A stretch of 64,000 nucleotides of DNA from Yamagishiella unicocca. Its lineage: Eukaryota > Chlorophyta > Chlorophyceae > Chlamydomonadales > Volvocaceae. Of the stretch, positions 1 through 64,000 are shown in pieces (the first letter of the stretch is position 1; each line of letters begins with the position of its first letter). The notes beneath the pieces were generated by a model, which saw only the letters and a list, made by a program, of their open reading frames with translations, was not told the DNA's origin and did not search any database. The DNA is taken from the NCBI GenBank assembly GCA_003116995.1, contig BDSL01000118.1:226802-290801 (forward strand), in the 5' to 3' direction. Position numbers and translations under genes: made by a program.

Positions 1-5551
<5,551 letters not shown>

Positions 5552-8204
5552 CTGCCAGGTGAAAAGTTACATCCATGTAACTTGTATTGCGTAAATTAGT
5601 ATGCGTACACAAGTCGGACGCCGCACCTCATCTGCGACTCTCGTGTTGTAGACCCTACGCCCATATTTGAACACCGCAGTTAGATCTTTTCGGCTCCGTT
5701 TGCCTGACAATATAAGTTGGAGTAATTGTCGCGTCGTCTGCATACTCAGTTTGGGGAAATGTCTCCTTTCGAGAACTAAAGGGCTTACGAAAGCATAAGA
5801 AAGGTACACACAATGTAGAGGAAGGATGCCGGCACGAAATTTCGCTAAGCAAGGTGTAACTAGACGCAGGTATTGCCTAGGGCACGACGTGTCATGCTGC
5901 CGTACCTGAAATGGGGGCCGGATGGACGTCAACGCGCCCAGTGCGCAATTGGAAGCTGGAATGTCAGTTTAACGCCTCGGCTGGTTGCTGACGAGTCAGG
6001 TCCCGAGGACCTCCATGCTTAATGGGCGCAGGAAAAGGCCGACCCACGGCAGGTGCGTTGCAAAAGCCTTACGTCAGCAGTTGTTCAAGTTAATGGCGGC
6101 AATGCAGCACGGCCCGGCGCCTTGTACACGCATACTGGCACGGACTCCAGGGAGGTGTGGGCGTGTGTGGAGTTTGTGCCTAGGCCAATTCGGGTCCGAA
6201 CCCGATTGCCTGGCGCGTTGTATGCCAGCCAACTCCCTATCTCAAGGCTCTTATTGGCCATCCCTGCGGTGCACGCGCACATGTAGCAAGCGTGCGAAGG
6301 GTTTCGACCAGCCACCCCTCTGTCGGACCCCTGGAGACCCGGGCGCCCAGAGATCCCCCCCTGCACCCTGTAACACATTCTGTTTTTGAAGGCCTTTTTG
6401 TAGGAAAGGGCATCGTACCACCCAAAATATCACCTCAAGGAGTCCCACCCCCAATATTTCATAACATAACTATATATACTACTTGTAGATTCCATACAAA
6501 CTATCACCTCGAGGATGCCCTAGCACCTCGGCGGCAGCTATCCGTGACGCCATGAACACTGCCAGTTGGCCGTCAGCGCATGACGGCCCAGCCCCCAAGA
6601 TCGTCACCTCCTGCACAGGCGAGTATGGGGCCCACCATGCTTGGCACAGGGACACTGGAGCCGAAATACCCTGAAACCCGTGACGGAGCGTTGGAGTCAT
6701 ACTGAGCGTTGACCGTCGCTCCGTCGAATCGACTGATGTATGACACAGCGGAGGCAGATGCTGGCAGCGCACATGCATCCTAATAGGTTGTAGGCTGACT
6801 TACGGGACGGCAAGATGTAGATCCAGGCCCGGGTCATATCCGGTCGCAAGGTTTTTGTAAATGCTCACAAAACGGGCATTGCCTGGACGGGTACGGTGAA
6901 CGGAATACTCTTCGCGCGTATAAGCTGATACTTTGCTGAGGTATGAGGATCCTTGAGCTCCTTGAGGAAGGACGCTTGGCAGTTGTCACTGACGGACGCT
7001 CAGCGCCCTTACGCATCACCATCCCGTTTATTTAAGAACATACAGCCGGACAGCAGTAGGGTGCGAACCTAGTGCGAATTGAGGATACTCGTTTAGTTGT
7101 CCGCAAAGGTGTCTTGCCTTATCCTTTCGAGGCCGTTAGCTTGATGTAGTGGGTGGTAGCTATTGGCAGGCCCGCAATTTCGTCGTCCGAGTTCATTGAT
7201 CATGCCTCGTATGGTGATGGACGTAGCAGCGGATGTGATACTGATAGGTCAGGGTTGGTCGCAAGGCTGACAAACTTCGTCGCCTACATTCGCCACCCCA
7301 CGGTGTCGGACACAGGCGGACACATAATCCTATCGAGGCCACATGAACAATATCCTCGTGATGCGACCCTAGACTGCGCATGTCATGGACTACTGCAAAC
7401 GCGCAGGGGTCAACGGATCACCGGCTGGTACAGTGTTAAACTTCTCCCTGGGCGACACCTGCTTCCCTGGGGTTCCCCAGAGCACGTGGCTCAAGGCTAA
7501 AAAATCTTACCATTCCCCCAAATGCCATGGCTTCAATTGAGGTTTACTAATCCTTGCCAGTTGGCATTGAGCTTTTGCGTGAAGATGCCGAATGGCAAAG
7601 CCCCTAAAAGGTCTCACCCTGTGACACCCACCGTTCATGTCTAGTGTGAACCGAGCAGCCCGTGACGGAACTTAATTCATTCTAAGCTTATGGTATTGGA
7701 TGAAGTTACAAGAGCGCTGGCCTCAACAGATCACAGGAACTCCTAGCTACTTTCACATGCATTTGTGGAAACGGAAAAGTCCTCAAATCCCGAAACTTAT
7801 AGGAAGTTAGGTTCACAAGTAAATAGAGGGTAACTTAACGCGACAACTATGCACTGTTTTGGCCGGACCCTGACGGGAGTGACGTCCTCGTCCAAGTCGT
7901 CCGTTGTGTCGGTTTTACATTTATAAGTCCCATTTACTCCCATATACTCTTAGGGTTACGTAGACTCGTAGAGAGTCTCTTACCTGATATCAGGATGAGG
8001 ACGAGAAATGATGACATGCAGTTCACACCGTACAATTACGAGTGTCGGTCGAGCACTTCCAGTGAGCTCCGACTGCCATGCGCATCCTTGTCAGCAGACC
8101 CTACGAGGTATGTAAACGTATGTTTATGGTATATGGTTGTTACTTTACGTGTTATCCAACGTAAGTACGTTAACTTAAATAGTCGCAACATAAAACGAAC
8201 CCGC
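5552..8204. other. Intergenic stretch, no convincing gene
   Basis: AT-richer DNA between the FtsH gene and the Myb-like gene. Unlocated 5' exon(s) and the promoter of FtsH should lie in its left part (a possible small exon at 5960-5904 is phase compatible). Open frames here are short, lack recognisable domains and are not supported by splice signals. No tRNA or repeat array was recognised. Confidence 0.4.
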
Positions 8205-11200
8205 ATGAACGGTGACTCGGGCTCCGATGATGGCAGCCCAAAATCAGCCAGCGGTCCAAACAGTGGTCACACAGGTTCTGTTGTTGTGAGGCCCAGCATG
8301 CCTCGGGCCCGGCGCGAGCATTCAAGAAGTGCGCGGCGAACCAAGTGGACGTGCACGGACCTTGCCAGGCTCGCATATCAGCATTCTCTGCTGGGAAATA
8401 AGTGGACTGTGCTTGCGAAGATATTTCACAAGACAGATGCGCAGGTCAAGGTACGCGGGCGCGATGCCTCGTCTCGGGGGGTCCGACCGTCGTCCGACGG
8501 CATCCCACATGTTCAACATGTTGCATTTCACGCCGCAGAATATATTCCACAGCGTCGCTCGCTCAAGGAGCGGCCTCAAGAAATGCGCTGTCCTCTATGC
8601 TTATGCGAAAGGCGTCCGCGGCTGCGTCGACAATCCGGATGCGCGGAGGGCGGCGCTGCAGAAAGCAAGGGATACGGCGAGGAATGCCACGGCAGTGGAT
8701 GCCTCTCGCAGGCCAACCGCGACGGCCACAGCGTCAAGTAAGGTGGAGCAGCCGAAGCCGTATCGTGCAGCAAAAATGACTCAGCCGCGTCCCGACCATC
8801 AAGCAGCTATGCCCAACATCTTAGGCGCAGATGTCGGTTCCGGCTCAGCAAATGCTGCGAACTGCGATTTGGGCGCCGATAGCGACCTCCTCACCGCAGG
8901 ATGGAAAGGTGCGTCCCCGCGGGGCTTACAAAAGCAATCGCCGAGGACTCCTGTAAACGTGATCGCGTCCTTACTTTTTCAATTGCACATCGTAAGCTGA
9001 GGTCCTACCAGTGCCTGCGGTCTGTGCTGCCAGATCAAAATCCGTTGCCGCTTAGAAGGCTGCTACCGGCGCATCCGACCTTCACATACCGCCTGCATGC
9101 GTGAACCGCACGCGCCCTCCGTTACTCATTCCTGTAGGGCCTGTCACGGCTGTGTTCACTGCAACGAAGGCAGCAATCATGGATGCCGTCGACTGTGAGG
9201 CACGTCACCCCGTCGGGCTCACTGACGCCGGTGCCGCCAAGCCCATGGATGTCGACACCGTCCAGTCTGGGCTCTTTCGGGACGCGGGCTCCGGGCATTG
9301 GCCCAACGTCACCAAAGTGTCGGCGGAAGCCGGCCACGTCGCTAGCGCCCCCGCCGCAGCCTTCAGCACAGACAGCGGCTCCCTTCAAACCGGCCTTGTG
9401 GGGCTAGGCGGCGTCCCTGGCGCGGGCGCCCGAGAGGAGGGAACCGGCGATGCCGCAGGCGGTGCCACGCTTGTTACCTTCAAGGTGCCCCGGAGAGCTT
9501 CGGAGTACAATGCGCGCTGCGACCCCTTGCTGCTCCTCCGCGCCCATAGCAGCCGCAACTCCGGGACTGGATTCCTGATTGCGGCACCCGGATCGTCGGA
9601 ACCCGCCCCTCCGTTCGGCGCATGCGGCAGCGCTGTAGACTTCAACTGGGCTGGCAGTCAGCCAGCCAGCGGTTGGGTTTCTTCAAGCGTGCAGTCAGCC
9701 TGCCAGCCGGTGGTACCGCAGCTGCAGGCGCCTGGGGTCACTGAAGGGGCACTGCCCTTCAGTGGCGGCATTGGCGCCAACTTTTGGGATATGGAGGAGC
9801 TCTCTCCATTCGTCGCTGTGGGTAGCTGCGGCCGTGATGATGCAGCGGGCGCCTGCGGGGGCGGAACCGCAGGTCCTTCTACGGAGCAGTGGCAGCCCCC
9901 CATGTTATTTCCGATGCCGCAGCAGCCGCAGCTGTTGCCGCAACAGGCGCAGCATCTGCCGCAACAGCCACTACAGCAGTTGCACGAAAAGGGTCAGGCC
10001 GACCGTGGCCCTGACCCCTTCTGTAGCTTTCTGGGTGATTCTCTACGAGGCGGAGGCGGAGCCTCCTTTGTGGGTGGCTGGGGCGATGGCGGCGGCCTCG
10101 TAACGTGGCTACCAGAGGTGGGCCGTTCTTCTTCGTGAGACGAACATGGAGTGGGTCGCTTCCGCGGAAGACGAGTACTGATTTACGGCAGACTCCCAAA
10201 CCGTGTCCGCAGGGTTTTGCTGCGCAAATGGCCCCCGAGAGTGCGCGCAGCTGTGGACACGGTGGCAGCATGTACGGCTTAGCCGGCGGGCCGAGCACCG
10301 CGGGCTCGGCTGCGCAGCGCTGCAACTCCGTGCGCTCCACCAATGCTCCAGGTAATTAAACATTACCAGGACTGTGCTCAGGGCCTTGTTGCGATGTCGG
10401 ATGCAGGATACAACCCTAACACGTCTCGCCGTACCGATTTGTCGGCCTTGTGTGCGTGTCCTTGGCTTTGCTGCTGCTGAATTGGCGAATAAGTTGGCGG
10501 GATTGGCCGCACCTACCATGAATGGCGGGGACCATGCGACAGCAGAGTGCTACGCGGATGCAAATCCATCCGTCCATCCATTTTTGATATGTTTGGCCTT
10601 TGACCTCGTCATGCAGGCCGTCAGATGGGAGCCTTCCAACCCAGCACGTGCAGCAACGTGTCCCTGATTGCTGCCCGCCACTCAGCGCCGGCAGGGTACC
10701 AGCTGCCGCAGGATGTTTCCGCGGGCTCGGCCCAGGATGCCCTTCCGATGGCACGCACCATTGGCGAGGCGAGGCTCTCGGCAAATGTCCCCGCTGAGTT
10801 TCTGCATCCTGCCCCAATGCCGGCTCAGTACCACTACGGATCAGTACCCGTTTACATGAGTCCAGCTGGCGCAGTTGGAGCAACTGGCCTGCCACAACTG
10901 CCAAACGTCTGCCCGTACCAACCGGGCGTACGGCGTGCCTCGGACTGCACCATGTCTCAGTCGCCGTTGCTGTACGGAGGCCAGCCTTACGAACATCTGG
11001 GTTTGGTTACCCATGTCGCACCGGTCGTAGCCGGTACGGGCGGCGACGCGGCACTGGGGCCCCCGCGGGCGTTGGCAGGAGCTGAAGTCATCGACCCGGA
11101 CAGCCTTGCGCTGGCCTTCCAATCCTTCTGCTCACCGCCGACACCGACCCTCGGGGAGCAACTGTATGCCTCGCAGCCACAAGCATGCGCGTGGCCGCCG

Positions 11201-11260
11201 CTAATACCGCGTGTGGAGCCCGACCCGTCATCCAGACCACAGTGGCAGTGGCCATGGTAG
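8205..11260 (+). CDS. Myb/SANT-like DNA-binding protein with long low-complexity tail
   Basis: Putative nuclear transcription regulator of about 799 residues. Exons 8205-8450, 8539-8908, 9138-10117, 10192-10351 and 10617-11260 join with matching phases. Residues of about 40-110 hold one Myb/SANT-like repeat: KWTCTDLARLAYQHSLLGNK, a second Trp 18 residues after the first, then FHKTDAQVK-NIFHSV across the first intron, followed by a basic stretch. The remaining ~690 residues are rich in Gly, Ala, Ser and Pro, with a Gln-rich patch near 9917-9990, typical of activation or interaction regions. No second Myb repeat was found. The start is the ATG closest to the acidic-serine N-terminus; the frame is open further upstream to 7995. 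DNA target and partners are unknown. The function rests on the single domain and is inferred. Confidence 0.8.
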
Positions 11261-13507
11261 GGAAACCGCGTGTGCGGTTAGGACAGAGGGGCTGGTGAGG
11301 CTCATGGTGGGTTGCACCGTTGACGTTGGGCTTTGAGTATTTATGCTAGATTTGATGTTCCATGCAGCGGGTTGGTTGGAGCTGGCCCATTCAGCGGAGC
11401 GTTGGTGGAGTCTTAATGTCAATATGCCCTTGTGCTAGGGAAGCCTTACCGTGCGGCTTGCATTCCAGCGATCTCGCTGGATTTCCGATTGTGCCATGAT
11501 ATCGCGCCGCATGTGTGGGCTGGCTCCGCCAGAGTTACCCATGGGACACATCCGATTCACTACATCTAACGGCAACGGCCGTTTGATTTGCGGCGGACTG
11601 TCTTTGAGAGCATCGAGCATTATCGCCGTATGCTCCTTTGCTCTGCTGCTCCACCTTTATTTGCTGCTCCAGACAGGAGCTTGTTTGCTGCATGTTCATG
11701 CAAAAGCAACCCTGCGATAGGCGCAGGGCAAGGGCAAGTTCGGTAGGTGCCCCGCGTCCATTATTTGACGCAAGGCCGTCAATGATGCGTGCGCGAGCAA
11801 GCATCTAGCGTGACGGTTGCGTGAGCACTTTGTACGAATGCAATAAGGAGGATATTAGCCGCTAACCAGCCGTCTCACGAATGGTTGCACGGTGGAGGTA
11901 TCCCGGCAGTAGGTGTCGTATCATGTGCAGGGAATCCTGTCGTGTCCGCTGGTGTAGGGTTTGGGAAGAGGGCCATCCTAAGTCGATGCCGTACACCCAA
12001 TTTAATGCCGGGGCTTGCTCGGTGCCAGGGTGAAAGGTTCAATTTCGCTTATTTACATGGGCCTTGGGTATTTCCAAGTTTTGCGCGCCGCCTTCTGATT
12101 TCCATTCAATCTGTTCGGACGTATACCCAAGCTTGCGGAATATTCGCGCGTGGCACGTGGCGGCGAAATTTAGAACCCAATCATGAAAGGTAATCTACAA
12201 CGGGTTTCCTAACGAACAAAATAACTCGCGCCTGGTATGAGGATGCGTGCAGGGAGCGCGTTTCAGAGAACCGCTGCATGTTCCGTGCGATCGTTGCGGG
12301 GCATTATGGATGGGCGCATGGTCCAAGTTGTATGGGTTTGGACGATGCAAGAAGATACCCGCCACTGCTAGCAATGATGGTTGCTGTTGGGTTCACCTGC
12401 GACGAGCTGCGTGGGTTGACATTAAACGGTCCCAAGAATATTGTTGTAGCCTCATAAGGTAGAGCATTATGCGTCTGTCGAACAGCCCCGCTGCGTCTGC
12501 CTGTGGGCAATAATGGCACTTGGATCAGTATCTGCGCCGCTAGGTGATCTGCGCAGTACAAGGGTCTAAGTTAGGCAGCGAACCCTTAGCTTCCCAACCC
12601 AGCGCCTGTGTTGTTGGGATCAAGATACGATGATTCGTGCGCGGTCACTCTAGGTTATGGATTTGCAGATGCCCGATGTTTGGGTTGAAGGTGCTCATCA
12701 AGACGGGGATGACGTGCGCCTCGGTTGCGCCTTGTTCGACTCATGCTATGCATATTCGTGTGTCGGCCCCATTAGGGCCCAGTAGGACATAGGAGTTACG
12801 AATCATCCTTCTTCACAGCACCTTTCCACCGAATTCGGCCCTGCCCCGGGCAGGGCCGCTGGTGGGACGTCCGCAATCGTGTACGATTCCCAAGGGCTTG
12901 TGGAGGGGTCTTAAAGACACGGACCGTAATGGGCTATTGATTTTGTACGTGTGCGGTTGGAGCGCTTTACCTTAGCGCAGCCTGCCCCGCCATCTGTTGT
13001 ACGCACGCTGCACCAATACCATGCCTCTAATAAGACAGAGGCTCGCTGTAAAGCCATTCATTCATAATTCCAGTGATGTGTTGTTTGTTCCACCCTGCTC
13101 TGGGTTCTTGTAAAGTTTGACTTCATGCAAACTGACCGGTCACGCGGCCCATGGACACTGTACGTACCGTCTTCGGCACTGTTACAACAACTTGCAGGGA
13201 CGCCCCCATCGCTCTATGACCATCCACGATCACCTTTGGCACCACCTCAGCGCACATGCGAGGGACAACCCTTATTGCACCAGACTGGTCGCCCAGCTAG
13301 CATGGGTAGGTGCTGGAGCACCGACCCCACACGCGTCACGGCATATCCAGGACGCCAAAAAGGATAATTGGCTGACGTGACCGAATTACGAAGCCTGAAG
13401 CCTGCGCGGCCCAGCGTCTACAAACACGGACATCTTACGTCGCGACTGTTGTGCAGCCTGGAGGGCCGAGCGAATCCTCTCCCTGGTACCAAGAGCGAGA
13501 CCTCGGC
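11261..13507. other. Intergenic stretch, no gene seen
   Basis: Follows the stop codon of the Myb-like gene and must include its 3' UTR. I found no close TGTAA polyadenylation signal; the nearest plausible one is at about 13109, which is too far to assign. Short frames here show no domain or splice support. Confidence 0.4.
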
Positions 13508-13629
13508 GGCCCTCGCACGCTGCCCATGAATATGCGACGCCGATACCCATCACCGCCACAGATCCCAGCGGCCCTCACACGCTGTCTATGACTCGTTGGC
13601 GGCCATGCGACGCCGATGTCTATCACCGC
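13508..13629. repeat. Diverged two-copy tandem repeat
   Basis: Copy 1 spans 13508-13556 and copy 2 spans 13570-13629. Both start GGCCCTC(G/A)CACGCTG and end ATCACCGC, with a shared GCGACGCCGAT core. Copy 2 has an 11-bp insertion. Located in the 3' flank of the minus-strand gene at 13888-14613. Confidence 0.7.
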
Positions 13630-13887
13630 TTAAGCAGCGTATAAAACTTCAAAGTCGCCCGCTCGGTGCCTTCATGGCGTTCGTACACATGACAGCCCAT
13701 GCCTTCCATCCCCCAGCTTGCGCCGCACCCCAACCCAGCCCTACTCTTTATAGGTCGGATTTTGAACATTAGATAGGAAAGGGAACATGGCGTCCAGTGC
13801 GCCATAAGTTGCGTGGATGTGGCACTCAGGCCGCATCCAATGAAGGGGCATCTGTCGCGTCGAGCTCGCCGTGTAGAGGACAGCCGC

Positions 13888-14613
13888 TCACCATGCCGCC
13901 GCCAGCGCGAATGCCAGCAGCGGAATCGCAGCTGCAAGATACAGCAGCGCCAGGCTCGTGACCTCGTCATCCTGGCGTGACGCGGATTGGCCGCCCGGGC
14001 CCCCACGGGCGCGGCGGTAGCGCAACCACTGTTGGACCTGCCTGTCGTACGCGGCTGGGTCGTCGGACGCGTCTGGTACGGCCGGCGGTGGCACGTACGG
14101 CGCCTGCTTGCCTGCTCGCCGCTGCAGGTCGGCCCACAACTCGGGCTTCTCCGCCAGCAGCTCTCGCAACTCAGGGTCGCGACTAAAGAGCGCATCGGCC
14201 CAGGAGGGAGGCGGCGCGCCGCTGGAGGGAGGGGGCGGCGGGGGCGGTGGGGGTGGAGGCGGCGGCATCCGCGACGGGTTGCCCATCGGCCGCTTGCGCG
14301 TGCCGCCGCGGGTGGCGGAGGGAGGCGGTGGTGGTGGTGGCGGTGGCGGAGTACTGGTAGACCTTCCTTTCATTGCGGGCCACCGCCATCGGCTTTGTTC
14401 GAAGAGCAGGTCCGCACCAGCGTCAGGGCTACCTGTCCCGCTGGTATCCGAATCGCCGCCTCTCTGTTGGGATCGGACTAGTCCAAGGCGCTCCTTGCGT
14501 GCTCGTTGTCGTCGCTGTGATTGGCGATATAACGACTTGGCCGGTCGGCAAGGGCCGCTCCGGGCGCTAGGCTCTGCGCTTGCGCCAGAGAAGGATCCGC
14601 TGGTGGACGCCAT
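13888..14613 (-). CDS. Poly-proline protein with C-terminal membrane anchor
   Basis: A single-exon frame of 241 residues; I do not recognise the family. The N-terminus (MASTSGSFSGASAEP) is Ser/Ala-rich, and a basic Arg/Lys/Gln segment follows at about 25-50. Two uninterrupted proline runs (about 10 and 13 residues) lie near residues 90-130. A charged region with DPELRELLAEKPELWADL follows, and the last ~20 residues (LALLYLAAAIPLLAFALAAA) form one hydrophobic helix ending at the stop. That layout fits a tail-anchored protein exposed to the cytosol or stroma, with proline runs that could bind SH3-, WW- or profilin-type partners. The ATG has an A-rich upstream context. It is divergent from the plus-strand gene that starts near 15187. 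Localisation and role are inferred only. Confidence 0.65.
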   Translation of the reverse strand: MASTSGSFSGASAEPSARSGPCRPAKSLYRQSQRRQRARKERLGLVRSQQRGGDSDTSGTGSPDAGADLLFEQSRWRWPAMKGRSTSTPPPPPPPPPPSATRGGTRKRPMGNPSRMPPPPPPPPPPPPPSSGAPPPSWADALFSRDPELRELLAEKPELWADLQRRAGKQAPYVPPPAVPDASDDPAAYDRQVQQWLRYRRARGGPGGQSASRQDDEVTSLALLYLAAAIPLLAFALAAAW

Positions 14614-14980
14614 TTTTGCCCCCGTCCGCCTTCAGGCAACACTGAACGGGTAAGTCACCGGCGAAGTCGACGAGTCGGGTCCATATCCCTCCAGCCAAAC
14701 GGACGTGCAAATATAATATTCGATGTTTGCAAAGGCACACAATAAACTTATTACGGGGTCTAGTTGGCGCCGCTGTTTGGACTGACGTCTTTCTACGGCT
14801 AGCTCCAGTCGCACGTTGCTGGTGCAAATACGCACACCTTAACGTAATAAAAAAATAACCAGAATGTGCTCAATAACATAAGGGTGCTCAATAATATGAG
14901 ATGACATCTGTCAACCCACTAACAAAACTGCACGGCAAAGCAGTGTTTCGTCAGGCTGCCAGCTCTCAAGCGTCGCCTGT

Positions 14981-14990
14981 ATAAATATAT
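14981..14990 (+). promoter_or_regulatory. TATA-like element
   Basis: TATAAATATA lies about 200 bp upstream of the ATG proposed for the beta-lactamase/thioesterase fusion, in the ~570-bp gap shared with the divergent poly-proline gene. Position and sequence fit a core promoter, but no transcription start is known. Confidence 0.3.
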
Positions 14991-15186
14991 CGCATACGTG
15001 TGTAAATTTGTGACATTGTTTCGTGGAGGAGGGAACCTCACATGACCATTCCCAGCTCACATACGTGTGATTTAACACCTAACTTAACATCGGACGGTTT
15101 TAAGCACGTCATGAATTGACGTGATCACTAGAATGAAAGCGTGAACTTAATTTCGAACATATTGATCTGTTGATAAGTCGTAGTCC

Positions 15187-18100
15187 ATGGACTTCGCGCG
15201 GGCAGACGCGGTGGAGGCATTCCTACACCTGCATGTCTATCGAGAATTGCAGGTTGGTAACAAAGCATTTGCGCCCATAATAGAGCTATTTCCCTTCACC
15301 GCCGATCACCCCGCACACCACCTATCCGTTGGGGGCGGCCCGCTGTTGTACGCAGGAAACTGGCGTGTGCGGTGCTACCGTGTGCCTGTCAAAGGTTGGC
15401 CGCTACACATTTACCCTGGCAAACTGTTACGGGTATGTAGGGTTGTAGCGGTGGGTTCGTGGGGTATAGGTTTGCGGTCGGGTGGGTTGGGGTTCAGGGA
15501 TGGGTACGGGGTTTACAAATGGGGCTGTCCTCGAACTCAGGGCCCATGTGGCTTTCCTTTCTCGGCGGAGGATCCCCTTGGCTTGCCACCTAACAGGGTT
15601 CCCCTAACACTATCGCAGCGCACCACCCCCTTCAAGCGTTGACCCATATGCCGACCCATGCACGCGCGCCTCTCGTGTCGTGACTGCTGGCATACGCCTT
15701 CATACGCTGGCCGCCGCCCCCGTCTGTTCTAAACTGTTTTTCCTGGCATCCACGGGTCTTCCTCGAAAGCCCCCGCCCCACGGGGTTCCCCTCAGCCCCC
15801 ATCGGCCAGTTCCGGAGCACTCTCTGACCCCACGTGATCGGCTCACTCTGCCACGACGCCGACCCACAACTCCCGCTCGGGCGCTGCAGGTTCCAGGACG
15901 CGGCTCGCGGCCTGATTCTGGACACCCGATCGTCGCTGTTTGACCTGGGGGGGTGCGCGAAGGTGCTGGCGGCGATGGCGCTGCTGCGCCTCCTGCAGGT
16001 AGGGGCCCAGGCCCTGGCCTGGCCTAGCGTGGCCTGCCTAGGGGGGCCGGGAGGGACCGCCAAGCAAGGCCAGCCTGGCCGCACACCGGCCGCTAGTGCG
16101 TTCCTCAAAGCAGCTCGCGGCTGCTGAGGCAGGCCCGCTGAAACCGTCACCGTGCGTCCCGTCGCCGCCCTGCGAGCCTCCGTCTCGCCATGAGCCCGAG
16201 TACCTGACCCCATGGGTCCGACTGCCGTGAGCGTAGGGCGCAGCTCACGGCAGTCCACTGGGGTCCAGGCTGCGCTCGTGCGGTTGGCACTCGCGCCTCC
16301 TCGCCCCCCGTTGGGATGACCTGCGCGCTCCACCGAGATACCCCAGGCGGCTGGTGCTAATGTGCACAGCACGCCCCCCCTGGGCGCACCATCTGGACCA
16401 CCATCTTCAACGCCCTTGGTTTGTCGGCCGTGGATTCGCACTATCTTTCCCCCTGGGCGCAGGAGAAGGGGCTGACTGTGGCCGCGGACGTCAACTCCGT
16501 CCTGCCGGCTGGGCTCCAGGTGCGAGGCGGGGCGCTGGGATCAGGTACTGCCCCGGCAAGTGGCGGGCGACCGCCCAAGGCTTTGGAGCGGCTGTCCTGG
16601 GGTCTGTGGCCTCTGCTGCCGCGTACCTTCGGGAACACACCAGCCCGTGTGGCGTGTTTGCGTCGGTGCGGGTGGGGCACTTGGCGTCACGATCCGTGTC
16701 GCTCCGACCAGGCCATGTCGCTCCGACCAGGCCATGTCGCTCCTACCAGGCCATGTCGCTCCTACCAGGCCATGGCCTTTGGCTGCTGGGCTTTCCAAGG
16801 CCTGCTGGGCTTTCCCATGGCTACAATTTAACCCTGCTTCGCGCCGAGCGCTACCGTATTCGCTTCCCTTCGCTTTGCCGCCCTTGGCTTCGCACATCAC
16901 CGGCCGACCGACCGACCCGCGGATCACCGGCAACGCCGCACACCACCGCAGGTTGACACGTCACGGTACGGCGGCGTTACCGTGCAGCACCTGCTGACAC
17001 ACACGTCGGGGCTGCAGCGCGGCGACCGAGGAGCGCGGAGAGCCGTGGCGGCGGGCGAGGGTGCTGAAGCCGCGCCAGGAGAGGCGGCACCGGTAGGCGC
17101 GGGCGGCGGCTGCTTCGGGGGCGTACGACAGGAAACCATTGGGGTCGGCACTGTAAATCAAATGAAGCAAAACCGACTGGGAAGCGTTCCAGCAGTTCTG
17201 GGGTGCGGGTACTGCTTGGGCGCCTGCGGGTGCTTGTGGACGGAAAGGTCATGGACCACGTCCGCAGGGCGTCGGCGTGCGGTGAGGGTCAGAGCGTGTC
17301 GTCCATGGCAGGGACGGTGCTTCGCCGGTGTCGGGTCGTTGCCGCACCTTGCACACCGTGACGGTCGACCGGGTTCTGTTCTACAACCTGGTTCTGTAGG
17401 GCGGACTGGGGCCGCGAAGAGCCGGGCCCACGCCCTGACGTGTCCATAGGCCAGCCGACGCCCTCCCTCGGCCGCTGTCCCTGCCCTCACAACCTGCGCC
17501 CCCAGTCAGCTCCGCCGCCGCTGTCGCCCCGGCCACCGGCGGCCCCGTCCGGTGCCGAGTCCAAGGCACCGAGGGCTGGGGTCAGTACCTTGATACCAGG
17601 GCAGAGGAAGAGCTCGGATGAGCTGGTGGATGTGTCTTAATTGCTGGCTGCGGATGCCTTGCGGCTGCGGGCCAGCGTGATGGATGCAGGAGGAAGAGGA
17701 GGGGGGGGGACCGGGCCGCGTCCCCATGCCGCGGGCGCGGCCAAAGTTGTTACCTGCCAGGTGCTTCCCTATCTGCTGTTCCATCCGCCTTGTAGCTGAC
17801 GGCGCACCCTCGCTGGCGGGCCATGCAGGCTGCGGACGGGACGACGACGCCCGTCATGTCGTACTTGATGGCCCAAGAGGTGTACGGCGCCAAACCGCCT
17901 GGCGTGTACAGGTGGGTACGCAAAGCTCCTTCCCGCCCGCCTCACCCACGCAACAGCCTCCCCCGGCAGGTCCCCTGCTTCCACGCTGCACCTCACGTGG
18001 TGCCGTACGCTACCTGCGGCCATGTTGCTCGCCGAACAGGGCACATGGCATTGACTACATGCTCATCGGCGCAATAGTCGAGGGCCTGGCTGGGCAGCAG

Positions 18101-21100
18101 TACGAGAGCTACGTGAAGGAGAAGCTGTTGGAACCGCTGGGCGTGCACCTCCCGTCGCAGCCTCCGGGGCCTGTCGCCTGTCGTGAAGCCGGGGCCGCGC
18201 CGGCGGACGCCGATGAGGCACAGGAGGGGTCGAGCGTGTACTTGTACGTGAGACCGGAGGCGCCGAGGGCACTGGATGAAGGTGCCGAGGCGGCAGGAGG
18301 CGCCTGCGGAAAAAGCAGCAGTCTGGAAGAGGCCCTTGCGGCAGACGAGCTGGGCCCTTCAGCAGCACCTGATAAGAGGTGATGATGCGCCCTGCCTCGC
18401 AAGCGTCCCCTTGAGCCTGTGGGACTTAACGTCTGTTTAGTCGATTGGCTGTTTGTTAGGATCCGGATCCGGATCCGGATCCGGATCCTCCCTCATCTTC
18501 ACGTGGGTGATCCAAATCCCACCACGCCTGACCCGGGGCCGCCCGTTCCCGCCTTCTATAGGGTCCTTCTTCGATGCGACCCTCCGCCGCTTACGCCCGT
18601 CGGGGGGCTTGTCCTCGTCCCCACCGACATCATCCGCCTGCTGGCGCTCTTCATACAGAGCCCCAGCAGCAGCGCCGACGACGAAGCCGCGCAGGCGGCC
18701 TCGGGGCGCAACCTTCTTGCAAGTAAGCCCACAGTCTCCATGCTGGGTGTGCTGTGGTGTCTGGCTCTGGAATCTCGGTTGGAGTGGGTTACGGAATCGC
18801 GATGGTGTGGGTTTGCGGAATCGCGGTTGGAGTGGGTTTGCGGAATCGCAGGATGCTGCATCGGCATGTTGAAAAGCCAGCATGCATGCGTTCTAAAGAG
18901 GATGAGTGCTCATGGCCCGGTGCCCATGTCGACACTTGATCTTCCGGTAATTCCGCCGTCGCCCCACCCGCTGTCCTCTTACTCCTTGCAGCGCTGTACG
19001 AGATCCGGTTGTCAGATTTCATCAAGGTACGGCACCCATCGGAACCTGTACATGTCCTCTGTACATGCGCCGCTTGCCAGACATTGCAATGCTTTAGCAG
19101 CTGGGGATTACCTGACTCGAACAGCGTGCAGCGCACCCGGCCCTTTGCGGGTGCTCTCTGCTCTATCCTGCCCTCACCCGTCTCATACCCGTCTCGTAAT
19201 CATCTTGTTCCGGCTCACGGCCGCACCGTCCAGCACCCGACCTCGAACTGACAGCTGCTTGCGCAAAACGCAGGACATCGGCGTCGCGTACGGCGGCTTG
19301 GTGTCCCTGGGTCTGGCGCACTGCGGCGACCGGGTGGTGACTTGTGAGAGCCCGCCGGCGCCGCCGAGCACACGGGAGCGAGTGCTTAGCGCGCAGGGGA
19401 CGCAGGGGGAGGCCGCCCAGCAGCAGCGCCCCTCGGCCACCGCCGCGGGCGGTGGCGGCGGCGACGCGAGCCCGGGGCACCCTTCGCTGCTGCTGCTGGC
19501 TCCGGAGAGTGGATTCGCCATGGTGGTGTCGTGCAACACCGCGGGGCCGGAGGGAGCCGCGTTCTGCCGCAACGTGAGTGCTCGTGCTGGCGCTGGGAGT
19601 ACCGAGATTCGTACAGGACGCGGAATGCGTGTGTGCGTGCGTGCGTGCTTGGGGGGGTTACATAAAAGAACCGATAACGTGACTGGGGGGGAGCCGGTCG
19701 CAGCGACGATTTGGTTGCGCGCCCCGTAAGGAAGTATGTGTTGGATACGAGTTTTGGCGGCAAGGACTGTACGTCTGTAGACGACGGGCGGACTGATCTT
19801 CTGAGGTGGTTTCGGAGGTATCAGGACGGGAAGCACCGTTCTGACTACCGGCATCACCCTGGCCAGGTGAGCTGGATTGCGCCACAAGCACGCCGGCGCT
19901 TTTTTCCGTCTTCTGCCGGCTGCAGTTCTGGCCCAGCTTGATCGCCTTGGGGCGGCCATTCGTCAGCAGCGACATTACCAGGCCCAGTCCCCTTGCCGCG
20001 ATTGCTAACCGACACGGCTATCCTCCACCCTTGCAGGTAGCCGCGAAGCTGCTGGAGCAGTACCGGCCCAGCGAGCTGCCTCGGCCCGTCGCGCGCAGCT
20101 GGCTGGCTGCTGTGCCGCCTCCCCGCCAGGACGCCATGGTGCACCTCATAGCCTTCCCGCCGGCCTGCTGCGTGGCGCCGGCGACGTTCTTTGACGCCTG
20201 GCCGCTGCTGCTTCCGGATTACATCAAGGTGGGTACGCTAGACATGTGCGTGTGGTGGTACCAGGTACCGGAGCATGCGGCCTACCGTGGACGAACTGCA
20301 CCGTGGACACCTGATCGTGCAGTTTTCGGGGCTGCGCCTGGGATGCTACAAATATAATATTGGTTGCTAAAGTACCAAATTAACCCAACGAGTTCTGGAT
20401 GATTGCACCAGCTGCGGATCCACACCATCGCATTCGCAGATCGCTTGCGCACCTGTCCTCCGGCACAAACGGAAGCTTCATCGCTGAGCTTCGCTCGAGG
20501 CCTCTCAGCGCAAACTGCTTCCTTCTTCCCGCAGGTCCACTGTATGCAGGCGCCCGGCCACGGCTCACGCCGCAGCGAGACCTGCGAGCTGCGCCTCAGC
20601 AAGCTCGTCGCGCCTGCAGCCGCCGCCATCCTCGCCAGCGTGGCCACGGACGCGCCGCTAGCGCTCTTCGGCCACGGCCTGGGGGCGCTGTGGGCGTTCG
20701 AGGTAGCGCGCCGGCTCGAGTGCTTGTACCAGCGGCAGGTGCTGCACCTCTTCGTCTGTGCCTGCGCCTCGCCGTCTTGCTTCCTGACCCGTGGGTCGGG
20801 AGGCACCGAGGCATCGGGCGCAGGAGGAGGCGAGGGAGGAGCGGCACGCAGCGCCCCGCCCAAGCGGTAGGGCCGCCGCGCCGCCGGTGACATCGCAAGA
20901 GCAACTAGCCTCATAGAGCCTTGGGGCTCTGGCGGGAACGGGGGTGCATGCAAAGTACTTCGCTGATGAGGCTGTCGGATAAGGTCCCGGCTGGCCAGTG
21001 CTCCTGCGGGAGCTCCCTGGTTTCTCCTCCTCTTTTCGGGCTGGGCGATGGCTCGTTCTGGCGTGTGTTGTGACTACCGCGGGGATGGCGTTGGTTTTGT

Positions 21101-22499
21101 AAGATCGTCACCTGTCAGGCGGTGACGAGACCTACCTGCCGCACCGCGCACAGGTTCGAGCCCTGGCGGACGAAGGACCAGCCCGTTGGTGGCGAGGCAC
21201 AGGGGGACGCTCCGGAGCTGTACGAGCTGCCGGACGAGGCATTTATTAGCGCGTGTCGGAACCACCCGCGCTGCCCTCCAAAGATCCGCTCACACGTAAG
21301 TCAGTCTTGGAGAGAACAGGATACCGTAGCAGGGACTGCAACGTGCTGGTCGGCAGCAGGTGACGTTGAGCACGTTCGTGCGTCAGGGCGCATTGCACGT
21401 GTGGCGCTAGTGGGCAGCTTCGCAGTTACAGGTTATAAAGTGGGTTCGGAGCATCGGGTGCGTTACGTGGCGACCAAGTCGGTACACGAGGAGCTCCTAG
21501 TGTCGAGCTTATCGACTTGCAGCCGTTTCGAACGGCTCCCTTCTCTCTTCTGAGCTTTCTGACGCGTTTTGGCTTGTGTGGGATCACACAAACGAGGGCA
21601 ATGAACATCTGTCCTTACTCAACACGTAAAGTTTGGATATGTGGGTCCGAGCGCAGGAGCACATGCCTTTGTTCCGGGCGGACATCGAGGCTGAGATGAA
21701 GTACACGTTTGTGCCGCCAGCGCCAACCCTATGTGCGTCTGTGGCGGCTGCGCTTGCCAGTGTCCAGAACAGGCAAGTCGTCGAAGTCGCGCCCACGAAA
21801 CGCATCAACTGGATCGACAGGCTGGTTTGTCAGTTTCCACCACTCCATCTGCAGACGTGGCATAGAGGCACGGAAGCACGCGCCAGTCGTCGCAACTCCA
21901 CAAGGTATTATCCACTATGTCGCATGCATCCCAACCTGATCCACGAACCCGCAGAGTGGACGAGGAGGTGCGCATCAGCCAGGGTCTGTTGTCATGCCCC
22001 ATCACTGTGCTGACGCCCGAGGAGGAGGTGGCGCTAGGCACGGACCAGACGGCGGGCTGGGAGCAGGTGCGTCTAGCTGGGAGCTTCGAGGTCTTTACCC
22101 AGTAATGTACGGAACGTACCAAGACCAGAGCTGGCTCGGGGCATCGTACCGTGCATGCAGCACCCCGCCGCCCCGAACTCAGGTATACTCTCTACCCGTG
22201 TTTTACTCCATTGCCTCCCACAGGTCACCACCGGCCAGGTGCGTTTCCAGACCGTCCCGGGCGACTACCACTGCCTGGAAGATCGCAAGCACCGCAGCCA
22301 AGTCGTCGCGTGCGTCACTGGTGTCCTTGGTCGCCAGATGTCGGTGCATGTGCCCTGGCTGGCAAAGTTGCGCCCAGCCGGTATGGGCGGCCGGTGGGCG
22401 GGCGGCGGTTCGGGGAAACATAGCGGCAACAGCCGCCCTGGCTCGGCCGCGGGTCCAGCCTTGACCTTACATTTGCCGCCCATGTATCCCCGCGGGTAG
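15187..22499 (+). CDS. Beta-lactamase-like / type II thioesterase-like fusion with degenerate catalytic sites
   Basis: Fourteen exons join with compatible phases: 15890-15998, 16463-16519, 16952-17092, 17829-17911, 18040-18378, 18562-18722, 18992-19026, 19274-19573, 20037-20228, 20535-20866, 21154-21295, 21657-21772, 21955-22066, 22224-22499 (~797 residues). A first exon 15187-15503 fits in phase but is uncertain. Residues up to ~400 resemble the class C beta-lactamase/LACTB fold: LFDLGGCAKVLAA at the SxxK position, VTVQHLLTHTSGL, a GIDYMLIGAIVEG block, GGLVLVPTDIIRLLALF, and SLLLLAPESGFAMVV. The second half matches type II thioesterases: HLIAFPPACC, APGHGSRRSE, FGHGLGALWAFEVARRL, and VPGDYHCLED near the C-terminus. 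The catalytic Ser is Gly in both domains (GCAK for SxxK; GHGLG for GHSMG), so hydrolysis is unlikely. Role unknown; no targeting signal is clear. The intron at 21773 uses a GC donor. Confidence 0.85.
16401..16439 (+). repeat. Dispersed repeat beside a 3' splice site, copy A
   Basis: Shares about 37 of 39 positions, including GGTTTGTCGGCCGTGGATTC, with 44975-45013 in an RsmH intron. Here it ends about 24 bp before the acceptor of exon 16463-16519. Confidence 0.75.
16699..16774 (+). repeat. 19-bp tandem repeat, four copies
   Basis: Four units of TCGCTCC(G/T)ACCAGGCCATG, starting at 16699, 16718, 16737 and 16756. The first two carry G and the last two carry T at one position. It lies in the intron after exon 16463-16519. 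Confidence 0.9.
18459..18488 (+). repeat. GGATCC hexamer repeat, five copies
   Basis: Thirty bases made of five GGATCC units, so five BamHI sites in a row. It lies in the intron between exons 18040-18378 and 18562-18722. Confidence 0.95.
18769..18850 (+). repeat. 24-25 bp tandem repeat, about four copies
   Basis: Units starting GGAATC at 18769, 18793, 18817 and 18842, each containing variants of CGCGGTTGGAGTGGGTTTGC. Located in the intron after exon 18562-18722. Confidence 0.75.
19656..19689 (+). repeat. Dispersed intronic repeat fragment
   Basis: GGTTACATAAAAGAACCGAT and the following ACTGGGG block match 27487-27520 with a few changes. At 27487 the same block directly precedes the 40-bp element that also occurs at 861-900. 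All three loci are inside introns. Confidence 0.55.
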
Positions 22500-22630
22500 C
22501 CAAGGGCGTGCCAGGAGTAAAAAAAGGTGTTCAGAGAGCGGTGTAGACGAGTGCCGGGGGTGCGGGTCCGTCTTCGTCTCTTCATAGACTGCCAATTGCG
22601 TTGCGAAAAGGGGCCGATAAGGAAACCCCA

Positions 22631-22635
22631 TGTAA
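22631..22635 (+). terminator. TGTAA polyadenylation signal of the fusion gene
   Basis: TGTAA, the usual volvocine algal polyadenylation signal, 132 bp after the stop codon at 22499. It precedes the 3' end of the convergent minus-strand gene. Confidence 0.5.
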
Positions 22636-23234
22636 TACATTTATTACTCTTCGATTCAAACATGTCTGCGCAGTGCACTACGTACGAGTTTCAGCTCCAT
22701 GAGCCTGGGCCTGGAAAAGGCCATAGCTACATAATGGCAGGGGCAGTTGCGGAGGCCGCCGCTATAGTCGGCGTCATTGCACGACCTGATGAATACTTAC
22801 GCGGATCAACCGATTTGGTGTCAACCATTATAAGGGCAGCCTACAAGCTCGCGCCCTTCCAAAGAAGCCGAAGGGCGTTTCGTGACGCCTGAATAAGCAA
22901 TGCCGTTGCCACGTCCAGTAAGACAGTAACACCAGAGTCCGCTCGCGAGCTGTTTGGGGCCTGCATCTACACATGCACGCTCATGTCGCTTGCTGCTGCA
23001 TCCTCCGATGCGTATGTTCAGCTCTACCCTCTCACATCAGGCCGACGCTCGACTTGGCCTCAGGACGGCGAAGCGCATTCACCGCTCGTGCACCGCCGCA
23101 AGCATCCCTGCTCGGGGCCCCGGTGACGTGGGGACGACCGTTAGTAGCATACAGGACCCCTCCGAAACCATGCGTACGGCTTGTACCACGACAGAAGGGG
23201 GCGTGGGCCAGTGACCATGTGGTGCGAATGGATA

Positions 23235-26200
23235 TTATGGTGACGGTGAGGGCACGCTTGCGGTGCTGCGCAGGTGATCGTGGTCGAGTGAGCACAGGCA
23301 CCGGTGAATGAAGGACGATGCGGCACTACCCGTGTAACAAAAGAAGGGCAGGGGCAACAACGCACCTGCACTCTTGTCCTTGTCCGCGTCGGTTGCCGCC
23401 AGGCTAGTGTTGGTAGCCGCAGCATCATTGACCAACGCACCGGCTGCTGCTTCGGTAGTGTTCGCGGACGACCCAGGTGCGGCAGCCGTTCCATTGGCCA
23501 GCGGGGGCGGTGAGGGCTGGGGATCGGGCGGCATCACCGGAGCCAGGTGCTTGATGCGGTTCTCCACATCGATTTCAAGCCTGCATCGGCAGCGGGTCGG
23601 GTGTGACTGGTTGAACAACCGCGCAAATGGCGAAGGTACTTCGAAAGCTTTTGCAGCTGGACTTGCGAAAGCATCCACGGAGGGTACCCCTAAACCGTGA
23701 ACCGCAGATGGCAGGTACACCTAGACAGTAGCCGTAACAGGTTGCCGTGAATGTCGGCAAGCAATATTGTAACGCAATGCGCGTGCGACTTTTGGCAACT
23801 GGTACAGCGCTGAGTACGAATGTCCGACCCCATGCTTACTGCTTGTTGTCGAAACCGCCGAAAAAGATCTCGGGGTCTTTCAAGTGCCAAACCTGGGGCA
23901 ATATATTGCATTGGAAACGCAGATAAGGAAGGGCCGAGACGACATCCAGGGCACGCAGCGGATGAAGATTGGCTGGAGCAGGAGCTGGTGCGGCGGAAGC
24001 CTCACATCAACCGGATGTAAAAGCACAGCCACGAAGGCTCGACAAGCCCAGTCCATACCACGACAACTGCTATCGGAACCCGAGGTTGGAGGACACGGAT
24101 GAGAGGAAAGACCGCAGTAGCAAACGATAGCATACGATAGGCGAGGTACGGCACCCTGGCCAGTCCGCTTTGGTACCGCGATACTACCTCGCCCAAACCT
24201 ACCTTGTACGACGAGTACGGGGCAAGTGCCTCCTTCATAGCGCCTTCCGTTAGGTTTGCTGGGAGCAGAACCACGAGGCCGCCCTCCTGCACCACCCACT
24301 TCTCTACAGGCTTGGTGTTGGTCTACAGCGTGAGGGAGAGCTTAGCGTTGGTCTACAGCAGAAGGGAAAAGACAGGCCCCTACAAGCCTTGCATGATTCC
24401 CGTATATCGCGCCCTGAATGTAAAGGCCCGCCTTCAGGCCTCGACGGCTTTCTACACTCTCTACACTGCAACGCATTCGCACTCTCTACACGGCTTTGAG
24501 GCCGCAGAGCAGCAGCCCAGTGACGCACCGTGCCGCTGTAGAAGGTCACCCTGGAGTGCTTGACCCATTCCGGGCAACGAGGGTTTTCTAGGAAGGAATG
24601 CTCGCGCCACCGGACCTGAGTGCCGAGCGGCCAAGCAGACACGTACGTTTGTAAATGGGAGCAAAATGTCGAGGGCACGCGAGAGCACTAGTACAAGTCA
24701 GCTGGCAAGCTGCTGGCTCGTGAAAATTACTAAAGCAACTTATTGCAACATTGCTTGGACGCCAAGATGGCTATGCAGCCTGCACTGTTGAGATATATGG
24801 TGCGGTCTCCGAACTCAGGCGCGGTAACAAAGTGCGCAGGAGTCGAAAATTGCGGCACGACCGCCCGGTGGAAGTGAACCGCGTAATGGCCTGGGAGGAA
24901 CACCCCATAGGCTGATGCCGCAGGCGCAGCATCAGGTAGCACCGTTTCGATCCGAACGCTGTCCTACGCAGCTTGGCCGGCGCATCTCTCCCCCTTCTCC
25001 TCGCCTTCCTTTTCCCCTTGCACACCGGACGCCCCTAGTCACCTTAAAGCCGCTGGCGCCATCGTCCATAAAGAGCGGGTCCAGCACATGGTCCATTGGG
25101 CACATGAACGGAACACGAGTCTGGCGAGCACCTGCGTGGCGTAGGTTGCGAGACGAGGGTGCCAGCGGTTAGGGTGCGACCTTCCCTTCGCCCGGTACCG
25201 GTACACCGAGTCAGGCAACTTATCACGTAGCAGTGCGGATTACGGAAGTCGCTGGTCCGCCACCCATGTCCAGACCTGGTCGCTGTCACTGGCCACGTGC
25301 CCCCGCCCCTCCCTGGACGCAGTTGACGATGCCGGTGACGACCCCCAGCTCCCCGCGACTCACCCGGCACCCGGCACTTGTCCAGCTCAGTCCAGTACTT
25401 GTCGCAGTAGCACGCCAGCTTCGGCACGATAATCGATCGGTTGGTGATGGCGGCCACGCGAATGCCGGGCCAGACCTGCACGGCCCGGGGGCAGGTGTGC
25501 ACGCAGGAATTTCGCGCCCACTGCGGCACCACAACGGCAAGGCCCCATCGCGCCGCGCCAGACGATTTCCCTCTTGCCACACAGGCCGATTGTGGCCCAG
25601 GGCGTGGTGGGTGCGAAGCAACGCCATCGCCATGCCCGCCCCAGGACTATTCGTTGCAGAGCACAGCCGGGACCCCGGCTCGAAACCTCCCTCGCTCATT
25701 AAGCGTGAGCCTCCCAGCTCATTTCGACGATCAGCTTGCTGAACCGCAACCGCTCTCACCGCCTCCAGCTGCATGTCCAGTCCCCGGAAATGGTACCGCT
25801 TCATGGCGGAGTTGTTCCGCGAGCTGTGCTGCGCCCAGGTTTGAGACGGAACGCGGCGCAGCTCGACGCTCACGTACGAGTCCTCTACGGGGTTGGGGGG
25901 AGGCGAAGCAGGGCCGGGGTGGGATTCAAAAAGGGTGCCCGCGAGGCTCCAGTTTCACTAGACGTCGGCGTCACCATAGGAGCAATACTTGCGTGTTTCC
26001 ACAACCTTTCAGACAGCTCTATTACTGTGCGAACACGGCTCCCATTCAAGTACTCCGACACACAGCAGACCCATACGCCCGCCAAGGTAGGATGGCTGAA
26101 GCACGATGCAACCTCAAACCGTGCCTGTCACCCCTGCCGTACCGGTGTAGTACTCTGGGGGGTCCAAAAACAGCATGGCCTCACGCAGGCGATTCCGCTT

Positions 26201-29200
26201 TCCCGGGTTGGCGCCGTACTGGAAGGTGCAGTGCACGGCATATGGCGAAACACGCTGCACCTGCGACGCACACGGGAGACGGTCAGCCCGCGACAGCAGC
26301 ATGGTGGCGACGCGGCTCCTTCCTCGCCCGTGGCTTCAGTGCCCGTTCGAGACTGGCGTCGCTGTCCATTGACAAACAGCGAACATCTCTGGTGGATAGA
26401 GCTGCCGGTCCGCAGTACAGCCGTCAGGGACGTGGTGGACAGCGGTGCCGGTTCGCAGTACAGCCGTCAGGGACGTGGTGGACAGCGGTGCCGGTTCGCA
26501 GTACAGCCGTCAGGGACGTGGTGGACAGCGGTGCCGGTTCGCAGTACAGCCGTCAGGGACGTGGTGGACAGCGGTGCCGGTTCGCAGTACAGCCGTCAGG
26601 GACGTGGTGGACAGCGGTGCCGGTTCGCAGTACAGCCGTCAGGGACGTGGTGGACAGCGGTGCCGGTTCGCAGTACAGCCGTCAGGGACGTGGTGGACAG
26701 CGGTGCCGGTTCGCAGTACAGCCGTCAGGGACGTGGTGGACAGCGGTGCCGGTTCGCAGTACAGCCGTCAGGGACGTGGTGGACAGCGGTGCCGGTTCGC
26801 AGTACAGCCGTCAGGGACGTGGTGGACAGCGGTGCCGGTCCGCAGTACAGCCGTCAGAGATGCCGCAAGGAAGGCGCTCCTCCAAGTACAGGCTAACAGA
26901 AGCCTCCAATGTGCGACATAAGGTTTTCGAGGATTCCTGGCCGGCGCAGCCCGGGGACAAGGTCCGGGGACAGGGGGCACAGTACGGCTAGGTCCGAGGC
27001 TTTGGGGCTGATTCAGTGGTAGCCCTCCTTACTGGTCCTCACCTCGTACAGCCGCTGCACGTAGTAGGTGTGGCCGCCAGAAAAGGAGGCCACCGGCAGC
27101 ACCCCCACCCCCAGGGTTCCATTTGCGCCCATGAAGACACGCTTCTGGTTCGGATGAACCTGTTCGATCATTTAAGTGCGAGGGAGGTGACTAAATAATG
27201 CGTACCGTGTTGTCCGGCAATACTGGGCTATGTCAATGCCCAAGCAGGTTGTTACGAGCAAGGGCAACCGTCAACTACTGTGTACGAACATGAACATCCA
27301 ACTGCAGCGCAACGCAAAACGTCAAGATCACCCGGCACGGCAACAGCGCAGAGCAAAGGATATTTCGCTGATAGCAAAGTAGACGTATACGCTTCGTACC
27401 TTAGCTACGGGGTCCCAGCCCTGCCGCGCAAGATCATTGAAGGCATTCTGGTCCCTGAGGCCGGGAAGCGCGGGTTGGAATTGGGGGGTTACAATTGAAG
27501 AACCGGTAACTCGACTGGGGGAATGTAGTTGGTGCATAGCCTTCATACTTCGGAACGCGCGCGCATGCTACTGGACGGCCACACATACGGACGCGACGAC
27601 GGAATTTGGGGGGGGGGTAGAGGAAGAAAAGCAACCAAAGGCGGCTTGCAAGGACAGCTGGTCCAGCATGCAATGTGCACACACACAAGCCGCGCAGCTG
27701 CTTACGAAGCAATACGATAGCCCATAAGCGAGCCATCAGGCGGCAACACCCCTGGCATCGTTCCTCTTTCCTCGCGTGACTACTTCTTCTTCCGGCCCTT
27801 CCCTTGCGTCGGTCTGTCCTACTCACCAGTACTTGGGGTCCGAATTTATGGCATCAAGCCATGAGTTTACGAACTTGATGGAACGGTCGGAAAACCTGGC
27901 ATTGACACCAATGCGGCGAGGTGGGGACGCACGGGTTGGATATCCACGCCACCATTCACGCCCTTATGCAGCAATGGAACGAACAGAACATTATGCACTG
28001 TCCCGTGCATAAACTCTCTGCTTCAATCTGCCTATCTTTCGGTTTACCAAACCCGTAGCCATGGCGCGTGCTGCAGTTAGGGAACTGAGGGGTCTCACCA
28101 CCAGCGCCTTGGTCAGCTGCTGGACTCAGGCACATCCCGGCATGGGCTCATGAAGCACATCACGCATCAAGCCTAACTTCGCTCCACGTTGTTGCCCCTC
28201 CAGGTCTTCGACATCTTTAGGGCGCTACGATAGAACATGCACCAGCCACCGCTACCGGGCCACGCCCTCCTTAGTCACCTGAAAACTCCTAGAACTAGGC
28301 CACGTAGGTGACCCAATGGCCTGCAACCAATCTACTTCTGTCCGGTCCTACCATGAATGGTGCTTTGCGTCATGTACCTGCCACCATTTTCAGTTCCACT
28401 CCCGCGCCGCCCTAACCCCCTATAGGCCCACAGGCTATGCTGATCCTGCTCCGATACAGCACTCAGCGGTCCCCCGCGGGGTCTCCGTGCCTTGTAGCCC
28501 CACCTGAAGAACATGAGGCCAATGTTCATGGGGGCCTGCGCATCTTCCGGCCGCTCCAGTCCGCTGTCGCCCGGCTGCAAGGTAGTCGCAAGATTGTCGG
28601 ACGTCACCAGGATATCAGCCTGAGGACGACACGCCACGGAGCAAGGTACCAGGGTCAGTCGTCAGTTCTTGTAAGCCCCCAGGCAATCGCGTACCCGTTG
28701 CAAGCATGCGGGTGCAAGCCGGCCCTCAACGAGGCCGAACACCGTTGAGGACTGACGCACGGTAGGCGCAGCTGAAGCAAACACGGAGCGCACGCGACAG
28801 CGAGGCAGACGCCAAGCGGCTACACCCCCCTGCATTCATCTACAAGCAAACTACGCCACGTGAAGGCACGCACCTGAGGGTAGCGGCCAAAGTACTCCAT
28901 GACGTCCCCCAGCAGCATTACATCCTGCGTGAGGTTCAGCCCCGTCAGGACTAATCAGCGTAACGACGAAGCCGGCTGGAGGTGCGGCCAAGACACTGTG
29001 CTGGCGAATCAAGCGAATTCCACAACCGAAGGCTCCACAGCAGTGCGCGGCTGTGCACCAGGCATCCTGGCCACGCCGCGCACGGGGACAGCTCGCCACC
29101 TCGTACCGGCATGGCCTCAGGACCCCTATTTCCGTGCCTGGGAGGCAGGGCCCCAGGGAGGCATCCTCACCACATCCACGAGGAGCAGGTCGAGTTCCAA

Positions 29201-30579
29201 GCCCAAGAAGAGTTGCGCCAGCGTAATCTTCTGCCGCCCCTGCAAGGCAAAGGCATAGCCGTGTATTTAAACATTGTGAGTGACGCAAATTCACGAGAGA
29301 TGGCCCAGGAATGGATATATAATAGACAGCACACAGTGAATGACAGTGTACGAATAGAAGCAGACTGCGCAAACGAAAGGGAGGACAGGGCTAGGATGTT
29401 GGGCATTGTCTTGCGGCCAGTCGCTTGCAAGCTCAGCGGCCCCGGTGCAATGGCACCGGCATTAGCACCCGTTTGCCAGGCCACACCGTTGCTGGCGGCC
29501 ATTCGCCACGCCCCCGTCGGGGCACCGGCATTAGCACCCGTTTGCCAGGCCTCACCGTTGCTGGCGGCCATTCGCCACGCCCCCGTCGGGGCACCGGCAT
29601 TAGCACCCGTTTGCCAGGCCACACCGTTGCTGGCGGCCATTCGCCACGCCCCCGTCGGGACAGGCGGTTCTTGTGCGCTAGCAGCAACGGTCGCGGCAGC
29701 ACCCACCCATCCATAACCGGTAGACGGTTGCGACGTCTACCTGTAGCCACCCCCAGCGACTGCACACGCACCATCTTGTGGAACGCCTCTCCGCCCCACT
29801 GCAGGTTGTCTGTACCGACACCGGAGTGGTTGGCGCCAACCTCATACATCGCGAAACAAGGCACGCCAGCCGCCACCAGCTCCCGGCCGATTTGGGCGTC
29901 CATGGCCCCAACTAGGTAGTTCCGTAGCCCTGCGTGCATGTGGGATTGGCTAATTGAGGGATGTGCGACAAGCCACATAAAGCTTGTTTCATCGAATGCC
30001 TGATCTCGCTGGCGCACCCGACCACTCACCGACTTCCTTCACGTGGAAAACCCATGATTGGACGAAATCCCATAGCGCGTAGTTCGCCCAACTGCAAGAA
30101 ATTGCACGGCAAAGCACCTCCAACGTCAAAGCGTATATCTAAACGATTGGGAACAAAGCAACGCGCAGACACGGCCAGAAAGGCAGTACCCACGTGACGA
30201 TGACAGCGCCGTCCAGGGCTACGCTGTGTGCGAGCTCTTTGCTGATGGGCGGAGGTTGGCCGTCAACTAAGAAGCTCGTCCAGCTGGCGGCGTTGGCGCC
30301 ACTTGCGCTTGTGTTTGTGTCTGCTGCTGCCACCGGCGCGGCTGGGCACGACGGGCACTCTTGCGGTGGCGGACATGCACTGGAGGCATGCTGGCTGCAA
30401 CACAGCGACGCGTGTGGGCCAAGGAATGGAGGGTATGTTAAGGTGCGGCTCATCGTCGCTGGGGCACACACCTTGTTTTGGTTCGTTCCATCCGCTCTGA
30501 TGCTGGTGGCATATCCTAACGTCAACCTGGGTTTCCAACGATTTCTCCATAGCGCACCTGCTCCCGACGTCATCAGCAC
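23235..30579 (-). CDS. XEG113-like arabinosyltransferase (GT77, nucleotide-diphospho-sugar transferase domain)
   Basis: Golgi-type glycosyltransferase of the family that adds beta-arabinose to hydroxyproline-rich wall glycoproteins (Arabidopsis XEG113/RRA). Exons in phase: 30579-30194 (5' end uncertain), 30091-30030, 29929-29772, 29239-29171, 28924-28874, 28619-28504, 27895-27827, 27454-27400, 27144-27043, 26260-26143, 25884-25760, 25475-25364, 25131-25043, 24615-24529, 24286-24203, 24000-23893 (less sure), 23606-23235. Key blocks are NYLVGAMDAQIGRELVAAGV, ITLAQLFLGLELDLLLVDVD with a DxD-type metal motif, YFGRYPQADILVTSDNL, NIGLMFF, WDQNAFNDLARQGWDP, GGHTYYVQ, then the XEG113-type second half CPMDHVLDPLFMDDG and REHSFLENPRCPEWVK. 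It has up to ~720 residues. No N-terminal membrane anchor is visible, so an upstream exon is probably missing. The Ala/Thr-rich C-terminus may include a further intron. Confidence 0.88.
26403..26858. repeat. 43-bp minisatellite, ten full periods
   Basis: Unit containing GTGCCGGTTCGCAGTACAGC, repeated exactly every 43 bp from 26403 to about 26858. Internal units are identical. The first and last units alone read GGTCCGC instead of GGTTCGC. It lies in the arabinosyltransferase intron between exons 27144-27043 and 26260-26143. Because 43 is not a multiple of three, all frames stay open and produce artificial long ORFs. Confidence 0.95.
27487..27567 (+). repeat. Dispersed intronic repeat, longest copy
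   Basis: 27487-27520 matches 19656-19689, and 27528-27567 matches 861-900 (opposite strand). It therefore joins two blocks seen separately elsewhere in the window. It lies in the arabinosyltransferase intron between exons 27895-27827 and 27454-27400, in antisense orientation to the gene. Confidence 0.65.
29452..29658. repeat. 69-bp tandem repeat, three copies
   Basis: Units start at 29452, 29521 and 29590, each with GGCACCGGCATTAGCACCCG. One A/T difference separates the middle copy. It lies in the arabinosyltransferase intron between exons 29929-29772 and 29239-29171. The unit length is a multiple of three, so both strands show repeated 23-residue frames. Confidence 0.95.
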
Positions 30580-33500
30580 CTCCGTGCGCTGATGCTGACA
30601 TAGCAGTTATGAACTCCTGTTCGCTGCCTGACGCCCGGGCTGCCGCCCATACTGCACGCCAATTTGCGTTGCTACCGGGGCCGAACAGGTGGTCATCTGC
30701 AGGGACAGCAGTTGACCGTGAAGTACAAAAGCCGATGCATTACACTCGGTGGCTAGCAGTAGGATGCCGTTGTGAAAGAATTTGCGTTGGGTTCAAGATG
30801 CATATGGGGGGGGCGTAAACATGTCCAGCTGTCGAAAGCAGTGGCGTGCCAGCCCTTAGTCAAGGGGCAGTTCTTGGGCGTAATTCATCTGATGAGAGTT
30901 TCCTATTTCCACCTCAAGTATTTGGTTACTTCCAGTTTCCCGTAGTCGCCTTATCCTGCCACGTAACCTGATTGGCTCCAAATTGTCGAAAATCACATTT
31001 GCCTACATACCTCTTGCATTCTGGTCCGCATGAAGTGCGTGCGACAGGCGGTGTTGCTGCATATAGGGCAATGCGAACTATTGTAGAACCGATTGACTGG
31101 CCGCAACAGGCCTCTGTCAGGAAGGCATTGAGTAAGCCCTCCTGTTGCACTAGAAGCTATAACAAAAACTCACTTGATGATAGGATGTGTACAAAAGGAA
31201 GGCCAGTGCAAGCACGGCCAGGATCACAAGCTGGTTCACACGCATTCTCGTTCGGGAACGTTAAACAGATATGCATATCATCGAGACAGGTTAAGGGTTA
31301 GGTAAAACGGACGCTGTGCGAGTGTCCGATTGTAATTGCCGGCAACGTTCGTCAGTGTGGCATCCCTGAAGGCGATCCAGATCAAACGCCCAGCTTTGTC
31401 CTTCTCCTCAACATCCTCAAGTGTCACAAATAAGAATTTGTCGCATTTTGCAAAATGCGACATCGGCAGACAAGTCGTGTACAACCGTACGGCATACTGG
31501 ACGGGATGTTACGTTTGGCTGCTTTGGGACACCGTATCGAGGAGTGCTATGTCGAGATAACGAAGTTCATAGAGCGTGTAATTCGCAAGATACATCCAGC
31601 TGATTTGGCCTTGCGCTCCCTACACTCAACATGGTCAGTGGCCACGACTGCGCTGTGGACCGGTATCTTGCCATATGACCGAAAACCCACGGACTCGAGA
31701 TCATTAGGTTTCCCCAGCGGCGTGCTGTAGTCCCCCCATTAGCCGTTGCCGCATCAATTTTACTGATGCACATAGCGAGTATGCTTTTAAATTTTGCTTG
31801 TCGCGACAACATAGTTCCACGCGACAAGTTTGCAGTGCAGGGGGGCTCTTTAATTTCGTACCAATTCGGTTGTGTAGGTAAACGCGAGAATGTTGGGGCG
31901 TGCATCGCCGATACGCACAGGCTGGCAAGCGTCCTCAGATGTTCCCGTTCCTCCGTGTGGTTGGTGGTCGCTTGCGGTGTGCTGGCTGACCCCTGGCTAC
32001 CCAAGAGAGCCTTTTCCTGGTGCTCTTCGTGGGCCGCTCCTGGCCGCTTGTCCGCCTGTATGCTCCTTGCCTTCTAGGCCAACGGCTGTTTGGGGTATTT
32101 ATTCCGTACGGTCTGTTCCGCCTAGTTGTTTCTGTTGTATGCGACCGTGTTGGTGGGTGTGCCTGGGGCGCTGTCTGCCCGGGATCGCGCTTTTCCCGTC
32201 CTCTTGGCCCTGTTTTATTGGGACTAACCGTCGTGCTGGAGCTCCCTTTTTTGGTTGACTTTTAGAGTGGGGCGTTAGGTATATGGCACCCTAGGCGGCC
32301 GGGGATTTCTGTCCCGGGTTTGTTCGGCGTTTCGAGGCTACCCTGTGCCCTCCGGGGCGTCTGCTGGATTCAGTCTTGGCTCTCATATGGTGAGGTAGGA
32401 CACGAACATGGGCTCCTCTTCTTGTCCTGGTTTCGCCCGGGCTTGAAGGCACTGTAACAGCATACTGTTATAAGTAGCGGAATCATTGGGCACTTCATCC
32501 CGGTGGCTTTTCGTGCCATACATTACGGGGGAGCCTTGGGAACATGTATGCGAATGTATAGGACCTGGACCCCTTTCGCCTGAGGACACGACATGGACAT
32601 CGATGCGCCCGATGGCCTCTACTTTATGGTCAGGGGCCCACTGTAACAGTTACTACTACGACGACGACATGGCCGTCCTATACCGCCGCAACCGTGAAAA
32701 GCGCATTACGTGCCTTGTCCTCTGGCCATTGCTCGACTGTGTTGTCCTTAGCCAACAGCGACCGCCCTCGCCTGTCAGCGCGATGGAGGCTTGGCGGCAG
32801 TACATGGCTGGTTCGGTGTGGGAGGCATTTTCTTGGCGCTCAGGTGGGTCTTGTTGAGGCGCTCTGCTGGTTGTTCTGGTCGAGGGGCTGCTTGAACCGC
32901 AGTCGGTGTACTGCTAGTAGGGGGGCCATTTAGGCGAAAGAATCCCCCTGGGTGGTTGGTGCCGCTGTTTGTTCTCTGGCCCCTTGGTCGGGGTTTCTGG
33001 TGGTTTGCCATAACGGTATGGGCGTATAGCGCGCCGGAATAGGCTGAGCAATGAAAGGACAAGCCTCCCTGTCTCCAGTATCGTGTCAAACGTCTTGCGC
33101 AGGGAAGGGTTGGGAAAGGAAAATCAAACGCGTCCATCAGGCGGCCTTGCATAGCTCACCACACTCGTTGTGGAGATGGCCCCTAGGCAATAATGTTTTT
33201 CGTATCTACAGTTTAATGTTCCACTAGCCGTAAAGCTCACAAAGGCTCGAAGGCGCGAAGGTCACCAATACAACACATTTACAACATGGGGCTGATAAGC
33301 TTAACATCCTTGGACCGCGTACGTGTGCTCCACAGCGCTCCTCACATTCGATGGCTTGCAGCTTCGTAGGGCAGTGAAAAGTCAAGCGCGCATGTACATC
33401 ACTTGGGCCTGGATAACGGCCGGCCGGTCGGCCGAGAGTATGTATAGTGATATGATACAGGCTCGTGATCTGACAGTGTTTGGGAGGGCCTGCATTTACA

Positions 33501-34986
33501 GAGATGATTAACGGCTTATTCTTTGGATAAGATGTTAAACGCAGAAGGGCTGTTGCCGTAGCTTCTGCACGCTTCTGCCAAACATTAACTCGGCTAGCTG
33601 CAAAGAGAACACTGGACACCAATAACTCGAGGCACGGTTGATAGATACTGGCAAACAGGTGGGATATGGAACAATTGGATGTAAGATATGAGCTTTTCCC
33701 GTCCAGATACACATTTCGTTGTCACCGACCTGCACCGACACGCACGTCCCCTTCTGCTTATCCTGGCTTGAGGACACTGTAACGTCTTGTTATCAAATAA
33801 CCGGCTAGGATTGTTAAATTTGGCTATTGGATGTTAACGAGTTAGTTCCTGCTGTCCTCTACTAGTAGGCACTCGGCGGTTTTGGATGTTGGTGCCGCCA
33901 CGCGCCGATCATTAAAAAAACGCTGTATATTGCCAGAAAGAGCTAGTATGTACAAGGCTGGCACTTCCTTCCGAAACAAACGCCAGCGGGTCAAGTGAAC
34001 GTTTCGACCTTCCCATCCCCGCCTGTTGTCATCCATATTCTGGGTCCCTGACTAAGAATAGCATGCAGTAAACTAGGGGCCACAGTGGCGAGCGGTGTTA
34101 TATCCTTACATTTTTCTCTATGCGCATTGGCCGAATGCCGCAGAGCGAAAGGTGGCCAGATTTGACTGCGAACAGTCCCAACGCGCACCCCCTCACCCTC
34201 AATGTCAGTTATACAAGACAATCGTGCCATCTTCGAAATTGACAAAGTATACTACAGACGGAGGCGGCCGATTGGCTTACAAAGCTAGTCGTACAAATGC
34301 TTAAGGCCCATCATAAGGCGACGGTCCGCAATAAGTGCCCTACATGCTTTCAAACGACTATAATACATAGCGAATATGATCAGGCTTTAAGTAGGTCCGT
34401 TCCCGTCTTCTCAGAACAGCGGCAAAGCTGTTTCCACGGCAAGACAACACGAAGGGACTGTTCATTTCTTGGGCATCCAGACGCTCTCGTGTGTCACTTC
34501 TTTACACCCTCGTCTGAGAACCTGAGATTCTTGTTTGCTGAAACTCAGGGCCTGTATCAGTCAGGCCGTCTACGCATCCCCAGAAGGATGCCGATGACGT
34601 AAGTTCGAGCGTAAGGCGTTCTTCAATACGATTAATAGCCCAACCTGTCATTTGCACGCCTTATGGGGGTGTACATGCGCAGAAAGCTGGACGCATTTGT
34701 CACCTCTATCAAAGAGCGCCCTTCCCGCCGGCAGAGCGAGATGCCATAGAAATCTTTATGAAATTGTTGCCTTACGTTCAGCTTGACTGCGGCCTGGCTT
34801 GACGGACCTGAGCGCCCCTATGAGACAAATGCCGTATTCCTGACAAATACAACGAGGGCCCTTTCGCTTGTATGCCCAGCCGCCTTGACAGGAACTCAAC
34901 GTCATAAATGCTGGGATTGGCCAGACTCAGTCTTCGACGCTGTTACAACGTTTGCCAAGGCCCCGGGATCGTCGCTTGTCCCGCGC
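30580..34986. other. Long intergenic stretch without recognisable genes
   Basis: About 4.4 kb between the divergent arabinosyltransferase and bZIP genes. It should hold both promoters and any missing N-terminal exon of the transferase. Frames in it are short and carry no motif. The one clear structure is a perfect 22-bp palindrome at 31440-31461. No tRNA or transposon gene was recognised. Confidence 0.4.
31440..31461. repeat. Perfect 22-bp palindrome
   Basis: An 11-bp arm GTCGCATTTTG followed directly by its exact inverse complement, with no spacer. Could be a dimeric protein site, a mobile-element footprint or chance; no flanking duplication was seen. Confidence 0.85.
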
Positions 34987-37900
34987 ATGTCTTCGCCTCA
35001 GGGCCAGGGTCCGTCACCACATGTTCTTGACTTGGCCGAAGGACCACCTAGGCCCATTTTTGCACAAGGTCACGTCCTGCGGACTGCAAGCGCTCCCATG
35101 GTAAGCGTGGGGGTTCTGCGGACTGCATCGCTGGCGTCCGTCACCGACGCCGTCGCACAATGGATGATCAAACAATCTTTGGGCATTCTTTTGCTGAGAG
35201 GATTTCCTTGAATTTGAATACCAGACGCACCCTCCGTTCTCTGTGCGTTCTCTGCCCGCAGGCGTTCCTGATGGGCACGCTGGGATTGTCACGCTCCTAT
35301 CAGCCGATCAACCAGGTACATAAGACAATCAATACAGTTGTCTTCTCCTGCCATGATAAAATGACGCTTTACAGGACATGCGAATTGCATCTTGATACGT
35401 GAGAGTAACGGTAACAGTAGTACTATGTGTGTATCGCAGCTTGCCCGCCACTGAGTACAAGTGGCCACTAACTCCAACACATGTTTTTATGCAGGGCCAT
35501 GTTCTGCCAGGCACTGGCTTCATGGCTGGTCCCCAGGACTATCCTGGCACCTCGCATGGCCAGAGTACGCCGTACATGATGAATCCCCAAGTCGCGGCAC
35601 CGACAAGGCCGAACTACGCAGTGTCAATGCCACACCTGACAACGGGCATTCAGCGCACAAGTGAGAGCAGCAGCGGCGTCAGCGGTAGTCTGAGCACCGA
35701 CAGTCCCTACACGTTCCAGGTAATGAAACTATTTCTGGGTGGAATGCCAACCTTTTCTATGGAGGCGAAGAAGGCCAGCGGTGCTATCTTGATTAGCTTC
35801 CTTGCAGGGGAATTCGTAGAGACCCAGGCAGTGCTGCCCCATTCGTTTACTTCGTACGAAAGAAGCTTGGAAATCCTTCAATAGTACCCATCGAAGGGCC
35901 TTTGGGCCTGTCGTGTAGACCCTTGCCATGGAATAGGTGAATGACATGCGAGCATCTCCTGTCTTGGAAGGACAAAAAGGAGGTTTGCTCCGTGGAACGT
36001 TTCGGGACCCGAGCTCCTCGCCACAAGCGGCTTTCCCTTCCATAGCCTTCCGCTTACCTCGCGCCATCGCTATCGTCAGCGGCTTGTGGATTTCTACATC
36101 ACATGGGGAAGCGTGGGCTGCTGTTACTTGCCTCCTTAAACAGTGATGTCAACTGCCTTTGCATTGACGTTTTGCGTTCGTTCCTAATCGCTTTTCCTAC
36201 CTGCAGGGTTTGAATGCTAGCACCATGTGCCCGCCCGGAGATGAGCATACCAACGCCCTCCTGCAAAGCCTCATGTTCCAACCGCCGACGCAGCCTGTGG
36301 CCCAGGCGGCGGCCCGCCACGTGAACGGCCCCGGCAACAACGGAGGCGCCCAAACCGCCAGGATGCAAGCGGTCGCAACTACTGTAATGGCCACGGCGGA
36401 CGGCAGCGTCCGCGCGGACGCACATGGCCCGCAGCATGTGAACTGCGATGGCGACGGTGAGCTAAATACAATTTTGGTTCCTCTCGGAAATTGTCAGGAA
36501 GCGTGTTTGGACCATCTGCCCCTTATATCTCCCGTTTGGGTTTCGTGTATGGGCTTTCGCGAACGGGCTGCTGCTGTGTGATGGCGTTTGATGCTTGATG
36601 CTTGATGCTTTTGGGCTGTTTGATGGCGACGTCTGTGGGATAAATCGCGTACGGGAGTGCTGTGGTAGCAGTCTGGCACCCGCTGGATATTTCGTTGTAT
36701 TGAATGCGGATGCAACATGACCAGCAGCTTTTGGTTTAAAGGTAAAAATATTGTCCATGGCTGCAGGCTCTCGCAGTCCCATGGTGCAGTTCGTCGTCGT
36801 CGGCGGCGGCCCGCATCAACCTTTCCCTGGCCAAGACGTCAACCCGTCCTTCGGGCCGATGTTCGGTGGGCTGCCTGTCTCAGTCGCGGAGAACCGTCAG
36901 AACCTCAAGAATCGCGCCATTCCGAAGCCTTCACAAGAGCGGAGGGTCATGTCGATGCCGCTTGCGGTGCCGGGTTCTCTGATGGTCCAAGCCGCCGAGA
37001 TGAGCATGGGAACAACTACGCGAGGCCAGGTCCTGTCACGATCGGCAGAGGCGCAGCGGGTACAAGAGACTCTGATGGGGATGAAGCGAGAACCAGGTAT
37101 GGCTGCTCAAGAGGCGCAGGCGCACCAACGACAGTCGCTGCCAGCGGAAGTTGGGGATGTGTCCATGCGCGACGCGCGTGTTGGCGATGCGTCTGCGCCC
37201 GAAGCTGCGATTCTAAGCGGAAGCAGCGCGGTTGAGGATTGGGACGAGGGCAGCAGGCAGCAGCCTGCCGGTGGGATGCCCGTGGGCAAGGAGCCGGCGA
37301 CCGGTTCGCGCTGGCGACGCCGTGTTGTCCACACGGGTCGTCCGGCTGCTGACATGGACGCCTGCAACAGCAGCATCGGCGAGGAGGGCTTGGAGGTGCA
37401 GAACGGGAGTCCAGGCCGCCAGGATGGCGACGTTCCGTTCGCCAACAAAGTGGAGGCCGACAGGACGTTGATGAAGCTGCTTGCCTCTGATCGCGGTAAG
37501 CCGATGTCAAACGATCGCCCACGCGCTTTGATTGACTGAATAGAGGGGTCAGGGTGCGACGGAATAGCGGGAAGAGCCGCGAATAAACAATTGTTTCCAA
37601 CCATAGCTTCGTTGCCTCATCGTTTGAGGCCACCGCTATTTCCTAACGTCGCGTTAGCGCCCCTTCCACAGAGGACCCCGGACCAGCCCACGTCCGCAGC
37701 GAGAGCCCCGAGCACGAGGGCGACGAGCACGAGGGCGACAAGGACATTGAACCAGGCGACCACATGCCGCGGCACAAGGATGATGACGATGTGGACGATT
37801 ACGAAACAACCGATGGTGATGGCGAGGCACGTCAGCGGTTTTCGCGCAAGCGCACAGCATCGCAACGTCGGCGCGTGGGAGTTGGCACAGCAAGCGCTAA

Positions 37901-38774
37901 AAAGGTGAGTCGATGGTTGCAGCTTGCTTTGTCGGTCATTGGAAAGCATGTCCTATGTTTTCCTGGTGGCCTCGCAGCGGCGCCAAAATACCATCCTGTC
38001 GAATCTATGTGTGCCCTTACTTTGAACGCTCCGCGTCTCCCCTGTATTTCCGGTGCAGGAGCTGTGTCGCGAGCGCAACCGAACCGCACAGCGCCGGTTT
38101 CGCGAGCGTCAAAAGGTAGGGAGCGTTTCACGTCCGGTGTAAGCGACCTTTCATTGCAATGAGCTGACAAGCGACCTTTCATTGCAATGAGCTGATATAA
38201 GCCTCCTCGTTGCGTGCTGAGTAATGATGCCCGTGTGAGGATTTCACGGGCATTCACGAGACTGAGAAATTAAAAACAATGCGAACAAAATGATATACTG
38301 CTAATATAATGTTGACAAACTGCGCAGTGCAGCGTATCCAGTTTCCAAGTAAGGAACCGTGCGCGAGGATCTTGCAATTCCGTAGTCACAACAGCAACAG
38401 CAGCTGGGCATGGCTGTCTCGTAAAGTGCTGCTGCCGCTGCTGCCTCCATTATGGATATTTCCGTATGCCTTAACACTTCATCGTGCGCAAAACTCAATC
38501 CAGCGATGTGCGCGGAAACCGCGAGGACGAAGGCGTCCCCGCAGACGCCTGTCTTGAGGCATAATGCGCATCAAGCTCCCATCAAGCATGGCGCGCCGCT
38601 GTGATTGGGCTCCTTTCCTACCAAATCAACCAATACGGATTTACGCCGTCCCCCTGGCAACCCTATGTACGGCAGGACCTTATTCGCGAGCTGCAAGAGA
38701 AGGTGGATAGCCAGGAAGCCCTCATCCAAGTTCTGACGACGCGGCTAGCGGTTTACGAGCCGGCTGAACAGTGA
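34987..38774 (+). CDS. bZIP transcription factor with C-terminal basic-zipper domain
   Basis: Nuclear DNA-binding protein of about 586 residues. Exons 34987-35100, 35262-35315, 35495-35719, 36207-36456, 36767-37495, 37672-37904, 38059-38115 and 38676-38774 join in phase and total 1761 bases. The first ~500 residues are low complexity, rich in Pro, Gly, Met and Gln, with an acidic Asp/Glu/His stretch near 37700-37800. The basic region RNRTAQRRFRERQK is one exon, and the zipper LIRELQEKVDSQEALIQVL is the last exon. The N-x7-R-x9-L spacing of bZIP proteins holds exactly when they are joined. The Ala-Gln-x-x-Phe-Arg core resembles fungal YAP/PAP1 basic regions. The zipper is short (Leu, Gln, Leu, Tyr at heptad positions) and the protein ends five residues later. 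The frame is open upstream to 34783, so an earlier start is possible. Target genes unknown. Confidence 0.88.
38141..38196 (+). repeat. 28-bp tandem duplication in bZIP intron
   Basis: Two units, 38141-38168 and 38169-38196, each AAGCGACCTTTCATTGCAAT plus GAGCTGA. The unit holds the palindrome CATTGCAATG. It starts 25 bp after the donor of the exon that encodes the basic region. Confidence 0.9.
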
Positions 38775-40332
38775 GGAGGTGAAGAGACGGCCGGCCAAGG
38801 CCTGTTACTTGCCACATCCAACGATCACGTGGGCCGACAGGTACCACGAGATGCTGGCAAGCCACAACGGCGATGTTCGTTGCACGTACGAGTCTTCTCC
38901 TATCTAAAACATTTTGCGTATGCGTGCAACACTAGTGAAGTTTAATAAATGTGGTGGGTGGTGAGTGGGTTGAGTCCCGCTCTGTTTTTGGCACAAGCTA
39001 ATTGCTAATTTGTTATAATTAAATTATCCAGCTACGCGCGTTGGCCAGCATCGTGCAGAGGGGCGGGGCGCACATCGATGACAGGCAGGAGACACGGGTC
39101 ACTGAGATTTGTGCTTATGGTGGCAGCACCTCCGGATTATGAGGACTTAGGGTCTTGATAGCTCCCTCCTTAGTTGACTGTGTTTGCCTTCTTCGACCCC
39201 ACCATTACCAGCGTCTCAGAGTGATGTGGTCCTGGTGCACGAGCGGCCAGGCGCTTGGGCCGCTGGTCGGATGGCAGTGCTCATTGCCACACGCGGTCCA
39301 CCTGCATGTGCGTGTGGCCGCGAGCATTGCAACCGTATTGGGGGCGGGTACTTGTGAGGCGGACTGTCCATGGGATCACGTAGGCGCTATAGGCAATGCA
39401 ACCTTCGCGCGGGACTAACAGGCCGCCGCTACGCATGCCTTGATTTTAGCGGCTGCTGCTGTATCCGGCTTGTTCCGATGCCTCAAGCAGCGGTAGCCAG
39501 TGGGCGAGTGGGGTGTTTGCTGTCTATGGGGGGAAACCCGCGCGTCAAATGCATTTGCAGGTTGGTTACTTGGGGTGGGCGTGTGACTGCGTCTCTGGCG
39601 TTCCGCCAGACGACGCCATCACACATAATATGGCGCTGGTGCGTGCATCAAAACCGTGCAAACAAGCAAGTATTTGTCTTGTCGCCCGGGAAGGCAGGGG
39701 ATGGTCATGGGATTGTGTATTTCGCTGAACACGCGCACAGTGTTGACCCCTGCGCCGTGAGGTCCATCAGCTTGCCTGGGTTAGGTCGCGCCAATTAATG
39801 GGGGCTGCCAGAAGTGGTATGGAGCCTGGCTGGATTGTACTCCAACGGAGCTTCAGGAATCGAAGCTTTGGGCCAATGGGCGCGGGCTACCTTTATGTGA
39901 CCTGTCTAGCTGATCGTTACTGGCTATGATTAAATTGTGTGCTGTCGATCTGGGGGTGCATGATTCCACTGAGCAAGGTAAAATATACTTTCTGCGGTCC
40001 AGAAGTTAATCGTGCGCCGCGAAAGGGCTGGTATTGTTCCTGGGAATTAGGTGAAGGCTAAGGGGGAGGCAGGGATAGGGAGGGTTGTGGGCGGGTTTGA
40101 CTGTGACGCACTTCTCAGTGGGTGAACGTCTGGGTGCATGGCGGGCCTTGGAGGCGGCGGTCCGTGAGAGCTCCAAGAGCACGATTTTTAGTGTTCAATT
40201 TACCATGGTTTGGAAAGCCCTCATGAGTGCGCGTCCAACAGACCCTTGCATGCCTTGGTTGCGGCTCGTTCTTTTGCGTGACAGGAGGGGGTGACGGCGT
40301 GCCTGTGTGTTTCCATGCTGGGTAAAAACGGA
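38775..40332. other. Intergenic stretch between bZIP gene and repeat array
   Basis: Contains the 3' flank of the bZIP gene, with an AATAAA at about 38943 but no nearby TGTAA. The sequence from about 39160 has the same G/T-rich look as the array that follows, but I could not align full units. No gene seen. Confidence 0.4.
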
Positions 40333-42250
40333 TTGGCTCGGGGTACGTGACGCCGTCGATGGGCCGGTTATCATGTTGGTGTGCCGCACGGGAAAGTTGA
40401 TGGGTGTGGATGTGGCCCCACCCCCTAGCTGCTATCAATGTGAGCATCGTCCGGCAGAGCGTGACCCTCGTCCTGCCATAATCAAGACCCGTGTCGAGGG
40501 GAGGCGACCGCGCCCGCCATCTCTTGAGGCGGGAGGATTGAAATTTTTGGCGAACGAATAATCGTGGGGGGTCTTTGTGGCGCGCCATCACAGACAGATT
40601 GTGGAGCGATGTCGGCTGGTCGAATGGTCTATGATGCACGGGCAAATGTGTTTTGTTTGTCGTGGGACGGATGTTGGTTTGGCTCGAAGTATGTGACACT
40701 GTCCCTGGGTGGGTAACGTTGGTGCCCCGCCGGCCCAGGTATGCATCGGGATACCAGTAGCCAGCTGCTACCTACGTGGATTTCCTACACAGAGCGCGTC
40801 ACGTACTTTTGTTCTGCTGATGTCAACATCCCTGTATAGGGGAGGCGTCCGTCTGCCATCCTTTAGGCAGTGTACCAGGGACGGATGTTGGGCAACCACG
40901 CGCGCCCGGATGCCCGTACGTATCTCTTGCGTGTTTGCCGGGGGATGTATGGGCAAGAAATGTGTGCTTTGTATGCCGTAGCGTAGCGACGCTGGAGATG
41001 GGTTGGGGGCACGGTGTCGCTGCCGATGGGTCGGCCGGCCATCATGCTGCCGTACAGCACGCGGGTGTTTGGAGACAGCTGCTAAGGTTCCCATTGGCGT
41101 ATGCCACCGAGCGCACGCCCGTGTCATTGCCGTACGAGTTTCCATTTGTTCTGGGAAGGAGTTGTCGTACATCTGCGTCCGCCACACTGCCCAACGTTTG
41201 GGAGCCGGTAGCTGCCGTCGCATGGGGATTATGTTGGGTGCTGTCCTGAATGTCATCCATGGCGGACGGTCGGTGGGTCGGTATGTCGTCGTGCCGAATG
41301 TATGCTTTAGGGGCGGATTTGGCTTGGGGCACGTGCTGCCGGTGCGCCGGGGCAGTCATTTCGGTACAGTGCGATGAGACATCGTCGCACGCAGCTGGGT
41401 GCCAACTTGAGCATCGCCGGCGTCGCGTAGCCCTTGTCCTGCCATTACTTCGGGTTCAGATCGGTATAAAATGTATTAAAGGCGTCTTTGCCGGCCACCC
41501 TTAGGCGGGTTGCACTAGGAAGCAACGACTACAATCGTGTAGTGTGGCGAAGTGCTCCCTGCTAGTGCTCCTTGGCATGAGGTTGGACGATAAATGATTC
41601 GCAAAGTGAATGCGCAAGAGGAGAATTGGCTCGGGGTATGCCGTGCAGTGTCGTTGGACCTGTCATGTTGGTGGATGGGTGCACGGAGATGTCCATCGTG
41701 AACCAGTGTGCCAATGTGAGTGCCGTCTGCAGCGCGTGGACCTCGTCCTGAAGACCCGCGGCGCGGGAAGGCGTCTGCGCCCGCCACTCCTGAGACGGGT
41801 GGGGGTACCGGGAAGTGATGTTTACGTGATGCCGAGCTGCTTGGTAAGTGATGATGTTAGGTGGGGGGGTCTTTGGTCGGTAGTTTGTGGTTCGCCAGTC
41901 TACCTGTATCCTTTATTTTGCTGTGGAAGAAATGCTGGGTTGGCTCGGGGTGCGTGCTGCGGTCGAAGGGCCAGTCATATTTTTGTGCTACGCGGACACG
42001 TCCGGAGCAGCCGCATATGAACGCCGTCCGCAAAGCGTGGCCTTTGTCCTGCCAATATTCATACCCTGCACCGAGGCGAGGCGTCTGTGCCCGCCGCGCT
42101 TGGGACGGGTAAGACAATGTGAATTATGTAGGGATAGCGATACCGGTATCGTAGCGTACTAAACGCTTGTATTGCTGAGTTTACCAGCTGTGACGTGTAT
42201 CACCGTATGAAAGCGAGCATGTTTTCTGCATGCGCAGGTCTGGGGGGGAG
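40333..42250 (+). repeat. Diverged tandem array, ~307-346 bp unit, six copies
   Basis: Variants of TTGGCTCGGGGTACGTG occur at 40333, 40679, 41003, 41319, 41626 and 41940, spaced 346, 324, 316, 307 and 314 bp. A second box, GCGTGGCCYTTGTCCTGCC-like, recurs in several units (40459, 41424, 41734, 42035). A third, GAGGCGTCTGTGCCCGCC-like, follows it by about 40 bp. Copies are strongly diverged, so the array is old. Many short frames inside it are repeat noise. Confidence 0.75.
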
Positions 42251-44190
42251 GGCATGGTTCTTTTCGGCAATTTAAAGTGGCGGCCAACTGTGACTTGTGG
42301 CCTGGCCGCAGGTCATCGTCGTACGCCATCGGACATTGTTTATCGGTTTTGGCTTCAATGGAGGGGCATCCGGGTTGAGAGGAGGGTATTGAGATCTTAT
42401 GGTGTCATGCCGTGGGATTGAAGTGTTCGCGCGCTGTGGCTGGGGACCTGGGGTGGTCAGGTTAGACAGGCGAGCGATGGGGACAGCTGTTGGCACGGGG
42501 ATCAGGCCGGTGTGCCAGTCGACTCGTTCCATTGTAACTACTGGGAATCTCTCGAACGGCCTCAGGAACCTCTTCCCTGATGTCTGTTTTACAACATTTT
42601 TCCCGTGTACACCAACTAATTCCCTCCGATTTCGACCAGCAGCCGCACAACCACCGCAGGGCATCCTAACAGTTAAACCCCTTCACCCTAATTAGCACAT
42701 GAAATGACGTACGCCGATCGTCACCGATTCTCCCGCCGCCTATCCCGCTGTTAGCACCCGCGTAATCTTACCAGCATTGCAGCATTGTATAAGACGTGGA
42801 CACGTGAAACAGTTAATTACAGTGGACAGGAGCCGGCAACTAGAAGACAAGCTCAGCCCTGAACCGTAAGCAAAGGGTACAATACATGCACGCCGTGAAC
42901 AGCGATGCTTCGTAAATGGCAGGTATCCCTGCTAAGCTTTCGGGCTGGAACCCAAAAATCCGACCCTTGTATGCTGAAGCCTGTTGCAAATTCGATCCAT
43001 ACCTCAATGGCCTAAACTGCCGCATTCAAACCTATTCAAAGAGCGCACTTTGGATCCTCCTAGATCCGCGCGAGTGGTGCAGTCCAAGCTGGTCCAAGCG
43101 CATACAAGAGCTTATGTTGCTTGACGAGTAATTAGCTGCCGATCTGGGACTGTTCGAGGTAAGGCAGGGTACAGTAAGGCTTGGTGCCGCGGACGTTACT
43201 GTTTGCCGTCCCATATTCACTAACATCTTGTATTGGTAAGATCAGGCAGCGTGTAAAGTCGCGAGAAGTCTTACGTTATTATCCCAATCAGCGCAAATGT
43301 GTGTGTTCCTGGGGCTGAAGGGGTTCGACGTCGTACGACGGCGGTGTACAAACCGGTACAATAAGGAGTGCCGTGGGCGGCTCGTCAGCGTCATTAACTT
43401 AGAACCCTTAGTAAATTTTGAGTGTTAATTAGGTCTCGACTCGTCAGGGTTGAATTTCCTAGAGCCGGTGGCAAAGCCCCAGGGGTCTGCGTGGTGTCTG
43501 GGCTAGCCAGGCTGACCGTAAAGGTCGGAGGACGCCTGGGTTATCCTGGAATCTTTCAGGCTGCCACAGGTATCAGGGGGCCAACGTGCAATTGTGTTGG
43601 TCGCGCGCGCGACGGCCCCCGGTCGCCCCCGCATTCTAGCGAGGCACGGGCATGCGCCCGTCGCAGATGTGGCGACCCAAAACGATGCTCGTACAAGGGC
43701 AGGTACATGCGTAGAGGGAACGTATATGCGCCATCAGCGTTATGCGGCAATGCGGGCACCATGGTTGACAACGGCCTTCGTTGCCGAACCCCGCCTCGCA
43801 ATGTGCGCATATGCAGAAGGTCGCCGCTATCCTTACAGAATACATATATACCGGTAGTTCAGCCCTAGGTATTCCTTGAACCACAAAGCGTTTTCACCCT
43901 GGTGAGCAACTCCATTCTTGCAAATAGCTAGCTTCGCAGTGTCTTGCGCTTTTAACGTCGCATCGAAATAACTCTGTAATACTTTGTAATAGTTAACAGG
44001 TTGCAGCGGGCTGCGACTTGCTCGTTCGGGCGAAGCGGTGTCGATGCAGTAAGCAGTGCGAAGGCGCATAACGTCCTTACTGATATATTTATTTGTGGAG
44101 AACATCACATTGAATAAGATGGCCGCGTGCGGGTTATACCAAGTGTAGCTTTCCATCCGACTGCGCACCGCCTATCCCCTCAAAGACTCT
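42251..44190. other. Intergenic stretch upstream of RsmH gene
   Basis: May contain a decayed further unit of the array at its left end. A 71-codon frame at 42916-43131 has no recognisable domain. The right part should hold the RsmH promoter. No RNA gene recognised. Confidence 0.4.
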
Positions 44191-47100
44191 GTGCGCTACT
44201 GCGTTATGGCCTTTGGCCAATTGCGCATCAAGGGCTGCCAGGGTTGCCATCGCTTGGCGGCCGCATGCGAGATACGTCACTGCGCCAGTCGGCGTGGTGC
44301 GGGAACGGCGGTCGGCCGTTCGCCAGCGATACCCACACACCCTCACGGGACTGTCGCCGCTAGCGGCCATGCGTCTTCTACCAGGTTGTCTCCAGACGAT
44401 CGTGCTGGCGCGGAAGGTGGCGCCACCGCAGCTCCCTACGCGTTTCCACACGTCCCCGTGATGCTCCATGAGGTTCTGGCCTCTTTCCAGCCCATAGACA
44501 TGCGCGTATACCTGGATTGCACTCTAGGCGCTGGTGGGCACGCATCGGCGATGGTTGCTGCTCATCCGGTGAGTATAGCGCCGTGTAGCGTGCGGCGTGG
44601 CATCATTGCGCGGACCTGCTTGTGCTTGGGTAGATGTGAGGATGTGCGATTTGGCCCAGGAGCTGGTCCTACGGCATGGATCAGACTGTGAGGGCAACAA
44701 ACAACCTGGAGGGGGTTGAAACGCGCCCGCGAATTTGTCAGTTAGTCGTGTCGTGTCTTGTAAAGGAAACAAAAAGTCAGCCGTGTTCTACTGTGTACTA
44801 TTCCCTCGTGTTTTGCTGTGGGGTTTTAGGGGAAACCCTAAACAGAAAGTCAGTCGTGTTTTGCTGTGTACTATCCCCTCGTCGCTCACGATGTGAGCCG
44901 AACAAGGCGTAAGGCTGCGCTCGTTTACCGCACCGCACATTCACTACCGGTTGCCACTCCCACCCTATGCCCTCCGTCTTCATCGCCCTTGGTTTGTCGG
45001 CCGTGGATTCGCGGATTACCTTTCACCCCCCCCCCATGCACAGGAGATGCACACACTGCTCGGCATCGACCTGGACCCAACAGCACACGCCGTGGCAGAG
45101 CCCCGCATTCAGACGGCGGCGGAGGGGCGAGCCGAAGGCCTAACGTTTCAGCTATTGCGTGGGAACTACAGGTCAGTATTGTGCTGTCCATTGGCCGGGT
45201 AAAACACGGTTCGATCCGGTTAATGGTCTCTTAGGTGCTTTATAGTGAATGCGGGCTTGGAGCCACGACGGTGCGACATCGTTGGCTTATTTTGCTGTTT
45301 TGACACGCCCACCCTTTCCGCCTACTTTGCGGCTTCCGGGCCGCCCCCACAAGTACATCCCTGCACCACCGTAGAAAGGAGCTCGGAAGCTTGCCACGGT
45401 ACCGAATCCCACGACTCATCATCTGAACAACAGGCCGCTATCCGCCCACGCGCTGCAAACTTGGGGCCTCAACGCAGGGATCTCAAGGGCTTGCTGGCGA
45501 CCGTTAGCAGCCCACCGCCACGCCCCAATGGCATCCTAATGGACCTGGGCGTCTCTTCCATGCAGGTACAGGGCTGCACATCTGCGTGCACATCTCGTTT
45601 TTGCAACTGAGGCGCACTGTATCTCGTTTCGGTTGTTACTGTGACCCCGCCTTGTGCCACCGTTGTTTACAATAGGTATTGATTGCGGTCGCAGTGCGGG
45701 CCAGCAGGTCGATAACTTCACTCCACCTGCTGTAGCCGTTCATAATTGTTATCCAACAGGTCACACCGGGCTAGGCCTATGGCGGGAGGCGGGACGGACA
45801 TGGGGTTGAGATGTGCCGGACAGACAGCAGCTCGACCGCGTCCCTTGCTGTGCCCGCCCAACCTGCACAGTCTGTTGCTGGCTGCACAGCAATGGCACCT
45901 CGTGCCGGCGAGCGGCAAAACTGCGTGTGCAGTGCTTTACAGCCTGACAGGCAGTCCGCGGGTTGCGTCGGTGCCAGACTACCCGCAGCGCGGCACCATC
46001 AACCTACGTGGCTAAGACGTCTGACGAAAGCCGTGCATGACGGCTGCCACCATGCCCCTGCAGATCGATACAGCGGAACGTGGCTTCAGCTTCATGCGCG
46101 ATGGCCCGCTGGATATGCGCATGGATCCGGCTGCAGGCTTGAGTGCAGAGGAGGTATGTTTTAAGGACTAGCGGGCTGTGCACCCGCGGGCTGTGCCTCG
46201 CCCTTTCCTCGCTATGCTCTGTGCACTGACGTCTGCGTGCTTGACCAGGTGCTGAACACATGGTCGGAGGCGGAGTTGGCCCGCATCATTCGGGATTACG
46301 GAGAGGAAAAGTTGTGGAGAGTGGTGGCCCGTAGGTGAGGCGTTTACAGCGGAGTTGATGAAGTGGTTGCTATGAGCGATTAATGATATTGCATGCTGAA
46401 TAAGATACCGGTATTGTTACTATTGCACCAATGTTTGGATGAATACCTGATGTACTCACGGAACGCGTCCAAACTGCGTGTACACCTCGCATGGCCTCGC
46501 TATGGCTCGCTCCATCTTACCCCTCGTATGATGTCGCCATGCAACAGGCTCGTCCAGGCCCGTGAGGTGGAGCCCATCCGGACGACCCAACAGCTCGTCA
46601 AGGCGGTTGGCCAGACTCATCTCGGCGGAAAAGGTGGCAGGGGCGGCAAGGGTGCTGGCAAGGGTGTGCATCCCGCAACTCGGACGTTTCAGGTAAACAT
46701 TTTGACTGTATATTGCGTTTTGCGTTGCTTAGGGTAGTGTCGCGATTCCTTGACTGTAACCTTCACCGTTCGCAGGCGCTTCGGATTGCCGTTAACGATG
46801 AGCTGCAGAAGCTCGAAAAGGTGCGTGTAAGGAGAACGTCTTAAGTACTTATCCTTATTGTTAGGGCAAACATATCTTCGAATGCATTCAGGCGTTACCG
46901 GACGCGATCGCCGCGTTGGCACCAGGTGGCCGGTTGGCTGTGATCTCATTCCACAGCCTCGAAGACCGTATCGTGAAGCATGCCTTCCTACGAGCTGCCG
47001 GTCGACCAACCCCGGAGGACGAGCATCTCGTTTACGGGCCAGAAAAGTACTCGTACCTGGACGCTCTCGATGACAGCAAGGTGGCTGACATTGTGACGCG

Positions 47101-47191
47101 AAAGCCGGTGTCGCCAACTGAAGTAGAAACGGAATGTAATGCACGCGCGCGCAGTGCAAAGCTGCGGGTGCTGCAGAAGCTTGCTTGCTGA
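44191..47191 (+). CDS. rsmH: 16S rRNA (cytosine-1402-N4)-methyltransferase RsmH/MraW, organelle type
   Basis: SAM-dependent enzyme that methylates a decoding-centre cytosine of small-subunit rRNA. A nuclear copy with an N-terminal extension implies import into plastid or mitochondrion. Exons 44191-44568, 45044-45171, 45478-45565, 46064-46153, 46249-46334, 46548-46692, 46776-46820 and 46892-47191 are all in phase (419 residues). Family motifs in order: [25 protein letters not shown] (SAM binding), [95 protein letters not shown]. The ~85-residue leader fits a transit peptide; initiation at the Met at 44206 is also possible. A Gly/Lys-rich insert precedes HPATRTFQ. The C-terminal part carries its own Lys/Arg-containing family tail. 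Confidence 0.96.
44772..44882 (+). repeat. Near-duplicate ~38-bp units flanking a telomere-like dyad
   Basis: Units at 44772-44809 and 44844-44882 share AAGTCAG(C/T)CGTGTT and CTGTGTACTAT(T/C)CCCTCGT. Between them 44822-44843 reads GGTTTTAGGGG then AAACCCTAAAC, that is one TTTTAGGG next to its inverse complement. In the first RsmH intron. Confidence 0.7.
44975..45013 (+). repeat. Dispersed repeat beside a 3' splice site, copy B
   Basis: Near-identical to 16401-16439. It ends about 30 bp before the acceptor of RsmH exon 45044-45171, followed by a C-run and CACAG. Confidence 0.75.
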
Positions 47192-47586
47192 GGTTGATAC
47201 GAATATCGAACAGTTGGAAGCGGTTGGAAACGGTGGTACAGAGGTTCGGTTACAGATTGATGAATCAAACATCCCACACGCAATGGTGACGGGCATTGGC
47301 CAGTACACTACAACTGGAAACATGCCACATTATTTGTGGCATTTTTTTATGATTCGTTCGGTCATATGCGTTGTTTCGGTTAAGGTCATATGTCAAACAA
47401 GGCCTGTCTGTTGGTGTCATAGTCAGCAGCCATGGCTGCACCCCCCACAGTTCTAATATACACGGAAAGCATGTCCGCGTCAAGTCAAAAGCATGCAGTA
47501 AGACATGCGGACAACCATCCCAAGGTTGCGTTACGAGCCGTCAAACTGTCATAGTCAGTCTCCCGCTAGCGGCAGTCTGTGACCAA

Positions 47587-48386
47587 TTACGCCAACATTG
47601 GTACGCCTTCCTTCTTCTGCTGCTTGCTGATGAGCGACTTGTGGATGTGCGGGATGACACCGCCACCAGCGATCGTGGCCTGAACAAAGACGAAATTTGT
47701 GGGGACCAATGATAAGTTCAGAACCATGAAGATGACTGCAACTTGTAAGAGTCAAGGTTCAAGAGGGGCTGCACGGTCAAACATGCTGACGGCGCACCTT
47801 GATAAGCGTGTCCAGCTCCTCGTCACCGCGAATAGCCAGCTGCAAATGCCGTGGCGTAATACGCTTCACCTGTGTACAACAATACAATAGGGTATTGTTG
47901 GTTAACGTGCTGCGCGTTAGCTGGCCTACTCGCATTGGCAAAATTTGCAGGGCCGCACCTTAAGATCCTTTGAGGCGTTACCAGCCAACTCCAGCACCTC
48001 AGCAGTGAGGTATTCTGTATACAATACGGATAGGGCGAGGTTGACAGTGAGCTGGCAGGTCTGGACATGGCCGAAATTTTCCGACGATGTTCAGCTTTTG
48101 CTTACCTAGGATGGCCGCGGCGTACACCGCGGATGTAGCACCGACACGTCCATTAGCAGTGACACGGCTCTGCAGAAGAAGGCGAATGCTTCAGTCTGGC
48201 CCCGTCAACAACGGATGGGCAGTCTCCGTTGCTCACCTTGAGCAGACGGTGGATACGACCGACAGGAAACTGAAGGCCTGCCTTGGCTGACCGACTCGTG
48301 GGCTTCTTCTTGTCACCCTTGAGCTTATCGCCCATGGTGCCCTTGGCACCCTTGCCCGAAAGGCCCTTCGCGCCCTTGCCCGACAT
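47587..48386 (-). CDS. Histone H2A.Z variant
   Basis: Replication-independent H2A variant that replaces H2A in nucleosomes near promoters. Exons 48386-48237, 48169-48106, 48014-47959, 47869-47798 and 47679-47587 join in phase to give 144 residues. The N-tail [19 protein letters not shown] and the core [20 protein letters not shown], then [46 protein letters not shown] and [12 protein letters not shown] are H2A.Z-type; canonical H2A has a different tail and acidic patch. Introns also fit a polyadenylated variant, since replication-dependent algal histone genes usually lack or have few introns. The last residues (KKEGVPMLA) differ from the usual lysine-rich ending. Convergent with RsmH, ~400 bp between stops. 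Confidence 0.95.
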
Positions 48387-50989
48387 TTTGGCGTAACGTT
48401 AAGAGGTAAAGGGAAAAGAGGTAAATTTGTATGTAAACGTAAAGTCAGGCGAAGTGGCGTAACGACAATGCTAGGATGGGGCCGGCCGGCCATTTTTGAA
48501 GCATGGCCCTTGTACGGCACTCGTACAAGGTGGTGCCCGGTGAGAATTGGCGACAAAGGTTTGAATCACGCTGACGGAATCAATTTGCTGTTAGCAAAAT
48601 TATGAGCAATTCCTGAACGACCGGCAAGCAGTGAAATGCACGGCGATTGTGAACAGCTCGAGGAAAGTTGACCCTACGCTCACAGCCCGCACAGGTGACA
48701 AACGTCCTGTGGCCTATCGCGATTGTAATTTGTGAATCCCTGTCATCCTCTTCCTCGCCTCGACGGGGTTCTGTTTCGTCAAGGTTCGATTGGCGTCGCG
48801 CTCAGACCGCAGCGAAACGCGACGCAAGCGCAAGGGAGTTTGTTGCTGACTTGACAGCTTCTATCCTAATCATGAACCACTTGCATACTTGGAGGACCGA
48901 GCAATTCCTCACAGGAGGTCCTTGGTGCCCTGCGTGTGTGGTCCCAGGCCCACACTAATGCATGTGAACAAAGCAATCAATGCCCATGCTCTAGGACGCA
49001 GGCATGTTCGTAACCCATATACCCCAAACACCTTGTGGTAAGTTTGGAATTCGCAGCACACAGCACGGATGCACGGCAGCGCAGCATGAACGTACATGTG
49101 GTACGTCGTAGTAAAGGTGGTCATTCTGGGACTGGGCTCAGCATCGTATGTTTGCTATTTTTTAAGCGTATATCAGGCTATCCTGCATGCGCAGGGTAGA
49201 GGGAGCGCTCGCTGTCAGGCGTAACAGGTGGAGGGATAAGGCAAGGTGACGCATGGGGGGAGACAGCCCATGTAGTGTACTACATCTCCAAATGTGCTCA
49301 AATCGTATCGCTGCTTTTGTTTCCTTCGTACGCGGCTTTACCGGTGCCCAACCCATGTATACGACATGTAAGCGCGTTGCAAGTAGCTAATAACGAGATT
49401 TGAAGCCATTCTTGGCAACATCCCTGGCGTCATTTGATGCATTGCGTACGGGCCTATGATGGCTTTTGCCAGAAAGGCGCATACCGTATTAATGAGTTTA
49501 TTCAGCGACGAAATCCTTGCGGAAAGCATCACAAACACTGGTGCGCGACCACTCAGTAACCAAAGCGGCATAAAAACCCGATCCAAACCCGCTCGGTTAG
49601 GGATGCGTCGTAAAGGCAGAGGCTTAAGCATCTGACCCGTGGGTCCCGGTGGACCTGAAGAGTGTACGGCTGCACACGAGCCAAAGACGGGCGAAACTTG
49701 ATTCAGCTCATCAGGATTTGTCAGTTGCCCGACTGCCACAGATTACAGCTATACAGCTTCAGACTGCAGCCCCCCCCCGATGGGGTCTTCTTGCACCGGG
49801 TGTAAGCCCCCTCTAGTGGCCTAGTACTGGGCTGCCAGGACGCTCCCATTACGGTGTAACACTACTGCAAAGCATGTTACCGCCCGATCCCAGACACACG
49901 CCACACATCAAAGCTCGGGAGCGCTGACGCACACTAATCCCCCTGATTGGTACTTGCATCTGATTTGTTCTCCGTGTGTTTATTGGGGATGCTGATGGGG
50001 ATGCTGACCTACCACCAGCTTTCCTTGTCTCCTCCATCTGTCGGCCATGCATCCGATTTCTCGGCTTTTCGGTCCAGAGCCCGCTGTAATATATGACGAT
50101 ATATACGACTCCAATCCAATGCGGTTGTTTGCATTGCGTGATCAACTTAAATATGGTAAGACCCGACGCGTCCCGCAGCTCCTGCATGCTGGGAATCCAC
50201 CAATGACCAGTAATGTTCTGTAACACGAAAGGCGTCCGAACACCATGCGACCTGCAACATCCCCGGAGTGTGGCGTCTAACTTGGAGCGCAATGAAAGGA
50301 GGCAGGATCAAAACTTTACGGAGTTGCACATTACAGTTACATTACCGAACTGATCATATGGACGCAGCCAGTTTGCATTCCGAGCGACTGCCCGTTCGGA
50401 CTACGGCAGCGGGCACACATCAGGGGGATTGCGGCAGCAAGTGCAGCAAGTGCAGCGGGCACACATCAGGGGGAGTGCGGCAGCAAGTGCAAGACCACGT
50501 AACGGTCGGCTCGGGCACACGATTAAGTTCTCCGGCGTGCACGCTCAAACGTGTAGTTCCAAAACTATTCGCCGGCTAATTTATGTCCTCCGTCTCCGAT
50601 GTCGTGTAACCGGGTCTTCTCGCCCAACCCCTTCAAGGTTTTCTGCCAGCCAATCTGCAGAAGTCTTAAATTTCGGGCAATGTGGTCGCAGACGCGTTGC
50701 AGGACACATGGTTGACACGTTCTCCGTGAACAACGGCTAAAGGGCCAACTGACGCTACAACCGCAATCCAAACCGTTGAGGCTTGTGACTGCGCTATATG
50801 GTACGATAGCCTTGCGTGCACATCTTGCCAGTCGACGAGCCTTAGGGCCCTCCCGGGCACACCAAACCCATGGGAGCCTCATCACCACGTCGATCACCTA
50901 TCAGGAGCGGGATCAAAACAGCGCCCACGGGTGCGCTCACGCCCCCCTTCCCGCTGCCAGCCCTGGCTCCGGCTCCACCACCTCAGGGC
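48387..50989. other. Intergenic stretch between H2A.Z and Prp18
   Basis: The left end is the H2A.Z promoter side; the right end is the 3' flank of Prp18. A 133-codon minus-strand frame at 49338-49739 has no recognised domain or splice support. Contains the 46-bp repeat at 50408-50493. No RNA gene recognised. Confidence 0.4.
50408..50493 (+). repeat. 46-bp tandem repeat, about two copies
   Basis: Units start AGCGGGCACACATCAGGGGG at 50408 and 50454, each followed by TGCGGCAGCAAGTGCA. Intergenic. Confidence 0.85.
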
Positions 50990-53900
50990 TCAGTGCCTTC
51001 CGCCCGGGGCTGGCGAGCCCTCCCTGCTGTCATCGCCACCCACGCCGGCAAGGCTTGGTGACGACTCCCTGAACCTACTCAAAATCGAGCTCCACTTCTC
51101 CGGAACGCGTATTGAGCCGTCGTGGTCCAGGAAGTGCGGTGCGGCGGGCAGCGCCAACGGCATCTCACCACGACGCTCAGCCTCGATCAGCGCCAGCTTG
51201 GGGCAGCCAGAGCCCTGAACGCCCTTGCCCAGGTCGGGTACTGGGTCGAAATCCACGGAGCGGGACGGGTCCGTGGGGTAGAGGCGCTGCAGCTGCGTGA
51301 CGAGGCGCTTGATAGACTGCCGCGGAAGAAGGAAGGGGAGCAGGTGACCGTTAGTACTGGGTGGGCAGGATTACCGCGGCGAATCCCGGGTGAGGTGGCG
51401 CGACGTACTCGACATTCGGTGCACCGTCCCGACCCAGCACACGGACGGGTGGCATCCGTGTCGGCTCGCTGTTCACGCGCATGATAAGGTGTGCAGCCCA
51501 CCAGCGATACCCCATTACGGTTGTGATATACAATCGTCTCTGGGTATCCACCGTGTACGAGCTGCATACGCAGCCCAACCGAACCGCGCATGACGACAAC
51601 AAGGCACGTCCACGTGGCGTTTCATAGGCCAGCTGTCCCCAGCATGCATGCGGCCCCGAACTCGCCGGGTGACTGTATCCTTTTACGAGCCCCTGTGGCG
51701 GCTCGCGCTCTCTCTGCCCACTGATTTCTTCCTCTGCCAGAAATTCCCAAGCTTTCTGGAGAGCGCGCAGCGTGCAGAGGCCGGCGCAGCGTGCAGCAAC
51801 CGCTGATTGCGGAGAGTACAGGGCCCCCATGCATCACGTCGTACGGGGCGCCTCGCGTCTGCTGGGTTGGGGTGTTTACGCTACTAGTGCTGATTGTTAC
51901 GTGCGCGCGCACTCTGTCTGTTACTGGCATTGCACGCGACGTTGTCACCTATACCTCTGCCTTGCGCACTAGGATAGGTAAATAGGTACATAGGCTAGGT
52001 AGTTGTAGGTGCTTCGCGCCACGCCTACGCCGCAGCAGCGCGGCGTCCGTTGTTGGGGCGCAACCGTCTTTCTGGCTATCGGAGCGCTGCGCGGCCGCCG
52101 GCTACATAATTGGACTTCTGGCTTCTCGTGGACCCAGTCTGGGCTTCTTTCGGTAACTATTGGCGCCCCGCACTGACTCCGGATTCCTTGGTCTCCTCGC
52201 GCTACGTATACTTCGCGGCTCAGCTCAGCATTTATAAAACACATACACAACCGCGGCCTGGCGGTACGTTAACAGACGATAGCCGGACGTGCAGCGCCGC
52301 ACACGCTCATCCTGATTGACGCCGAGCCCTTTGACGCCCAGCTTGACTGTGCGCGCAGAAGCCGTCTCGGCCACTGCGCAGAGCCATCCCTGCCTGTCCC
52401 CACCACGTCACCCTTCCGCATTCTCCCTGGGCCTCGCGCCACATGCCCCCGCAGCCGCACGCACGTGCCGCTGTCCCGGCCCGCAGGCAAACGCGCAATG
52501 TGATTTCCTACAGGCGCGCTGTGCCAACGTAATGCTTAGCGACGTCCTGGAGAGCGGACTCCCCCCGGATGCTGCGGTAGCAACGGCCCACCTGGAAATA
52601 CTTGCGCGTGGCCTCATCGTTCATGATGTGCGCCTGGCCGTTGGTGTTCATGACGTGAGAAATCTTCTCACGGGCGGAGCGCTCGTGGATGCCCACGCTC
52701 GTGACACCGATGGGCCACGGCGCATTGCCGATGGCAAGCTTCAAGTAGATGTCGTTGGCGTGGAGGTAGTTGCGGTTGCGCATGGCCTGCACCATCATCC
52801 ACAGCCCCGTGAGCAGCTCGTCCGTGATCTGACGGTTGCGCAGCCTGTCGTACAGTGGCTCCATGTTGCGCGCGGTCTGTTTGAACGCATACGTGGCATG
52901 GATTCCTGCGCGTCATGGGGGGGGGGGGGAGGGGGGAGGGGGAACGGCGGGTCAGTGGCGTCGCTGAGAGGTTGGGGGGGGGGGCGTCGTATTTTGGCCG
53001 CTGCTTAACGACGGCTTCCAGCACCTTGGAAGTCGTCGACAATGGCTGGCACGTGTTGTCCGGTATTCAAATGTCCAACTCTCTCCGCACTGGCTGTCCC
53101 CTGAGGGAGCCGCTGAGGGCCCCCTGAACACGCCATCCCTTCTCGACAGAAACCTCCTCCTCCCCGAATGCAGCCATAAACGCGTGCTCATAGCGTTTAA
53201 ATCTCCTGGGCTTTCCCTCCCTCCCTCCCTAGGGAGGGAAACCGTAGGCTTTCCCCCCCTCTCTCATGCGTTGGTCCACGGGGCTCCCCTCAATTTCCCA
53301 AAACACATGACACGCTTGCAGCAGCGCCGCCGTACCTGAGCTGCTCTCCTTGACCAGCTCCGACCTCCGCTCCAGGTCGTCCTCCCACTCATTCATCCAG
53401 GCTCTCAAGTACTTCGCAATGCGGTCCTCAACAGCCATGGCCTCGTCCTTGCGCCGCTCCGCCAACTGCGCCGCCGCGCGCTTAAACGCCTCCATCGTTG
53501 CGTCCTCATCGGACGGCCCCGCAGCGGCTGACGCTCCATCGCCCTGCGTTAATATGTTTCCCCGGGGGAGGCATATTAATGCCGATGAACCAAAACATGC
53601 GTCGAGCGGCTCCCGCGTTTTGACAGCACTGCAACGCGGCTGCGCGCGGCGTCCCCGCAAACCTCAGCTTGAGTTATCCCCTCACCGGAAGCCACGCCCT
53701 TGTCTACCTCTTAATGGCACAGCCTCCCTCCCTTTCTCTTTACCTGCTCGCCATCTGGCTTGTCCGATCCCGCTGCAGGCCCAGAGCCCGCCTTCGCGCC
53801 TCCGCCGCCTTCCGCTGCCTTGGAGCCGCCATGCCCCCGAAGCCGGGCCTTCTCCTGAGCCTGCCTTTGCAGCTCAATTAGCGCGTTACCCTTTCCGGCG

Positions 53901-55036
53901 AAGCCTGTGCCTGACATGTCGTCCTCCATGTTCACAGCGAGCTCCGACTCGGCCTTGCGTAGACGCTTGAGCCGGTCATACTCCGGCTGCGCGTGGGGCA
54001 GTGGGGGGGGGAGGGGCTGGGGTAAGCATGTTGCCTAGAAGGGGGGACAGGTCGGTATGTAGCCCAGAAGGGGAAAGCGGCAATATTGCACGCACTGCGC
54101 CCCGCAGGATGAGAACTCGCACCTCTGCAAACAGCGTAGCCGGCTCGCCCAGGGCGCGCAGCCTTCGAATGACCTCCTCCCGTGTCAGTACGGTCGGGCT
54201 CTCGGGCTGTCAGACGGCAGGGACGGGTATTTGGGTTCAATAGGACGGCGGCGGCAGCGAACCGGGGGGGCTATAAGAGAATCCAGGGGCGGCGGACATG
54301 AGAGCCCCGGCGCGAGGAAGAGGACAGCAGAGCGGCGTGTTCGGCTGGAGCTAGGCGCACAGGCCTACTTAGCCCCCGGGGGGGGGGAAGGAAGCGTGGC
54401 ATGGTGTGCGTTGAGATGTGGGGCCGTGTGCAGATCAGGGAACGGGCACGGGCGCACCGGAGCGTCATCGTGCTTTGGCGCTTTTGCGTTCTGCAGGTCG
54501 TCCTCAGTTTGCTGCAACTTGCGCTTGCGTTCCTGCACGGCAACACGCAACGGCGCGAAATGACGAGGGACAGTTAGCACGGCGAGCATGGTCGCGCACA
54601 ACGACAGCGTCGACGGAAGGCACAAGACCCTGAAGCCATGCACGGTATGGTCGCGCAGGAATAGTACGTGAGACATGCAACGCTATGATATGACCATGCT
54701 TGTCTGGCGACCTTGGCGCACATATTTCTGCATACATGCGCAAGCCGTGTGGTGCAGGCTTGCAGCTGATTTTGCATATGGTCGAATCTTCTGCTGGTGC
54801 CCCTCACCACAGAAGGTGCACATACCGCCCGCGCTTATGGGACGCGAACCGTGTAGGCACAGTCCCACGGGCCCGCCGGCCGGTTGCACCTTTTCTTCTC
54901 GCTCCTTCGTCTCCTCCTCCCGGATCTTCTGCAAACGCGCTTCCTCTAGATGAGAGCGCTTCACAAACTTGTTTGGCCCAGCCACATCCTGCGCCTCTTT
55001 CCTGAGCTTTGATGTCAGCGCCTTCAAGGCATCCAT
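50990..55036 (-). CDS. PRP18: Pre-mRNA splicing factor Prp18
   Basis: U5-associated factor for the second splicing step. Exons 55036-54890, 54532-54458, 54206-54123, 53986-53744, 53543-53336, 52905-52592 and 51316-50990 join in phase (465 residues). The N-terminal coiled region starts MDALKALTSKLRKE. The PRP4-like/SFM motif is LTREEVIRRLRALGEPATLF followed by YDRLKRLRKAE. The Prp18 core holds MNEWEDDL, KANDIYLKL-type LHANDIYLKLAIGNAPWPIG with VGIHERSAREKI, then NDEATRKYFQ joined to KRLVTQLQRLYPTDPSRSVD across the last intron. That intron (52591-51317) is ~1.3 kb, far longer than the others. The C-terminal ~65 residues after the family core are an extension ending in a Ser/Gly-rich tail. Middle exons carry an Ala/Gly-rich insert. 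It acts in the nucleus. Confidence 0.95.
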
Positions 55037-55659
55037 GGCTCCCTTCCTTGAAAGCCAAAAGCCTCCAATTAGCCGCAATATCAAGTCAAAACTCCACAGC
55101 TGCTTAAAGGCCGCTGCACGTGCAGTAAGTTGGTCAGGACCCGCTCGCGTCCTGGCGCACAAGACGACAAGCTTGCTCGAGTAAACCTGGGTAACGGGAA
55201 GCCAGAAATCTCAAGATGGTGCCCTATGAGTTATGCAGCTCTGGCGCATGCCAGCATTGCGCTGTTTCGCCGGGCGTAGCGTTTTACTCCTTATTATTAT
55301 TAGGAAAGGAAGATAACATCGAGGCATATGTGCTTATCGATTAGCGTGGCTAATGCGCGGACGAAGGGGTTATGGTGCGCCAGGGAGGGTGGCTTGGGGT
55401 CCTGGCGAGGGGAGAGACGCGCCCAAACTTGCTTCTTTGTATCGTCATTCTTACCATGCTGATATCATTTCTAACGCTGCTCTGAGACTTGGGGACCACG
55501 ACATTTGCATAGCCCCGTGCCTGTCTGTCCTCGGCCCAATGGCCACCCCACCCACTTAGGTAGCGCACGCCGCTTCGCATGCTGCGACCTCCGGGAGCTT
55601 AGGGGCGGTGGGGTGCAGAGGCTAGGCAGGCGCACTAGCAGCGAGCGAGCCTAGCAACG
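55037..55659. promoter_or_regulatory. Divergent intergenic region between Prp18 and PP2A B56
   Basis: 622 bp separate the two start codons, so both promoters must lie here. No clear TATA box or conserved element was identified. A short A/T-rich block (TTATTATTATTAGG) lies near 55290. Confidence 0.4.
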
Positions 55660-57821
55660 ATGTTGAAGAGCATGAAGCAGAAGTTCAGCGGAAAGAAGGA
55701 CGCCAGCAAGAACAAGGACGACTCTCAGCCCTCGACCAGCGCCAAGGCGGGCGCACCTGCCGCTAGCAAGGCACCGGCGCCCCGGCCAATCTCAGCCATC
55801 CGGGAGAAGCCGCCGCTGCCGGTCATCAACGAGCAGGCTCTTCAGCAGTACTATGCGGAGCCCCTGCCCAGCTTCCGGGATGTCTCGCCAGCGGAGAAGC
55901 AGTATCTCTTCGTTCAGAAGCTGCACCTGTGCAGCTTCGGGTTCGACTTTGCGGACCCCACCAAGCACGTCCGCGAAAAGGAAATCAAGCGGCAGACGCT
56001 ATTAGAGCTGGTGGACTACGCCAACTCTGGGGCAGGGAAGTTCACGGAGGGTGTTTCGGAGGATATTATTTACATGCTCAGCAACAACCTTTTCAGGACG
56101 CTGCCACCCGTTCGGAGCCATGGCGATGCCGAAGGCAACTACGACGCTGAGGAGGAGGAGCCTAGCTTGGACCCGGCATGGCCGCACCTCCAGGTGTGTG
56201 TCTGGGCTTGGGATGCGTGGCTGGGCGCGGGCTGGGCGTAGGTCGGCCCTGTGGCCCCGGCTGCGAGCTCATGGCGCCCCGCCCATCTCGTCGCGGCCTC
56301 CCCCAGATCGTGTACGAGTTTCTCCTTCGCTACGTGGTGTCGAACGACACTGATGCCAAGATAGCGAAAAAGTACATTGACCAGCAGTTCGTGCTGAAGC
56401 TGCTGGAGCTTTTCGACTCGGAGGACCCCCGGGAACGCGACTACCTCAAAACGATCCTGCACCGCATATATGGCAAGTTCATGGTGCACCGCCCGTTCAT
56501 CCGCAAGGCCATCAACAACGTTTTCTACCGCTTCATCTTTGAGACGGAGCGGCACAACGGGGTCGCTGAGCTGCTCGAAATCCTCGGCAGCATTATCAAC
56601 GGCTTTGCACTGCCGCTGAAGGAGGAGCACAAGGTACGCGCATGCATAGTACTAAATGTGTACACAGGAAAACGCAGGAACTGCTGGTGGTTTAGTGGCT
56701 CTGTCGTCACGATGGCTGTTCCGTTTTTGTTATTCGCAGCTATTCCTACAGCGGGCGCTCATGCCGCTGCACAAGCCCAAGTGCGTGGCGATGTACCACC
56801 AGCAGCTGGCATACTGCGTCACGCAGGTATGAGACGGTAAAATGACTCCAGAGACAGGTCGGCATTTCCAGACATGTGGCCTCACTGTATATCGGCCTCT
56901 TCCTGTGCCTGCAGTTCGTCGAAAAGGATTCAAAGCTGGCCGAGCCGGTGCTTACAGCCCTCTTGAAGTACTGGCCAGTAACAAACAGCCAAAAGGAGGT
57001 GTTGTTCCTTGGGGAGCTGGAGGAAATCCTGGAGCTCACCCAGGCACCCGAGTTCCAGAAAGTTATGATCCCTCTCTTCAAGCAGCTAGCAAAATGCCTC
57101 AATAGCCAGCATTTCCAGGTAAGGCGGGGCAGAGGGGCAAATGTAGGGCCTCGTCTCTACGTGTGTTGTTGCGGTGCTAATCCTTGGCTACTTCCGTCGG
57201 CTCTCTTCAGCAAGGAGAGGTTATCTCGGGGGTTGTGGTGAAGATATGGCAGTAATGGGTGTTGGGATACGGCCGCTCACTTAAATGTGGTTCCCCATGG
57301 TTTTGGCAGCATAAATGGTTAGCCGGACAACTACAGTGCCCAAACGACGAGGGCGGGCGCCGCGCTGCATGCCGATAGCGCTTTGGTGGCGTTGGCGGTC
57401 CCGGATGCAGCTGGGAGCAGAGGCAAACGCATACGCACCCGGCTCAGGCTGTCGCCCCGCGCAAGCTGGCACACGAGATCATGATGCACGTGGTCTTCTC
57501 TTGCGGCAGGTTGCGGAGCGCTCGCTGTTCCTGTGGAACAACGAGTATATCGTCAACTTGGTGGCGCAGCACCGGCATCAGCTGTTGCCCATCCTGTTCC
57601 CGGCGTTGGAGGAAAACACGAACAGCCACTGGAACCCAGCTGTGCACGGCCTCACGTGCAATGTGCGCAAGATGTTCCAGGAGCTGGACGAGCAGCTGTA
57701 CGAGGAGTGCAAGCGCAAGTACGAGGAGGAGCAGGCGTCGGAACGGCAGGCGATGGAGACGCGGGACAGGAAGTGGGAATATCTCCAAAAGCTGGCGATT
57801 CAAAAGAGCAACGGCCGGTGA
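55660..57821 (+). CDS. PP2A B56 (B') regulatory subunit
   Basis: Regulatory subunit that recruits substrates to protein phosphatase 2A. Exons 55660-56193, 56307-56633, 56740-56826, 56915-57118 and 57510-57821 are in phase, giving 487 residues, normal for the family. A variable Lys/Ser/Ala-rich N-terminus of about 50 residues precedes the HEAT-like B56 fold. Diagnostic segments: [117 protein letters not shown] and [20 protein letters not shown]. The C-terminus is short and charged. The start codon begins the longest in-frame N-terminus after an upstream stop. Confidence 0.97.
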
Positions 57822-57920
57822 GGATCAGATGGCGGAGTTGCGTTTCGGTTGGATTGGGGGCAACGCGCGACAGGCGAGGTTCAATGGCAGGCGGGCTTGC
57901 AGGAGTTTGGATGCAATTAC

Positions 57921-57943
57921 TGTAATAAATGCACGCAATGTAA
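57921..57943 (+). terminator. Two TGTAA polyadenylation signals of PP2A B56
   Basis: TGTAA at 57921-57925 and again at 57939-57943, about 100-120 bp after the stop codon, a typical distance in volvocine genes. Confidence 0.6.
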
Positions 57944-59777
57944 TGCAACTATACAGTTGGATGCGCTGTAGTGCAGTTACGCGGCCAGCTTTGTATCAAC
58001 ATGGTTGAGTTTTGTAAGATAATGAACAACGTGCGTTGAGAGACAATAGCAGCTGCGCAAACAGGCTCAACCTCGAAAATGGCGCCACCCGCGGCAATGG
58101 CCGGCAATTGCACGCGGGCTTGTATTGCGGGCTTCGTACAGCATCCGACTGCCCTGGGGACGGAAACACCTCATGTTTTGTGGCTCAGTCTTCAATTGCA
58201 CATTGCATGGAGCTGCACCCACACCGGGATACCCCTCCGCGGAAATCTCGGTTTGATGTTCATCGCATATGCTGCCGAACTATTGGCAACCACCATACCC
58301 TGGCAACCACCGATATGCCATTTCGTATGTCAGGTTCGGCACCCAGGTCCTATGGCTCACGGTGCATCATGTTCAAGCGGTTTTCGCCGCATTCGGGTTC
58401 CAGCGCACTTCATTGTTCGCGCATATGTGCTTCCATAATATCCGACTCTTCCTTGCTAATACAATGTCTTGCAGGCCGCTCCCGGAGGTCAAGCCGCTCT
58501 CGGCACTGCTCAGGGTTTGAGCCATTCCAGGATAGCGTCTTGCCGCGCTACAAGGCGTGGCAGTAGTCCATCGCAAGCGCCTCGAGCGCTGAGCGGCACG
58601 CCGCGCAACCGCGCATGGCAGCACCTAAACGGAACGCCCTGGGCGCAGCGTGCGATCACCCGACGGTGCGCAATTCGCACACTGGGGACGCTCGAGAGAT
58701 GGGTGCGAGCGGTCTGACAAGCCGGCTTGCATCCCCGTAGGGACTGCTTCGGCTTCTTGGGAGGGCGGAATGAATGGTGCAGTGCTGCAATAGGCCACGG
58801 GTGGCTTACTGGGCCCTGTGGCGCTCGTGTGCAGTAGGTCATTAGGGTGCGGTGGATGCCGCTGCCGCAGGAGCTTTAAGAGCGTGTGGTGCCCTTCAGT
58901 CTTGCAGTGCGGGTGTGTTGCGGCATTGCTGCCTTTCCCGCATGGAGCTAGGTCACCATGCGTGTATTAATAAGGACTGGATACGCAACGCGGCGCGTGA
59001 AGCTGCAGTCACGGCTTGTGCTTGAAGCGCTTGGACCGATGTGGCCACGGTGGCGGATAGCGACGGCGGAGGCGCTGCTCGCTATATGACCGTTTAGTCA
59101 GGGGCATGCGAGGTGCATTGCATGATGCACCGCATATCGGATTGACAGGACAAGGGACGGGGTAGCGTAGGGTGCCGTTGAACGTAGAGGTGGCGCCGGG
59201 CCTGAGAGCAACTGCAGACGGTGCGCGTCTGGTGGCGGAGGCGGTATGTTTTGCGTTGGCCGCTGGTGCTACAGCTCCGCGCTTCGGGCGGAAACTGAAC
59301 TATGATTGCATGTCTTACTCCTATCTGAGTGGACCTGGCCACCGCTTGCACTGCAGCGGCTTCGGGCGGGGGTTGGGAGGGGTTGCACAGCCTGCGTAGG
59401 AACGACGACTTCTTGCCTTGGTTTTTGCCTCTGCTCTGTGCACAGGGAGGCTAGCTCGTTTGCTGCTCTGCGGAGCATGCCTCATGCAAAAAGCCCTCGC
59501 GACCAAATCCTTCCGAGTCGTACTACGTCGTAAGAAGCATACATATGCAGCTTCCTCATATAAATCTTTCATAAATACATATCCACATCATTACATTGGT
59601 ATCCATCAAACTGCACACCGCTCCGCTCTGCAGCCCGCCGCCATTACAGTGAAAGGAATAGCAGCTTCGCTCCCATATCTCATTGACATTTACCATAGGC
59701 TTTCATTTGGAAGTTTGTTTCTGTTTTGGCTTCTGGCAAGCGAGCAACTTGGTGTCGCGTACCGGTAACGACCGACC
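57944..59777. other. Intergenic stretch before GAR1
   Basis: No supported gene. Frames at 58036-58566 and 58510-58842 are overlapping shadows without motifs. The GAR1 promoter should lie in the last few hundred bases, which are AT-richer from about 59520. Confidence 0.4.
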
Positions 59778-61123
59778 ATGAGGCCGCCGCTGCGAGGCGG
59801 GCGCGGCCGTGATTCGGGAGGCCGTGGTGGCTTTGGCCGTGGTGGAGGTGGACGTAGCTTCGGCGGCCGCGGTGGTGGAAGGGGTGGAGGCGGCTGGCAG
59901 GACGCTGGGCCGCCAGACTCCGTTGTTCAGGCGGGCGCCTTTGCGCACGCCTGCGAGGGGGAAGCAGTTGTTAAGTTGACAAACGACAAGGTGCGCTCAG
60001 TGACGTGACTGCGTAGCGTCGCCTTGGATGGCGAAGCGTGAAGCAATGTCGTCGCGACCTGCAGATTCCCTACTTCAACGCTCCCATATTCTTGGAGAAC
60101 AAGACTCAGATTGGGAAGGTGGAGGAGATTCTTGGCTCCATCAACAACGTGGTGAGCTTGGCTCTGTCACGACATGGACCCCAAGTGTCACAAACACCGC
60201 CCGGAAGCCTGTCGTTGACACACGTTCACTCGCTTAACGCACGTCCTCATCAATGAGTGTCTGACGTGTGTTTGTGTATGCAAAACAAAGTCTGTGTTTC
60301 AGAGGCATGAACTCGGAAAGTCATGTCGTGCGTGCCCGCCGCCTCCGCACGAGTGCACATCCCCATTTCGTTGAGTGTAGACTCGGGCTGCGCTGTCAAC
60401 GGTAGTTCAATAACCGGGGCGTGCCACAATGTGGCACGCCATCAACCTTGAAAGGGCGGGGGTTCTGTAGGGGCCGTTGATGCGCTCTCCCCTCCTCTTG
60501 TACGAATACAGTTCTTCACGATAAAGATGTCGGAAGGCATTGTTGCCACGTCATACAAGGCGGGAGACAAGTTCTTCATCGACCCGTTCAAGCTGCTGCC
60601 TTTGGACCGCTTCTTGCCAAAGCCAAAGGGAGCCCCTGCTGCGCGGGGCGGCCGTTTCGGTGGGTATTGGTGGCACATGTGCTTGCAGGGCATCCACCGC
60701 TCCAGATCCTCAAAGCAGAACAATAGCACTTTGCCAGGATGCAGCAGCAGCACGTTATTTCTCTCACCGTGCGGACCCCTTTGAGGCTGCCATTGCGTTT
60801 ACAAGTTGTAGGTTGTCCTCCGTTCCCAATCTCTAGCTCTAGCTGCATCCACACGACATGTCATCCGAACTACTGACCGCAACCTCATCGCCTCTCTGCC
60901 TCTGGCACATCATAACACGTGTGCTGTGCTCGCAGGTGGTGGCCGTGGTGGCGGTTTCGGAGGGCGCGACGGCGGTCGTGGCGGTGGCCGGAGCTTTGGT
61001 GGCCGTGGTGGTGGCGGCCGCGATGGCGGCCGGGGCGGTTTTGGTGGACGCGGTGGCAGCTTCGGTGGGCGTTCGCCTGGTGGCCGGGGTGGATTTGCCA
61101 GTCGGGGGCGGGGCAGGTACTAA
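59778..61123 (+). CDS. GAR1: H/ACA snoRNP protein GAR1
   Basis: Nucleolar component of H/ACA ribonucleoproteins that guide rRNA pseudouridylation. Exons 59778-59990, 60065-60151, 60512-60659 and 60936-61123 are in phase (211 residues). A glycine/arginine-rich arm of about 40 residues opens the protein. The conserved core runs [57 protein letters not shown] and [14 protein letters not shown] second, longer RGG arm of about 70 residues closes it and is encoded by the last exon. Two-arm architecture and length match eukaryotic GAR1. Both arms are expected arginine-methylation targets. The start ATG follows CGACC and lies just before the first RGG repeats. Confidence 0.97.
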
Positions 61124-61149
61124 GCAATGCGTCCATTGTGTCGTAACAG

Positions 61150-61154
61150 TGTAA
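61150..61154 (+). terminator. TGTAA signal after GAR1
   Basis: TGTAA 27 bp after the GAR1 stop codon. No other TGTAA was seen in the next 350 bp, so it may be the signal used, giving an unusually short 3' UTR. Confidence 0.4.
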
Positions 61155-62849
61155 CACCGCATATGGCGACGGCCCAGACGGCGTCACCTGGGGACACCGA
61201 ACGGACTGCTAATTGGTGCTTGTGGAGATGCTGATGGGAGGGCGGTGGGGAGGCCGGCTCTGGAAAGTGCCAGTCACGTAGGTAGATGTGTACGGCAACC
61301 CAACGCCACGGTCGCATGATGCCCGGGGACTGTATGACTCCGGAAAGGATGCGGGTACGATCAGTTTTTTGTGTGGAGTAGCGTTGTTCAGTGGATTAGC
61401 TGAGGTCGGGTTCGAGCATGTGGGCGCGTTGGCTTGGCTGCCTTGTTCGACGGTTGGTTTTTAAAATGCCGCGTGGGCTAGTCGGACAATGCGATCAGGG
61501 TGCGGCTCTTGCTGAGTCGTAGTCGCGTGATCGCAGCAACCGTAACGTTGGCAAACGGCGATGCTCGCGTGATGGTAGTCGTGCCGCAGCCGGGATGTGA
61601 CCGCTCTCCCCTTGCGGGATGCCAAAAGCGCGCATTGCGGACGGAAATGAGAATGGGGGGAGAGCTTCCCGGGTCCTGACCGTGAGGTTGCCGAGAGGGA
61701 TTTGACTCCGCTGTACCTGCTGCAAGCGTTTTCTGAAGGGCTGGGCCGCCTGTTAACGAATAACGCCGCATGCTAGCTATCTTATTACGGCGGAGAACGC
61801 TCCAAACCTCACCTTTTGTGCTCCTAGGAATTCGTAAAAGACACTGGGATCGGAACCCGCACATAAATAATGCGCACAGGTTGCGGGAAAACGGGCAGGT
61901 TACGAGGAGCTCTGAACGCGAAGCACTGCACGCAAGGTCGGCTACTGGTAAACGGACGCGCATTCGGCTCAAGCTTGAACTAGCAATGACTATTGACTGA
62001 CACGTCTGGCAGTACGACATGTTGGGCCGTGTTAAACGCCTAAACCAGTTGTCACTTATAGGTGTTACGTGTCACGAGCTTGGTTCTTTGCAGCGCGTTT
62101 GCAGCTGCAAACATGGCAGCGGCTTGAAACTTCAACAAACCGAAACTACCGGTGAGGACCTAGCGCACTGCTCACAGTGCCATTGGGGGTTGCGAAACTG
62201 GTTTCACAAAGCATTCAGACGCCCCATACAAGCGCCGGACGAAATAACTGAAAGCACGGGTCTGCATTGGCAGCCGTTTGCTTAACGAACCCATTTACCA
62301 CCGGCCTCACAACCCGCCGCTGACCGACTCAAGCCTCAACGTTTCAAGCTGCAAAACATGCCCCCCCCCCAAAGTTTGCCAGACACATCGACGCGAGCTA
62401 TTAAGTCACACCCCTCGTGGCGCCTCACGGCCAGACTCTGCCCACAGCGTTAGCAACATACCGCTCATTTATTCCAGTCCTGAAATATATAGTGTATCGA
62501 AGCAGAGGAAGAATGCTTTGGTGCAGGAAGATAGCATTCCAGAAGGACGTAAACCTCAGCGCAAGTAGTATACGCGCACGCACTTCAAGGCCGGCCGCAT
62601 ACACTGCTCGCACACAACTCGCGAAGGGCACACACACGCATCAATCTAGTATTTATTTACGCAAGCTCGGCACACGGCTAATTGCTCTCAGGTCATCTGC
62701 GTGCCTTTCAGCACGGCGCCCCTGGTGGACAAAAAGTAAAAACCCAGCCTCCCAACAGGGCCGCTGAACCGAAGCGTCCATGAGAGAACAGCCGTGGTGC
62801 CATCTGGCCCGCGCTCGGAAACAGGCATCGAAATTCGCATCCCTATAAC
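61155..62849. other. Intergenic stretch, no gene seen
   Basis: A 180-codon minus-strand frame at 61478-62020 is open but has no recognised domain, no splice support and mixed composition, so I do not call it. A C-run (10 bases) lies near 62359. No tRNA fold was confirmed. Confidence 0.35.
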
Positions 62850-63384
62850 ATGGCGACCGCTGTTGCACGCAGCCCGACCCTGACTCGGGTCCTTATCCTA
62901 AACCCGGTAAGGACCCGAGGCAGGGAGCCGATGTTTCGTCGCAGGAGGGGGGCCTGCATAGCAGCGACCCCCCTGCCCACCCGCCCACTACCCTGCTCCG
63001 CCAGGCTCCCTCCTCGAATACCCTCACGGCACGCGCCTCGCCTCGACTCGCAGCCAGCCTACCCGCCGGCACACACTTTTGTTCACCGAGAACAGATCGC
63101 CATACGTACTCTTATGTAAGTTCATTCACGCCCCTCCTACACGTTTCCCACAGCTCCTCCTACCACAGCTCCCTCACCACGTGGCACGTGTGTTTCACAG
63201 ATATTCATTTTCCCCACCCTCCCACTGGTTTAAGTTCTCTGCAGGTGAAGGCGACAAAATCCGCCCGGCTGCGGCCAGGTTTCACCGCGTACGTTAACGA
63301 CTCACTGCTCGTCGCCTTCGCCGCGCACGACTCCCGCCGTACTACCAGCATGCCCCCTGCATTAGTAAAAATTCTTCTTTAACA
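62850..63384 (+). CDS. Possible short two-exon gene of unknown function
   Basis: A tentative model: exon 62850-62906 (MATAVARSPTLTRVLILNP) ends at a GTAAGG donor. A well-formed acceptor (pyrimidine-rich run then CTCTGCAG) at 63244 opens an in-phase exon beginning VKATKSARLRPGFTAYVNDS that reaches a stop near 63382. The product would be ~65 residues with no known domain. It could also be the start of a larger gene that splices onward, or chance. Confidence 0.25.
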
Positions 63385-63766
63385 AGGAACCCGCCCACGA
63401 GAGGACATGATGGCGTGAGCAGTGCGCCGGCTGCCCGAGAGGAGGACGTAGGGCATGTGGCGGAGCGCGGCCATGAAGGTAGGCTGCAGAAGGTACCTGA
63501 CCCGACATGGCCTCCACCCCACAGCACTGAGGCCAAAGGCCTAACCTCACACAGGTGACGCAAAGGCCACCGGAGCAACTGCAACCCGTCATTACGCCGG
63601 TGGTTGGACGAAACCATGCCCTGGAGTCCGGTTGCCAGCGCTTTGCTGCGTCCACCGTCTGTATCGGCTACCAGCTACAGTTCCGGCATACAGCTGTCAG
63701 GGCTTGGACACATGGCAAGGCGCGACGGCTGCTTGGCCCTGATGGCATCGGCGCCGACAGGGGAGG

Positions 63767-64000
63767 TCACCATTCCGCCAGAGATGCTGCCCCCGCGGCA
63801 ACGGTGGTGGCGGCGCTGGTTCCGGACAGCCCACTCTTTTGCACAGAGAGCGACCCGCTGTCTTGCTTCCGAACAGAGCCGCTCCCGAACCTGCCGACGA
63901 ACAGCATGCTGGGCGTGCGGAGGATATCTCGCGCGCGAGCCAGGAACTTGCTTTTACCCGACGGCGCGTCCGTCCCTCGTCTTCCTCCTCGTCGTCTTCG
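63767..64000 (-). CDS. C-terminal end of an unidentified protein entering from the right edge
   Basis: An open minus-strand frame from the window edge to a stop at 63769-63767 (~77 codons). It has high GC at third positions and natural-looking composition: KSKFLARARDILRTPSMLFV then a Gly/Ser region and an Ala/Thr-rich end finishing SLAEW. An Arg-rich start at the edge may be the wrong frame, if an acceptor lies inside. No family recognised. Confidence 0.4.
   Translation of the reverse strand, partial: RRRRGGRRGTDAPSGKSKFLARARDILRTPSMLFVGRFGSGSVRKQDSGSLSVQKSGLSGTSAATTVAAGAASLAEW

What the first reader, a model, noticed from the sequence alone, without database searches (positions are those of the whole stretch)
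15187..22499. Beta-lactamase-like domain fused to a type II thioesterase-like domain
Fourteen exons with matching phases link two serine-hydrolase folds of different superfamilies in one ~800-900 residue protein. I know of no characterised algal protein with this pairing. In bacteria both folds occur around peptide or polyketide synthesis, but no synthase module is visible here, so the algal fusion is likely to have a separate role.
Basis: partly seen in the sequence, partly recalled or inferred. Interest (0 to 1): 0.85.

Follow-up and report, generated by a model that had tools for sequence, protein, structure and literature searches.

The report
Algal fusion of two dead hydrolases
A gene in a green alga related to Volvox fuses a beta-lactamase-like domain to a thioesterase-like domain, and in the algal relatives that could be read both parts have lost the amino acid that such enzymes use to cut their targets, so the protein has probably been kept for a binding or sensing job rather than as an enzyme.

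The parts
15187..22499 (+). whole coding region, 17 exons, 881 aa fusion protein
15187..19573 (+). exons 1-11: beta-lactamase-like (PF00144) half, aa 1-492: exons 15187-15252, 15356-15432, 15890-15998, 16463-16519, 16952-17092, 17506-17580, 17796-17911, 18040-18378, 18562-18722, 18992-19026, 19274-19573
15951..15953 (+). codon of Gly69 in D-L-G-G-C-A-K, the place of the SxxK serine
18041..18049 (+). codons Ala215-His216-Gly217 in place of the Tyr-x-Asn motif
   Evidence: ungapped phmmer alignment to 2qmi
20037..22499 (+). exons 12-17: end of the beta-lactamase-like fold, hinge and type II thioesterase-like (PF00975) half: exons 20037-20228, 20535-20866, 21154-21295, 21657-21772, 21955-22066, 22224-22499
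   Evidence: fold shown on the V. carteri relative
20676..20678 (+). codon of Gly604 in F-G-H-G-L-G-A-L, the place of the thioesterase nucleophile serine
22025..22027 (+). codon of Glu777 (TPEEE), the place of the thioesterase catalytic Asp
22266..22271 (+). Tyr805-His806 (PGDYHC): by alignment Tyr stands at the thioesterase catalytic His position, His one residue later

Best explanation
The gene encodes a conserved double pseudoenzyme. A serine beta-lactamase/DD-peptidase-like domain is joined, by a conserved stretch that continues that domain's C-terminal end, to a type II thioesterase-like alpha/beta-hydrolase domain. By parsimony both domains lost their nucleophile before the UWO 241 lineage and the volvocine lineage parted. 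The domains and the thioesterase 'elbow' were kept, so I infer that the protein works by binding, not cutting: most likely the two old active-site pockets, or the thioesterase's carrier-protein face, bind a small molecule or an acyl/peptidyl carrier and report or position it, as a sensor or scaffold. Shown: one reading frame, two domains, loss of both serines in all family members covering them, strong conservation of the serine-less elbow, one algal group in the thioesterase tree. Inferred: no catalysis (about 0.88). Inferred more weakly: a ligand- or carrier-binding sensor/scaffold role (about 0.45).
For: Both Pfam domains in 5 of 6 relatives and in the window protein (P0004 shows PF00144 only, as its annotated protein leaves the homologous frame before the elbow). 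SxxK serine lost in 6 of 6 covering it: window GGCAK, V. carteri GGCAK, Gonium GGCAR, V. africanus GTCAK, Tetrabaena GRCAK, UWO 241 GGLAH (Edaphochlamys P0003 lacks the N-terminus). Tyr-x-Asn replaced in 7 of 7 by Pro-x-x or Ala-x-x. Thioesterase serine is Gly in 6 of 6 covering it. Controls: Ser in 80 of 80 kept bacterial thioesterase loci; SxxK in 5 of 5 presumed-bacterial beta-lactamases P0007, P0008, P0010, P0011, P0012; in the same genome, SMTK just upstream of the C141 beta-lactamase exon and GHSYGG in the first C21 thioesterase exon. GHGLGALxAFExARR is the most conserved block of the core alignment, 12 of 15 columns invariant, with five sequences and also with the four that have the N-terminus. 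Thioesterase tree: the five algal rows form one group, 100/100 support.
Against: No expression, solved structure or assay data. UWO 241 still has the thioesterase Asp and His (GDAD, GEH), and a Cys sits next to the missing serine in the five volvocine proteins covering it (G-x-C-A), so an odd chemistry is not excluded. Register: a Tyr two residues before the Tyr-x-Asn place (Y-R-P/A) is kept in 6 of 7, and the thioesterase His of the window protein and V. carteri is only one residue off; a shifted alignment could restore either, though not the serines. His408-Cys-Gly could be a remnant of the third beta-lactamase motif (also His in Gonium and V. africanus; Arg in V. carteri, Edaphochlamys and UWO 241). 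The elbow block also resembles that of the active bacterial enzymes, so its conservation partly reflects the fold. The SxxK stretch itself is less conserved (7 of 15). The beta-lactamase half modelled poorly outside a few helices. Selection was judged from protein conservation only; no dN/dS was computed.
Confidence: 0.7

Rival explanations
1. The protein is still an enzyme, using another nucleophile (for example the Cys beside the lost serine in the beta-lactamase domain) or direct water attack in the thioesterase domain using the remaining acid and His.
For: Cys70 is kept in the five volvocine sequences covering it; UWO 241 keeps the thioesterase Asp and His.
Against: UWO 241 has Leu at the Cys place and His at the SxxK Lys place; the thioesterase His position is Tyr or Phe in the window protein, V. 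carteri and Edaphochlamys; Tyr-x-Asn is gone in 7 of 7 by alignment.
Confidence: 0.1
2. The serine-less thioesterase domain acts as a regulatory subunit or carrier-protein chaperone for the giant type I polyketide synthase present elsewhere in this genome.
For: Many ketosynthase exons lie on C21 at about 656-720 kb with thioesterase exons at 723 and 729 kb; type II thioesterases act in trans on carrier proteins (recalled); PMC7073580's table lists one type I PKS for Gonium, which has the fusion.
Against: The gene is on another contig. The same table (rows seen) lists no type I PKS for V. carteri and Tetrabaena, which have the fusion, and one for C. reinhardtii, where none of my three protein searches found the fusion; that table may have missed genes.
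Confidence: 0.15
3. Two neighbouring genes, or a decaying pseudogene, wrongly joined.
For: No cDNA; many short exons; the relatives are gene predictions and four of six are visibly incomplete or misread (P0002 C-terminus, P0003 N-terminus, P0004 C-terminus, P0005 middle and C-terminus).
Against: The same order and a similar hinge in independent genomes, including the 33%-identical UWO 241 protein; 74% and 72% identity to V. carteri in the two halves of the trimmed core.
Confidence: 0.05

Closest known systems
Type II thioesterases of PKS/NRPS pathways (RifR 3fla, BorB 6vap, RedJ 3qmw; PF00975)
   Different: Ser to Gly in 6 of 6 algal proteins covering it; catalytic His lost or shifted in the three volvocine members covering it; fused to a second domain.
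Class C beta-lactamase / DD-peptidase / ClbP-like family (PF00144; 2qmi, 3o3v, 1cef)
   Same: PF00144 match and phmmer matches to 2qmi (1.3e-13) and ClbP (3.6e-7) for the linker-trimmed half.
   Different: SxxK serine and Tyr-x-Asn gone; long low-complexity inserts; C-terminal fusion.
Retasked dead alpha/beta hydrolases such as the GID1 gibberellin receptor and neuroligins (recalled, not tested)
   Same: Hydrolase fold kept, catalysis lost, ligand or partner binding gained (recalled).
   Different: Other alpha/beta-hydrolase subfamilies, not fused to a second dead hydrolase (recalled).

Membership tests
PF00144 serine beta-lactamase / DD-peptidase (S12) | profile match over the curated cut-off | tested here: met
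   84.4 bits against cut-off 27
PF00144 serine beta-lactamase / DD-peptidase (S12) | SxxK nucleophile and Lys | tested here: not met
   Ser absent in 6 of 6 algal proteins covering it; Lys kept in 4 of 6
PF00144 serine beta-lactamase / DD-peptidase (S12) | Tyr-x-Asn motif | tested here: not met
   7 of 7 lack it by alignment (ungapped alignment to 2qmi); a Tyr two residues upstream is kept in 6 of 7, with no Asn after it
PF00144 serine beta-lactamase / DD-peptidase (S12) | third motif, Lys/His-x-Gly | tested here: inconclusive
   His408-Cys-Gly in the window protein; Arg at that place in V. carteri, Edaphochlamys and UWO 241; alignment uncertain there
Type II thioesterase (PF00975) | profile match and alpha/beta-hydrolase fold | tested here: met
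Type II thioesterase (PF00975) | GHSxG nucleophile serine | tested here: not met
   GHGLG in 6 of 6 covering it; Ser in 80 of 80 kept bacterial loci
Type II thioesterase (PF00975) | catalytic His | tested here: not met
   of four proteins covering it: Tyr (His one later) in the window protein and V. carteri, Phe in Edaphochlamys, His in UWO 241
Type II thioesterase (PF00975) | physical or functional link to a synthase | tested here: inconclusive
   0 of 34 ketosynthase matches on contig C118; a PKS is on C21; partnership not testable
Pseudoenzyme | catalytic residues lost in orthologs while the fold is conserved | tested here: met
   fold modelled well for the thioesterase half only
Pseudoenzyme | absence of activity | not testable with these tools
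   needs protein assays

The most novel reading that the evidence does not exclude
A two-headed, non-catalytic receptor of chlamydomonadalean algae: two unrelated serine-hydrolase folds, each with the nucleophile removed, form one sensor whose pockets bind acyl, lactone or peptide signals (the algae's own or bacterial) and pass this on through the hinge between them.
Probability: 0.22. Interest if true: 0.8.

Novelty: new variant of a known kind. Interest (0 to 1): 0.6.

Why it matters
Single dead hydrolases reused as receptors or adhesion proteins are known (recalled). A conserved fusion of two dead hydrolases from different superfamilies did not come up in the papers searched here. The most conserved block of the protein is the very site where catalysis should occur but, without its serine, probably cannot; this points to a retained binding role that a knockout or ligand screen in V. 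carteri could test. It also warns against annotating these proteins as beta-lactamases or thioesterases from domain hits alone.

Tried and rejected
First gene model (913 aa) read through intron 1 and put about 60 wrong residues (intron, then exon 2 in the wrong frame) into the N-terminus. Searches used it; Pfam was repeated on the corrected model and the linker-trimmed beta-lactamase half was searched against the PDB again. The homolog search was not repeated with the corrected full model, but searches used V. carteri and an alignment with the corrected model.

Paralogs in the same genome: the loci around the other PF00144 exon (C141) and PF00975 exons (C21) gave no tblastn match to the family at 1e-2, so they are not close copies.

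A bacterial source for the fusion: none of the 6 non-algal hits of the profile search carries both domains (no organism is given for these six, I presume bacteria). For the 80 kept loci (of 174 confirmed, the other 94 not seen) the earliest matched query residue was 243 and 263, so none matched the front of the beta-lactamase half; this is a rough check. 0 of 45 plasmid records covered 80% of the query. The origin of the fusion stays open.

Absence from C. reinhardtii: none of the three protein searches returned it, but each scored only the roughly 8,000 candidates sharing most words, within a length range, so absence is not shown.

The second (32 rows, mean 58) is good for the thioesterase half (about 631-1000, mostly 78-97 outside inserts at about 761-780, 821-850 and 901-930) and poor for most of the beta-lactamase half. 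Beta-lactamase chains are not in the 50 rows shown by either fold search; one domain filled the list.

The conservation ranking could not count the first ~110 columns because P0003 lacks them; one search repeated it with the four sequences that have them, with the same top block.

Full report
Observation. The window lies in a 133-Mb genome (G000:C118:226802-290801). Reading 15187-22499 with splice sites chosen by hand and guided by relatives gives 17 exons and an 881-aa protein. Intron 15 has a GC donor; the other introns are GT-AG. Pfam finds PF00144 (1.1e-23) and PF00975 (6.9e-19).

One gene, not two. Six relatives were found in a search of about 5.8 billion proteins (five, the sixth; in each call only about 8,000 candidates were scored): V. 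carteri P0001, Gonium pectorale P0002, Edaphochlamys debaryana P0003, V. africanus P0004, Tetrabaena socialis P0005 and Chlamydomonas sp. UWO 241 P0006. Five of six carry both domains; P0004 carries PF00144 only, because its annotated C-terminus leaves the homologous frame. P0003 lacks its N-terminus, P0002 its last part, P0005 a large middle part and the end. The joint between the domains is conserved: FCRNVAAKLLEQYRPSELP in the window protein and similar forms in V. carteri, Gonium, Edaphochlamys, V. africanus and UWO 241. The suspected split (intron 19574-20036) falls inside it. V. carteri and the window protein share 74% (beta-lactamase half) and 72% (thioesterase half) in the trimmed core alignment.

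Both active sites are gone. Beta-lactamase half: the SxxK site reads GGCAK in the window and V. carteri, GGCAR in Gonium, GTCAK in V. africanus, GRCAK in Tetrabaena and GGLAH in UWO 241. Serine is lost in 6 of 6 that cover it; Lys is kept in 4 of 6. The Tyr-x-Asn site reads Ala-His-Gly in the window protein and Pro-x-x in the six others; the ungapped phmmer alignment to 2qmi shows the same replacement. A Tyr two residues upstream is kept in 6 of 7 and could matter if the register were shifted. A possible third-motif remnant, His408-Cys-Gly, is not conserved. Thioesterase half: GHSxG reads GHGLG in 6 of 6 that cover it (window, P0001, P0002, P0003, P0005, P0006). Of the four covering the catalytic His position, the window protein and V. 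carteri have Tyr (His one residue later), Edaphochlamys Phe, UWO 241 His; the acid is Glu or Asp.

Controls. A scan of 84,980 bacterial and archaeal genomes used two patterns from the algal alignment, one containing GHGLG itself and one just after it. It confirmed 174 relatives and kept 80. In 80 of 80 kept loci the aligned residue is Ser; none of the 80 contains the GHGLG pattern and all 80 contain the other. The other 94 were not seen. Five of five presumed-bacterial beta-lactamase hits keep Ser-x-x-Lys. Two unrelated loci of the same genome keep theirs: SMTK on C141 and GHSYGG on C21; the second C21 thioesterase exon reads ATSSFG there.

Constraint. In the trimmed alignment of five algal proteins (P0006, P0001, P0002, P0003, window) 126 of 660 columns are invariant, and the densest 15-column block is GHGLGALxAFExARR, 12 of 15. 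P0003 lacks the first ~110 columns, so I repeated the count with the other four: 171 of 660 invariant, the same block on top with 12, the SxxK stretch 7 of 15. The serine-less elbow is thus the most constrained part. The same block is also well kept in the active bacterial enzymes, so part of this is the fold; the point is that Gly, not Ser, is fixed in it. In a tree of 25 thioesterase domains the five algal ones form one group (100/100), with UWO 241 branching first, then Edaphochlamys, Gonium and the pair V. carteri plus window (midpoint root; the pair at 92/85). UWO 241 belongs to the Moewusinia (PMC6802932, one passage read); the others belong to the volvocine side (recalled). The losses therefore look old and shared, not the decay of one gene.

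Setting. None of the 34 ketosynthase matches lies on C118, but the genome has a giant multi-exon type I PKS on C21 with thioesterase exons just after it. The table of PMC7073580 (rows seen) lists one type I PKS for C. reinhardtii and Gonium, and none for V. carteri and Tetrabaena; since the last two have the fusion, a fixed partnership with that synthase is doubtful, unless the table missed genes.

Mechanism. The simplest account is a protein kept for binding. Type II thioesterases dock on carrier proteins and the beta-lactamase fold binds acyl-D-peptides or esters (recalled); with both nucleophiles removed, such pockets could hold a ligand without turning it over and so serve as sensor or scaffold. 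Loss of catalysis is strongly inferred (about 0.88); the sensor or scaffold role is an inference from analogy (about 0.45); ligand and partner are unknown.

Literature. Searches combining beta-lactamase, thioesterase, Chlamydomonas, volvocine, Volvox, Gonium and pseudoenzyme, a search for five locus tags, and one for 'type II thioesterase' with 'green alga' listed 14 papers, of which I looked into two by passages (PMC9667741, PMC7073580); neither those passages nor the other titles concern this protein. Only open-licence PMC papers are covered. The sequences exist in public databases as hypothetical proteins named after the domains.

Noticed in passing
G000:C21:656000-730000 (L003, L005, L006-L008): Giant type I polyketide synthase locus with many ketosynthase exons and two thioesterase-type exons after them, one with GHSYG intact, the other reading ATSSFG at that place.
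   Followed up: partly
G000:C141:129588-129707 (L001, L009): A separate beta-lactamase-like gene with an SMTK motif just upstream of the matched exon, not a close copy of the fusion.
   Followed up: partly
window 55639-56837: Exons of a protein phosphatase 2A B56 regulatory subunit gene (PF01603).
   Followed up: no
window 26390-26857: Minisatellite: 43-bp unit, 10.9 copies, 98% matches.
   Followed up: no
window 18459-18488: Five perfect GGATCC repeats inside intron 8 of the fusion gene.
   Followed up: no
P0006 (Chlamydomonas sp. UWO 241): Thioesterase half has lost its Ser but keeps Asp and His, while its beta-lactamase half has lost both Ser and Lys: a possible intermediate in loss of the thioesterase triad.
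   Followed up: partly
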